This document shows, one piece after another, positions 1 through 64,000 of a stretch of 64,000 nucleotides of DNA. Both the position numbers and the translations under genes were made by a program. A model generated the notes under the pieces. The model ran no database searches, was not told where the DNA came from, and worked only from the letters and a program-made list of their open reading frames with translations. The stretch's first letter is position 1; each line of letters begins with the position of its first letter. Origin of the DNA: Cavia porcellus (lineage: Eukaryota > Chordata > Mammalia > Rodentia > Caviidae); the NCBI RefSeq assembly GCF_034190915.1, contig NW_026947506.1:33831748-33895747 (forward strand), given 5' to 3'.

Positions 1-397
1 TTATTAGTTATCATGAATAAGGTAAACCACATGCCTAAAGGATGGGAAGGAAATAGAGGAAGTTTGAGGAAAGTGAAGGAAATACAGTGACCACCAAGAG
101 AAGTCTTTTTCTAAGGACAGGAGGCAATGGGGAGTACTGTTAGACCCTCGGGTAGAGTCATGGTCACAGACTGGGACTGACAGCCGGTAGTTTACCTGGG
201 GACTGAGTAGGGAAGGCTTGAAGCTATTTGTAAGGTGAAGGAAAACATGAGTTCAAAAGTTATTAAAATACAACAAAGTGATGCTGAAAATCTGAAATTA
301 AGCCCTTCCAACACGGGAATTTGCAAGACATTTTCTCTTTTTCATTTTCCATTATTTTTATTGCAATTGCTTATTTTAATATGAAGTGAAATTCCTA

Positions 398-628
398 CTA
401 GTTAACACTTACATAGCACTTACTGTATGTCACGTGCTGTTCTAGTCAAAATAGTTTAAGTATAAAAATTCCTTCTATCCTAATAACCCCAGGAGATAGG
501 TACTGTCTTCCTCCCCACTTTATATGGCAAGGGTCAGGGCAAAGAGATGTTACAGATTTGTGATTAGGAGAGAAGAACTGGGTTCTGAACCTGTTTCTGA
601 GACCCACGTCTGTGTTCTTAATTATCAA
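398..628 (-). repeat. MIR SINE, antisense
   Basis: Plus-strand text runs 'cttacatagcacttactgtatg', 'aggagataggtactgtc' and 'actgggttctgaacc', the order expected for the reverse complement of a MIR (tRNA-derived SINE). Heavily diverged, as usual for this old family. Confidence 0.7.
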
Positions 629-789
629 AGGTGGTGGCAACCAATAAAACCTTTGGAGTCATCTAGAAGGAAACAAAAATACAAAGTGGCCAAGTTATAA
701 TTTTCCTTCTTCCAGGACTTTGTTATAAAATAACATCTTAGCCAAGCAAGGAGAGATAATGATTGGATATTTGCTTTGAGCCGGTTACC

Positions 790-970
790 ATCTTCAGACA
801 TTTACATTACCTTTTTTTTCCTCACACCTCTTAACAGGTGAGGAATGTTTGTATCACTTTGTTTATACACATGGAAGCCAGAAGTACTGTTGATTTTCCT
901 AAGATCACACAGCAAGTAAGGGTGGCAGCACAGTGCCACCTTGGTCTCTTGATTTCATGCCAGTAGTCAT
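790..970 (-). repeat. MIR SINE, antisense, second copy
   Basis: Contains 'gtgaggaatg', 'acatggaagcc' and 'aagatcacacagcaagtaag', matching the antisense MIR core and tRNA-related head in the right order. Diverged. Confidence 0.65.
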
Positions 971-1774
971 TAATGTCTCAGTTATGCTTCAGGTTGTTGG
1001 TTTAACAACCGGTCCTTTAATTGCATTTACTGTTATCTTTATAAAGCAGCTGTGAATGTAATAGCAAAATTTCCTCTTTTCCACTCCCGAGTTTCAACAG
1101 AAAACCTGTTGCCTGCAAGGATATGTGAGAGGGTGGACCTTCCCTACACAAGGCAGACAGCAGTGGCCCCCAGTGCTCAAAGACAATACTGTGATGTGTA
1201 CACACAGAAGTTGGCATGCAAATGAAATACTTCATTATCATTCTGAACCTTAAACTTCAAGGAAGCTGAATAAAAATCAGCAACCTGAAAGAATATTTCA
1301 TTAAATAGAGAAGACTATGTTATTAACTCATCAGTGCTGCTTGGCTCATCAGCATCTCTGAGACCACATCCTTTGAACAGATAACACAGGCATGTGCCTT
1401 ATGTTTGGAACACCCAGAGTTGCTTTTTGGAAACTCCAGTGATGTTGAGTGTTTTGAATAAATTACATGTACATTCTCACATACTGACAAAGATTTTCAC
1501 ACTTTGCATTGCATAAAGCCTAAAGTTGTAGCACATGGCTATAGAGACGCTTATGCTCACCACCAAAATATTGACTAAAAATAGGAACCCTTGCTGATGT
1601 CTTCTTAAACCCCAACCTGTCCCCCCATAGTCCTCTTCCTCACTCATCACCCTCATGCCCCACGTTGTTATTTGTGTGCTTCCTTTCACTGAGATTCCCC
1701 TTCCCTTGCATCCTGTGTGGTAGCCCTGACTTAGGAACACAGAACAGAATGCATTGTTTTCCTATGAGCTCCTA
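971..1774. other. Intron stretch, nothing recognised
   Basis: About 800 bp without a repeat family, RNA gene or coding signal that I can support. Short ORFs here have no recognisable domain. Confidence 0.5.
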
Positions 1775-1990
1775 GATTCCTAGTGGTCTTGTTATGCCAT
1801 GTGTGCTGGGTGATATCTAGAGATGGTTTCATTGGACTTCACAGATTCATAGTGGTGTTGGTGTGTTATGGCTAGACTGTGCTGTGACATCTGAGAGATG
1901 GTTTCAGTAGGGTCTCTGGATTCCTAGTGGCCTTGGTATGTCGCAACCTGATTGTGTATGCAGAGTGACATCTGTGAGATGATCACAAAG
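1775..1990. repeat. Minisatellite-like tandem repeat, three diverged copies (69-75 bp)
   Basis: Three consecutive units start with gattcctagtgg / gattcatagtgg / gattcctagtgg at 1775, 1844 and 1919. Each contains a 'g(a)tatct-gagatggtttc'-like middle (third: 'gacatctgtgagatgatc'). Unit lengths are 69, 75 and about 71 bp. Confidence 0.7.
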
Positions 1991-2129
1991 ATGTTCTTTT
2001 CTCTGGATGCCCTGTTTGTGGTTACCATTGAGTTTTGATTAGTTGAGCTTTTTATGGAAACTTTTAACATTTTGAAATAGCCATAATGCTCTTATAAGAA
2101 ATGATACTAAGAGTAATAAAATTATCATA

Positions 2130-2815
2130 TGACAATCATTTGATGTATCCTTTTGCCAGCTTTCTGCAATAGTGACATCTTACAAAAGTGTTCAGTAATA
2201 TTGCAGAGTAATATTGCTATTGACACAGTCCACCAATTCTACATAGATTTCCTTGTTTTACTTGAACCCATAATTTGTGTGTGTGTGTTTAGATCTAAGT
2301 AATTTTATTACTTGAGTAGGTTTGTGTGTCCTTACACAGTCGAGCATGGAGTCATTCTGTCACTACAAGGACCCTTCCAGGTCCCCTTTTCTTCTTTAGT
2401 GCCCCCTCAGCTCTCTCTAGGCCCTCACAACTATGAACTGTTCTGTAATTATGTCATTTCAAAAACATTTTATAAATAGATTGTAATTCCCTTGAGGGTC
2501 ATTCAAATTTCTGTGTATATTAGTAGTTTATTCATTTATATTGCTAAGTAATTTTCTGTCACTCGGATATACTAGAGGTTGTTGACCTATGCATCCCATG
2601 CGGGAAATCTAGGTTATCTGTATTTTTTGGCTTATAAATAAAGCAGCCGTGAACCTTCATCTACAGGTTTTGTGTGGACCTAAGTTTTTATTTCTCTGAG
2701 GTGCCTTGTATGATACCTATGCATTCAGTTTCATAACAAATTACCATGGTGCTTCCAGAGTGTCTGTTACATTTTACATATTGTCAGCAATGTGTGAGTA
2801 AAACAAAGAGGCTTT
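2130..2815 (-). mobile_element. Ancient L1 (L1M type), antisense 3' region
   Basis: Plus strand follows the antisense order of old L1 3' ends: 'gtgacatcttacaaaa', 'attttattacttgag', 'actatgaactgttctgtaat', 'ataaagcagccgtgaac', 'aggttttgtgtggac', 'ttccagagtgtctgt', 'cagcaatgtgtgagt'. No open frame survives. Confidence 0.65.
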
Positions 2816-3880
2816 TCCTCCTGGTACTTGTGGTGAGGTCAACCCTTGTTCCCGTGTCCAGCTGCTGTGTGACTTGGTGAAGAGGCAATCCCGGGCTTGT
2901 GGGGAAGAAAGGTCCTTCTTCTGGCTACTTATTCTCTGTGGGCTCCAGACTGAACCCCTTGACTATGCTGCCGGCTTGCCCTCTAATGTTGATGGAATCG
3001 CTGTTGGATCGGGGTGTGGGATAAACCTGCAAGGCTGCCTTCTGTGAAATACCAGGCCTGGTTCACTGTCTTCTATTGGTTGAGTGGGCAGTAAGCTGGT
3101 AAGATGCTCCACCACTATCTTTCTTTGGTCCTAGAGTCCCTGACCAATTTCACCTCCTGCTTGTTCACAGTATGCACTTCTTGTTCATGGCTCTCTGCGT
3201 CAGCTGTATGCCTTTACTAGGCTTAGCTGCACTCAGTCATGCATTTATAGTTGACAGCATGTCCTGTAGTGGCTCTACTGATGTAGACTAGACTCTCATG
3301 TTTTGTGATCACTTGGCAATAGAATAATCTAGAATAGTCTCATCTTGAACAGTCATTCCCATACCTGTGGATTCTCTGGTCCTTCAGCAAGACAGCCTAC
3401 ACTTGTTCGTGCAGCAGGTGCCAAGAGTTATGAGTGTGTGGAAGTGCGTAGCCTCTTTGGCCTTAACTTAGAGCTGGCCACCTAGTCCTTAGCATCATTG
3501 GGTCAGAAATATGAAGTCACAAGATTAGCCATGATCCAATGGGGAGGGAAACAGACCCTCATTCTTGATAGGAAGAACATTAAAGTCACTGTACAGAGCA
3601 TAAAGACAGAAATGGGTGAAAAATTGAGCCTATTTTTGAAATACAATTCCTCACCCTCTTGGTTGCACATATGTATAATAAGTTAGTCTTTGGGGGTTCT
3701 GAATGCCTTTAGCTGGGGTTTGGCTACAGAGACCTATATCCTTGGTACTTTTCTTTGCTTCATGGAATGGATTTGGTTTTTTAAAAAGTCATTTATCATG
3801 GAAATCCTTATGCTTTATCTGCTGTGAAATTGGTGTCTTTGCCAGATTATTTCTTAGTTTTTTTGCATTTTTCAAGTATT
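2816..3880. other. Intron stretch, possibly more old L1 (5' region)
   Basis: 2820-3480 has a faint resemblance to the antisense 5' UTR of old L1M elements (for example 'tgctgccggcttgccctct', 'gctgttggatcgggg'), too weak to call. The remainder to 3880 shows nothing I can support. Confidence 0.3.
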
Positions 3881-3889
3881 CTAATAGAA

Positions 3890-6800
3890 GTATGTATAAT
3901 ATCTATCTTTTTAAATTTTTTATTATGAAACATAAATATAACTTAAAATTTACCATATAACCATGTTTGAATGTGTAGTTCAGTGAGTACATTCATATTG
4001 CTTATAAGCATCACCACCTATCCATCTTTTCATCTTTTCATCTTACAGAATTCAAAGTCTACATCACATCCATTAAATAATTACCCATTTCCTCTGTTTC
4101 TAAGCCTTCGCTAACAGCTTTCATTGTCTGTCTCTATTATTGTAACCACTCTAAGATCCTCATATTCATGGGATCCTACGGTATTTCTTTGGACCTCATA
4201 TAAATGGGATAATACAGTGTTTCTTTATGTGACTTTTTTCACTTAGCACAGATCCCCCAAGGTTGATCCATACTACAATGCCTGTCAGCATTTCCTTCTT
4301 TCTAAGGCTGACTGGTGAAAAGTAGCATCCTTCCATTATTTTGCTTCTTTGCCCATAATTCCCTGTATTATTGTCTTGTTTTATATTTAGTTGATTTTCT
4401 GTAGTGAAATGTTTTAATTTTTCACATTTCCTTTTGTTTACATTTTGTTTGTTTTCTTTGTAGTTACCATGGAAATTACATTTAATATCCTGAAGTTATA
4501 CATGGTGATTTGGATTTGTGCCAGCAAAATCTGGATATCATGCAGAAACACTGGCCTTTTATATCTATCCCCACTCCTATTAGTTGTTGGTGTAATAAAA
4601 ATTCCATCCTTATACATTGTGTGTCCAAAGATATAGACTAATAATTTTTTAAGATGTATTAATCTCTTAAATGATATAGAAAACAAACCATGGTGCTGTA
4701 AGCTAAAGCTATAATAACACTAGCTTTTAGACTAAAACATGTTTTTAAAAATTGTACTAGCATCTTAAATCATATAGGAAAAAGCTCTTGCTGCAAACAA
4801 TTATTATAGTACTGTTAGATTTTATAATTGCCCATGTGCGTACCTTTACGGAGATCTTCATTTCTTCATATGACAGTGAGTTAGTGATAGGTGTCCTTTT
4901 ATTTCAACCTGAAGGAATCTCTGTAGCATAAACTCCCTAGGCTTTTTAAAAAGTTCTAGGTAGGAATGTCTTAATTCCTTCCTCAGTTTTGAAGGATGAT
5001 TTTCCCATACATAGAATTCTGTTGCAGGATGGTTTGTCTTTGCATGTTGAGTACATTGGCCCTTTGCTTCTTTTTTTAAATTAATTTTATGACTACATTT
5101 TTGACATATATCACATTTATCATAGGGAATTTTTATCCATATATAATATATTTTAATTCTTTTTTCTTCTCCCTTTCAGTCCTTCTGCACTCCATTTGCT
5201 AAGCTTTATTTATGTTTTCTTTCCATTCTTATTTCTTTTTGTCTATTCCCTTCCTTCCCTTTCTCCTCCCCTTCCCATGTGAACATTTTCTTCCTATTTA
5301 CCAATACCTGTCCTCCATTTTGCTCCTTATTTTTCTTTCTCACACAAGAGAAACAATGCAATATTTAAGTATATATATCCAATTTATTTCACTTAAATTA
5401 TGTACTCAAGGTGCATCCATTTACCTAAAAATGTCTCAAGTTTATCCTTCTTTATGGAAGACTCCATTGTATACAAAAACCATATTTTCTTTATCCATTC
5501 ATCAGTTGATGGGCATATGAGCTGTTTCCAAAGTTTCTGATGAGAAATGTAGATAATTTCATTGATACTTCTTTTTGTGTGATGAGTCACTTCTGTTTTG
5601 CTACTTTGCCTTTGGACAGTTTAATTATATGTCTCAGTGTGAGTCTGTTAAAGTTTGTGAGCATCTTGGATGTTTATGTCCATAATTTTGTTACACTTGG
5701 AAAGTTTTTAAACATTGTTTTCAACTGTTTTCTCTCATTCTTTTTTCTTCTAGGCTTCCCATAACAAAATATTTGTCTGTTTCACTGTGTTGCACAAATT
5801 TATTTTCTTACACTTACTTCATTTAAAAGTTTTTTTTCTTTATCTTCCTAAATTCACCAATATCCTTTGCCCTATCCTCAAGTTCACTGATTCTTTCTTC
5901 TGCTCCAATGAGTCTGCTTTTGGATCTCATTGGTGAATTTTTCTCTTTGGTTGTAGTTTTTACCTCCAGAATTTGTTTATGGTTTCTCTTTTGATTTTCT
6001 ATCTCTTCTTTGACATTTATATTTCACTTAAAGATTGCTTTCTTCATGTCTTCTTTTAGTTCTCATAAAATATTTAAGGCAATATTTTAAAGTCCTTGTC
6101 TAGTAGATCTATCTTAAGGTCTTTTTCAGGGATAGTTTATATTCATTAGTTTCCTGTTCGTTTTGTATGAACCATACATTCTTGTTTCTTTGAATTCCTT
6201 GTGGGTTTGTTGTTGCTGCTGCTAAAAGTTAATATTTGAATCTTATAATGTGGTAACCTAAAAATAAGATTCTTTGCTTTACCCAAGGATTGTTTTTCCT
6301 TTCTTCATTGTGCAGTGTAAAAGGTCTGAGTCTTTTCTGAGCTGACCTCTTTCCCTGGCTATGCACAATCACTTCCTGAATTTTCCTGTGTGTGGAGTTG
6401 AATATCCTGATTGTTAATATGTTTTCTAAAAGAAAAGACAAATGGGAAACAGGAAAGAAGTGTTGAACCTTCAGATCTCTCAGCAGTCACTTCAGCTGCG
6501 GAGAAAAGGGTTGCAAAGGGAGGGAGCTACAACAAGAAGGGCCACTGGCCTGTTGATCTGAATTTCCATAACTAGAAGCAGAATATCTGACTTTGAGAAA
6601 GCAGTGATCATTTTGCCTACCCTGGATCCCACAAATTGTGCAATCTCTTCCAGGAACCTGTGTACAGCTACCTGCCATGGGATTAGGGTAGTGACATATG
6701 GTTGCTTCTGTACTAAGACCTGAAATTGACTGAGATTAGCTGCAGTTTACCACCCAGTCCATCCCTGTAAGCCTTCAGTGGCCTCCAGAATTCCGGAACA

Positions 6801-6895
6801 GTCACATTGGAGAAATTCTGTCAGTGTAACTTTTGTGTAGGTAGGAGACAGATTCCTGATGCTTCCTGCTCCACTACCTTGCCTGAGTCACCCTC
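3890..6895 (-). mobile_element. Ancient L1 (L1M type), antisense, rearranged, with nested insertion
   Basis: Four antisense L1 blocks in order. First is the 3' region (3890-4330: 'aaaatttaccatataacc', 'catcaccacctatccatc', 'ctcatataaatgggataat'). Second is a block with 'ttatacattgtgtgtcca' and 'atttcaacctgaagga' (4560-5050). Third, after an interruption, is a block with 'gatgagtcacttctg' and 'tgattctttcttctgctcc' (5535-6260). Fourth is a 5' UTR-like block ending 'ccttgcctgagtcaccctc' near 6895. No ORF is intact. Much of ORF2 is missing between the first two blocks. Confidence 0.65.
5062..5530 (-). mobile_element. Younger 5'-truncated L1 3' end nested in the old L1, antisense
   Basis: 'atatatccaatttatttcactta', 'ctcaaggtgcatccat', 'actccattgtatac', 'ttctttatccattcatcagttgatgggcat' is the antisense of a younger L1 ORF2 C-terminal/3' UTR. 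It breaks the old L1 text between about 5050 and 5535. No clear target-site duplication was identified. Confidence 0.55.
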
Positions 6896-9800
6896 TGTAT
6901 CATTTTTATATCCTAAAACTGTTATAAAACTTGGAAGTATTTTTCCAGGTGCATTATTTTGTTCTTTTGAATTCTGCCTTAATTTGTGGTACTAGCTAAG
7001 CCTCCTTGAAGTCTGACAAACTGTGATATGATGTGACTACTTCCAAATGAGACAGTAAAGATATCCCACTCTTTCAAATGTGAGGGGACCTTTTGCTTCT
7101 ATAGCAGGTTCATTATAATGGCCCATCTGTGAGGATAGGTGCTGGCTGACATAGGATCAGGTCTTTGGAAGTTCTGTGCATTTCTCTGCAGCAGCAAATC
7201 ACTTTCACAAAGGTTAAACTGGTGATTTTGGAATTACCAGGGTTACTGTTCCAAACATAGTGGGTTTCAGTAAATACTGGTTAAAATCAAGATTTTTTAA
7301 ACAGTTCAGGATGTTTGTTTTTGTGAGATTATGGTAGCGTCCCTTTGTAACTTTTTTTTGGGGGGGTGCTGTTTTCAGCCTTCCTAGTTTCTGTAAAGTA
7401 AGGCCATATGCAGTTGTCATTTTGTAATTCAAAAGCAATTCAGTACAGAAACTGCGCATGATTCATCCCGGTACTGAGTATTTCACCTGATGCAAGCTGT
7501 AACTCTTCATGTGTCACTTTCCCTGCTCTCCACAGCTTCTTTCACTGTCTGGAGTCCATGCTCTTTCCGTTTTCCACCCTGATCATTCATCCTGATGTTT
7601 TCAACTTTCATAACTTTTTTATTCATTATATGAAATATTATTTCATTGATGTGTTCTCTCCCTTTCCTATAGCTTAATTTTGGTTAACCTGCTCATGTGC
7701 AGGATTCCTACCCTGTGTTGTCCACAGTGTTCTTTATCATCTGCTGTGCAGCAGGCTAGGTGCCAAGACTTGGGTCTTGAATATGGTGCTAATATGCTTA
7801 GCAGATGTCTGATAAGTTAATTTGTGAGAGAATAAATGAGCAGCATTACTTTGGAGGAGCTTTCTGTCTTCAACAGAGAGAAACTTGTATGCAGATAGTT
7901 TCACTTCAGTGTGCAAAGAACAACAGATGTGTATACATTGTGCTTGGGAACACTGGAGACATTTGTTCTTGGTGCCCACGTTCTGCTTCCTAATTACATG
8001 CTGACAGATTTATGTTTGGATAATTTAAAGCCTCTATTACTATCACCTAAAAAAATGTGCAGGTTTCTCAATCTCATTTGACTTTTCTAGCTCAATACGA
8101 GGCACTCACTTTTGTGTAACAGTTTTCTGTTAGAGGCTTTCCTTGCTGGCTCTCTGGTTGTTGTAAGACTCAAACAGGAATAGCATGGGATCATGTATAA
8201 ACTACTGTGTAACTGGCACACATATAAGCATACCATTATTGTGTGCCATAGCTGTTAATTACTGATCACAGTAAGTGACCTGAAAAACAACTCCTCCGTA
8301 GAAAAAGATATTTTGCTATTTTTCTTTCTGGAAGAAATAAAAGATACCTAAGTTTTTTCCCAGTAACATTCTTCCCCAGTCAAATAGACATTTAACAGAA
8401 ATTGACCTTGATTTTTGTTATAGCAAGCTAAGATGTCAGACAGTAGTCTTAGAAAACCACCATATAGTGAAACTTCTCAAAATTTCCATGGTAACATGTA
8501 AAGCACTATATCACAGGCAGCTGTGTATACCTCCATGGACTCTGTTCCAGCAAAAATAGACCACTGCTGCTCCCCACACACCACTTTCTCATTTTAATCC
8601 ATGCTTTATCAATACTTCAGGCACCTGCTTCCTCATTGCTAATCATGAGGTATTTTTCTCTAAAATCTATTTTATAATGTGTGCTTTCTGGTTTTACTCT
8701 CTACCCTGTTGGCACTTACATAGGATAGGATAAAGGTATCACTATAGGACTGCAAAGTTTATTATTTTAAAGCATTTGAAACATAAATTATTGAATATTT
8801 TAACTGCAAACCTGAATAAAACACAAGTTTGAATTTCAAGCGGATTTTGTCTCCCCCTTTGTATTCAGATGGTTGTGTGCTAATTTCCACTTATAAGCAT
8901 GTGGCTTAATAGATATTCCTAAGCCTTTTACAAACAGTCTAATGTTTGAATAAGACTTTATGGCTGTCAGAGTGTTTACTCATGTAATCCAGTTTGATCC
9001 TTACCTTGTGACACTGTCAGGCAGGTGGTATGGTTGTCATTTTATTGTCAAGAAAGCATCCTTTGGGATGGGTTAGACAAACTTTGATTGAGATAAAACC
9101 AGAACCAGTGCTGATATCTTTGCACATACAGGGCCAGTGTGCCTACTGTGGACCTTGGCATAGTCTTAGCAAGATCTCAGGACCTCTGTCAGCCATGATC
9201 CCTAAAGCTATTGGCCTGTTTAACCTCAACTCCAGAGAGGGGACCCAAAGATTTTTGACTGATCACCAGTTTACATCTTTCCATGCCATCCCAAAATGTA
9301 CATAAATATTACTTCACATAGTTAGTGTAAGCTAGAGAACTTGACAGAAAGACTTATCCTTAAGGTGTTGCTAAAATATATATAGCAATTATGAGAGGAG
9401 ACATGGTCTTTTCTTCCTCCACTGATTCTAAGAAGTAAAAGCACCAACTCCTGAGAAAGCATCAGCAGGAAATGATAGACAGTTATTTGGTAGCTGATAT
9501 TTCCTAACATGGTTTTATATTACATAAGTATTTTGAAGTCTTTTTTAATTATTTTCTTGTCTTCTTTTCAAACAAAGTAAATATTTTTTTGCTGCTAGAA
9601 ATCAGATAGTCCCACATTTTCCATGCCATTGTGACCACTGTGTTGGTAACAACCAGGGTGAAAGCCTTTCAACCCTTAAGCAAATTTTGTTTGCCTGTGA
9701 AGAAAGGTAACCTAAAGCTAGAGTTGTATTTACTAACATAAGTCCATATTTAGTAGCATTTTCCTGAAGAAAATATGTCACTATGAAATAGTGAGATGGC

Positions 9801-11048
9801 ATCATATATTAGAAAAGGCTCTCGTGGCTTCAATTTTAAAAGTAACACTTTTGTTAAATGGTTTAGCTTTGAACAAAAAGCCTCCTTGAGAATCCTTATT
9901 TCTCAGTGCATAGTTCTTTAATTGTCTGGGTTAAAGTTCATGTTTTTATCTTTTTATAGCTGACAAATATATCCAAAGAATGTTTTTGTTTCATCTAACT
10001 GTTATTTCTGCACAACTGAGCAGGCTGCATGCAGGCATATATATTTATGCATAGACAGCATGAGTGTATTTTTTGTGTTTCATTATAGGAAAGTACTTCA
10101 CATACATTTCTAGTAGGCTGAAGTACTCATGAGTCTACCATGATCCATAAACTAAAATATATTTAGCCTTAACAGAGTAGACTTGGCGAAACGATGGACT
10201 TTAAACACAGGCTTAAACAAAATGATGAGTTCATAATTATTTAATGTAAACTGAATAAGGTTGAAGGACCCTGTGGGGTCGATTATTTTAAAGTGCTTCA
10301 ATGATTACACATTATAGACCGCCTTTCCAGTAAAACTCTATTCAGGTGGGAGGCTCGCTGGCAGCCCTATAAAGTACCTAAATGGTTTCAGACTAAAGAA
10401 TCTGTTAGTTTTGTAGTTTTAACATCCTTGACACTTAATAGGATTTGGGATTCCATTGTAGCAGCAGCATTTATTGCATGACACTTTAATTGAATGCCTT
10501 AGAGTAAAATGAAATTAACAAAGACAGTATTAAATTATGGATGTTCCTTTTTTATCATTTGGCTAAGAACTCAGCAGAGTTTCTTTTCTAATTATATTAT
10601 TTTAAATTGATTGATATAAAAAATAAACACACTATCTTTAGGACTAGGTATACCATCTGGTTCAAGGAATTCTGAATCGAATGATGGAGCTAGAAGTGGC
10701 CAAGTTGTCTCTCCTAAGCTTCAGAAAGCAATTACATTATGGCTAGAGTAGTTTTAAAATGGTCTGCAGTAAATCCCCATTCTTGAGTGGGTGAGTGCCA
10801 GGTAGCTTTGTCTTCCATGTTGCAGCTACCAGAATTACAAATGATTCGAAAGACAGATGGGTAGCATTGAACAATGTTGATTTTAGTTTGGAGTTATGCT
10901 TTTTTTTTTTAAGTGTGGCAAAAAACAGTAGACTGAATGTTTTAAAATCAAAGACAGACCTCTTTCGAGCTTTGCATCTGAAGAGTGAAAAGAGGAGACT
11001 GTACCTTAAAATTGCCCCAGGCACTGCAGAGCAGTTGCTGCCCCTCTG
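6896..11048. other. Intron stretch, largely unrecognised
   Basis: AT-rich sequence with no coding signal. Weak MIR-like fragments are possible near 8105-8265 (sense) and 8920-9055 (antisense: 'gtttactcatgtaatcc', 'gcaggtggtatgg'), both too diverged to list as firm copies. Confidence 0.4.
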
Positions 11049-11223
11049 TATTGCACCCCATGCTCTCCATTGCATTGCCGTCCTTTAAAAACTAATCTCA
11101 CTATTTTGCCTTCCTTTAAAAACTAATCTCACTGTGTTGCATCCCATGCTGTCCATTGCATTGCCATCCTTTAAAAACTAATCTCAGCATTTTGCATCCT
11201 TTATCCATGCAAAATAGTGAGAT
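11049..11223. repeat. Local tandem duplication with a 15-bp inverted repeat
   Basis: 'cctttaaaaactaatctca' occurs three times (about 11082, 11113, 11168). Two of these are preceded by 'tgctctccattgcattgcc' or a one-base variant. The 15-mer at 11095-11109 (atctcactattttgc) is repeated as its exact reverse complement at 11209-11223. Confidence 0.8.
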
Positions 11224-14200
11224 AAGTAGCCCTTGAACAAATGTGGCATCTATTTCAAATACAGTTTCTTACATCATGGATCTCATTGTCTGGCACAGTT
11301 GTTGTGGCCATATATGGAAAGCAAACATGAGAGTTCCTGCAGTGAAGCAGAAGGCAGAAAGGTTTTCCTTAACTACTCCTTTATTTTTCCCCTTTCTTTT
11401 GGTTCTGCCTATTTTCCCTCTCGTTTTCTCTCCCTTTGTCTTCTACTTCTAGTTAACAGCTTATAGATGGAAGCATGTCTAGCTTGACTTCAAGTGCAGT
11501 CCTCTTGGAGAGCTCTTGTCTTCCCCCATAGTCAATAATCAGTGCTTTTCAACTTGTTCCACAGAGTTTTCTGGTGAATGTTGGGTCTAGAAGAGACAAA
11601 TAAGTGCCATTAATTGAAACTGATTATCAAGGGTCATTCTCTAGCTCTCCCCTTCTATAGCTCCTAAAAAAATAAATAAATAATTTTAGTACCAGATCAT
11701 CTTAAATCCAGATCTCACGACAACCATGCATGTGAAGCCCATGAGAAAAACAGAGCTTATAGTTATGAGCCTCTCTGTATAAAGAAATACAGGTAAAAAT
11801 GTAGAGAAAACTATTGTTTGTCTTCTGATTAATACAGTTATTTCCATATTTCAGTTAATGAAGTCTGATACAGCCTTTTACCCTCATGACAAAAAGTTCC
11901 TATATATGAATATTTTCTCTCTGTGTTGAATGTTTGTGTTAGGGCTAGAGGGTGAGAAAAGGTGTGTGTAATTGCTCCTGGGCACTTTTCACTTTTCTCT
12001 TCCTTTTTAAATCAAAGCTTGGAACATACATAAGCTGTGCTGCTCTGTACCCAGCACCCTGCAACTCTCTTTGACTCCTCCGTTCCTTCCACCCCCATAA
12101 ACATACCAACCTGTATGACAGGAATATCACTAGAACTCCAAGGTATCTTATTTTTAAAATATCCAAGGAAATAGAAGAAATTGGAAGAAACATTATTCTC
12201 CCCGTTTGCTCAAATCTGAATTGATAGATGTGTTTTCCCTCCCTCCTTAGTGGTGGTTGACATAAACATTATTTTGGTTTTCAGGCTGCAAATAGGAAAT
12301 GTGACTTTTCTTGACAATATATTCATTATCATTAAATTCTTTCATGCCAGGAAAGATTTACTGTTGAAATCACTGAAATAAAAATCCCACAAGGAAGACT
12401 TTTCTGTAGTAAAATTTTGCCCTGAATTTTTTCTCTTTTTTTTTTAACCATTTAATTTTAATTTGGGGGGCTTTGTTTGGCTGATGATGATAATTAACAA
12501 AATTATTTTTTTTCCTAAACAAAGGCATGTAAATTCTGATTACATGAGGAAAACATAAAGTACTTGTTTTAGATAAAAACAGAGAGACGGTAGTGACAGA
12601 GCACAGCCACAGAGTGGAACTGGTCTAACTAGAGCCCTGTCCCCATCCAGAGAGGAAACTTGAGAAGAAGTCAATACCAGGTGAAACTGAGCACAGTTCT
12701 AGAAAAACACTCATTGTTCTGAAGCATCAGAACAAAATCTCTTCAATTCCCTCCATTTCTGACCTCGGGGAGCTCCAGCGGACCTTGTGATAAATGGCCA
12801 GAGTCCTAGCTGTCCTTTGTGCTTTTTCAGCCAGCCCAAGTCAGAGCTGTCCTTTCTTACTTGGTCCGCTCACCTAACACAGTTAACTCTGAGACACACT
12901 CTTAAAACTCCTCTGAAGTTGACCTATGAGGTAGAAGTATACCGTGTCTGCTCTCTCTTCTGTCCCTAGTATGCTTGGTGGCTTTGTGAAGTACCACATG
13001 AAAGCATTTTTAAATGTAGGAGGTCATTTCATCGGGGCTCTCCTGCCTCAGGACTGCCTGAGTTTTTGTTGCTGTCAGTGTCTGCTATGTGGCACACAAA
13101 GTATTCACAGCAGTCTGACAAGAAAGGAGTTATATAGTAGAAGCAGTTATTCAGTAGTTGGGAGGACTCAAGATGTGAGGAGGTTATGACTGAGCTTGGG
13201 AGGGACTCTCACATGATGTCACAGTATAAGCTCACCCTTGGGAATGGTTCTCTCTCAGCTATAGCCTCAGCTACTAGTCCCAGGACCTCATCCCTCTGCC
13301 TAGATCAGAAGCAGGAAGCTACTTCTGCACCTATAATCAGGCAGAGTGTCTGTCCTGCCTCTTGACACTTGTGAGTGGCTGCTGCCACCTTCACTGGACA
13401 TCCCCACCTGTGTATGTCCTATCTGCTGTGTCAGGTGGAAGAGCAGAGACATTGGCTCCTCCGCCTCTTATACTGCAGCCCTGTGTATCCTGGGGGTGCA
13501 AAACTCTACAGGTATATCCTGGGCACTGCTCTCCTGATCTTTCTAACTTCAGTCCTTCTGAATGGCCTATTGCAAGGAAATGGGGTGGGCTGAGCAAACC
13601 TTGCTGGGACTGGGACTTCTGCCAAGCAGTCTGGTTTGAAGTGCAATTGGTTCCTGTATGCAAATGAGCCATGCCTATGTTTTTGTGTAGAATTCCCCTG
13701 GGTTCTGAGGTATTCCATTGCCTTTCTTCCCATAATTTAGGATTTGTACAGTGTCTCAAACAGTGCTCCCCAAGAATGCCTCAGAAAATGTTGCTTAATG
13801 TGGCATGTCAGAGGAAGTAGTCTCAATCAGGTCTCAGCTGATGGTCAGGCTGTGACTCTCCTACTCAATCCTGGGAATGGGGTTGGTGTGGGTGGGGCTG
13901 AGAGGTACACTTAAGCTAGATGCTGGAACAGCCTTGTGCTCCCTGAGTGTGCATTGTCACTAAATGGTGCAAGTAATGTGCCTAACTAGCTCTTCTGGGA
14001 GACCAGAACTTGAGTGTATGTGACATATGATATTGCTGTTTTTCAGGGTTTTTAGATCCTAAAAGAATGGAACTGATTGACACTAGGAAAGTCTAGTACC
14101 TGGGGGGAAAAATCTGCTTTAATCTGGTTTTACTACTTTACATATGCTTATAGTTAATCTTCTTTAAATTTAATTCTTTTTACATACTTTATATACTTTC

Positions 14201-15429
14201 TGAATCAAAACACAAAAATGATAACAGGTCGGAAATGTATCCTTCAACAGATGATGGGACGTGGAATATTACCTTTGCACCTTTATCTCCTCTTCCTCTT
14301 TGAACCCCATGGAAGTGATAAGAAGAGAAAAAAAAAGCATGGACTGCAAGGGCAAGGGAATGGGACAGGAGAGAGCGGCAGCCGTGTGAGATCACTCAGC
14401 AGACCTTTGCATGCTTAAGAGCATTTGGAGGTGCAGGAGCTGAGTGGCAGAACAGAAACAGTGAAGTCAAAGGGTTCACAGGAGCCAGCTGTGTGGAGTT
14501 CCTGGTAAGGTCTGGGAAGGAAGTGTCAGGATAAGGAACAAGTGAATATGCAGCCTACTACCCGCCTTTTCACTATGTCTGCCTCCTTTTCCCTATGTCC
14601 ACCATCACCTGTCTCCATTTCTTGGGTCAGATATGTATTCCATGGAGAAGCTGATCTAAAGAGATACTCCATCCTAGGAATATAGGTATAGCATAGGTGG
14701 AGTGAAGATATGAGAGAAGTCTGTATAGTTGAATCGTGGGACCACCACTGTTTCCTGACTTGTTCCCACAGTGTCAGAAAGCAGGTGTTTCTGAAACAGT
14801 CTGGAAGGCAGGGAATTGTCTCTGAAGAAACCAAATGGGTCCAAAGAGAAGACTGAGAGATTTGTTGTCATCAGTAGGAAGACAGAATTGTGCTAGGTGT
14901 TTCAACAGAGGGGTTTAACACATGATATTGACTTCTTAAGCAATTGGATGGGCCACTGAAAGATCAAGACCTCCCCTCCCCCAATCCTCTGGGCAATTAT
15001 AGAAGGAAAGCTGAGTCTGGAGAATATAGACAGAGACTTTGAAAGGACAGACACTTGGAGCTGGCTCAGAAGTCTGGGCGTGTGACGCCACCTAGTGGCT
15101 GCTAGACGCTGCGAGGGGCAGTCCTGAGCATGCAGAAGTGAAGCTCAGAGCCACTGCTCCTGGAATGAATTGTGGTTTCTGGATTACGCTGCCACTCCCC
15201 ACAGTGAGTGACAGGCAAAAGCTGCTCTCCCCTTGGCACTCTATAGCTTCTCAGTGACAGTTCCCAACAAAGAGCTTAAGGGGAAAGGAGTCCATCAGTG
15301 TGGCTTGCAAAAGTCAGGGTATCCAGGATGAGTGAATGGCCTGCATAGAGGCAAATATAAGGTCAAATGGGTAAAAATGATTATCTTTGGGGAGTAGGGT
15401 AGGGAAGGAGGCTGCTGAGGTTTTGGAAA
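11224..15429. other. Intron stretch, nothing firmly recognised
   Basis: About 4.2 kb without a gene, an RNA gene or a confident repeat call, apart from a short A/TAAA tract at 11666-11686. ORFs on both strands at 13346-13759 overlap each other and have no family resemblance. Confidence 0.4.
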
Positions 15430-15436
15430 GAAGTTG

Positions 15437-15672
15437 ATAGTGGTTAAATGTGCATTGATTCTGTAACACCGTGCTTAGGATGAATCACAGCTCTACCACT
15501 TGCTGTATGACCTTTGGGCAAGTTACTTAACTTCTCTGTGCCTTTCTCTCCTCATCTGTAAAGTGAATCTAATAACAGGGCCTAGCTCCTAGGATGTTAT
15601 AAGGATCATTTAATATTTTTAATTCCTTAGGACAATATCTGTATTTAGCAAACATGTAAGCACTAAGTACCC
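15437..15672 (+). repeat. MIR SINE, sense
   Basis: 'agctctaccacttgctgtatgacc', 'gggcaagttacttaac', 'ttctctgtgcc', 'ctcatctgtaaagtg' and 'gttataaggatcattta' are the MIR core and 3' part in order. One of the best preserved MIRs in the window. Confidence 0.88.
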
Positions 15673-15883
15673 CATACTATGGTTGTCCCATTAAGGCCTG
15701 AGATGGGGGTGAAATCCCATGTCTAATGAATGTGAGCATAATATTGCTACATTAATCCACCAGGTAGAATTTCAGTGATGAGTGGCAATCTTAGAGAAGG
15801 TTTGACCATTGGCAACTGTTTCACATTGTGTAGATATCAAGGATCTAAAATTTATAAGGAAACTGAGGTAGAAATCAGATTGT

Positions 15884-15994
15884 TTATTTGTTTATTTATT
15901 TATTTGTATTTTTACTGGTACCAGGGATTGAACTCACGACCACAGGCTTGCAAGGCAGGCGCTTATACCACTGAGCTAAATCCCCAGTCCCTAA
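15884..15994 (-). mobile_element. ID-type SINE, antisense, with 12-bp target-site duplication
   Basis: Antisense A-tail (TTTA/TTTG repeats) is followed by 'ggtaccagggattgaactca', 'gcaaggcaggcgctta' and 'accactgagctaaatcccc', i.e. a near full-length ID with its tRNA-like A and B boxes. The 12-mer aaatcagattgt flanks it exactly at 15872-15883 and 15995-16006. Confidence 0.92.
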
Positions 15995-16331
15995 AAATCA
16001 GATTGTATGGACTAGATCATCATGGTGTGGACACGAGGAAGGCTGGCCTCTGTGGTAGCTGGCCATTGTATGTCCCCTCTACCCTACGAGTCATCAGCCT
16101 ACAAACCCCATGTTCCATACCCTGCTCTCCAGAGGGACAAGACTACTAAAGTGCCTCTTACCTGGGCTTCTTCCCTTCCGTACTCACTATGAGGCTGAGT
16201 GTGATGGGAACATGGCTCTCCAGGATGGAAGCAGAGTCACAGAAAGTGGGTCCTCAACTGTGAAAGCTTCCAATTTCCTCTCTCTGAAAGATGAATCAGT
16301 GTGTAAAGGAGACTTTCATTAAGTGTGGTCA

Positions 16332-16428
16332 GTCTAGGACAGCAATAGTGAACCTTTTAGAGCTTTCAAAGATAATAAACAGCTGACTGCAGCATATGTG
16401 CCATAGGTTTGCTACCATTGGTCTAGGA
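16332..16428 (-). mobile_element. hAT-like miniature DNA element, copy A, with perfect 8-bp TSD
   Basis: The 81-bp core 16340-16420 begins cagcaatagtgaacc and ends ggtttgctaccattg. Its ends are imperfect inverted repeats. The octamer gtctagga is duplicated exactly at 16332-16339 and 16421-16428. An 8-bp duplication centred on CTAG is typical of Charlie-group hAT transposons. The minus-strand reading matches the copies at 46722 and 59803. It encodes nothing. Confidence 0.8.
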
Positions 16429-16739
16429 CATGCTACAGGCATGCAGTTAAATCTGGAGCTTCTGGCAGAGATAAAATACAGCTGCTGTAGTCCTGGCATT
16501 GCTGTAACTTGCATGGACCTTAAACTGGGCCTCTCAGAACTGTCTGGCTCCAGATCACCCTGGTTTCCCAGTGCTGGACTACATGACAGCCAGGTCTGCA
16601 GCTGACTGGGAGGGGCAACTCCTGCATTTCATAACCACAGACCTGGCTGCAGATGCTGCTTGTCTTATTTCTTCTTGCGTCCTCTTCCCTTTGGTCTTCA
16701 ATCATTTCTAATGAACTCTAGAGAATTAATTTTCTGATT

Positions 16740-16866
16740 TCCCTTGTGAAGATGTATGTTCCTGAAGGCATGCACTGTGTCTTAATCAGTTATTTATTCA
16801 CTGTGTCCCTGTTCAAGCAAGACCAGCAAAGAACTGACCTATGATAATTGACAAATAAATGAGTTG
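16740..16866 (+). repeat. L2 LINE 3' end, sense
   Basis: 'cctgaaggcatgcactgtgtctt', a middle stretch and 'ttgacaaataaatgagttg' follow the L2 3' end pattern. Diverged, so only moderate confidence. Confidence 0.5.
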
Positions 16867-16954
16867 CCAAAATCAGGCCATTTTGCTTTACTGTATCCTC
16901 TGGTACCCAACTGATCATCCTTATGAGATGCCTGGATGTTTGTTTATTATGTTC

Positions 16955-17103
16955 CTGTCTACCCACCTAACATCCACTTATCTATACACTTATGCATCTA
17001 CCCATGTCTCTATATCTCCATCCATCCATCCACCCAACCATCCATCTCCCCTACTTACCCATGCATCCATACATCCACCCACCTATACACTTACCCACTC
17101 ACC
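16955..17103. repeat. Degenerate (ATCC/CACC)n simple repeat
   Basis: Repeated catccatccatccaccc and tacacttacccactcacc motifs across about 150 bp. The repeat produces two overlapping repetitive ORFs that are not genes. Confidence 0.85.
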
Positions 17104-18420
17104 TTTTTTCTTTCTCCTTTGGTTGTCTATGCATCTCATTCTTGAGCTTGTTTACCTAATAGAAGGAATCCTGATGGCTTATCCTTAGATTACACTCACT
17201 GTGACCTCTTCAGGGATATATCATAGCTTTGCATTTTAGCATAATTTAATGAGACAGCTAAATGTGCCTTGGAACTTTAGAATATTAATGTTTATATTAC
17301 TCAAGGCTTTCATTTAAGAAGCAGAAAAAATACACTGAAAACTGTGTGACAGATAATAGAACAAAGGTCAAAGGATCCTAGAGTCCTACAAATGGGAGAA
17401 TGATAAAATTATCACCATTAAGAAGAATGATGTGCTGTTATGACAGAAATCTCCCCAAAGTTCACCTGAAAAAGCTTTATTTTCATGTAGTATTATTATT
17501 TCAATATTTGGTCTGCATTCTATAAAAGATAGCACATTTCTAAATTTAAGGCAACCCTTCAAAATTAAAAGATCTTTTACATGATTAATTTATTTAGTTT
17601 TAAATCGTGTTGCAACTCTTCTTTGAAAAGACTTAATCCTTATTAATAGCATAATCAAGTTCACGTAGGTATTCTGCATAGATAGATTGTATATTTGAAG
17701 ATCTTTATGCTCTGCCTGGCAATTGACATGCCTAGCCCTCAAATTTTTGGTACACAGTAATGGTTGCTTTTAGTTCTTGAAAGGCTCCCTTGTACCTTAG
17801 ATAGCCTTCCTTCTTAGCACCAACTTTCAAGTAGACCCTTGAGCCTCTGCCTTTTAGAGGTTCTGCATCCTTCTCATGTGGATTCTATAGCTATTGTCAG
17901 CAACTAAACAATCTTGTTTTTTCTTTAGATTTGGAAAGTTATAAACTATATGTATTTTAACCTCTCATTCCACTGCCACTTACAAAGCTGCTGAAGGCAA
18001 AGCTTAAAGTATAAACGGGGTGTTAGTATTCAGAATACCAGATTCTTTAGTGGCGCTGCAGGACTGTTATTCCAGGGTCACAGACATGGAGTCGAGTAGA
18101 GACCACAGTCTTTCACAGCTGCAGTCACATAGCTGGATCTCCTGTGAACCTTCCTAGGACCTTCTCCCTATCTAGGAGTGGTTGTATCCAACCTTGCTGT
18201 CTGGAGAGCCCACAGCCCCCCACTTCTGAAGGCTTTTTCCCCAAGGCACCCCAATTTACTGGTAGTTGGCTACCCGCTGTGTGAAGATGGAGTCCACAGA
18301 CTCATCATATGTCAAAGTTGTTTCTCTTTTAATACACATGGTATTTTTATAAAGTCTCTACAATACGCTCCTTGAGTCGATTTTATACTTTATGATTTTA
18401 CTTTCTTTAAAATTATGTGA
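17104..18420. other. Intron stretch, nothing recognised
   Basis: About 1.3 kb, AT-rich in the first half, without a supported repeat, RNA gene or exon. Confidence 0.45.
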
Positions 18421-18840
18421 TACATGCATACCTATGTTTGTACCAGCACAATTCACAATAAATTATGGAACTGGCTCATACGCCTAGCAAAGGGAATGTG
18501 GTACATATACACAATGGAGTACTACTTGGCTATAACAATCATAAATTTCAGTCCTTTTTTAGGAAAATGAATAGATCTTGAGACTGTAATACCAAATGAA
18601 ATAAATCAGACACAGAAGGTTAAATATCACAAAATTTTGCTAGTATGAGAGGTCAAAAATAAATAAAAAATAAAAGAGATATGGAAGGAAGTAGGAAGGT
18701 GGACTGGAGATGGGAAGGAGGGAGAGGGTAGGTCAGAGGAAAGACAAAGGATTAAATAGGATCAAGATGTGATGTGTCTAAGTACCAGTTCCCTAAGAGG
18801 AAGGTAATTATTATTTATTACAAACATATACTAAAAAAAT
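18421..18840 (+). mobile_element. L1 3' end (ORF2 C-terminus and 3' UTR), sense, 5'-truncated
   Basis: 'tttgtaccagcacaattcac', 'aatgtggtacatatacacaa', 'tggagtactacttggc', 'ccaaatgaaataaatcagac' are the conserved L1 ORF2 tail. A purine-rich G-tract 3' UTR (18675-18760) and an A-rich end follow. The frame is broken. Confidence 0.85.
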
Positions 18841-19224
18841 GTACCGTAGAATATTTCAGATGTGCAAAAAGCATATGAAGGAGAATGTCATGAATACTGA
18901 GCTTTTAGCTGGAAAGTGTGAGGTTTCCCATGTGGGTGAAGGCCTTTCCTACCTCCCTGTACCCCAACCCAGGCGCTGGCCAGAAGTTGATATTTAACAT
19001 TCCTACTTTCACGTCTTCTATTTTAAGCCCTAAAGTAATTTTTAAAAATAAAGACAGAAAAAATGAAGGTGTAGCTAACAAAAGAATAGTTTTAGGGACA
19101 TCCACACTCTTGCATTTCAGAGATTGGATATCATCCTCCATTTGATTGGGGCTGAAGACACTTTAGAACATCTGTATGATGCCCTGCATGAATTCTGAGA
19201 GTAAGCTTGACCTTCAAGAAAAAT

Positions 19225-19430
19225 GAATTGACTTTTTATAAAATGTAATGATAACTGCTGTTCCTGTCATGACTGTCACCCTGCGAGGTGCAGCTTTGTG
19301 CCAGCCTCTGCTGCGAGCTGCACAGGTATTGCCTCCTCATTGTCCACAGTACCTGATGAGGCATCATTTTTCTTCTCTCAGATGAGGAATTGGGGCTGAT
19401 AAGGACATGGAACTGGTGCAAGATTAGTGT
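19225..19430 (-). repeat. MIR SINE, antisense
   Basis: 'tttgtgccagcctctgctg', 'attgcctcctcattgtcc' and 'ctcagatgaggaattgggg' are the antisense MIR order. Confidence 0.6.
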
Positions 19431-20596
19431 ACAGGTGACTAAGAATCTTTCGGCACAACAGGTGAGGGTTATGAGTGGAACTTAGGGCAGCATCTGTGGT
19501 TGTCACTTGCTCTTTTGTTCAGTTGTGTTACACAGATGTCTTGAGCATTGGTACTACTTGGCATGCAGGTCAGGGAGACCTGGCTGTCAGCACTGCCTGT
19601 AGTATTGCTGGAAGACGCTGACTCAAGCCTGATAGATCATCTGTGAGTTTATTACAGAGGGCAACAGGAGGGGTCAGACACATACAAAACACAGATAGGT
19701 CTCTTGCAGAAAGAGGAATTGAAAGGATGACTGCAAATGTTAAAGAGGAAAAGGACCAGGATTAGCTGTGCATACAGAGTTTCTTTTTCCTCTCTTATTG
19801 TATCTGGTTGCTAAGTGTCTAACAGTCAACATTCTCTTTCTTCTTGCATTTAGCATGAAAAGTTATACAATATTGCATTAAATTGGAAAGTGGCACTGGT
19901 GAGTTATAACCCACTGCATTAGATTGAGGACTGAAGCCTAACTTAAAATATGTCCTTTCTCAAGCATCAGTCTGCAAAGTAGCTGGTGCCATGTAGTTTT
20001 ATGATAAAGACACAGAATGGGCATGTACCTATTTGTATTCTTCATAGAGTCAAGTAGTAATATCTGTGAAACTGATATTCTGAGCATAATAATGCTCAGA
20101 AAAATATCAGTGAGGGCAAAAAATCTAAACTTTAGCTTTCATAAAATGTGTTTCTTGGAAGGAAATGATTCATGATCAGATGTACACACAGATATCACAC
20201 GTGATAAGAAATAGACTTTGTAACTTTTGGCTTTAGAACTCTGTATATACTTAGTGCTCCACCAGCCTGCCTGAGGGCACTGTATTTTGTGGAGTCTGTT
20301 TCTTTCTTTGACTCTTGATTTGCTTAGAGATACAAGTCCATCTTTGTGTGATGCGTTAAAAGGGAAATAAAAAACAGAGAATTGAAATAGAAAAAGGGAT
20401 GCAAAATAGTTCTTACAATGAAAGGGAGAGTTGACTCTGTATCAGCTAACAAAAGGAAAAAAGATAAATGTTGGCATAATAAGGAATTCAGATTCAGTGC
20501 CCATGGATGACTAGAGAAAGCAGAAGTATGGTTGCATAAGGACAGGTATTCTTGATTGTTTCACAAAACAAAACAAAAACCACCTTTTAAAAAAAA
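19431..20596. other. Intron stretch; contains one strong hairpin
   Basis: No repeat family recognised. The only structure noticed is the inverted repeat at 20071-20111. Confidence 0.4.
20071..20111. repeat. 41-nt inverted repeat (hairpin)
   Basis: Arms actgatatt + ctgagcat (20071-20087) pair with atgctcag + aatatcagt (20092-20099, 20103-20111). There is a 4-nt loop and a 3-nt bulge. All 17 arm bases pair. Confidence 0.85.
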
Positions 20597-20796
20597 AAGT
20601 ACTATGGATTCAACCCAGTACTTTAATCAAGCATGAAAGGTAATCATTCTACCACTGAGCTACTACATGCGTAGTCTTTTCTTCTTCTTTTTGTCTCACT
20701 AAGTTGCCCAGGCAGGCCTTGAACTTGAGATGGTCCTGTCTCAGCCTCCTAACTAGCTAGAAATTACAGTCTACAGGCCTGTGCTACCACATGGCA
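20597..20796 (-). mobile_element. ID-B1 dimeric SINE, antisense
   Basis: An antisense ID-like half ('tactatggattcaaccc', 'accactgagctac') joins an antisense B1/7SL-like half ('tctcactaagttgcccag', 'cttgaacttgagatgg', 'tctcagcctcctaac', 'cctgtgctaccaca'). Such dimers are known from squirrel-related and hystricomorph rodents. Confidence 0.82.
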
Positions 20797-21339
20797 GAAA
20801 AGAATCTGTTCATCAAGAAGGTCAAAGAGCATGAAGGAGGTCTCAGAGTTCCTTTGATCCCCTTTCCTGTTTGCCTGTTGCTCAGGGCAGGGGCCTATCT
20901 TTGTACTTCCAGTCTGATGTAGGCTTCTCTCATCTCTGACCCCTCCTTCTTTTCCCTTCTTCTCTCAGTCTGGGTACATCCTTGCTGCCTCATCCTTGCT
21001 TCACTGTCTGGTAGCAGTTCCTTTCCATCTCTGTCCTGGCCATCCTTGTCCAAGTCAACATCTAATGGAACTTGGATTGCTTTGGTCTGGTTTTGACAGC
21101 AGAAATGACTGTTATTGTGAATAACTATGTTGAACATTTTCTACACATGTATTTTGTTTTTAAATAAATTTTGCTTTACATATTTTTCACTTTGTTTTTG
21201 TTTTCTTTTTCTTTTAAATAACCTAAATGTGTGTAGTGATTTACTATTCTCATCCTTTGTTCTTTATTATATAATTTCTACATTTAGAAAAGTAAATTTA
21301 CATTTAGTGTTTAGTTACATACTTCCCTAAATTTTATTT
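20797..21339. other. Intron stretch, T-rich in its second half, unrecognised
   Basis: 20797-21120 shows nothing recognisable. 21120-21339 is AT-rich, possibly old LINE, not assigned. Confidence 0.35.
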
Positions 21340-21985
21340 TTGTTGTTTAATTCTGATTTTATCTTTTATTTTTAACTTCTTTAGTCTATATTATAATAGA
21401 CTATATTTAGTCTATATTATAATTTTAAATGGTTATAAACATCATATACATCTTTTACTACAGTTTATCTTTTCTTTTTCATTTCTTTACTTTTTATTTT
21501 TACTGCTGACATACATTAATAACCTAATATATATCTTTTCTTATTTTACTATAAAGTTAGATTCCAAGTTAATCACAGGTGTACACTTTGTTTTGCCAGC
21601 ATTTAAAAAGTTGGTTCATATTTTATACATTTTTCTGTATTTTGCTTTACAGTGGTACCTACAAAATATCACTGGATGCCCTATTTATATAGCTCTTACT
21701 CATTCTTCTAAGTAATTATGTAATATATCATAATGTCTGTGTCATAATTTATAGTCTTTTCTATAATTGCTTTTCCATAGGAAATTCCCATTAAATTTTA
21801 TATCACCGTGTGGTATGAGGTAAAGTTCTAATTTTTTTCAATAGCTTGCCAATAGTTTCTTGATGTTTTGAACTATTAATTCCTATCTTATTGACTTAAA
21901 TCCCTTTCTTTATTACATACTAGTCATATATACCTATAGTGGTCTGTCTGGTGGTTCTATATTCTGTACAGGTGTCAACTTTTTT
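21340..21985 (-). mobile_element. Possible ancient L1, antisense
   Basis: AT-rich text ending 'gtggttctatattctgt' resembles the antisense L1M ORF2 region. Contains a doubled 'tttagtctatattata' at 21380 and 21406. Similarity is weak. Confidence 0.35.
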
Positions 21986-21989
21986 TGTT

Positions 21990-22850
21990 GTTGAACTTTG
22001 TTCACTCTTTTTAAAAAAACTTTTATTTTGAAATAATTTTAGATTTATAAAATAATTGCAGGAGAATTTTGGCATTCACTTCACCTAGATTGTCTTCATG
22101 TTAACCTTTTACATGATCAGATACCTTGATCACAGCTAAGTTTATATTGGTGCAGCACTGTTTGCTGAACTAGTTTTCTGACTTTCCCAATCTTCCTCCT
22201 AATGCTTTTCTCCCACTCAGGATCCCATCTTCATTTAGCCATCATGTCTCCTAGGGCTCCCCAGTGTGAGACAGGTCTTTGTCTTTCCTTGGTCGTGGCT
22301 TTGATACTCTTGAACATTATTAATGAGTTATTTTTCTCTAAGTTCCTCACGTGGGTTTGTCTGATACTCTCTCATAGAGTATCAGCTGGGGTTGTGGATC
22401 TGGGGAAGAGTCCCACAAAGTCCACCCTCTACGTGACTACTTTTGCTTCTGTACTTGCTCTGTCCACACCCTGTGCTTAGACATCAGCAAGTCAGTCAAG
22501 CCCATATTCAAAGGGAGGATAATCAAGCTCCAAATATTTGGACATTCATTAAACAAATTCTGAAAGCTAATAAATATTTTGAGGTTATGAAAATGTTCTG
22601 TTTCTCCTTTCAAAGTTTTTTCTGCTCATTTTAGCATTCATCAGTGAATCTTGCCTACAATAGCTATTTCTATGGATATCTAATAGTCATTTTCCCATTC
22701 CCCTCATTCCTCTACATTTATTAATTGGAATTCTCCTATAAGCAAATTTCATCCGTTTTCCTTCAATACTGTATTGCTCAATTGTTATTTATGCCAGTAT
22801 GGGTTTTGTGCCATTTCATAACTGGCATGATAAGCCCCTTGTATTTATTT
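21990..22850 (-). mobile_element. Ancient L1 (L1ME type) 3' UTR, antisense
   Basis: 'ttttattttgaaataattttaga', 'gccatcatgtctcctag', 'gtgggtttgtctgatac', 'cccatattcaaagggagga', 'gaggttatgaaaatgttctg', 'ctacatttattaattggaatt' run in the order of the antisense L1ME 3' UTR. No coding capacity. Confidence 0.7.
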
Positions 22851-25016
22851 TCATTTCCAAAGCAAGTTTGGGGCTTTTATTACTTATTTTATTCTTCTTA
22901 TAATCTTCAAAATATTTTCCACATTCAGAAAGTTCAATCAGGATGTACTTTAGAATTCTGTTAAATCTTGCCACTAAATCTGGAAAAAAATATCTTTATT
23001 ATACAGTAATTCTCCTATCTAAAACTGTGACATACCTTTCCATTTTCCAATTATTTTCTGAAGACCCATTCTGGTTTCTTACACCAACAGCATATGAATA
23101 GATACCATTTATTCTAAAATTGATATATATGAGCTTATTTAACTCTTTTCTACCCTAGCTTGAGTTTACAAGCTCTTCAAAATGATAAATTTGCAACTGT
23201 TTGCTTTTGGTAAGTATTTTTTAATTTACAGACTAAGTTACTATAACAAATACTTGGTTCATGCTTTTGAAATATTATTATTCTACATTTTTGTTCCTTT
23301 TCTAGGTCAAGTTTTGGTTTCTTGTCTCCATAAGATACACTATACTGTATACAGAATCACAAAAATATTTAGGTCACTGCACAGGTTTCATTGTAGCCTT
23401 CAAGTATGCACGATGGAAACCAGATGTCTTTTGTTTAATTGATAGCAGGGACATGTGTTTGGCTTCCAACACCTGACTCTTCTGAAGGAGGCTTTGGTGT
23501 GGTGTGAATTCTACTTTAGGTCCTAGCATGCTGTTGGATAAATTCTAGCCCTAAAAGTGGGGAGAGGGGTTCATGGCAATTCTGTTTTCTTACTACAAAA
23601 AAGAAAAATAAAAACACCTTGATTAGCAGTTCTCAGTCAATTTAGTATTTGAGTAATGACATATACATGTATCTTCATTTCCATTATTCATTAATGAAAA
23701 TTTCTAGCCATATTGATATACTCTCTCTACATTAGTAGCTATCTTTCATTTTTTTAAGTACTGTTTTCTCTGTCATCACAAACCAAATGATTTATAAAGT
23801 ACAATAGTATTCAGAATTTTTTATCTGAATTACTCATACAGATCTTCCTGCATCAGCAGCACTTTTAGTTCCCTTTTAGATTTGTTACCCCATCCCACAG
23901 AAACTGACGTGTGCAGAAAACCAGGTATGCAATTGAACTGGCCCAGTCTGTTTGACATATCAGACCTGTTATTGTCACAATTCCTGGGTCTGCCTGACCT
24001 GACTTCCTCTAAACTTTTCTTTTCTTTTCTTTTCTTTTTCTTTTCTTTTCTTTTCCTCCTTACTCTAACAGAAATACTTTAAACTTAGATATTTGCACAA
24101 TGAAATGCAGTTTTTAGCAAAGTTCTTTTATTTTCTTAATAACTTTCAAAGCACAGTTTAACTTACTAGACCCAGCTGACAGCTTTTGCATAAAGGACGA
24201 CATAGATGCATATGACAAAGTAAGATACATTACTATTTAATTCATGAGATTTTGTGTAATTAACTTTACATATAAGTACTCTTTGTTGGTGAAAGTAATA
24301 TTTTATTAACTTAGCATTTTTTCCTATTTAGGATAGCTTTAATGAAAACTTTTCTTACATTTCCACTTTTCTTTGGAGCATAATACATATAATTCTCTCT
24401 CAGTGTCACTACAAGGTTATAATTAGAAGCATAAATTCCTGTTCCGTGTCCCCAGAATCTCCTGAATTGCTTAATCTTTTTCTTTAAATTTACCAACTTG
24501 CCTCAGCCATGCTCTTTCAGTTCTATGGCTTCATTCATGTAATTTATTTTCAGCATAGATTGTCAGCACACCATCTCTGTCCTTCCTCCTCAGCTCTTAA
24601 GGTTAAGCATTCATATCATCAACCTTTACAGGGTAGGAAAGGGATCTCGGTACTGTCAATTGTGGGTCCTTGCACACATAGGGACATCTGAGGAAGTGCT
24701 GGCAACTCTGTCCAGATGACAGTGCTGCTCCCAGCTCCTCCTTCCTCCATCTCTCTGCCCTTTCCTCTGGGCCATCTTTGACATCTTGTCCTAAGCTTGT
24801 CGCGCTCTATCCAGATTCTTCAACCTCCATCTTTATGTGGTCCACCCTTTGCTGTTATTCATTCCTCAAACACTAATACATCTCCCTAAAGACTCTAGTT
24901 AGAAGTTTCTGCAGTGACTGATGTGTTCCTGGAGGACCTAGACAGTTGGTGGTTCCTATTTCTAAGTTAGTTTAACTTCACAGTGGGACTCTTGCACTTT
25001 TCCCTGTCGGTGTTTG
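22851..25016. other. Intron stretch with a (TTTTC)n tract at 24014-24055
   Basis: Mostly AT-rich, unrecognised sequence. The pentanucleotide tract is clear. No exon or RNA gene seen. Confidence 0.4.
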
Positions 25017-26800
25017 TTTCTTTTTCCTTTTATATTTTATTTTAAAGTAATTACACATTCACAGAAAGTTGCAAAAACTATTTAGAGAAGTTCTACATAT
25101 TACCAACAAAATGTTGTATTTTATTTTATTGTGGACCAATATTGGGACCAGGAGATTGACATTGGTACACTACATGCATAGTTCTGTGTCTGTCCTGAGA
25201 GTTGTGTGACCACCACCTCAATCAAGATACAGAGCTGTCTTGTCACCACAGGCTTATTAGTCAAATGTTCTCCCTTGCAACACTCCAATCCTGCCACCAC
25301 CAACCTGTTTCATCTCTATAATTTTGTCACTTTGAGAGTATTATATAAGTCAAATCATATGAAACATAGCCTTTTGAAATTGTTCTTTTTCACTCATCCT
25401 CATGCCCTTGGAATCTCTTCCAGCTGCGTGTACCACTAATTTGCTCTTTGTATTGTTATGCAGCTTTCCCCAGCATGACCATGATGTTAACTCCTCACCT
25501 ATTAAGGAACATCTGGATTTTGTCCAGGTTTGGATTATTGCACATAAAGCGGCTATGAACATTTTGATATGGGTTTCGGTGTAGGTATAAAGTTTTATTT
25601 CTTGTAATAAATGTCCAGGAGAGATGGACATTGAGGGTCAGATGGTAAGCATGTGTCTAGCATCTTTCTTTTCCAGAGTGGCTCCACTGTTCCCACTTCC
25701 TGTCAGTGTATAAGCGATCTAGTCTCTCTGCACATCTATTTTTTTGTTTAGTTTTTGTAGTAATAGTGATACCTTCTTGAGTTTTAATGGTTGATAACAG
25801 TTAGTGTCTTTCTGTGCTCATATGCCTCCTTGGTGGGATACTAATTATCAACATTTGCCCATTTCCTGAATGATTTAGGGGCCCCGTAAGTGTTGAGTTT
25901 GAGAGTTCTTTATATATTCTGGGTATATAACCTTTATCAGGCTTATGTTCAAAATATATTTTCTCAATTCTGCAATTGTATTTTCTCCTTTATAGCAGCT
26001 TTCACTAAGAAATAATTTTGACAATGTCTAATTTACTAATTTTTTCCATTCAAGAGTTGTGCTGTTAGTATTGTATTTAAGAACTTTATATCAAGCCTTA
26101 GGTCCCAAAGAATTTCTTCCATAGTGTCTTCTGAAAATTTTATGGTTTTATATTTTATAAAACTCCATTATAAAACTAGGCTCCATTATGAATTCATTTT
26201 GTGTGAAGCATATGGGAGTTAGGCTGAGGTTAGTTTTTTTCCCAAAGAATGTTCAGTTTTCTCCTTGCTGTTTTTGAAGACTCTCTTTCCTTCACTGACT
26301 TATTTTTGAATGTTTGCTAAAAATAAATTGATAATACTTTTTTCTGCATGTTTTGAGTTCTTTATTCTGTGCCATTCTGTGTCTTTCTATCTGCCATTGC
26401 CTCACTGTGTGACCTCAAGAGCTATATAAGTCTCAGCATCTAGTAGAATGATCCTTCTACTTTATCCTTTTTCTTTTCAAAATTATTTTAACTATTCTAA
26501 TTCACTTGCCTTTCCGTATTTCCTTTAGAATAATTTTTGCTATGTCTAAAATAAGCCTTACTGAGATTTTAGTAAAGCCTACAGAATTGTTTGGAAAAAA
26601 CTGGTAGTTTTACTTTTTTGAGTGTCCTAATCCACAAACTTGGTACGTCTCTCCTTTTATTTAGAGCTTTGTTTTCTTTCCTCAATATTTTTGCAGTATA
26701 TTTGGCATACAAGTCCGGTGCATATTTGCTCAACTTTCAGCTAAACATTTCTGTTGAGAAATTATAAATGGTATTTTGGTTTTAATTTAGATTTTCACTT
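25017..26800 (-). mobile_element. Ancient L1 (L1M type), antisense, ORF2 3' half plus 3' UTR
   Basis: Long colinear antisense match: 'aattacacattcacagaaagttgc', 'aatcaagatacagagctgt', 'cacataaagcggctatgaac', 'gagttctttatatattctgg', 'aggtcccaaagaatttc', 'ttttaactattctaattc', 'atttggcatacaagtcc'. It covers reverse-transcriptase-downstream sequence to the 3' UTR. All frames carry stops. Confidence 0.85.
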
Positions 26801-27097
26801 ATTCACTGATGTTATATGGAAATGGAATTGGGAAGAGAGAGAGGACTGAGAGATATTGGTCAAAGGACATAAGAGTTCAGTTAGACAAGAAGAATAATTC
26901 TAGAGATCTTTGAATATCAGAGTGATTATAGTTAATAATAATATATCATATACTTGAAAATTGCTAAGAATAAATTATAATTTTTCTCACCACAAGATAA
27001 ATATGTAAAGTAACACATATGTCAATTAGCTTGATTTACCCATTCTCAATATATAAGTATACACTGAAGTGCCATTTTGCACATCATAAATATTGTC

Positions 27098-27495
27098 TTG
27101 GTTACTTTTCTCTCATTGCTGGGACAAAATACCTAACACCCAAAATGAAGAAAGGAAAGATTTATTTAGCTCACAGTTTGTGGAAGTTTCAATCCATAAT
27201 TAGCTGACTCCAAGGTAAGATGGCATGGCTCTGGGGTAACACTTCAAGGAGCAGCTAGCAAAAGCAACCAGAGCAAATGAAGGGGAAAAACAAGTCTCTT
27301 CTCCCTTATATTGTAAGCAAGCTACCACCACTTCCCCTATACCCCTGGTGTGTATAGCACTCATACCACCTCTGTGCCCTCCTCTTACACAGGCTGAGGA
27401 TATTTACAAAGTAAAGATCTTAACTCCCTGCCGAGTCTCTTGAGAAGTTAAATTTCTAAACTTCTCAAGTTAACATAATATATCAACCATAACAT
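27098..27495 (-). mobile_element. MaLR-type LTR (ERVL-MaLR), degraded
   Basis: 'ttggttacttttctctcattgctgggacaaaatacct', then 'aagatttatttagctcacag', and an end 'atatatcaaccataac' follow the antisense of a MaLR LTR. Non-coding, solo-LTR-like. Subfamily not determinable by eye. Confidence 0.5.
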
Positions 27496-27787
27496 ATATT
27501 TGATATTTTAAAAGTAAATTTACACTATTTAAGCTATAAGAGGAAGGAGGGAAGAAGAGAAAGAGGGAGAGAGGGAAGCAGGAAAAAATTGTATCTTGAA
27601 GCCCTTGCTAAAGATTATTGGTTCTATGAGTTGGTGCATTGTTGTTTTTTAGATTTCTTGGTATTTGCTATAGACACTATGTTATCTGAAAGTAGAGACA
27701 GTTTTACTTCTTCCTTTCTGACTTGTATGCCTTCATAGTGGTACTCAAAGTGTCCCTGTTTTTTCAGGGAGCTTTTTCAGGTTGATT

Positions 27788-27856
27788 TTTTTTTTTTTTT
27801 TTTTTTTTGGTACCAGGAATTGAACTCAGGACTTTGTGCTTGCCAGGCAGGTGCTA
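27788..27856 (-). mobile_element. 5'-truncated ID SINE with 13-bp target-site duplication
   Basis: A 21-nt T tract is followed by 'ggtaccaggaattgaactca' and 'ttgccaggcaggtgcta', i.e. only the 3' half of an antisense ID. The 13-mer tttcaggttgatt flanks it exactly (27775-27787 and 27857-27869). Confidence 0.88.
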
Positions 27857-27869
27857 TTTCAGGTTGATT

Positions 27870-28632
27870 CTTGAGTCTATTTGCCATGAATTAATCTTTA
27901 CTTTCTCACTATGTGCTACAAGAAGTTTGAGTGTCATCTGTACATTTTGTGCTCCAGATGTATCCTTAAGAATTTCTCCCAAAAGCCTTTCTTCCTTTTC
28001 ATAGTAAATGGCATTTCAAGACCACAGTCTGGGCATGGAGGATCAGAGCGATCACCATTAACCACAAGTTCCCCATTGGATTCTGACGATTGTCTAGTCC
28101 CTTGACACTTACTTATCTGTATCCTCCAATAACTGTTCAATACTTGTTTATCAATGAGTAAATGAAATAATGAAAATTTCTGGCCTTTTATCCTGTTCAG
28201 AATTTAGTACTTAGTCCATTGTAGCCATTTTGGTTTGGGTGGCTAGTTAAATGCTGCTTGTGGCAAATATAAAATGCTTGTTGAAAACTATGAGACTAAG
28301 AATAATAAATACATCACAACATAAGGGACACCACTGTTATTCTCTAAGAAGACAAGTAGAAGTGATACTGTTTGATGTTACTGTGTTATGTTCATCAAGG
28401 AAATTAACAGCATGATTATCAAAAATGCAAGAAGTGGAGACAGTTGGAGAAAACTGTACAATGCCTTTTATCCTATTTTTATCCACTTCCCCTGTTTTTA
28501 TTTTCATGTAGAGTAGTTAGCATGAAGGATGATGTCACCTAAATATACCTGCTGCCTATTTCTCACAGGTGCATTGTCATGATTAATAATGTGTGCAGTA
28601 TGCCTAGACTTTTTCAAAAGGGTCTTTTGTAA

Positions 28633-28634
<2 letters not shown>
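27870..28634. other. Intron stretch, nothing recognised
   Basis: About 760 bp without a supported element. Confidence 0.4.

Positions 28635-28683
<49 letters not shown>
28635..28683. repeat. (TG)n microsatellite, about 24 units
   Basis: Uninterrupted alternating TG of about 48 bp. Long pure tracts are usually length-polymorphic and can adopt Z-DNA. Confidence 0.97.
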
Positions 28684-28685
<2 letters not shown>

Positions 28686-31600
28686 TGGGGGCATATCATC
28701 ATTCACTCTAACAAACCTGAAGTGGCCTGCTTATTTTCTTATTTTAGACTCATCCTAAATATTCAAAACAAGGGATTTTATAAAGCTTTTCCTGGGAGAA
28801 TCCAAAGTCATGGCTCTTGAGAAAAAAATATACCATATCTCCAAAGCAAAAAAAAGTTTTCATACTCTCCAGCTACTGAAATTAGGGTTTTTGTTTCTAC
28901 TTCTTGTTAAATGGGCACATGGCTGTTACCTAGTGGAGAAAAAAATTCTATGAAAGAAACTAAGAAGGCCTGACACTGGGGTTCTGTCAGATTAGAAATC
29001 TTTAACCCCAACTTACATAGGTGATATGTAAAGGGAGATTTCTCTGAGATCTCAGCTCCAGCTTACCTGCCTAGCATGAGAGCTCCCACTGAGATCTGGC
29101 ATCTGGGACTTCAGTTATGGCATCCCTGTTTCTTAGGGCCAGTAGTATAGCACTCACCCCTGCCTGTTTCATCCTCATCACCTGTATATTATCCAGGCAC
29201 TAGGGGAGCCCTGGAGAGTCAGGGAAGGAGGTATCCCAAGATGCAGCAGGACAAGGTTTGGAAAGTATGTTATTCCTGCCATCTGGTTTACCTGGACTAG
29301 GGACAGGAAAGGTGGCATAAACTAAGAATAAGAGACTTGAAAGGAAAATACATTTAGGGCAAGGACTGGATCCCAGTCTTTGCTCTTCACCTTCTGGTAG
29401 GAGAGTGGGGTCCTTTACCTTTAAGCCTCAGTTCCCTACTGAGGAGACAGCAACAGTAGCCAGCAGGTTGGCTGTATTTTGAGTGTATTCTGGATGTATA
29501 AATTGTTTTTTAAACATTATTTCATGTAAAAGATGGGTAGCATTATCCCATTCCAAAGACAAGGATCTGAGGATTAGTGTCACTACCTGAGCAGCTTGAT
29601 CAGGGTTACAATGTCATGTGGCTGAGAAGCATTAGCAAATAAACCACTATGTAGCTGCCCTGAATCCAGACTCTCAGTGTCAGCAACTGGCTGCTGTTTG
29701 GGAATACAGGTACTTGTGGCACTTCTATGAGGAGGGACTAGAGAATATATGGGTTTCCCGTCCCTTAGAAGGCCCTTTGGAAATGCCCAGGGAGGCTTCT
29801 TCCTGTCATTACCATGAGGAGTGCAGAGCAGAGGGTGATTGAGAACGGTTAAAAGGGAGAAAGTCTGGTGCTTCTTCTGAGCAAAGCAACTGGAAAATTA
29901 GGACTTGGGGAGATGGGCCCAAAACAAATGGACTCAGGGCGTTAGTCATATGCTAGGAAGTCTCTCCAGACTCTGAAAAGGAACACTCACTGGTATCTTC
30001 TTTCTGCCCTGGCTAATGGCTCAACTTCATTCACATATCAGCACGTTGGGAACAGTCCCAGTACAGGTGTAGATACCACAGGGCCCGCTGTTCCCAGCCC
30101 AGTCTGCAGAAGGGGCTGCTCTACTCTGTGCAAGGGAAATTCATTCTACTTACAACACTTGGCGAGTCTTCCTGCAGATCAAATATAGAGTCCAGGATTT
30201 TAAATAACCCCAAGCCTTTTGCATAATTAGCTTTTCTCCCTTGGATGCTTCTACCATTGCCCCTCACTTGTTTGCCAGGACAGTGTCCAAGGAGTGAAGG
30301 TTCTGGCAGGTGGTGTGATAGAGCAGAGAGCCCAACAGCCACTCTATTTACACACATGCTTTGCCTACTGTGGTGGCTTCCAGGAACAAAAACATTGCTG
30401 AAAGAAAATAGGGCTTTCTTCTAGGTTTATTTCCATCTCTCCTATTGACAGGAGTTTTATGTAGAGGATGATGCGGTCTCGTTGCAGCTTGGGAGCCCTG
30501 GTTCTCCAGGAGGCATTCAAAGGCCCCCCTGTCTCTGAGATCAGCTGTCACACTGGAGGCACAAGTTGGTCTCAGCCATCACAGGTGCTCCCATCTCTTG
30601 GGCACAGCTTTGTCACTTAGTAATCAAAAAGAGTTTAATAAAAGACTGAACTCTTGGCAATAATTATGCTCCTTCAAAGAGGAGCTAATGCAGAGACAGA
30701 CGTGAAAGGTGGAGAACATTCAAAAAAGCAATTTGCTCTGCTTGTAATTTTCGAGTATTCCTCCGTGATTATTTGCTTTTAGAGAAGAGCTGACTCATTT
30801 ATCGCTGCTGCTCCCAATGCTTGATCCTGCCATGGAGACATAAACCTATGCCAAGAGGATCCCATGGAGCTCAGGTCAAGTGGTCTGCCCATGCACCTTC
30901 GTCGGCACAGGGAAGAAAGGCTCTTGGATGTCTTGGTGTGAAGAAAGAATAATGTGGGGAAAACTGTGGCTGGAAGTGTGCATTTTTATACCTCCAGCTT
31001 TCTCTCCTCAGTTTTCAATGTCAATGAGTGCCCAGATAGCTCCATTTGCCAGGGGTGCAGGGGTGAACAGCCATACACTCTTGTTCGTGACTACTCAAAT
31101 CCTTTAGGTCGGCAGCAGCACTATTCTTGATCTTTTGTCAACTTGGTGAAAAGTGTCTTGCTTAGCCATAGCACATTCATTTAATTTGTGGTCCAGTTCT
31201 CTATTGTTTTTACTTTATCCTTGTATCAAATGAATGAGCTCAGCTTTGTCTGTTTGCAGAGTATTGCAAGAAGAGTAAGGCTCAGGAATGACCCATGCAG
31301 AGAAGTTCATGTTGGTGCCTTCTGCCTTGTACATGTCTGCCATCTATTTTTAATAGTTTCTAGTTTGAGTGCATTTATGCTCTGGCTGTACTATATTATT
31401 TAAAAAGATCTTAAAACACGTATTCCACACATTTTGATTAAGTCTTATGTCTTTTTTTCTAATTCTTTTTATTTAGCAGGAAAAATTGCTTTGGTAAAAG
31501 TTTATATGTGTAGGTCTTAGCTTTGTATAATTATTATTCATTCCTGCCTTTTTCTTGTGGATAGCCACACCAGGAATTTGGTATGGCCATTTATTTATGC

Positions 31601-33751
31601 CTTGTCCTGGAATAATTAGTCAAAATAACAAAGGGCTTCTGAATATGAGTGTGAACTAAATACAAATGGACAGAACATGCTTTTTAAATTAGCTGGAAAT
31701 CTTAAGAAATACTGCTATAAATAAAAAATATAAGTTTTGTGGAAAACCCTGATGAAATAAATTCTTTACCTTTATACCAACAATTATCCTGAAATCTACT
31801 CCTTTTCCATGCCTCATCCAAGGCAGTGACTTTCCTAGAGAAAAGGAATAATATGTGTACATGAACACAGGTTGAGGACAACAGGGACAGGTCTCTCTGC
31901 TGAGTCACTACACTTCATACCTGAGCAGATGGCTGTGTTTTGAATGTTAGAAGCTTCCTGGTCATTTGGTGACTTTCATGTGATAATTCAGGAAGCTAAC
32001 ATTGTTTGTACAGATGTCTATTAACTCAAGCTGTAGAAAGCATTTAGCTCCCACACTGGAAATTTGACTGCATCTATTGTTTTGTTGCTTGCTGTTCATC
32101 CTCACTACATTTAATGGATTTCACTTATTGGATTCACACTTCACAAAGGCCTTTTGGATGTTAGTATTGTTGTCCCCATCTTACAGGTGCAAAAATTGAG
32201 TGGTGACCCCAACGGAATAAATCAGACACAGATCTGATTATAGTTCCATTGCTCCATCCAGGGCAGACTGTGTGATCTCTTAAGGAATCTGTATATTAAC
32301 ACAAAATGTTGTGATAACTTTATGAGGATACTTCCTATCCATTGTTACGTTGTTCTGGAGGGATTATAAGGCATCTTCTCTGTAGAGCATTTTAAAGTTA
32401 CATCTGCCACAGGAAAGGTTCTGTAGTAAACTACCTTGGAATTTTTGCTTTGCGTGGATCTCTATAATATAAACTGTCCCCAGTCTCCTCCCTCTCTAGA
32501 AAGTACAGGATATCCTTCATTGCATAACCACATCTTGCAAATTTACTGGCTGCCTTCTTCCCCCCAGATGTATGCTTTGGTGTATACAGTGGAACTAAAT
32601 CACAGTACCACTTGCTCAGGACTCCTTGTGACCTGTGCTAGAGGTTTATGCAGTCATTCAATGAACACAAACCAAAACATTTCTTCTGCTGGTTTTAAAT
32701 TTTGAGAAAAAAGTTTCCCCAAGTTTTTCCTCCTTGCTTCTACACAGAGCCAGAGGTGGGCAGCAAATGTTTGTCTCGTGATTCAATAAATGTGTCACTC
32801 TTAGCATTTACCCAGTATCCAGGGACTCATGATTGCCAGAACTGCTTAGAAGCAAGTTTAGCTCTTGTAATTATATAGCTAAGGCAAATTCTTTAATTCA
32901 AACTTGTCTGCTTTGAACTTGCTACTTAACTGTGAGACTTGAGATACAGGTTAGGATACAGTCAGAATACCAAACCTTGGAACCAATCCATGAAATAATT
33001 GTTTAGTGAAAATAAATATTTCAAACATTTTAATTTTTTGAAGGATTTGAAAATTAATGTGCTACATTTTCCTGTACTCTGATTTTTTAAATATACTTGA
33101 ATGTCAATCAAAACTTACCAAATTCTACTTTAACATTTGAAAGACCAAAACAGCAGTCTTACATTATGCTTTTGTATTTTATGGGAAGAGTTCTTATTTT
33201 ATTCAGCACTACTGAATCTTTATCATAATGTATAAATTAGTGTGTATATTACCACCTCAGTTAGTGTTAAAAGTGTCAGACATCAAAACATTTATTTGTG
33301 ACCAAAGGTGATTTTTCTTTTCATGGACCAAAGGATGGGTTACCTTCCAGGACATGAAAATGCTTTTGGACATCTCCTGGAACTCCTCCCATTGGTTCAC
33401 AAACACTCTTGAGGGATGGTTTTTAAAGAGCTTCCTGTCACTTCTCATAGTTTATAAATAATCCAGTCTAAGCTCCATGGAACATAAACAGTGGATTCCC
33501 TTGCACTCTGACTCAGGTCTAGGTATCAAGTAATTGCTTACTAAATAGTAAATAAAGGTATTTTGATTTGGTTTCTGTGAATATATACCCTTACTTTCTG
33601 TCTTCATTTTCAAGTATCTACAAGGCACCTATTGGACTGTTTTTATTAACCATAAACCTAGTTCTCTAAGATTACTTTGTCTGTGTCACATCTCTGAAAA
33701 CAAATGATCTTCTGTAGAATAGGGAACACTACATCCCCTGGATGTTGGCAG
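28684..33751. other. Intron stretch with scattered MIR-like fragments
   Basis: Probable antisense MIR pieces at 29500-29660 ('attatttcatgtaaaag', 'attatcccattcc') and 32120-32250 ('ccccatcttacaggtgc'). The rest is unrecognised. 30600-30830 is a homeobox-site-rich AT segment that may be conserved noncoding sequence (see findings). Confidence 0.4.
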
Positions 33752-33926
33752 GTGTGTTAGTCACTTTTCACAGCACTGATACCTGCAACTTAAAGGAGGA
33801 GAGGTTTTTTTTTAATTAATGATTTTGAAAGGTTAAGTCCATGACAAGCTGACTCCAAAACAGAAAAAGCATCATGCTGGAAGGCCTTGGTGGAAACAGT
33901 TGTTAATGGCAGCCAGGAGGCAAGAG

Positions 33927-33985
<59 letters not shown>

Positions 33986-34310
33986 CAGAGAGACAGAGAC
34001 AGAGAGACAGAGAGAAAGAAAGAGAGTAGGGAACTAGACTCAATCCTTAGTGTATCAGCTGTTAAAGGCAATAGATTGGTTTCTCCTATACCCTTCCAAG
34101 TCATACCATTAATGACCCTCTTTCAACCAGGCCTCACCTTTAACACCATATTCAGCTATGAACTCATTCATGGATTGATCCACAGCAAGTATAGAGCTCC
34201 TATGATCCAGTCACTTTCCAAACGTCCCACTTTTGAACACATGACAGTTTCAGAGAATATTTGGGTTCTAAACCAAAGCAGCAGGTATTACAAGATTCTC
34301 AAATAAGCTG
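33752..34310 (-). mobile_element. MaLR-type LTR, degraded, split by a purine tract
   Basis: 'gtgtgttagtcacttttcac', 'ttaaaggaggagaggttt', 'ggcagccaggaggcaagag', then after the (GA)n tract 'aaccaggcctcacctttaac' and 'gagaatatttgggttctaaacc'. It has the same general layout as 27098-27495. Confidence 0.55.
33923..34026. repeat. (GA)n followed by (GAGACA)n simple repeat
   Basis: Pure AG dinucleotides at about 33930-33977, then an interrupted AGAGAC array to about 34012. It creates arginine/glutamate and serine/leucine repeat ORFs on the two strands that are not genes. Confidence 0.95.
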
Positions 34311-36796
34311 GCCCTTCCTACCACACACTGTAAGGGGTAGGCTTAGACATCTACCTATAGGGCCATTTTTCCCTAAGGGTATTTTTGATCAATGCTGATG
34401 GTCCATAGCCACACAGAGGTCCTTTCTGCCTCAAGTTTCATCTTTTCTGAAGAAAGAGAAATATTTTGTTTGATACTTCGTGAACATATTGGAATCAAGT
34501 AAAAAATGCCCAGAAGCACTTGGAAGTACCTAATGGAAATACAATCCTTTCCTGACCTGCAGCATTTTCTTTCTTAGTGAGTCAGCTGTTAAAGGCAATA
34601 GACTGGTTTCTCTCCTTTGAAAATCTTTCCTGTGTTTATAGATAGTACCAAAGAGACCCTCTAACTTATTCTCTATGAACCCAAGATCTATTTTCCTGAG
34701 CTGTATCTTATTTCACTCACATTGGCCTAAGGTTTTTTTTTCCCCCTTTATTTTACTACTAACTCAATGATTTAGAAGTTAGAATTATAAGATTTTATTT
34801 TTATTGCAGAAGTAAGATGGAAGAAGACTAAGGAAATCATTTTATATAAAACCATACATAGGTATATTTCAATACAGCTAGAGAAAATCTCTTTGGCTGA
34901 ATACTATAATTTTCTTGTAAAGTCAATGTAAGTTTTAAATGAGTGCTTTAGAATTATGTTCTAATAAAGCCAAGCATTTTATATTATGGAGAAAGTATTA
35001 AACCTTAGTACCATAATTACTTAGCATGCCCTTGCATTTCTTTAAAACATGTTCTTCTGACAACAAAACTGATAGTTGTTTGTTGTCAACATGGAAAGTA
35101 TTTTAAAATACAGAATGTAAAAGAAAATAACTTGCAATCTTACCACTCAGAAACCAAGCTCTGTTACCGTTTATGTATGTACACACGTAAAAAGTCATAC
35201 GTGGAATTTTGTCTATGCATAGAACACACTTTTTTAAAAAATCCTACATGAATGTTATTAAGCAGGCTTTTTGAATCTGTATCAACATGCTGTTGTTATC
35301 TGGTAGCAGAAACTTTGACTCGAGCAAATTTGAACATGGCTGATATGTATTATATGATGAAATAGAACATAAGAGATAGGGTGAACTGCAGGATGGATGT
35401 TTCATTGATTATCAAAGACCGAAGTACTTCACATTCTCTGATACCAGTATTGTCAGCTTCATGCTGAGGTTGTTTCCCTCAAGGCCATAAAATTGCCTCC
35501 ATTATTACCTGGGACAAAATGACCACAATCCAAGCCTGCTACTAGAACAGACAGCCACTTCCATTGTAGCTTTGTGGGGCTGAGGCAACATGGTCACTGC
35601 ACATCACTAAAAAATAAAAATGTAAATCTGTGCAAATTCTCTGCCTGGTGAATTGGGTATGCTGGGTGAAATATAGTCTTGAAACACCAAAGGATCTTTT
35701 AGTCTATACTCTTATTTCCCAAACACAGAGATGCAGTGAGTGAGATGTGGCATTCTAAAGGGAACTGTCACTAAAGGACAGTCCCTCCACAGGGAAGAAT
35801 GTTGTATGTCTGTTTTCTGATCCTCATCAGAGCGCTTCCAGAGTCAGACAGCCATGCCAACCAAGTGACCTCTCATGAAGAATTTGGTTTAATAGCAAGC
35901 TTTCCCTTTGGACAGCTTTTTCAAAAATCCTTGGTTTTTATGCATTGTATAAAATTATCCTAAGAAATGACTGTTCACTCAGGGTTCCCATAGGACATAA
36001 TACATTTTAGGTCTATAGCTAACTTATTTCATGTCTTATTTAAGAAAATTTCCCTATTAGGAAGTTTTCAGTTTTTAGATGCATAAAAATATTTCAAAAG
36101 AATTTTACTCTAATTATTTATGACTCCTTTATAGGTTCTTTTATAGAACCACAGAAATTGTTCCATTTTATTTTAGTATATGTTATACTGGCACCTAAAA
36201 TTAAATATGAATATTTACTACACATGAAGTTACACATTTAATAGTATAATTTTAAAACTAGATACATAACTTTGGCTTTAACATTTGATTTTTATAATAG
36301 TGATTTCAAATATGCCTATTAATTCTCAGAATTAGTCTTTTAAAATGTCCACTAATTCTCTGTATTATTTATCACATTGTTTCAAGAGTATTGAAAATTT
36401 AAAGGCACATAAAAATAAAAATACTAAGTTTTACATCTATTAGGGTTTTATTTTAAGCTCTTTTTCTTTGTTTTTAATTTCTCTACTTGTTTAAATCGAT
36501 CTTCATAAAAGAAACTTTATTACTAAAAAAGGCACTGTAAAAATGCTAAATCTTTGGAGAATGTTTACTAAAAAATTAATTCCCTAGAAAAAGATTTTTT
36601 ATCCAAATCTTCCTAAACAGAGGACTTTTACAAAGGAAACTAATTTTTAAAATGAAAATAAAATATTTAAATGCATTCATCTCAATTTTCAGTACTGATA
36701 ACTATGATTTAGGAAAAGAACCTATTTTAGTGATGTGCAGTGATGGTGTCCCTCGGCCCCTGGCTTTGCCCCCACTGGTTGGCATGGTTGTCTGAC
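34311..36796. other. Intron stretch, AT-rich, unrecognised
   Basis: A 40-bp block at 34572-34616 duplicates 34045-34087 (see findings). No other element or exon supported. Confidence 0.4.
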
Positions 36797-36964
36797 TCCT
36801 TGTCCTCATCATCCTCCTCCTTTCCCTCCCCCTCCCATTCCCCCTTCCTCCTTTCTCCTCCAAACCCTCCTCCCCCCTCTCCTCCTTTTCCTTTCCTTCC
36901 TCCCCCTGCTCCCCTGCTTATCTTCTCCCTCTCCTTCTCCCTCCCCCACCCCCCTCCTCCTTCC
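36797..36964 (+). repeat. Polypyrimidine (C/T) tract, about 170 bp
   Basis: Almost pure C/T with many cctcc and ccccc runs. It gives a proline/serine-rich spurious ORF. Lies 430 bp upstream of the SDK1 exon and immediately before a B1 SINE. Confidence 0.9.
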
Positions 36965-36967
36965 GGT

Positions 36968-37111
36968 TTGAGATGGGGGTCTCCTTATGTAGTTCAGGCT
37001 GGCCTTGGGCTCACTTTGTAGCCCAAACTGGTCTCAAACTTGCAATGATCCTCCTGCCTCAGCCAGCCTCCTGAGTGCTGGGATTACAGGCTTGCACCAC
37101 CATGCCAAGCC
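36968..37111 (-). mobile_element. B1-type (7SL-derived) SINE, antisense
   Basis: 'gagatgggggtctccttatg', 'tagcccaaactggtctcaaac', 'cctcctgagtgctgggatta' and 'aggcttgcaccaccatgcc' are the antisense B1 with its internal duplication of the 'tagt/tagcccaggctggc' segment. Confidence 0.9.
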
Positions 37112-37121
37112 TTCACCACAT

Positions 37122-37331
37122 TCTTAAAGTTGACCTGTCCATTGTTTTCTGTTCTTAAGATAAACAAAACAAAAAGAACACTCCAGGTACTCCTGCATAG
37201 TTTGCCTAATAAATTAATTTTGTCTTAAAGTTGGCCTATCCATTGTTTCTGTTCTTCAGATTGTAAAAAAAAAAAGAAAGCAACAAAAATTCCAGGCATT
37301 TCTGTATAGTTTGCCTAATAAATTAATTTTG
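37122..37331. repeat. Tandem duplication (101 bp + 109 bp) just upstream of the SDK1 exon
   Basis: Both copies start tcttaaagttg and end tagtttgcctaataaatta + attttg. Copy 1 is 37122-37222, copy 2 is 37223-37331. They differ mainly in an internal A-rich run. The array ends 61 bp before the exon acceptor. Confidence 0.93.
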
Positions 37332-37359
37332 TTTTATAAATGAGGAGTTCCCTGGAGCA

Positions 37360-37392
37360 GTTTTGACTGTATCTTCTGCTTCTCTGAAACAG
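37360..37392 (+). promoter_or_regulatory. SDK1: SDK1 splice acceptor region
   Basis: Pyrimidine-rich 'tatcttctgcttctctg' followed by aaacag. A second AG two bases downstream (CAGAG) makes the exact exon start ambiguous by 2 bp. Confidence 0.8.
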
Positions 37393-37526
37393 AGCCATCA
37401 CACTAGAGAATCAGCTGGTGATCCTTTCCACAACAGCGAGTGATGCTGGGGCTTACTACGTGCAGGCCGTCAACGAGCGGAATGGGGAAAACAAGACAAG
37501 CCCCTTCATTCATCTGAGCATAGCAA
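37393..37526 (+). CDS. SDK1: SDK1 internal exon: C-terminal half of an N-terminal Ig-like domain
   Basis: Sidekick-1 is a single-pass Ig/fibronectin-III adhesion protein that mediates homophilic recognition, notably in retinal synaptic layers. Seen here: a pyrimidine-rich tract and CAG acceptor, 134 bp of open frame, and a consensus donor (A|GTGAGT) at 37527. The frame reads 44 whole codons including [31 protein letters not shown] and PFIHLSIA. From memory this matches the second Ig domain of mammalian SDK1 nearly residue for residue, and is clearly closer to SDK1 than to SDK2. DAGAYYV is the F-strand motif (D-x-G-x-Y-x-C) with Val where the disulfide Cys normally sits; NKT is an N-glycosylation sequon. 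The donor is phase 1. The acceptor is read as phase 2 at 37393; an alternative AG two bases later would give a phase-1 exon starting at 37395. No neighbouring exon was found in the window. Exon number is not determinable here. Confidence 0.93.
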
Positions 37527-37532
37527 GTGAGT
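37527..37532 (+). promoter_or_regulatory. SDK1: SDK1 splice donor
   Basis: GTGAGT, matching the U1 consensus, directly after codon GCA plus one base (phase 1). Confidence 0.9.
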
Positions 37533-40500
37533 CTGGACACTCCAAATAATAATTGTGAAAGAAAGACAGTCTTTTTGTAATTAATAAGCATTTTCTGATT
37601 TTGCAGTGAATCCGCTTTCTTTGGTATAGTAGTTATGGCTTAATATGGGCCCAGTGTCAATGGCTTGCAGAGCTTCAGGGCTGTTGCTTCTTTTGAAACA
37701 GTTTGCAGAAAATAAGAATCTACCTGATATTTATTAAATGCAAGTTCTTATTTGTTCTGTGAGTTTAAAACATTTCTTTTGTACATTGTTAATGTGTATT
37801 GTTTTTAACAAGAAAATCATTTGACTTTCATGAATTGTTTCTATGAACCTTGTTTGAGACTTACTATGTTATTTTACTAAAAATAAGAATATGTACATAT
37901 GTAAAGCCATGGTAAAATGAGCAGTATTTAACTATAGTTAGTTGATTATTTTTGCTGCATGATTTAACTAAAAACCTGAATCATTAAGAAAATACATACA
38001 AATGTAGTGGTAAGGATGGTCCATTTTAGTCTGATGATACTAAATGTTTGGTCTTTGAAATCCTACCAGTGCAAGGGAATTTTTAGAGAAGAGACAAATA
38101 TCCAAAAACAAGAATATTACTAGATTGGGAGTCGTCTCCAGGTTCTTAGCATCCTAAACAAAGAACTGAGGAGGACACCCTAGGATCAGTGATTTATCTG
38201 AAAGAGAAAAGACACGATACACCCCATAGGGTGGGAACAGGCCAATGAGAAGCACCTACAGGACTGAGGGGTTTGGTGTTGTGCATTTTAAACTTTAGGA
38301 TTTGAGATGGGATTGAGGATTTGGTCTGAGGTATAATTTCTGCCAATGAGTAGCTTCCACCCCTCCGTGAATGGTGGCAGTTTTGACTTTTTTATGGGCT
38401 TTGGAAGAACTGTCAGGATGTCCAAAACCCACAGGAACATCAAGTCTGCCTAGTCAATAACATGGTATTAAGGGTCAGGAAAGAGTTGCAGAATACCACT
38501 TGTTGCATGCTCAAGGGCTTATTATCTATAAGAAAAGCTACCTGGTTACTTTTTCCCATTGTGTTTGATCCTACACTAATATTTAACTCAGAAGATGCAT
38601 CTAGTTACAGAAGGCAGATCCAAGGTGGACTCCCCCTTTTTACCAGCTGTTTCCTGGTTTACCTTGACTCAGATCTCGCCAAGAAAGCAGGCTCTGAGGT
38701 GGGCCAGGTCTCTCTTCTTCAGCCTTTTCCTTAGCCACCTCCTGTTTCAAGAACCCCGGACTATTCTAGATTGAAATATGTATATTAGAGGGCGTGTTGT
38801 CAAATATTGGCAGCTTAGTGCTTTGTAGAATAAAATGCAGGTGTGCTATTGAGAAAATACAATTGGAAAATAGTCATGGTTGATGGTAAATTTCAAAATA
38901 TTATGTCACATCATATGACAGTGAATTATATTGACTTGTCTTTGTAATGAATTTCATCTTTTGGAAAACTTTAAGGGATGGTTTTCCCTTCAGGCAGTTT
39001 AGAAAGTGTTGGGACAGAATAGTAGTGTTGCTTGAAGTGGTTCCTTGGGACAGTTGCCCTGGTTCAGGGTGAAGGTTTGTAGCAAACAATGAATGCTGGA
39101 TTGTGTGGATTAACTGAGTGCATCCTCATCCTCACTTGCCCCATACATCCTGTAAATAACTGATCAGTACTGCTGTGCTATGCTGTCATCCTGTCAGCAG
39201 CTCCTTCATTCCAAGGGATTGAATTCTACTGTCCAGACCACAAATTGGGCAGATTCAGGTTTAGCAAGACCTTTCAATGCTTTGGAGAGTTACGCCCCAT
39301 GATGAGATGGAGAGCTCTCAAAATCCAGAACATGATGCCTTGCAGTTTAGAGGACTACCTGAATAAGAATTGTAGTTAAAATGAATATGATTTATCAAGG
39401 TATTTTCAACAGAGATAACAAAGGATGTAAATTGTATGATCAAGTAATTGTGGTTATTTTTAATGATTTCCAAATTTTACAACTAGAGCCATTTATACTA
39501 TCTAGCAAATCTCATTTGTACTCAATTGTGATATAAATAGGGTAATAATAGTTAAATATGGAGGAATTCTGGGTCAGAAACAAGGGAATTAGCTTAGTTG
39601 GTTAGAGGAGGGGAAGAAAATAATTCCACAAAAATTCTGGTTCACTGGATTTTAGCACCACAAAGTTATAAATTGGTTTGCACATAGTAGTTTCCTATAA
39701 GCTATTCTGATGGCCAGTAGAAAACGAAGCCTAGTACACTGAGTTTGGAATTTCCCATATGAATGCAACATTGTGGTATTAGATAATTGGTTATGTAAAT
39801 TTTTTCAATAATTTCAGTTTCTACCCCAAACAAAAGTTGTATTGAAAGCTGCTCATAAATATTATAATTGACTGTCTACATTTTCTTCTCTCATATATTT
39901 TTATCTTTTTATTGGCACCAGGTAAAATGTGTAAAAGGTAAACCACAATGAGGTTGATGATATGGACATATTTTAAAGCTTAGGAGAAAAAAAATCTACA
40001 TTTTTGTTTCTGTGTATATTCTTTGCTTTTTATCAAGACCACATACAATCTGAGAAGATGGTTGAAATACTTTATTTTAATTCTTCAGAGAACCTTCCTG
40101 TGACATATTGGATTTAGCTAAATGTTAAGTGTACTAATTATGCATTTCCCAACTGAAAGTTCTATTTTGAAAACCTCTAAAGATCAGAAGTCTTGAAAAA
40201 CCTACAAAAGCCCTCAGAGTTTTGTGTTGAAATGTGGCTGTGCTCTGGCGTGCAACTTGTTTGAGTGTGGAAGCATCCTGCGAGGCTATCAGCTCCCTGA
40301 TCCATTGTGAAATTAGGTGTTCTCAGAACCCTGGCACGCTGAAGCAAGACCTACTGTGTCCATGGCCTTAGACAGCTCCCCCGACCCCACCGAGGTGGGT
40401 TTTTGTAAAAACATCAACAAGTTTGATGAAAATTTAAAAAATCTTGCCAGCCAGCATTTCTGAAAAATCAAAAGACATTATATCCAATTATCATTTAACG

Positions 40501-43500
40501 AGGATAATTTTTTCCTTGGTGCCAGGAGAATAAAGTAGAGGACCTTTGTGTATTGGCTGTGATCAGGGTACCAGAGTGCTGGAAATCAAATTCATGGTGG
40601 ATTCCACTGTAATTAATTTTAAAGTGGAGTGTCACTGGCCTTACCTCTTGTTTCCCTTACAAGGACAATCCAGCCTCTGAGTACAGTAGTGGCCAAGGGC
40701 CAGCTTTGTCTCAGAGCACCTAACTGAGTGATGCACTGTCACTCTCCCAACTAGAGAAAAGGAGTTTCCTGAACTGTGTAGCTGAGAATTCAAAAACCTC
40801 AGCACCTTTCCAGTTGCTGAATATTTTGGCTAGACTGAAACTTATGGGAAGCAAAAATTTAAGAAAATATGGATAAAAATAAATTTTTAAATTGCACAAA
40901 TGTTAGCAGGAGATGCAGTCCTATAACTGTACCACCTGCTGTTCTGTGTGTGTGTTTAGTAGATGGTGTCATTATATCTCAACACCTCTCCCTGTTTTTG
41001 TGGTTAATAAGATAAACTGCAGCCCAGGTGGTGTTAGGTGACCCTGTCGGGAAGGAATAGTCCCTGCTCTCTCCATCCTTTGCTTGCAGGGAAAGGAATG
41101 CTTGCTGCCTTTGCAGGGTCGGATTCCCTTTGAAGTTCTAATGTGATGTGAAGCCAGCAGATGTTAAGGACATAGGTGGGACCGCCAAAGCATCCTGTAT
41201 GAATTTTTCATAGCTAGCTCACACAGCTCAGGTGCACACCAAAAAAGAATGGGCCAAACTTGCCTGAGAGTAGACATTTCCATTCTGAGGTCAAACCCAG
41301 GCAAGCTTTATAAACCTGTCAACCTTTTTTGGCTCCCACTTTGAAGATTTTACATTCAGTTAACTTTTCTGGATCAGATCTTTTGAATTGAATTCACGTG
41401 TATTGGAAGTTTCTTCTTGGAAAAAAACCTCTATCATTAGGAGATGAGAAGCATTCATACAGCAATTAATCAATCATTGCTTAAATGTCATTGTACATAC
41501 ATCAGACACATCATCAGTTCTGATTCAATATTCAAAATGTCCAGGGTAATGAGATTCTCTACCAAGGATGAAGCTTAGATTAAAAAAGAAATGACTGCCT
41601 CTCTCCTTCTTGCTTTTTTCACCTCTTTCATTTTAATGTCTGCTCTTCAAACAACATTTGCAGATAGGATATCATTCCGGCTGATCCTCCTCAGGCTGAC
41701 AAACTCTTGCTTTTAATTCTGAAGACCACTTAACATTCTTTTGTCCTCTATAATGCTAATTTAACTGCAGACCTCATATATAGTTAGTAGTTGAAAGTGA
41801 ATTCCTGAGAATAATGTCTTTGCACAGTCATCTAAGAGGGCTGCCCTGTAAAACATGACTTTTGTGTGCCTGGATAAAATTTTATTTTATATTCCTATGG
41901 CTTTCACATTAAAGGGAAAGAAGAGAGAAGGCATAAGCCTTTTAAATGGACCCTGATATACATTCATTGGATTCCTAATGCAGTAGGAACCATCTGAAAT
42001 ATAGTCTTACTCAAAACCAATCTGGAGATAGGATCCAATTTAGCAACTAAGCAACTTAGACTCAAGCTGCCGCTCTATAGGTTGCATGATACTTTAGTGC
42101 CACAACACTGATAGGAAGCCATGTGTTGGGCCTGTTTAGTAGGTATGTAAGGAAGTATGAGGCAAGAGTTGGCCCCAGGTTCCTGGAGTCACTAGAGACA
42201 AGGCCAGGCTCTGGTCTGCAGAGCAATTTTGTAGATTGCATATGAAAAATAAGCTCTGAGAATTGACTCATTGTAGGGTTACTTAGTTATTTGTAAGTCA
42301 CAAGTATTAAGTATCATACAAAAGAGATAAAAGTGAATTAAACAATGTTAACTGGCTTCTTCATCATGAAAGTCTTATTCTCTTCTTAATTGGTATCTCC
42401 TGATACAGTAGGTACCATGTAATAGAAATCTTCATTTTGCTTGACCTTCCTGATAATGTTTAGGTTTTTAACCAAATTCTTATGACATATGGTTGCAGAA
42501 AGTCATGTTTCCTGGGAGCATGGCTCATGCTAACCACACAAGAGCCAATGCTGCTATTTGTCCTTCTCACTTGTGCTGATGTCATAAGTGACTCACATCT
42601 GCGATTTCCTCACAGAAATACAGTACTTTCATTATCCAATTATCCACTCAGAATTAATTTGAATCAAATTGAATGCACAATTAAACAAACCCATTTCTCC
42701 AGTCAAAAGTAAAGCCTATTGGGAAATTCTGAAAGCAGATAGACAAGTGTGGACATTGTGTCCACCCCTCAATGGTTAAGAATTTTCAGGTTGCCCCTTG
42801 GGATAGCTTCCATATGGAGTATGACATGGACCACCTAATGAAGTAGATTTGATTTGCAAGTTCAGTAACGTGAAGTCTTACTTTTTCTTATTTTTCAATT
42901 ATAGGTAAATAAAATACCAATCTTTACACTTTATTTATGAACCCAAAGCATGTGTATATTGCATTGATGAATGAAGTTAAAATATATGGCAGCTAGTGGC
43001 TTTCAGCAAGACCTCACTAACAAACAAAAAGACCTCAAGTGATTTAAAAGATGAGACCATAAATGTCTTCTCCAGCCTCACAAGGAAAGACTAGTTTATT
43101 TTTGTTATCACCTCCTACTGTCTCCCCCATATTCCACCTCTTTTTATCCCCAGGGTATCTTTTTTGCTTGTGTGATTCATTTCATCTTCACTTTACCATG
43201 GATATGTCTTAGAGAATCAGGCTAAATCATAGATTGTATTTTTCCTGAATTGTAAAGAAATTTAGGATATCTCAATATCCTTTGTCTCCTAAAGCAAAGA
43301 TCTTCCTAGGAGATTGTGTTACTTGGAGTACACAAAGATCTCCAGGAGGCAAGCAAATATGGAATTCTCAGGAAATCTTCCCAGTTCTTTCTTATACTTT
43401 TCTAAAACAGGGTCTGTTGTGATACCTGAGACCCAGGTGACTGTTCTCATTTGGCCCTTCCCTTTATGTGCCAGAAAGAAGGCTTATATGTCATTGTTCT

Positions 43501-46500
43501 GCATTTTAATGTGGATATTATGTGAGAGCATGATGCCCAGGGTCCAAGAAAAAATTCTAAATAGTCATCTTTAAATTAAGGAAGTGAAGGACTCTAAAAA
43601 CTGGAAAATAAAATATTTTATAAACCAGGTATTTTCAGTTCTCTATTGTCTACAAAATGAGGTGGGAACCAAGGGCACTGTCATTTGACATTTCATCATG
43701 AATATTTTTGATGATTGCTAACTATGATAGAGTACCCATGCTCTCAGGACAGAAAGGCATTCCAGCTCCTTTGTAGGTTGGGGGCCCAGTGAGTGGAATA
43801 TACTATGCCACTTTCAGGTGAGGCATTTAAGAGCCAGAAGGTCCACTTTGGGCCCTTTCCTACAGACACAGCTGTGGCCAGGCTACATATCAAGATGGTA
43901 GAACACAAAAAGGAAGCAGCCTATGTATGAAACTCAGCTCTTAGATAGTGACCTTGTAGGATTCCCAGCACAACTGGTCTTTAGGAGTAGGAAATAGATC
44001 TTTGCAGGCTAAGTGCTGAGATTTTGGATTGGTTTACCATTGATTAGTAAAAAGACTCTATTACTGGATTCTATGGCTTTTGATCTATAATTCCAGTTTA
44101 AAGAACATACAGATTTCAATACCAAAATTTCTTCCATTCTCATAGCTTTATGTGAACAAAATTTCATAGTGGTTATATCTATAAAAATAAAAGTACAACT
44201 CAAATTGGTGTTAAACTTCACAGATCTAGCTTTTCAAAATATATAAACTATTCATCAAAATTTGTAATGCATTTTTTGATTAAGTGCCAATGATAACTAT
44301 AACAATAACTCAGTGCAAGAGGAGGTCTTTTTGGAACAAAGCCATAAGCTCCCTGGGTAAAATTTTAATTTATGTATATATTTTTTCAGAAGCTAGATAA
44401 GGTGAACAATAAAATACTTTTACCCAGTAAATGTTTATAATAAAGGAGAAGGATGAAAAAATAAGTTCAGGAAGAAAAGAATGATGTAAAATTTCTTACT
44501 ATTAGAAATTTGAGCTTGTTTATATATTTTTAAGTGGGTGATGATGTGTATTCGGTCTCTAAATATGTTTTATCAAATATTTTGATTCTCTTGAATACAT
44601 ATTAAAGAGTGAAGCAGTTGTTTTATTTTATTAAAATACACTAGAATATTAGGATACTAAAATACATTGGAAGTACATTATTTGGAGTCGTTCCGATTTA
44701 TGATGAAAAATTTTACATACCAACCCAAAATATGGAAAAGATACATAGTTTTACAAAAATATTTCGGGTGATCAAGGGAGCAAAATTTGTTCTAAGCTGT
44801 ATTCAGATGTGGTGATAATTTATAAACTACTATTAAATGATTCTCCAAGGGCATAGGTAGAGGAAGGCACTGGTTCTCCTTGAGTACCAGGCAGATGTGT
44901 TCATGTGTATTTTCCTTAGCTCTGGAATCAGTGATCAGCTCCATTTCCCACCCAAACATATGCAGGTCTTGAGTGCTGAGGATGCTGACCCAGTCTCAAG
45001 GATAGTAAAGGAGGACCGGAAGACTCCAATTAGGTTTACGTGACCCCAATCCCTGGTGTCTCCTTTGCAAGGAGAATGGTACATTCTCCCAGCAGCTGGT
45101 GTGCTCTTGGTGTCCAGCTGCCTAGGGGAAGGTGAGACTGAAAAGGGGCATCTGCCAGCCAGCACCCTGTTTGAAATTCTTAGACTTCTTCCATACTATA
45201 GCTGCAAGGGTACCTGCTTTCATTTATAAAGCAGTAGGCCTTCTGTTTTGATACCAGAACCCCTCCTGGTAAACATTCATTCCAAGTGATCAGTGTGCCA
45301 GCCTTGAAGCCCTCAGTAAGACATGTTTGGGTACACACTGTGCTCTGGTACCCAACCTGGGTACACACTGTGTACTGGTATGGCTCAGAGGTGTCGTAAA
45401 GGTGACACTAGAGTCAATGCTTGCTAATGGAGCATCATAACAGTAAATTAAATGTGCAGTAATATAGTGGTTATTTTATTATCATCAATCATACATTAGA
45501 TACCACATAGGCTATAAAGTAAAATATGGTGGGTCCTGCTGGGTTTACAAAACCTGTACGTGGCTATACTCCCTCATGTCCAAGTATTAACAGAAAACAC
45601 TGGAGTAGCTTTTGCATACAGAGTGAACCCCACCCAGGAAATAAGGTAAGCACTTGGAAGAATTCATTAACCAGGCAGAACTGGCCAGCTGGACACTGCA
45701 TATGAGACATAAATATTCATTTACTTCTCCCAATTATTCTATGATTATTTGAGGGCACAGATTATCATTCAGCAATGATCTCCCTAATCAGATTTTTTAT
45801 CAACTCTTCCACAAATCTGAGCTACGTTAATTCCTCCAAAGCATCTTCCCTCCTGTCCTCTTGTTAAATGTACCAATTTAAATTATTGTACTCGGATATT
45901 TAAGCGTAGGTATCTGTTAATAGCTCTAATAATGTTTACCCTTGACTCTGGGATCTGATTTCTCAAACTAAACCAATAGCCGCATGCCTGAATTCAGATG
46001 ATATGGAATTTAAGATAATTTCATTGTAGTCTTCTAACACATAGACATGACATTTCAAAATGTGTGCTGTACTGAGAGAGACTCAGCACTGTAACTTGCT
46101 CCTGTGGTTTCTTCCTGGCTGTGGCCATTGCATGTACTATTTTGTCCTTTTTCCCTACCACTGAGAATGATAAGAAAAGATAAGAACTTTTAAAAGGAAC
46201 AAACAAGGGAAAAGGAAAATTGCATTTTCCTTGAAGTCATTCCATAAACTTTTGTGTTCATTGTTTGTCTTGGGAAATCCTAAACAAAATGCTTATTGCT
46301 AGAAATGAGACCACAGAACAGGTTGTTAGTTGTAAATGTAGTTTTCTTGGGGAAACTAACTAAACTCAGCAGTCTAATACAAATGATGATGCTAGTTAGT
46401 TTCCTGGTATTTGACTTTTACTTTCTAGGCTGAACAATTATACTCTGACCTCCCCAGTATTAATTTGCATTTAATGAGTGAATTCAATACTGTGAAGCTG

Positions 46501-46721
46501 CTAATGAAGGCACATCTGTTTAGCTTCTTATCCTTCAGAACTTTTGAAGTTTACAAACCAGGTTTCCTGATGTGCTCAGCTAAATTGTCTTTGTACCTTT
46601 CTATTTTAAGGAAAAAAAAGAGAATGTATAAGTTTCTGGTTTGGAGGAATAATGTGAGTGGTCCAACTGCTATAATAATAGCTGGGAATTTGTGCTGAGG
46701 TAGACTTCATATCTCCTAGGT
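37533..46721. other. Intron stretch, mostly unrecognised, AT-rich
   Basis: About 9 kb with no firm repeat family. A 30-bp tandem duplication ('gggtacacactgtg') occurs at 45329 and 45359. Segments 40220-40640 and 45640-45990 lack repeat character and could be conserved noncoding DNA (inference only). Confidence 0.4.
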
Positions 46722-46792
46722 CAGTGGTGGTGAACCTGTGACACTTGTGCCACAGTGGGCTGTTTGTGTCATGGAAAGGTTTACCATCATTG
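46722..46792 (+). mobile_element. hAT-like miniature DNA element, copy B
   Basis: The 71-bp segment starts cagtggtggtgaacctg and ends aaggtttaccatcattg, giving imperfect terminal inverted repeats. Internal 'gtgccacagtgggctgttt' matches copies A and C. Flanks tcctaggt and tctgggct share only 4 of 8 bases, so the duplication is decayed or absent. Confidence 0.65.
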
Positions 46793-48559
46793 TCTGGGCT
46801 AACAGGAGAAAATTCTTTGAAGTTGACAAGGGGTGGAAGACATACTTTGGCCCAGAGTATAATGAAAGGATGTTGTAGTTATAACAATAGTTGTTGGTTG
46901 TATGTGAGCTCTGTAGCACAAATATTATATTCTATTAAAAATATGATCCTCAATATTCAAGAAAATTCAATTCAAGAAACTCTGAAGTCTATATTATCTG
47001 CATTTTACAGATGAGAAATAAACCACAGGAATAGTTTGTACAGTCTTACACTGTTAGGTGGCTTAGTTTAGAACCCCAGAGACATTCATTATTTTATTTG
47101 TTGAGATTATTTGTGCTGGAGAATTGGATTTGATTTTAAAAATCATTTTGAAAACCAGTCAGGTTGCTACTTTAGTTATACAACTGAAGAGTGGACACCT
47201 TTGATCACAGTTCATTTCTACCTTTACCACTTAGTCATAATGTTTTATTACTGATCACCATAAATGATGCTCTCTTGGCTCTTATAGAAGGCAATTACAG
47301 CAGGTAATTAAAATTGTAGATCTTTACAATGTGGTTGAGAATATTAAATCAAGCCTTAAGAAAATTAGGTAAAGTATCTTTTACAGTGAAAAACCACTTA
47401 GCAAGTCTGTAGCCCATTAACAAAGTCAGAGTCAGTACTGGACTCTGCACATTTTCAAGAGCACATTGTTATCCAAGATGGAAAGAAGTGGAATTCATAT
47501 CAAAACTAATAGGAGTCAAAAGATGTACCTTTTTCTGTGTGTCCTAATTAGTGAGTACTTAGCAGTGGTCTCTGCCTGTGATTTCTGTTACTCCAGGAAG
47601 TTATTCTTCCATTGCCTTCTCACCTTTTACGATCCTTAGGAATGGGTTCTTAAGACACATCAGCACCTGCTCGTTAAGCCTCATGTGGTTTCATGGATTC
47701 AGAACAGGTCATAGGAAGGAACAAAAAGCCCTGTGACCAATGGCTGTCAGTGCAGCTTGCTCATTTGCCTAGAAATGTCAAAAGATGTAGCCTCTTTTAA
47801 ACTGGATTCCAAAGATTGTCGTTCTATATAATGGAATAGAACCATAAAAATGAGAACTGGGAATTCATTGATTCACCTTAGTTTGGGGCTGGAATGACCA
47901 TCTGTGAAGTTACAAAATCAGATATGCAAAGCTGTAGCCAAACCCTTGAAAGGATAAATATCTCTCCATTTATGGTTGCTACTGTGGACTCTGGAATAGA
48001 AGCTGGGGGAGCAAAGAGAAAGGCTCTGCATTGCAGTCTGAGATGGGGAAAGTCCAGGCTGGGCCCCATTCGCAGCACTCCCCTCTCTTTTCTAGAAAGA
48101 TTGTTGCCCTATATTTCTCGGCCAGGATATCCCTGTGGATTTATTAATTCAGAGAATGTTGAATGTCATTTGGGAAAGCTTCCAGCACAAATGTGCTCTG
48201 GAATTCAAACCTCTCCCTTCCTGTTCATCCTCATTAATCATGATGATCTAGGTATAGAAACCATATACATAAGTTAACCTTTGGTTATTTATTCATTTTG
48301 AAAAGTGTAAGTGGTTCTGCCCTTCTTTACTCATGAAAACTTCTGAATTGAAAATATTGCCTCAGGAAAAATTATGCAATATTGATATTACAAAGAAATA
48401 TGTGAATATTTTGACCTTTTGTTTCTTTATCCATCTTAATTATAGTTCTAAAAATCATGACACTAACATGTTCTTGGTGAAAACCTAGAAAAGCAGTTCT
48501 GCAGGTCAATGTATTTGAACACTATTTTAGTACTAAAATTATAGATTGATCATACCCAT
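46793..48559. other. Intron stretch; one MIR-like fragment
   Basis: 46950-47080 has a weak antisense MIR signature ('attttacagatgagaaa'). The rest is unrecognised. Confidence 0.4.
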
Positions 48560-48742
48560 TTTGGGGGGCCGACAGTACGAAAGACTGAGCCCAGGGCCTT
48601 TGTACTAGCTACCTCTCCACTTTTTATTTTGAGAAAGTGTCTCACTAAGTTGCTAAATTCCCCAAGGCATTATTTGAATTTGTGATCCTCTTGCCTCAGC
48701 CTCCTAAAGTATTGAATTATAGGTGTGCGCTGCTGTGCCTGG
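48560..48742 (-). mobile_element. ID-B1 dimeric SINE, antisense
   Basis: Degraded antisense ID half ('gactgagcccagggcctttg', 'tagctacctctcc'), then antisense B1 half ('tctcactaagttgctaaat', 'cttgcctcagcctcctaaag', 'ggtgtgcgctgctgtgcctgg'). Confidence 0.8.
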
Positions 48743-49567
48743 ATTAAGCACTTATGCTTAATTCTAAAGGATGATGTTAAGCTGTTCCCCTCACCAGCTG
48801 ACTGGTTAGTGCACTAGCCATTAAATAAATAAGTGTTAAGTATTTTCAATATCATTCCAACCCTGCAGAATACCCAGGGATGCATAAAACAGTGAACACA
48901 TCATCAACAAAATCACAGAAACAGTGCTCATATTGGAACCATGGTAGACTTTTCTAAGGTTACACAGATTGTGGTATCTGGAAGTGTTGCACTATAATTT
49001 CTTTTGTCTCACTCTTGTCTCAATGCGTGATTCCTCCCTGACTCTTTTACAAATTTTTTATTCATGTTTGATATTTCATTCAGAAAAGACTGAACATTTA
49101 CCCGACATTGCACTTGTTGCTCAGGAAACTAGGTGAAGAAGCACGTGGTGCTTGCCTTTCAGAGCTCTTGTGCTTGAGAGAGGCAGACTCACAAACACAA
49201 GAAAAGAATAGAATGCTGAGCCCCAGAAGCAGCAGAGTCATGCAGACAACATAGGGGAAGCACAGGCGAGGGAGCTATTAATTCTGCTTCCAAGGTCTGT
49301 AAAGCTTTGTTAGCAGAACTCTTTAAAAATCTTTTCTTTTATGAAAAGCTGTACCACCAAGGAGGTGATTAAGAAGGGATTTGGGGAAACCAGTGCTCCA
49401 TAGGACTCGGGACTGTCATAGCTACAGTCCTGTCACTTGTTCCCTTTGTTTCAATGCCAGGGTCTACTACTAATACTACTTTTCTTGCAGCCTCTTTCCG
49501 AAAATCTGTATTTATCATGTGACCTTTGTCTCTCTTTAAAACTTAAGTTTCAAAAGCACAGGGATTT
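48743..49567. other. Intron stretch, nothing recognised
   Basis: About 820 bp up to the left target-site duplication of the HAL1-like element. No supported feature. Confidence 0.4.
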
Positions 49568-49582
49568 TTGTCTTGTATTTTC
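49568..49582. repeat. Left target-site duplication of the HAL1-like element
   Basis: ttgtcttgtattttc, identical to 52770-52784. It contains a TTTTC that fits an L1 endonuclease nick site next to the tail. Confidence 0.93.
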
Positions 49583-51008
49583 TTTTTTTGTTGTTGTTTT
49601 TTAAATTTTATTTAAGGAGAAAAAAGAAAAAAAAACAGAAAAAGGGTACAAGTTATACAGAATTTCAGAAAAAATAAAACAGTAGGAAATCACTAGTTAA
49701 TTACATATTGTCATCTTAGAAATAGTTGTTGAAGTTACAAAATTAAAGCATATAGAGGGGACTTTCAAACAGTGAGACTGCAAAGTTCTGTTCAATAATC
49801 CAACAAAACTCAGTAATATGGTTATCTATCTTATACACTTAAATATATATGCAGTTATATCTTTTAGAGAACTTTCTTTTCCTTTCTTTTGTACAATCAA
49901 AATTACACATTTTGGGTTTTATTACTCCCACAGTTCTTATTACTTTTTTTTTTTTGAAGAAAGTAAAACCAAATGTGACATACCAGTACAGAGTCGGTCA
50001 AATCAAAAGGATGGACATAATACATAATGTAAAAACAAAATACAAGGTGATCAACAATGGTTACCATAATGCCTCTTGTTATCTTAAAAAGAATTGCCTA
50101 TATCATCAGTTGTAAAAAAAATTGAACAAAACAGTAAAGAGTAAGACCAATAAAACCAAAACATTGGAGACATTAGAGGACTTCAAAAGACGATAATAGT
50201 CAACCAGAATGGGCGTCATAATGAATCTTACTGTCTTTACAGTTGTTGCCTATACTTTTGAACTTGGTACTATCAAGCTAAGCAGACTAGGGGGAAATCA
50301 GTCAAAACAAAATGGTGAGGGCAATACAGGGTTTCAAATCAAGTTAATAGGAAATCAAAGTAGATTACTATAATGTATCCTGCTATTTTTCATTTATTTT
50401 TCCCTTAATTAAAAAGATAAAAATAAAAAATCAAATAATTAGAAAAAGGAGATTGAGATAAAAGAGAGCATAACAACAAAGCAGCGCAGGTCAAAACATA
50501 ACCATTTAAGCAAAATAGAGTTTTACCACAAGATATCCTGACATAAAAGTAGTTATCATAGTGTCTCTTTCCTTGAAATCTTTGAGTATAACTTCGTATA
50601 CTGTAGCACCAAACATATCCAGACAATGTAAAACCATTCAAGAGAATGACATTATTACAGGGTATTTAGAACCAACTAATAGAAAAGGAACAATGGTTTC
50701 TGTATAATCTCCTTGTCTATAAAACTTTTTTGCTTATATTATCACATATAATAGAATCCAATAAGATACAACCTCTTAAGACCGATGTACTTCAAAACAA
50801 GATGATACTAAATCAGCTTAGCTATTATGATGTCGTTTACTGCAAAATAGCTATTCCTACCTTCCAATCTTCTCTGCCTCATTTCTGTTGAGCTCTTTTT
50901 CTGTCATTTTTTGTCAGTTTGTCTTCTTCATTTCGCTTTCTGCTCCATTCATTGTGGCCTCTCTGCCACTATTTCTGGAATCTTGGTATTTTCCTTTTTT
51001 AGAATATC
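49583..51008 (-). other. 3' region and A-rich tail of the HAL1-like element
   Basis: AT-rich 1.43 kb without ORF2. On the plus strand, motifs such as 'cataatgcctctt', 'cataatgaatctt', 'tataatgtatcct' and 'catagtgtctctt' recur at roughly 150-190 bp spacing (about 50071, 50217, 50371, 50553), suggesting a decayed tandem array. Confidence 0.5.
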
Positions 51009-52018
51009 CTACAGTATTCTCTGTAGAGTTGAATTGGTGGTTGCAAATTTCCCTAGTTCCTCTTTATCCTGGAAGCACTTTGTTTTTCCATCAATTTCCA
51101 GAGACAGTTGTGCAGGATATATCAATCTTGGCTGGAGGTTATTATCTTTCAAAGCTTGAATTATTTCCCCCCACGCTCTTCGTGATTTGATGGTTTGTGC
51201 CGAGAAGTCTGCTGTAATTCTGATGGGTGTTCCCTTGTAAGTGATCTGTTTCTTCTTTCTGATGGCTTTTAATATTGTGTTCTTATATTGGATTTCTGGA
51301 ATTTTGATTATTATATGCCTGGGTGTAGCTCTGTTTGGGTTGTAGGTAGCTGGGGTCCTGTATGCCTCATACATCTGAGTATCTTTACCTTTTGCTAAAT
51401 TAGGGAAATTCTCCTGGATTATTTCTGTGAATAGCTTTTGTAGTTCATTTGTTTGAGTCCCTACTTCTTTTATGTTCTTAATTCTTAAGTTATAGATCCT
51501 CTTGTCATCTTCTAGTCTTTGTATTATTGGTGTTTGTTTTCTTATTTTTAAGAAGTTTTTCATTTCATGCTCCCACCTTACAAATCTGTCCTCCAGTTCT
51601 GATAATCTATCCTTAGTTTCTTTCAAGCTGTTATGCCAGCTTTCAATAGAGTTTTTAGTTTCCTGGTAATTTCTGTGAACCTGCTTCACGTATTCTATGT
51701 TTTCTCTATTTTCTCCATCAAACAATTCTCCCCTTTTTTTCTTTTCTTCCATTCCACCATCTGTTTTTTCTTGGGTGGTGCTTATTCTCTAACTATTCTA
51801 CTTATTTCTTGCTTTATTTCATTAAATACTTCATTTTTGAACTCGTCTATGAGGCTCCGGAGATACCATTTTATATCTATAGGTGCCATGTTTGATATTG
51901 CATGTTTTCTGTCTTCATTCTCTTTTGCTTTTACCTTTCCTGGATCAGTGTTCCCAGGATTGGGGACTGAGGAGCCTTTCTTGTTGCTCCCTTTTCCCAT
52001 ACTTTTTGTTCCTTCCAT
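51009..52018 (-). pseudogene. L1-type ORF1 (ORF1p-like RNA-binding protein), one frameshift
   Basis: L1 ORF1p is a trimeric nucleic-acid-binding chaperone that coats LINE RNA. Two open frames join here. 52018-51782 holds 78 codons from the start ATG, with a basic N-terminus (GKGSNKKGSS) and the start of the coiled coil. 51752-51009 holds 247 codons and is open upstream to about 51788. The second carries the rest of the coiled coil (ENIEYVKQVHRNYQE, LSELEDRF), the RRM (YNLRIKNIKEV, ENFPNLAKG, RATPRHIIIKI) and the C-terminal domain (YKGTPIRITADFS, LQPRLIYPAQLS). Both open windows overlap only at about 51785-51788, so a single small indel accounts for the break. Total length is about 335 codons, close to L1 ORF1p. 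The C-terminus ends soon after the LQRIL motif, shorter than the human protein. Confidence 0.88.
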
Positions 52019-52769
52019 ACAAGCGTATGTAGGAGGCTCAGTTTTTTTTTTTTTTTTTTTTTTTCTCTTTGTCTGTGGCAGTTTGTTTGAATCCGCCGGC
52101 TAGGTGTTCCCGCCCACTGCAGTGTACTAGGGAGACACAGACCTGGGCAGCCTCTGCTGGGCCCGCCCCTCCAGGTCAACCTAAGAATGCTTCACTGCGA
52201 GGGTGCACTGCCAGGCACAGGGACCTGATTTGGGCTAGCCTACAGCTTCTTAGTCCGCGGAGTCACCAGGCCAAGCGTTCCCCACCACTCCCGCTTGAGA
52301 GGGAATATGTGACTAAAGTCACTGCAGGGCCCTGTTCAGCTAGTCTGCTCATTCCCAGAATGTCCTATGTTGGAGCCTCCTAGTCTATGAAAGGGTCCCC
52401 ATTTCACTCACTACAGGTCGAGTCAGTCCTGCTCTCTATGCCGTTTGGGCCAATTACTGCTCTCAGAGCTTTGGCGCGCCTCTCTCCCTGCCGTGTGGAC
52501 TGGGACGCAGTATCGGCAGCAGGAAATTCAAATCGCGGCTTCCAATGGCGCGGGATCCAGCTTCCGCACTGAGATTTTATCTCTTCCTGTTATAGCATCA
52601 GGATTGCATAGCCAGTTGGTTTCTCTCAGCTTACTTTGTTCCTGGGTCGGCAAGGCACATCTCCCCTTGCGTGGAACTCCTCACACGGCACCGCTCCTGG
52701 ATTCTAAGCTGGTAATCTCAGAGAGCCTCCGTGGCTGCTGTTATGTGTCCACCATATTCTCCCAGAAGC
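52019..52769 (-). promoter_or_regulatory. 5' UTR / internal promoter region of the HAL1-like element
   Basis: About 750 bp, GC- and CpG-rich against an AT-rich intron (CGCCGG, CCGCGG, GCGCGCC, TCGCGG and others). It starts on the minus strand gcttctgggagaatatggtgg. The early ATGG core resembles the YY1-type motif near the start of many mammalian L1 promoters (inference). A 23-A run (minus strand; plus 52042-52064) lies just before the ORF1 start codon. A short overlapping ORF on the opposite strand here is not a gene. Confidence 0.65.
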
Positions 52770-52784
52770 TTGTCTTGTATTTTC
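52770..52784. repeat. Right target-site duplication of the HAL1-like element
   Basis: Exact 15-bp copy of 49568-49582, directly after the 5' end of the element. Confidence 0.93.
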
Positions 52785-54584
52785 ACAAGCAGCTAAAAGA
52801 GTGCATAAATAAGCAAGAACCTGCTTGAAAGACTACTGTGAAGCATTTCTAACTTTTCCTTACTTGAATCTGTTTCCATCTCAGTTTCCTGTAACATTTT
52901 CTCACTGGTTCTGTTCTTACTGTTCTCCTACATCCTTTTCTTTGGTGTTTTAGCTCCTTTTTTTGGTTCTCCTTACCTCTTGATGGAATGAGTTGCTATT
53001 ATATAGACTTTGATATGATGTTTTGTTTAGTCTTTTTGCACATACCTCTCTCCCTGGGAGATCTTATTCATTCTTGTGACTTTAAGTATCACCTTTGATC
53101 AGATATATTATCTCCAGACCTGAATGCCAGTCTGAACATCACTCTTTGTTATATGAGAAGTTGGATGAAATGATTTAAAGTTCACTCTGGCTCTAAAGTA
53201 TTTAGTCCTGGATATTTTTAAGGGAATCAGTTTCAACTCATATATATGCTTTTTCCCCAAACTGATCTGAGAAAGATCTGGAGTGGAGGCATGAGTTCTC
53301 TCTCATCTCTCTTTTCACCTTGTAAAAGAAAAGCATTTCTTACACCAAACCTTAATCATTGTTGGTACTTTACTCTAGACTTACAGAGCCCTTTACTAGC
53401 CAACAAAAAGATAATTTCAAATATTTGGAGTAAAAATTGAGAAAATGGACCATTTCATGGCTAAGAAATTTCCTTCCAAGATAGGTAACTTGTATCTCTT
53501 AGCTTTCAACAAAATTGAAGGAAGACCTAATCAAGTTGTCAACCAATAGATCACTAAAACTGATTTTTGCTGATAAATTACTATGTGATTTCAGACATAA
53601 CAATCCAAATGATTTCAAAGAACTGAATGAAATACAAAACTCCAGTTCTATCTATTCGTTTATGAAGAGAAGTTTTCTCAGTGAATACATTTATAAAAGC
53701 AAAAATAAATAAATACATAAAATTGATGCTGAATGCTTTTTCTTTTTAGCTGGAAGTAATATGCATCCATGAATACAAGAACTAATTTTTTAAAAAACGT
53801 TTTATTCATCTCATTAAAAGTGCATTTCCAATAGATTTTATTTTTCATATTCAATAATTATTCATCAAAACTTGTTTTGATGCATGTTAAATTGTTGTTA
53901 ATGATTACACTGGTAGATAACCAACCCAGAATTGTTTTAAAGCTTAGAGTTTTATGGTCACAAGACATTTTTTTAAATTGTGCTTTTTTTATTGAAAGGT
54001 ATGATTCAGTAATAAATAAAAAATGCTTTCAAGCATAATATGTATTACAACAAATAAAATTATGTGCATAAATTGTAGAAGGAAAATGAATGGTAGATAA
54101 TTTTCAGTTGTTGAAAGGAGATTTTTAAGTGAATGACAGTAGATATAAAATCACATTGGTTTATAAATCCAATTTAAACCCTTAAATGTAAATTTCAAAT
54201 AAGTGAAGATGATAGTATATTTCAAAATTCTTTTATGAACAAACATATTTGAAGGCCATGTTCTGTGAAACTGGTAATAAGAGATGTACGCCTAATTTGA
54301 AACCCAAGTTGAAGCAGGCTGGGAACTAGTAAGAGAGGAATCCAGCTGAGGCTTGCTAAGATAGCAGGAATGTGGAAAATCAAACCAAGAGCAAATCACA
54401 CAACACTTGAAACAGTACATGGCCAGTATAGTTAGTTGTCATCATCAAAAAGAGAAATAACCAGATTAAAAAATCTTTTAAATGTACAACAGTTTCTTAG
54501 TGCTAGAGCTCAAGAGAGGGACCTGAGCTGGGCCAGGACTTTTTTTGATACACAGTCATAGCAGCAAGTTGTTGGATACATTGC
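52785..54584. other. Intron stretch, possible L2/L3 fragment near 53050-53180
   Basis: 'gggagatcttattcattcttgtgactttaa' and 'tatctccagacctgaa' loosely resemble an old L2/L3 coding fragment. The remainder is AT-rich and unrecognised. Confidence 0.35.
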
Positions 54585-54730
54585 GTGTGTGGTCCTTGGA
54601 CCAATAGTAGCAGCACCATCTTGGGAGCTTGTTAGAAATGCAGAAGATTGGGCTTCTTCCCAGACTTGCTGAATCAAACTCAGCATCTTAACAAGATGCT
54701 TAGGTTCTTCATATGCACATTAAATTTTGG
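54585..54730 (-). mobile_element. MER5-type hAT-Charlie element, antisense, copy 1
   Basis: 'tgtggtccttggacca', 'gcttgttagaaatgcaga', 'cttcttcccagacttgctgaatcaaa' and 'atatgcacattaaattttgg' follow the antisense MER5A order almost end to end. Non-autonomous DNA transposon fossil. Confidence 0.82.
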
Positions 54731-54800
54731 ACAAACAGGATTTCTAACAAGATCCCAGGTGGTGCTCAGGCATCTGGTTCCCAAGCTACAGTTGTGTAGC
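54731..54800 (+). mobile_element. MER5-type fragment, opposite orientation
   Basis: 'ggatttctaacaagatccca' and 'ggtggtgctcaggcatctgg' match the 3' half of sense MER5A. Immediately adjacent to copy 1. Confidence 0.65.
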
Positions 54801-54845
54801 AAAATCTTCCTGTTACTCAGAGGTTCAACGACAGAGCTATTTCAA

Positions 54846-54996
54846 AGCAAGATGTCCAAAGTACAAGCATCAGCATCATTTGCTTCTTGATGGTATGAAA
54901 ATTCTCAGGACCCATCCTAGACCCACTGATGAGAGTCCGTGGAGTAGAGTCTAGGAATTTTATTTAATCAAGCATTTTGGGTGACTAAAGTTTGAG
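54846..54996 (-). mobile_element. MER5-type hAT-Charlie element, antisense, copy 2
   Basis: 'acaagcatcagcatcat', 'aaaattctcaggaccca', 'cctagacccactgatgaga' and 'actaaagtttgagaagg' follow MER5A antisense through to its terminal inverted repeat. Confidence 0.75.
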
Positions 54997-57900
54997 AAGG
55001 GAGTACTCTATAGAGAACCCATATCAATCTCAAATCATTCTGAGCCTCACATTAATCTTGTGAGATGGCTAAGACTTTAATACCAAGAGGCCCAGCCTGA
55101 TGAGGGAGGAGCTGCTGCAACTTCAGCTCCTCTCTCCATGCCCTAATCTGCAGGGGCCCTCAGGTGTGGGCCAGTTAATGCATACAAGGGGGTAGTGCCT
55201 TACTCCTTTCCTCACACCATCTGCCTAGACAACCTTGGGCACTACTCCACCTGTAGATTGGTAACTCAAAAGTCTGTCAGTTCTGGAGTGAGGCTATGCA
55301 GATCAAGAGAGGACTGTCAGGAGATCGAGGTGCAAAGTTTCCAGTTATTTTTGTCTTTTGAGCCAGTAGATCTAATGGTGCTTGAGGCATCTGGTTAGAT
55401 AGGATGCTGTGAGTTCATGCAAGCCTCAGTCAGAGCTCCAATTCTGGGTCATAGTTCTGGAACAAGGCCATTTGTTCTATAGCAAAGAACTGCCCATTAT
55501 TTGAGAAGTACCAGAATTTCATTCTAATGCATTTCTGGGCCCAAATAACACTTGAGTGCCATGTGATTCAGAACCAGAACTTCCCATCACAAGCCAAACA
55601 TTGTCAACTTCTCCAAGTTTGAGATTGGCAACCCACTGGAGGGTAGAAATAGTATATGTAGGGCCAGGACTAGAAAGACAGAGAAGGCAGGGTGCATTGC
55701 ATGCAAGTGACCCCATGTTTCATGTCGCTAGCTCTTTAATAGAACAGCTGTTGCATCAGTGAGAGGGAGTCCTTAAGACCAACAGACACAGAACTAAAAA
55801 CTTGGAATGGATTCATGAGAATGTTCTAGTGATATGTGCATGACAGTTGAAACAGCTGACCTCTGTTTTCAATGAATGCCTCCTGTCCCTAAGTGCCTAA
55901 AGTCTTACTGTGCTAATGGTCCTATGTCCTGGGAGATGATGTCTCCTTGGAGACACAGAATTCTGTAGACCACCTAACAGCACAGTGCTACCACACAAGA
56001 TTGGCACCAACAGCCTCCAGCAGCTCACCTGGAGGGACCTGTGCAAAACCCAGATGACTCATGGCATGTCCCTGGGTGCTTTCACACCCAATGCTTACAG
56101 TCAATAAGCAACTGTTGCAATCAAGAGCAGACCAGGTAAACACTCTGAGGAAGTTCTTGGCCACGCATAAGACCAACACTATTAACCAGCTCAAATGCTT
56201 TCACTCTGTCCCTTTGCTCTTGCTTCTGCTTCACTAGCACTGTGCACTCTTGTGACCCTAAACAAAGACCGAGTTGCAACTGTCTGAACCTACACCACTG
56301 GCACAACCAGAAATTTGCTGTGAAAGTGTGGGATCCAGTGCAAAGCAGATCTTATGTCAACATGCAACAAGCAAATAGAAACAGAGGCGCAAACTCACTC
56401 ACATTCCCAACTGGTGGAAAGTGTCCAGCAACTGTTTAACTCCCTTGTCAGCTCTGCTTAGTGAAGAAAACCAGTCTTATGAGCAACCTTTAGGTACTTA
56501 ATGGCAGAGGCATGTCTGTAGCTCAATACAGCCCTGTCCTTCCCAGGGCCTTGAATTCCTGAATACCAAGCTTTGATTGAACACAGGGGATTGGATCCTA
56601 ATCTTAGGTCTTAGGTGACCCAAAAGGGAAAACAAAAACTACTTTCCTCCCCTTTGTGTTAACATATTACTCTGGAATTCTGGATAGTATGACTTGCTTT
56701 GTCTTCTAGTCCAAGTTGAATTTTCTGGCTTCAAACTGTTTTATAACTATAGATGGAATATAATTTATTAGCTTTGTCTCTCACTGTCTTAAAAAGAAGC
56801 TTTTATTGTGTAGAAGGAATTGTTAAAGTCCCATCACTTGCAAAATAGAACTTGAGTCTTTTTTCTCCAAAATAACTAAAATCAACCTGTTTCAATTGGT
56901 GATATTTCTTTATTAGTTTTAATTCATTTTTCAGCCCATCTGATTTTTTATTCATAATATTTTTCATGAAAATTAATTAGTTTCTTTTGGAGCTGAAACA
57001 ATGTTATCATGGGCACTCAGATATTGTTATACAAAAAGGCCCCATTGTAGAGAGGCCTCTGAACTCAGAGCCTGTCTCTTATTACCAGAAAGCTCACCTT
57101 ACAAGGAAGCCCCAGGAACAATGATCCTGTCTGACCTTTGAGGCTGGGCCTCAGTTTTCCCATCTGTGCAATGAGGAGTCTGAGCTAGACACTCACCAAA
57201 GTTTTGTTTAATAAGCCCAACAAAGCTAAATAGTATTTAGAGAATAGATATATGAAGAATATATACATGTAAATATTTTACTGATTAAACATCTTCTTAG
57301 CCAAATGTAGAAAGCCAATAAAAATAATAAACCCCTAGGGAAAGGGGGAGGCTACAGGAGAGGGAGAGTGGACACAGCCAGGTCCTGCTCACCTGACTCC
57401 TGGGACCATCAGGCCTGGGGTGCATGTCCTTGCAGATATTCCACAGATGTACACCTCACTGTAATTTCATCTCTATTGGAACAGGGAATTATGATCAAAC
57501 TGTACTGCACCAAACAAAAGCTCATTTTCCTAACTAAAATTCCAAGAAAGGAGAGGAGAAGAAGGCGGTGGGAGAGAAGAGGAGAAGAGAGGGAGTGGAG
57601 GGAGGATTGGGGAGGCGAGAGGAGATCTCTTTTAAATCAAACCACTTAATGCAAACAGTTACTCTCCAGCCTTGTTCCATACACATAACCTTGCTGTTTG
57701 CCTAAGGCCTTAGAGAAAGAAGTCAGTTCGTTTATCTACCACGCAGCTGATCTGGTCTGATTAAATAGACTCTTAATTTTTATAAGATGTACAATTCTGT
57801 GTTCAAATTCCATTTTGAGTACAACTTCCTAGATTAATCAAATTATCACTTAACAAATACTTTTTCCAAGGAAAGGATTTATAATGTGGTACTTTATTAA

Positions 57901-58350
57901 CTGCAATATATCTCAACAGAACATCTATCATCACACAAGACAAAAAATGAAGTATCTGAAAGTTGGAGCTTAACTTCCGGGTCTGCAGAAGCAAGGTGGG
58001 ACAGGCAGGCATCCAGAGGTACAGCCTCAGAGAAGGAACCCCAGAGTAATGGCCCGAGAAAGAGATTCATGGATATGCCCAGCTGAGGCCAGCAGAGAAA
58101 GAGACACAGACAAAGAGAAGTCAGGAGCAAACAACCTCAGGGTGGAAGGTGAGGTGAGAGTAAACTCCCATGCAAAGCCATAAGCTGCTAGCCAATCCTG
58201 TGAACAGAGTAGAGCGAGGAGCCCCTCCTTTATATGGGCAGAAACTGTGAAGCTGGCAAGTTCCGGGTGTGCCAGTCAGGCAGTTAATGTACAGGACATC
58301 TAGAAAGACTGGAAATCAAGGAAAAAATTGATCTTGAAAAGCTAACACTT
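54997..58350. other. Intron stretch, largely unrecognised
   Basis: 57126-57190 has a MIR-like 'cctcagttttcccatctgtg'. 57545-57635 is a purine-rich (GGAGA)n-like tract. No exon or RNA gene seen. Confidence 0.4.
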
Positions 58351-58556
58351 GGCAAGGTGTGGTGGTCCATACCTGTAAACCTAGCACTTTGCGGGGCAGA
58401 AGCAGATCAAAAGTTCAAGCCTTGCCTGAGCAACTTAACAAAACCCTGCTTCAAAATTTAAAAATCTGGGCCAAGGATTTAGCTCAGCAGCACAAGCACT
58501 TGCCTGGTTGTGAGTTTGATCCCCAGCACCAAATAAATAAATAAATAAATAATTTA
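58351..58556 (+). mobile_element. B1-ID dimeric SINE, sense, with (AAAT)n tail
   Basis: B1 half 'ggcaaggtgtggtggtccat', 'aaacctagcactttgcgggg', 'cttgcctgagcaactta'. ID half 'ccaaggatttagctcag', 'aagcacttgcctggttg', 'gagtttgatccccagcacc'. Ends in (AAAT)n at 58531-58552. Confidence 0.9.
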
Positions 58557-58559
58557 AAA

Positions 58560-58625
58560 TTTTTTAAAGTATAGCTCAGTGCAAAGGCCCTGAGTCTAAT
58601 AGCTAGTACCTCAAATAAACCAGAC
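58560..58625 (+). mobile_element. Partial ID-like SINE, sense
   Basis: 'agtatagctcagtgcaaagg' and 'ccctgagtctaatagctagtacc' match the head and tail of an ID with a deletion between. May be a rearranged tail of the preceding dimer. Confidence 0.5.
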
Positions 58626-59802
58626 CAAACCAAACCACTTGGCCCAGTGGCCCTTAGGCAGCAGCCTCCCTTTTGCATCAAGACAAGATGCTCTATATTT
58701 AAACTTCATTATTTTCTTTTTATCCCGCCAATACAACTTAGTCAATTAAAAAAAATTCATTTACAGTGAGCATTTATTTAACACTGAACAATATTTTCTA
58801 TATGATCCAGAAATAATAAAAATAAAATAACATTTGAGTGAATAGAGAAAATTACTGGTATGGTTAGAAAGTGGCTGAATTGTCAGTATAAACATTGAAA
58901 TTGCATTTTCTAGAATAAGTTCAGTAAAATAACATTTTACTTGAGCTTCTCTCCCTATATACAACTTCGTAAAAATCCAATTTAATAATGTTAGGCCCTA
59001 TTTCCAGTTACTTAAAGGAGAAGGGTGGGCTTGTATTTCAAGATAAGCATATGTATTTCTGACTGAAGTAAATGATTGAAGTAACTTGCACATAGAAGGA
59101 GGAAAGAGAGGTCCAGGAACCCGTTAACTGTAAGTTAGGCTGCTGAGAAATGATATTCTCTTAATTTCATGAACCAAATAATAAAAGAACTCCCCAAGGA
59201 ACTATACTCAACACATGTATGTACACACACCCAGGAAGAGGGAAATGCACCGGCATGCCTTTTTGGATATGCAGCCAATATACTGCTTAAAGGGATCTCA
59301 GTAAAGATTTTCTATAAATTATGTTTATTGCATGAAAATAAGCAGAGTATAAGGTGTTGATTCTAAATGTGCTAAGGGAATTTTGGTCTCTGAGTTAGAA
59401 AAGAAAGGACATTATTTTAAGAAATTTTATTATCTACTGATAGGTCATTTCTGCTACTGATAGGTCATTTTAAAAAATAATATAGAGCGTTCATCTTCAA
59501 TTGCAGTTGATTTTTAATGCACACAGTCTTCCCAGCTTCCTTGCAGCCTGGCTTCCTCAGTCTTCTGATTCTGTGCAGAAAAGGGGGCCACTCACCACTA
59601 TATGAATTCCTCATATCTGTGCAGACTGGCTTTCTGACTTGGCTCCCTTCTGTTCTAGAGGAGTGTTTCTGCTCCTTTGTAAGTCTTTGTAAGTCTAAAA
59701 TTTCTCTTTCTTTGCACTGTTTCCTCCACACATAACAGTTTTCTCCTTCCTGTCTGAGGTTTACCTGAAACTCCATAAACATACTGAGTACTTCATCTAG
59801 GC
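58626..59802. other. Intron stretch, AT-rich; short tandem repeat at 59434-59470
   Basis: The 17-mer ctactgataggtcattt is exactly repeated with a 20-bp period (59434 and 59454). Otherwise unrecognised. Confidence 0.5.
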
Positions 59803-59881
59803 CACTGGAGCGATGGTGAACCTATAGCATGTGTGCTGCAGTGCACTGTTTATCATTGAAAGCTCTAAAACAATATCACTG
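59803..59881 (+). mobile_element. hAT-like miniature DNA element, copy C
   Basis: 'gatggtgaacctatagcatg', 'tgtgctgcagtgcactgttt', 'atcattgaaagctctaaaac' and a 3' end 'aatatcactg'. It matches the minus strand of copy A nearly base for base over the middle 60 bp. Flanks atctaggc and ccctagat both centre on CTAG. Confidence 0.7.
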
Positions 59882-59889
59882 CCCTAGAT

Positions 59890-62800
59890 GGTCCTGTCTT
59901 TGGCCCTGGTTCTGCCAGGAGATAGATCCCTGATCCCATCTCCCCCACTAAAGTCAGCAGCAGCCTGTGCCTCCCACTCTGAGCCCCCAACTTCAGTGTA
60001 CTTAAACCTGGATTGGCTGCTTCCAGTGCATTGCCTGGTAGAACTGTCAGCATGGATGAAAGGTCACTTCCTCCAAAGCTGAGATCTGTGTTGGTGCTGT
60101 TCTCTTTGGCACTGTGACAGAGGTGGCTGTCTTTTTTTCTACCCTCACAACCTCTAGTTTCCTAGTTCTCTGACAGCTCCAACACAACTTTTCCTCAGAT
60201 TCTGTCTTTGCTTCTTTCTCATGCAATGTTGATTTTTTTCAGGAGCTTTGTCATCTGCCACCCTGCTGCCGCCCCCAACTCACCACATTCTTTTCTGTTG
60301 TCCCTAGTTCAGGTGGAGGACTCCACCTGAACTTACATACATCCCTACAGCCTACCTGACCCACTGATCCTCAACTCAAGGTCTACACAAGAGAAGTCAT
60401 TATTTCTCACCCAGAGCAGTTTCTGTCTATCAATGAAGTCATCATAAAACTTGAACTTGTTCACCTGGTCCATTCAGTTCCTAAATTCCAAGGATTCTAT
60501 TTATAAAATAGTAATCATTATACATATTAGGGTTGTACATATTAGTATTATAGAGGAAATAGTAGCCAAGGTCAAAGGGCTAAGCCAGGTACCTAAAACT
60601 GGAAGGCACAGCCTTTCAACTCCTCAAGGCCTCTTCAGTCACACTGCTGCGTTGCAGTTCACCCTCTATCATTGGACTAAATCTCTTCAGATGCTTTGCT
60701 ACCATTTCTACTGAAATAATTTTTGAAATCCATTTAACCCTTGCACATCTAAAATAGGATACTAATTTTATATGTATGTAAATACTAAAATAAATTGATA
60801 CTTTAAGTATTTCAAAAATATGTGGAAAACATTTTCTTAGATGGTTGGAGACGGTGGTGGTATATTGATGTTTCCCCTTCCCAGAATTTTATTCAAATAT
60901 AGCATTTTTATTCTTGAAAAATTGTTATTGATTACCATATCAAGTATACACTTGCCTTACACATGTACTCACCTATATCTACACATGTGCATATTTATAC
61001 ATATTCAAATTATACATGAGATTTCTTATTTCCAGTGACCCTGAACTCCATTAAAATATTAATTCTGTATTGTTACTATAATGTGATTTTTAGGACACAA
61101 TTGAGTAGAATATCATAAGTACATTACAAACTTCATGAATATAAAATGTTAATTGGTACAGCATTGCTAATTGATCTGGATGCAGGAGCATTTGTGGCAT
61201 GGTACTCTGATGGAATTGCACTTTAGTTTCGATGTCCCAGTGGATTTTTTTTTAATCCAAAAACCCTTTGTCTGAAGCTCTCTAAGCAAACGCAACCCTC
61301 TCTCCCGCAGTCAGGCCTTGCTCAGGGTACCTTGTCCAGGGTGGTGAGTTCTTGATATCCATTCCTATGCGAGGAAGCCTTTTCTAGAGCAGAGGCAGTC
61401 ACTGAAGAGGAGGTAGAAGGGCCTGGAGCTGAGGAGAGACCTCTTGGATAATTTTGGAAAAGAGGACTATGAAATTAGTTATGTGGAAATTGGCTCCCTT
61501 AAACCTTCCACGTTTGGAAAAGCCCTAGCACATGAATAACCCTGGAGAGCTATAGTCCTTATCTAAATACCACACCCCTACACTCCCTTCCTTAACTAAG
61601 TGCCTGGCCTGGAAGGCCCTCACCCCTCCTTTCTGCTTGTCCCTCGCAGGTGGCCCACATATCACTGCTTTTCTGAGGTCACATTCACTCCTCCAGCTTG
61701 TGCTGTGCTGGGGGCTTTGGTGAATACCATGTAGCAGTGGGCCTCCTGCCCTCCTGGCAAGCCCCACAGGCTCCTTTCAGGGCACACCCTCTTTTTGACC
61801 TTGTATCTTTAGCAATGCCTGGAGTTTAGAATGGAATTTTTAGTTTCCCATGTCAAGAAATAAACTTGGTGGATATTTATATGACAGTTGATTAATTTGT
61901 CTTTAGATAATTTTTGAGGAAAACTTTTAAAACAGAGGGTAATTTTTTACTTCAGGAAATAGTGCACGGAAATATTATGACTTTGAAAGATCTGTTAAAC
62001 CTCACACTGACTATGTGTTTGAATTTAGAATAGGATGCAGGACCCATTTTGATGGATGCTTTTGAGAGACACATGTTTGCCAACAGATTGCAATGCTGCT
62101 GGTGCCTGGCCATTGCCCTTACTGTCACAATGGTCTTTTGGACAGGAAGATCATTTGTTTCTTTTCACTTCTTATTTTGTACTTATCTTAATTTCCTTCA
62201 AAAAATCACAAATAAATCTTTTCCACAAAAACTGTTCCAAAGCTCACATAGAGAGTTTATGACAGAAAAGGTGACAAACACTTAATTACTAAAGCAGTGC
62301 TTGGCACTGCAGTAAAATATTAGATTTGCTAGAAAGAATTCAGAAGTTTGGAATAATGTCATTTATTTTCACAAATGGAATGACCAACAGTTCACAAGTG
62401 TGAAGATGCTGAAGGCCTGGTAAAGTTTGCTGAATGTAGCTAACAAATCAAAACATGAAAGGTTTTTCCTTCTGTATTTATAAGTGAGTTTCTCCCATAT
62501 GGCTGCCCTGCAACCTTAGCCTGCTAGGAGAGATGATGTCTTCCAGAGTGGAGAATGGCAGCCTGGGGGACCCAAGACCTCCTCTTAGGAACAGCCTCCC
62601 ACCTGCCAACAAGCTGCAGAAAATTCCTCTCTGCTTCCAAGTCCCCTTCTGTCAAATAGGGGTAGAAATAGCCCTACCCTAGCTCACAGAGCCATCTAAG
62701 GATGAGTAAATGCATAGAAGGCAGGTATACCAGAGCTTGGCTTTCAGCAAAGTGTTGCTCATTCTAGTTATCATTGTCTTGAAGGAAAATAAGACACCTA

Positions 62801-64000
62801 TTTTCTTAATTTCTGATAATTGTCTGAGTTCTTGATCAAACCTGATAGATCAACTAAAAAGATCCTTTATGCACGTTTAATAATTCAAACATATGTAAAG
62901 TACAGGTTGGCATTTTTATTTGTTAGAATGAAAATTACTATTCTATTAAAATTCTTTTAAACCTTGTTAAAATCAGGAAAAAAATACCATCTACCCTGAA
63001 TAATAAGCTTTTAAAGACAGTGTGTTTCTTGAAGATGTGATAGTATTTTTGTAAATTGAATTATTTGGTGATATTAACATTGTAATAAAGGAATTATACC
63101 ATTTTTATCTTTCTTAAGGAACTGATATTTAACTTCTGCCTCATATTAATAATGTTATAAGTACGCAATATATTTAAAATATCAGTTGAAATACTTAATA
63201 TTCCCATGTCTTTTAGATGAAACATAATATGCTTTTTTATATTGTGTGTTTGTGTTCTTGCATTGTCACAGGTTTTCCCTTTCCTTGATCTATATTTTGA
63301 AAGTAGTAACCCTAAGGGAATAATAAATGAGATCAGTAATATCTTTGATTGGAAAACATGCCAATCATATAAGTGTTACAAGGAAGTGTATTTTTAGAAA
63401 GAGCCTTGCACACCAGTCAGCATGGCTGGTATTGGGCAGCTTGGTTCCTGTGATTTATCGGGAAGCCTTTTGGTGATTTTACACAGCCCACCAGTAAACC
63501 TGCCTGATAGGTGGAAATGAGCTTGAACCCAGAAAAAAATGGCCTTTGGAAGAGAACTGGACATTGAAGCTAAATGGCTAAATAGCTTTAGACAACCCCA
63601 GAGGAAGCAAAACAAGATTTAAAGTGTTTTTATTAAAGAATAGAATCTATAAATAAAGTAGTATATTCTCATACCCATGACAGATTTTGACAAATAAGAG
63701 AAAAATATTTTCCTGATAGGAAAAATGAATTTGAATTGTATTTTACACTATTTAATGCTGCTGGTGCATTGAGAGATTGCTGGCAGAGTGGACTTTGAGT
63801 TAATCGGGGTGAACAGCAAGAGAAAGAGGACCTGCACAGGATCCGAGGGCTGCATTTCATAGACCATCCTTACTGACAACCCAATCAGAGCACTTGGCTT
63901 CACTGCTAAGTGGCAGCCCCTCCTGTGGGCAATGACCCACTTTCAGGTGAGGGCTCCTCTTGTTATTATTTGGGATTATCTAAGTCATTTGATTTTTAGA
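59890..64000. other. Intron stretch, mostly unrecognised; one 28-bp palindrome
   Basis: Contains the near-perfect palindrome at 60306-60333. A sense MIR-like bit ('tgtcaaataggggtag') near 62645 is too short to call. No exon recognised up to the window end. Confidence 0.4.
60306..60333. repeat. 28-bp palindrome
   Basis: agttcaggtggag (60306-60318), centre ga, and ctccacctgaact (60321-60333): 13-bp arms pair perfectly. Confidence 0.95.

What the first reader, a model, noticed from the sequence alone, without database searches (positions are those of the whole stretch)
49583..52769. Recent HAL1-like (ORF1-only) retrotransposon inserted antisense in SDK1
A complete-looking 3.19-kb element has an L1 5' UTR, ORF1, 3' region and tail, but no ORF2. 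The 15-bp target duplication is still exact. Known HAL1 families arose from L1 by loss of ORF2 and move in trans. A copy this well preserved suggests recent activity in this lineage, and it may be a family specific to this rodent.
Basis: partly seen in the sequence, partly recalled or inferred. Interest (0 to 1): 0.78.

Follow-up and report, generated by a model that had tools for sequence, protein, structure and literature searches.

The report
Guinea pig half-L1 jumping gene, patched
This is one copy of a known guinea pig kind of jumping gene that carries only half of the usual machinery; about a third of it appears to have been overwritten by an older copy about 200,000 letters away on the same chromosome.

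Summary
The element is real: window 49583-52769 (minus strand) is a full-length ORF1-only L1 derivative with an exact 15-bp target duplication. All 39 scored non-self hits cross from ORF1 into the 3' region without room for ORF2; 11 of 26 fetched loci hold full-length copies. So it is a HAL1 family, not a one-off deletion. Guinea pig HAL1 families were in print in 2011 (PMC3183009).

Corrections: the 'junction' at 51008/51009 is a premature TAG inside ORF1; a 4-bp deletion also breaks the frame. The copy is dead and about 9% from other full-length copies, so not very recent.

New: the copy is mosaic. About 1.1 kb (50141-51257) matches an older HAL1 203 kb away, inverted, same chromosome: 57 of 73 of that copy's diagnostic sites are shared inside, 2 of 146 outside (limits set after seeing the sites). 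A shared 26-bp deletion scar was found at three places in the genome. Ectopic gene conversion is the best explanation; the premature stop probably came with it.

The parts
49568..49582 (.). target-site duplication, copy at the 3' end of the element
   Evidence: exact 15-bp match to 52770-52784
52770..52784 (.). target-site duplication, copy at the 5' end of the element
   Evidence: exact 15-bp match to 49568-49582
49583..52769 (-). full-length HAL1 (ORF1-only L1 derivative)
   Evidence: 11 of 26 fetched genome loci hold full-length relatives in one aligned piece at 90.1-91.6%, none with ORF2
52079..52769 (-). 5' UTR
   Evidence: 91.6% to the 5' UTR of the copy in L012
50949..52018 (-). ORF1 region, ATG to the family's TGA; 359 codons in the copy in L012; disrupted here
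   Evidence: L1 ORF1 domains. One search printed the TGA one base off; corrected by hand
51784..51785 (-). site of a 4-bp frameshifting deletion in ORF1 (between these bases)
49597..50948 (-). 3' region: mostly duplicated 3' UTR sequence, then a 3' UTR homologous to that of guinea pig L1
   Evidence: 70-71% to the L1 3' UTR over about 1 kb; internal repeats of the L012 copy
50141..51257 (-). conversion tract matching the HAL1 copy at G000:C23:33674758-33677858 (outermost limits of the clustered shared sites)
   Evidence: 57 of 73 diagnostic sites shared inside, 2 of 146 outside; control copies
49583..49618 (-). A-rich tail (approximate limits)

Best explanation
The element is one inserted copy of a guinea pig HAL1 family. 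Shown: an L1-type anatomy with one ORF (ORF1), a 3' region homologous to a guinea pig L1 3' UTR, an A-rich tail, target duplications, and many copies of the same structure. Inferred from established L1 biology: the HAL1 RNA makes its own ORF1p, which binds that RNA, and borrows the endonuclease and reverse transcriptase (ORF2p) of an autonomous L1, which inserts it by target-primed reverse transcription. Inferred from the mosaic: after insertion, about 1.1 kb of this copy (end of ORF1 and upstream 3' region) was overwritten by non-reciprocal ectopic gene conversion from an older HAL1 203 kb away on the same chromosome in inverted orientation, which probably also brought in the premature stop.
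For: Family: 39 of 39 scored non-self hits span the ORF1 end and the 3' region in 587-632 bp; 18 of 26 loci have an unbroken match across the ORF1 end; 11 are full length. Insertion by L1: 13 of 15 copies show duplications of 10 bp or more (no chance control run), and the 3' region is 70-71% identical to the 3' UTR of an L1 with ORF1 and an ORF2 in two long open pieces (L019). Own ORF1: 3 of 15 copies have it intact; against one older ORF1-only copy (L029, dS about 0.5) dN/dS is 0.32-0.35. Conversion: distance profile; 57 of 73 inside, 2 of 146 outside; 11 other copies: 0-15 of 71-77 inside; in the core the window copy is 2.3% from the neighbour, 5.0-6.5% from three copies of the neighbour's older subfamily and a further fragment, 8.6-11.2% from 11 young copies; 13 states in the tract are shared by the two and by none of the rest compared; 26-bp deletion scar at three places; the third place, on C20, is 6.5-6.8% from both and lacks many states the two share. 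The neighbour has a different target duplication, so the two are separate insertions.
Against: No empty site, related species or reads could be examined. The tract limits were set after seeing the sites, so the Fisher value 3.5e-35 is post hoc. Two control copies also share some neighbour states in the tract (L032 15 of 77 inside and 14 of 157 outside; L033 12 of 75 inside and 4 of 150 outside). The 26-bp deletion is not unique to the pair. Timing does not separate conversion after insertion from template switching at insertion. In one search the neighbour is missing from the 40 scored hits although it should rank high, so such rankings are not exhaustive. The test for selection on ORF1 within the family was not significant (p 0.13, and 0.20 without CpG sites) and singletons fit neutrality.
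Confidence: 0.88

Rival explanations
1. An ordinary L1 that lost ORF2 by an internal deletion at this one locus.
For: It has L1-like ORF1 and 3' UTR.
Against: All 39 scored non-self hits share the same ORF1-to-3' arrangement without ORF2, and 11 of 26 loci are full-length copies of it. Its family's ORF1 is far from that of young L1 copies of the genome (dS about 1.5-1.8 against L019 and L014, near saturation).
Confidence: 0.01
2. The mosaic arose before or during insertion: a chimeric source element, or the reverse transcriptase switched between a young HAL1 RNA and an RNA related to the neighbour copy.
For: A third copy, on C20, has the same 26-bp deletion, so a small group of such elements existed. 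Private changes of the window copy are about as dense inside the tract as outside.
Against: Among the best-scoring hits no further copy shows this tract (40 scored each). The C20 copy is 6.5-6.8% away and lacks many of the shared states. The closest match of the tract in a 3.1-Gb genome lies 203 kb away on the same chromosome; a random place would lie that close in about 1 case in 7,700 (0.41 of 3,145 Mb, by hand).
Confidence: 0.1
3. A segmental duplication or an assembly error made the two copies alike.
For: They lie on one chromosome.
Against: The likeness stops inside the elements at both ends; the two have different target duplications and differ by 17-26% over the first 600 bases.
Confidence: 0.02

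Closest known systems
Guinea pig HAL1 families of Repbase (HAL1-1E, -1G, -1H, -3D_Cpo; names seen in passages of PMC3183009)
   Same: Same species; by name ORF1-only L1 derivatives; multi-copy.
   Different: The consensus sequences are not held, so which subfamily this copy belongs to is unknown. The table counts copies under 1% from consensus in those families; this copy is about 9% from the full-length copies compared.
HAL1 of human and other mammals (described in passages of PMC5753468 and PMC5322556; Bao and Jurka 2010 itself not held)
   Same: Encodes only ORF1p, has a tail and target duplications, depends on L1 enzymes.
   Different: HAL1s arose independently several times (PMC5753468); kinship with this lineage was not tested.
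Guinea pig L1 (L019, about 2001-9009)
   Same: ORF1 66-67% and 3' region 70-71% identical at DNA level.
   Different: Has ORF2, and its 5' sequence consists of tandem blocks with no match to the HAL1 5' UTR.
Gene conversion between Alu copies and in the human L1 Ta subfamily (passages of PMC554112)
   Same: A short contiguous run of diagnostic sites taken from another subfamily.
   Different: Here the tract is about 1.1 kb and a likely donor copy can be named.

Membership tests
HAL1 | encodes L1 ORF1p | tested here: met
   Pfam PF02994 and PF17490; intact in 3 of 15 copies, broken in this one
HAL1 | no ORF2, and the lack is shared by the family | tested here: met
   39 of 39 scored non-self hits; 18 of 26 loci with an unbroken match across the ORF1 end, 1 split by a small insertion, 7 not reaching it
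HAL1 | target duplications and A-rich tail (L1-mediated insertion) | tested here: met
   13 of 15 copies with duplications of 10 bp or more
HAL1 | moved in trans by L1 ORF2p | not testable with these tools
   inferred from the 3' UTR homology with L1
Repbase HAL1-n_Cpo subfamily | match to the named consensus | not tested
   no Repbase or Dfam library among the tools
ectopic gene conversion | contiguous tract close to one specific donor, flanks unlike it | tested here: met
ectopic gene conversion | unconverted allele or orthologue exists | not testable with these tools
   no relatives of this genome are held

The most novel reading that the evidence does not exclude
The guinea pig HAL1 is not a short-lived by-product but a long-lived half-element lineage whose own ORF1 has been kept by selection (dN/dS about 0.3 over dS about 0.5 against an older ORF1-only copy) and has diverged far from the ORF1 of the genome's young L1 (dS about 1.5-1.8), so that it depends on a foreign ORF2p but on its own ORF1p; and HAL1 copies lying inverted a few hundred kb apart can overwrite each other.
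Probability: 0.45. Interest if true: 0.45.

Novelty: already known. Interest (0 to 1): 0.25.

Why it matters
It confirms from raw sequence that a HAL1 family exists in the guinea pig, which was already in print. The added value is a clear example of how gene conversion between dispersed half-L1 copies can carry an inactivating stop and mislead both dating and subfamily assignment. The ORF1 data make it testable whether a half-L1 needs its own ORF1p.

Tried and rejected
Rejected: a one-off L1 deletion; an ORF2 remnant in the 3' region; 51008/51009 as a structural junction. Selection inside the young family: pairwise dN/dS 0.26-0.42 (7 pairs), but singleton N:S 2.63 fits the neutral 2.80-2.85 and the shared-against-singleton contrast is not significant; I count this as inconclusive. 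Whether an L1 with a closer 3' UTR exists did not complete. Copy number: only first-look candidate counts of 3,387, 3,501, 5,702 and 6,902 for different pieces, not true counts. A direct-repeat scan of the 3' region gave only short families. A phage search with ORF1 found nothing and was of no use. Bao and Jurka 2010 is not held and is cited through other papers only.

Full report
What is there. Window 49583-52769, read on the minus strand, is a 3,187-bp element flanked by an exact 15-bp duplication. It begins GCTTCTGGGAGAA, as other copies do with small variation, and has a 5' UTR, an ORF1 region, a long A+T-rich 3' region and an A-rich tail. ORF1 matches the L1 ORF1 domains and solved LINE-1 ORF1p structures.

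Which genome. Two proteins found with the ORF1 of a sister copy (L012) are named as Cavia porcellus and lie on contigs of 105,803,340 and 158,269,776 bases, the lengths of contigs C6 and C2 of the window's genome. So the window is guinea pig. One of these proteins, named as a ZNHIT3 isoform, is itself a 359-residue HAL1 ORF1p.

A family, not an accident. A 601-base query over the end of ORF1 and the start of the 3' region gave 3,501 first-look candidates; 40 were scored, and all 39 non-self hits cover the query in 587-632 genomic bases, leaving no room for ORF2. Of 39 non-self hits to the 3' end I fetched 26 at 10 kb. Of these 26, 18 have an unbroken match over the end of ORF1, one (L021) is split by a small insertion near it, 7 do not reach it, and 11 are full length in one piece at 90.1-91.6% identity. 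Thirteen of 15 copies examined (14 relatives and this one) have exact duplications of 10 bp or more; L018 and L013 do not.

The true anatomy of ORF1. In the copy in L012 ORF1 is 359 codons, ending in TGA. On that frame 3 of 15 copies (L012, L013, L028) are intact. The window copy has a frameshifting 4-bp deletion at ORF1 nucleotide 235 and a TAG at codon 340.

Origin of the 3' region. Locus L019 holds a guinea pig L1 of about 7 kb with an open ORF1 and an ORF2 open in two long pieces of 824 and 465 residues. It sits inside another HAL1 copy, in the opposite orientation: the two HAL1 pieces (96.9 and 97.1% to the L012 copy) meet with a 14-base overlap, as a target duplication would give, so that L1 moved after that HAL1 copy had inserted. 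Its 3' UTR is 70-71% identical to the HAL1 3' region over about 1 kb, and its ORF1 66-67% to the HAL1 ORF1. The HAL1 3' region of the L012 copy holds old internal repeats (58-63% identity, E down to 5e-18; best of 50 shuffles 8e-4), and most of the first 364 bases after ORF1 look like duplicated 3' UTR. tblastn found no ORF2 remnant.

Selection on ORF1. Against an older copy in L029, which lacks room for ORF2 between ORF1 and its 3' region, dN/dS is 0.32-0.35 at dS 0.46-0.53. That copy also lacks part of the 3' region, so an old L1 with a deletion is not fully excluded; but about 90 bases after its ORF1 match HAL1. Two further old pieces give 0.26-0.33, the neighbour copy 0.31-0.59, and five L1 ORF1s 0.20-0.41 at dS 1.2-1.8 (1.5-1.8 for the young L019 and L014), near saturation. 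Within the young family the tests disagree: pairwise dN/dS 0.26-0.42, but singleton changes fit neutrality (N:S 2.63 against 2.80-2.85 expected) and shared changes are lower (1.60) without significance (p 0.13; 0.20 without CpG sites). That ORF1 mattered over the lineage's history is likely; that it matters now is not shown.

Age. The 11 other full-length copies are 90.1-91.6% identical to this one. Among those 11 the mean pairwise difference is 2-5% per 100-base window at element positions 2001-3100, but they were picked as best matches to the 3' end and so are biased to young ones. The copy is moderately old, not a current insertion. PMC3183009 (passages) counts guinea pig HAL1 copies under 1% from consensus, so younger ones are in print.

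The mosaic. The window copy differs from the 11 others by 7-15% at element positions 1901-2600, but by 1-7% over ORF1 and 2-4% in the 3' end; in the 5' UTR the difference (6-11%) is like that among the others. Its best match in the tract is a HAL1 at G000:C23:33674758-33677858, 203 kb away and inverted. That copy is older (17-26% from the window copy over the first 600 bases) and has its own duplication, ATAAAATATGAAAG. Of sites where it differs from the family, the window copy shares 57 of 73 between positions 1513 and 2629 and 2 of 146 elsewhere (Fisher 3.5e-35, but the limits were set after seeing the sites). The same count on the 11 other copies gives 0-15 of 71-77 inside and 2-14 of 147-157 outside; L033 (12 of 75 inside, 4 of 150 outside) and L032 (15 of 77, 14 of 157) share the most. 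In the core of the tract the window copy is 2.3% from the neighbour, 5.0-6.5% from three members of the neighbour's older subfamily and a further fragment, and 8.6-11.2% from the young copies; 13 states in the tract are shared by the two alone among the sequences compared (the subfamily pieces hardly cover the flanks). A 26-bp deletion and a 2-bp deletion are shared. A 27-base pattern over the scar of the 26-bp deletion, with up to 3 mismatches, occurs at three places in the genome: the two copies and one on C20; more diverged copies would be missed. The C20 copy is 6.5-6.8% from both and lacks many of their shared states, so the donor is the neighbour or something very near it. The TAG at codon 340 is present in the neighbour and lies in the tract; it also occurs in L018. 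Conversion from the neighbour explains both sequence and place; a chimeric source or template switch would make the 203-kb distance a coincidence. Gene conversion among Alu elements, and at a similar rate in human L1 Ta elements, is in print (PMC554112, passages). A full-text search for papers with at least two of 'HAL1', 'gene conversion' and 'half-L1' listed 12, none about HAL1 conversion by title (listing only).

Verdict.

Noticed in passing
G000:C23:33674758-33677858 (L035): Older HAL1 copy with its own duplication, likely donor of the tract; it has 45-bp and 28-bp deletions of its own.
   Followed up: yes
P0001, P0002: Public guinea pig records named as isoforms of ZNHIT3 and JAZF1 are HAL1-like ORF1 proteins: annotation artefacts or HAL1-containing transcripts.
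   Followed up: no
P0003, P0004: Unnamed proteins from short ENA contigs, 66-69% identical, with the HAL1-type ORF1 end (AERPQ): possibly a HAL1 or its parent L1 in another species.
   Followed up: no
L019:2001-9009: Guinea pig L1 with open ORF1 and ORF2 interrupted once, inserted antisense inside a HAL1 copy with a 14-base overlap at the break.
   Followed up: partly
L012:4577-5957 (3' region): The 3' region of HAL1 and, more weakly, of L1 contains old internal repeats, one offset being about 150 bp.
   Followed up: partly
L014:1795-2915 and L019:2001-2857: The guinea pig L1 5' end is built of tandem blocks (about 260 bp in L019), unlike the HAL1 5' UTR.
   Followed up: no
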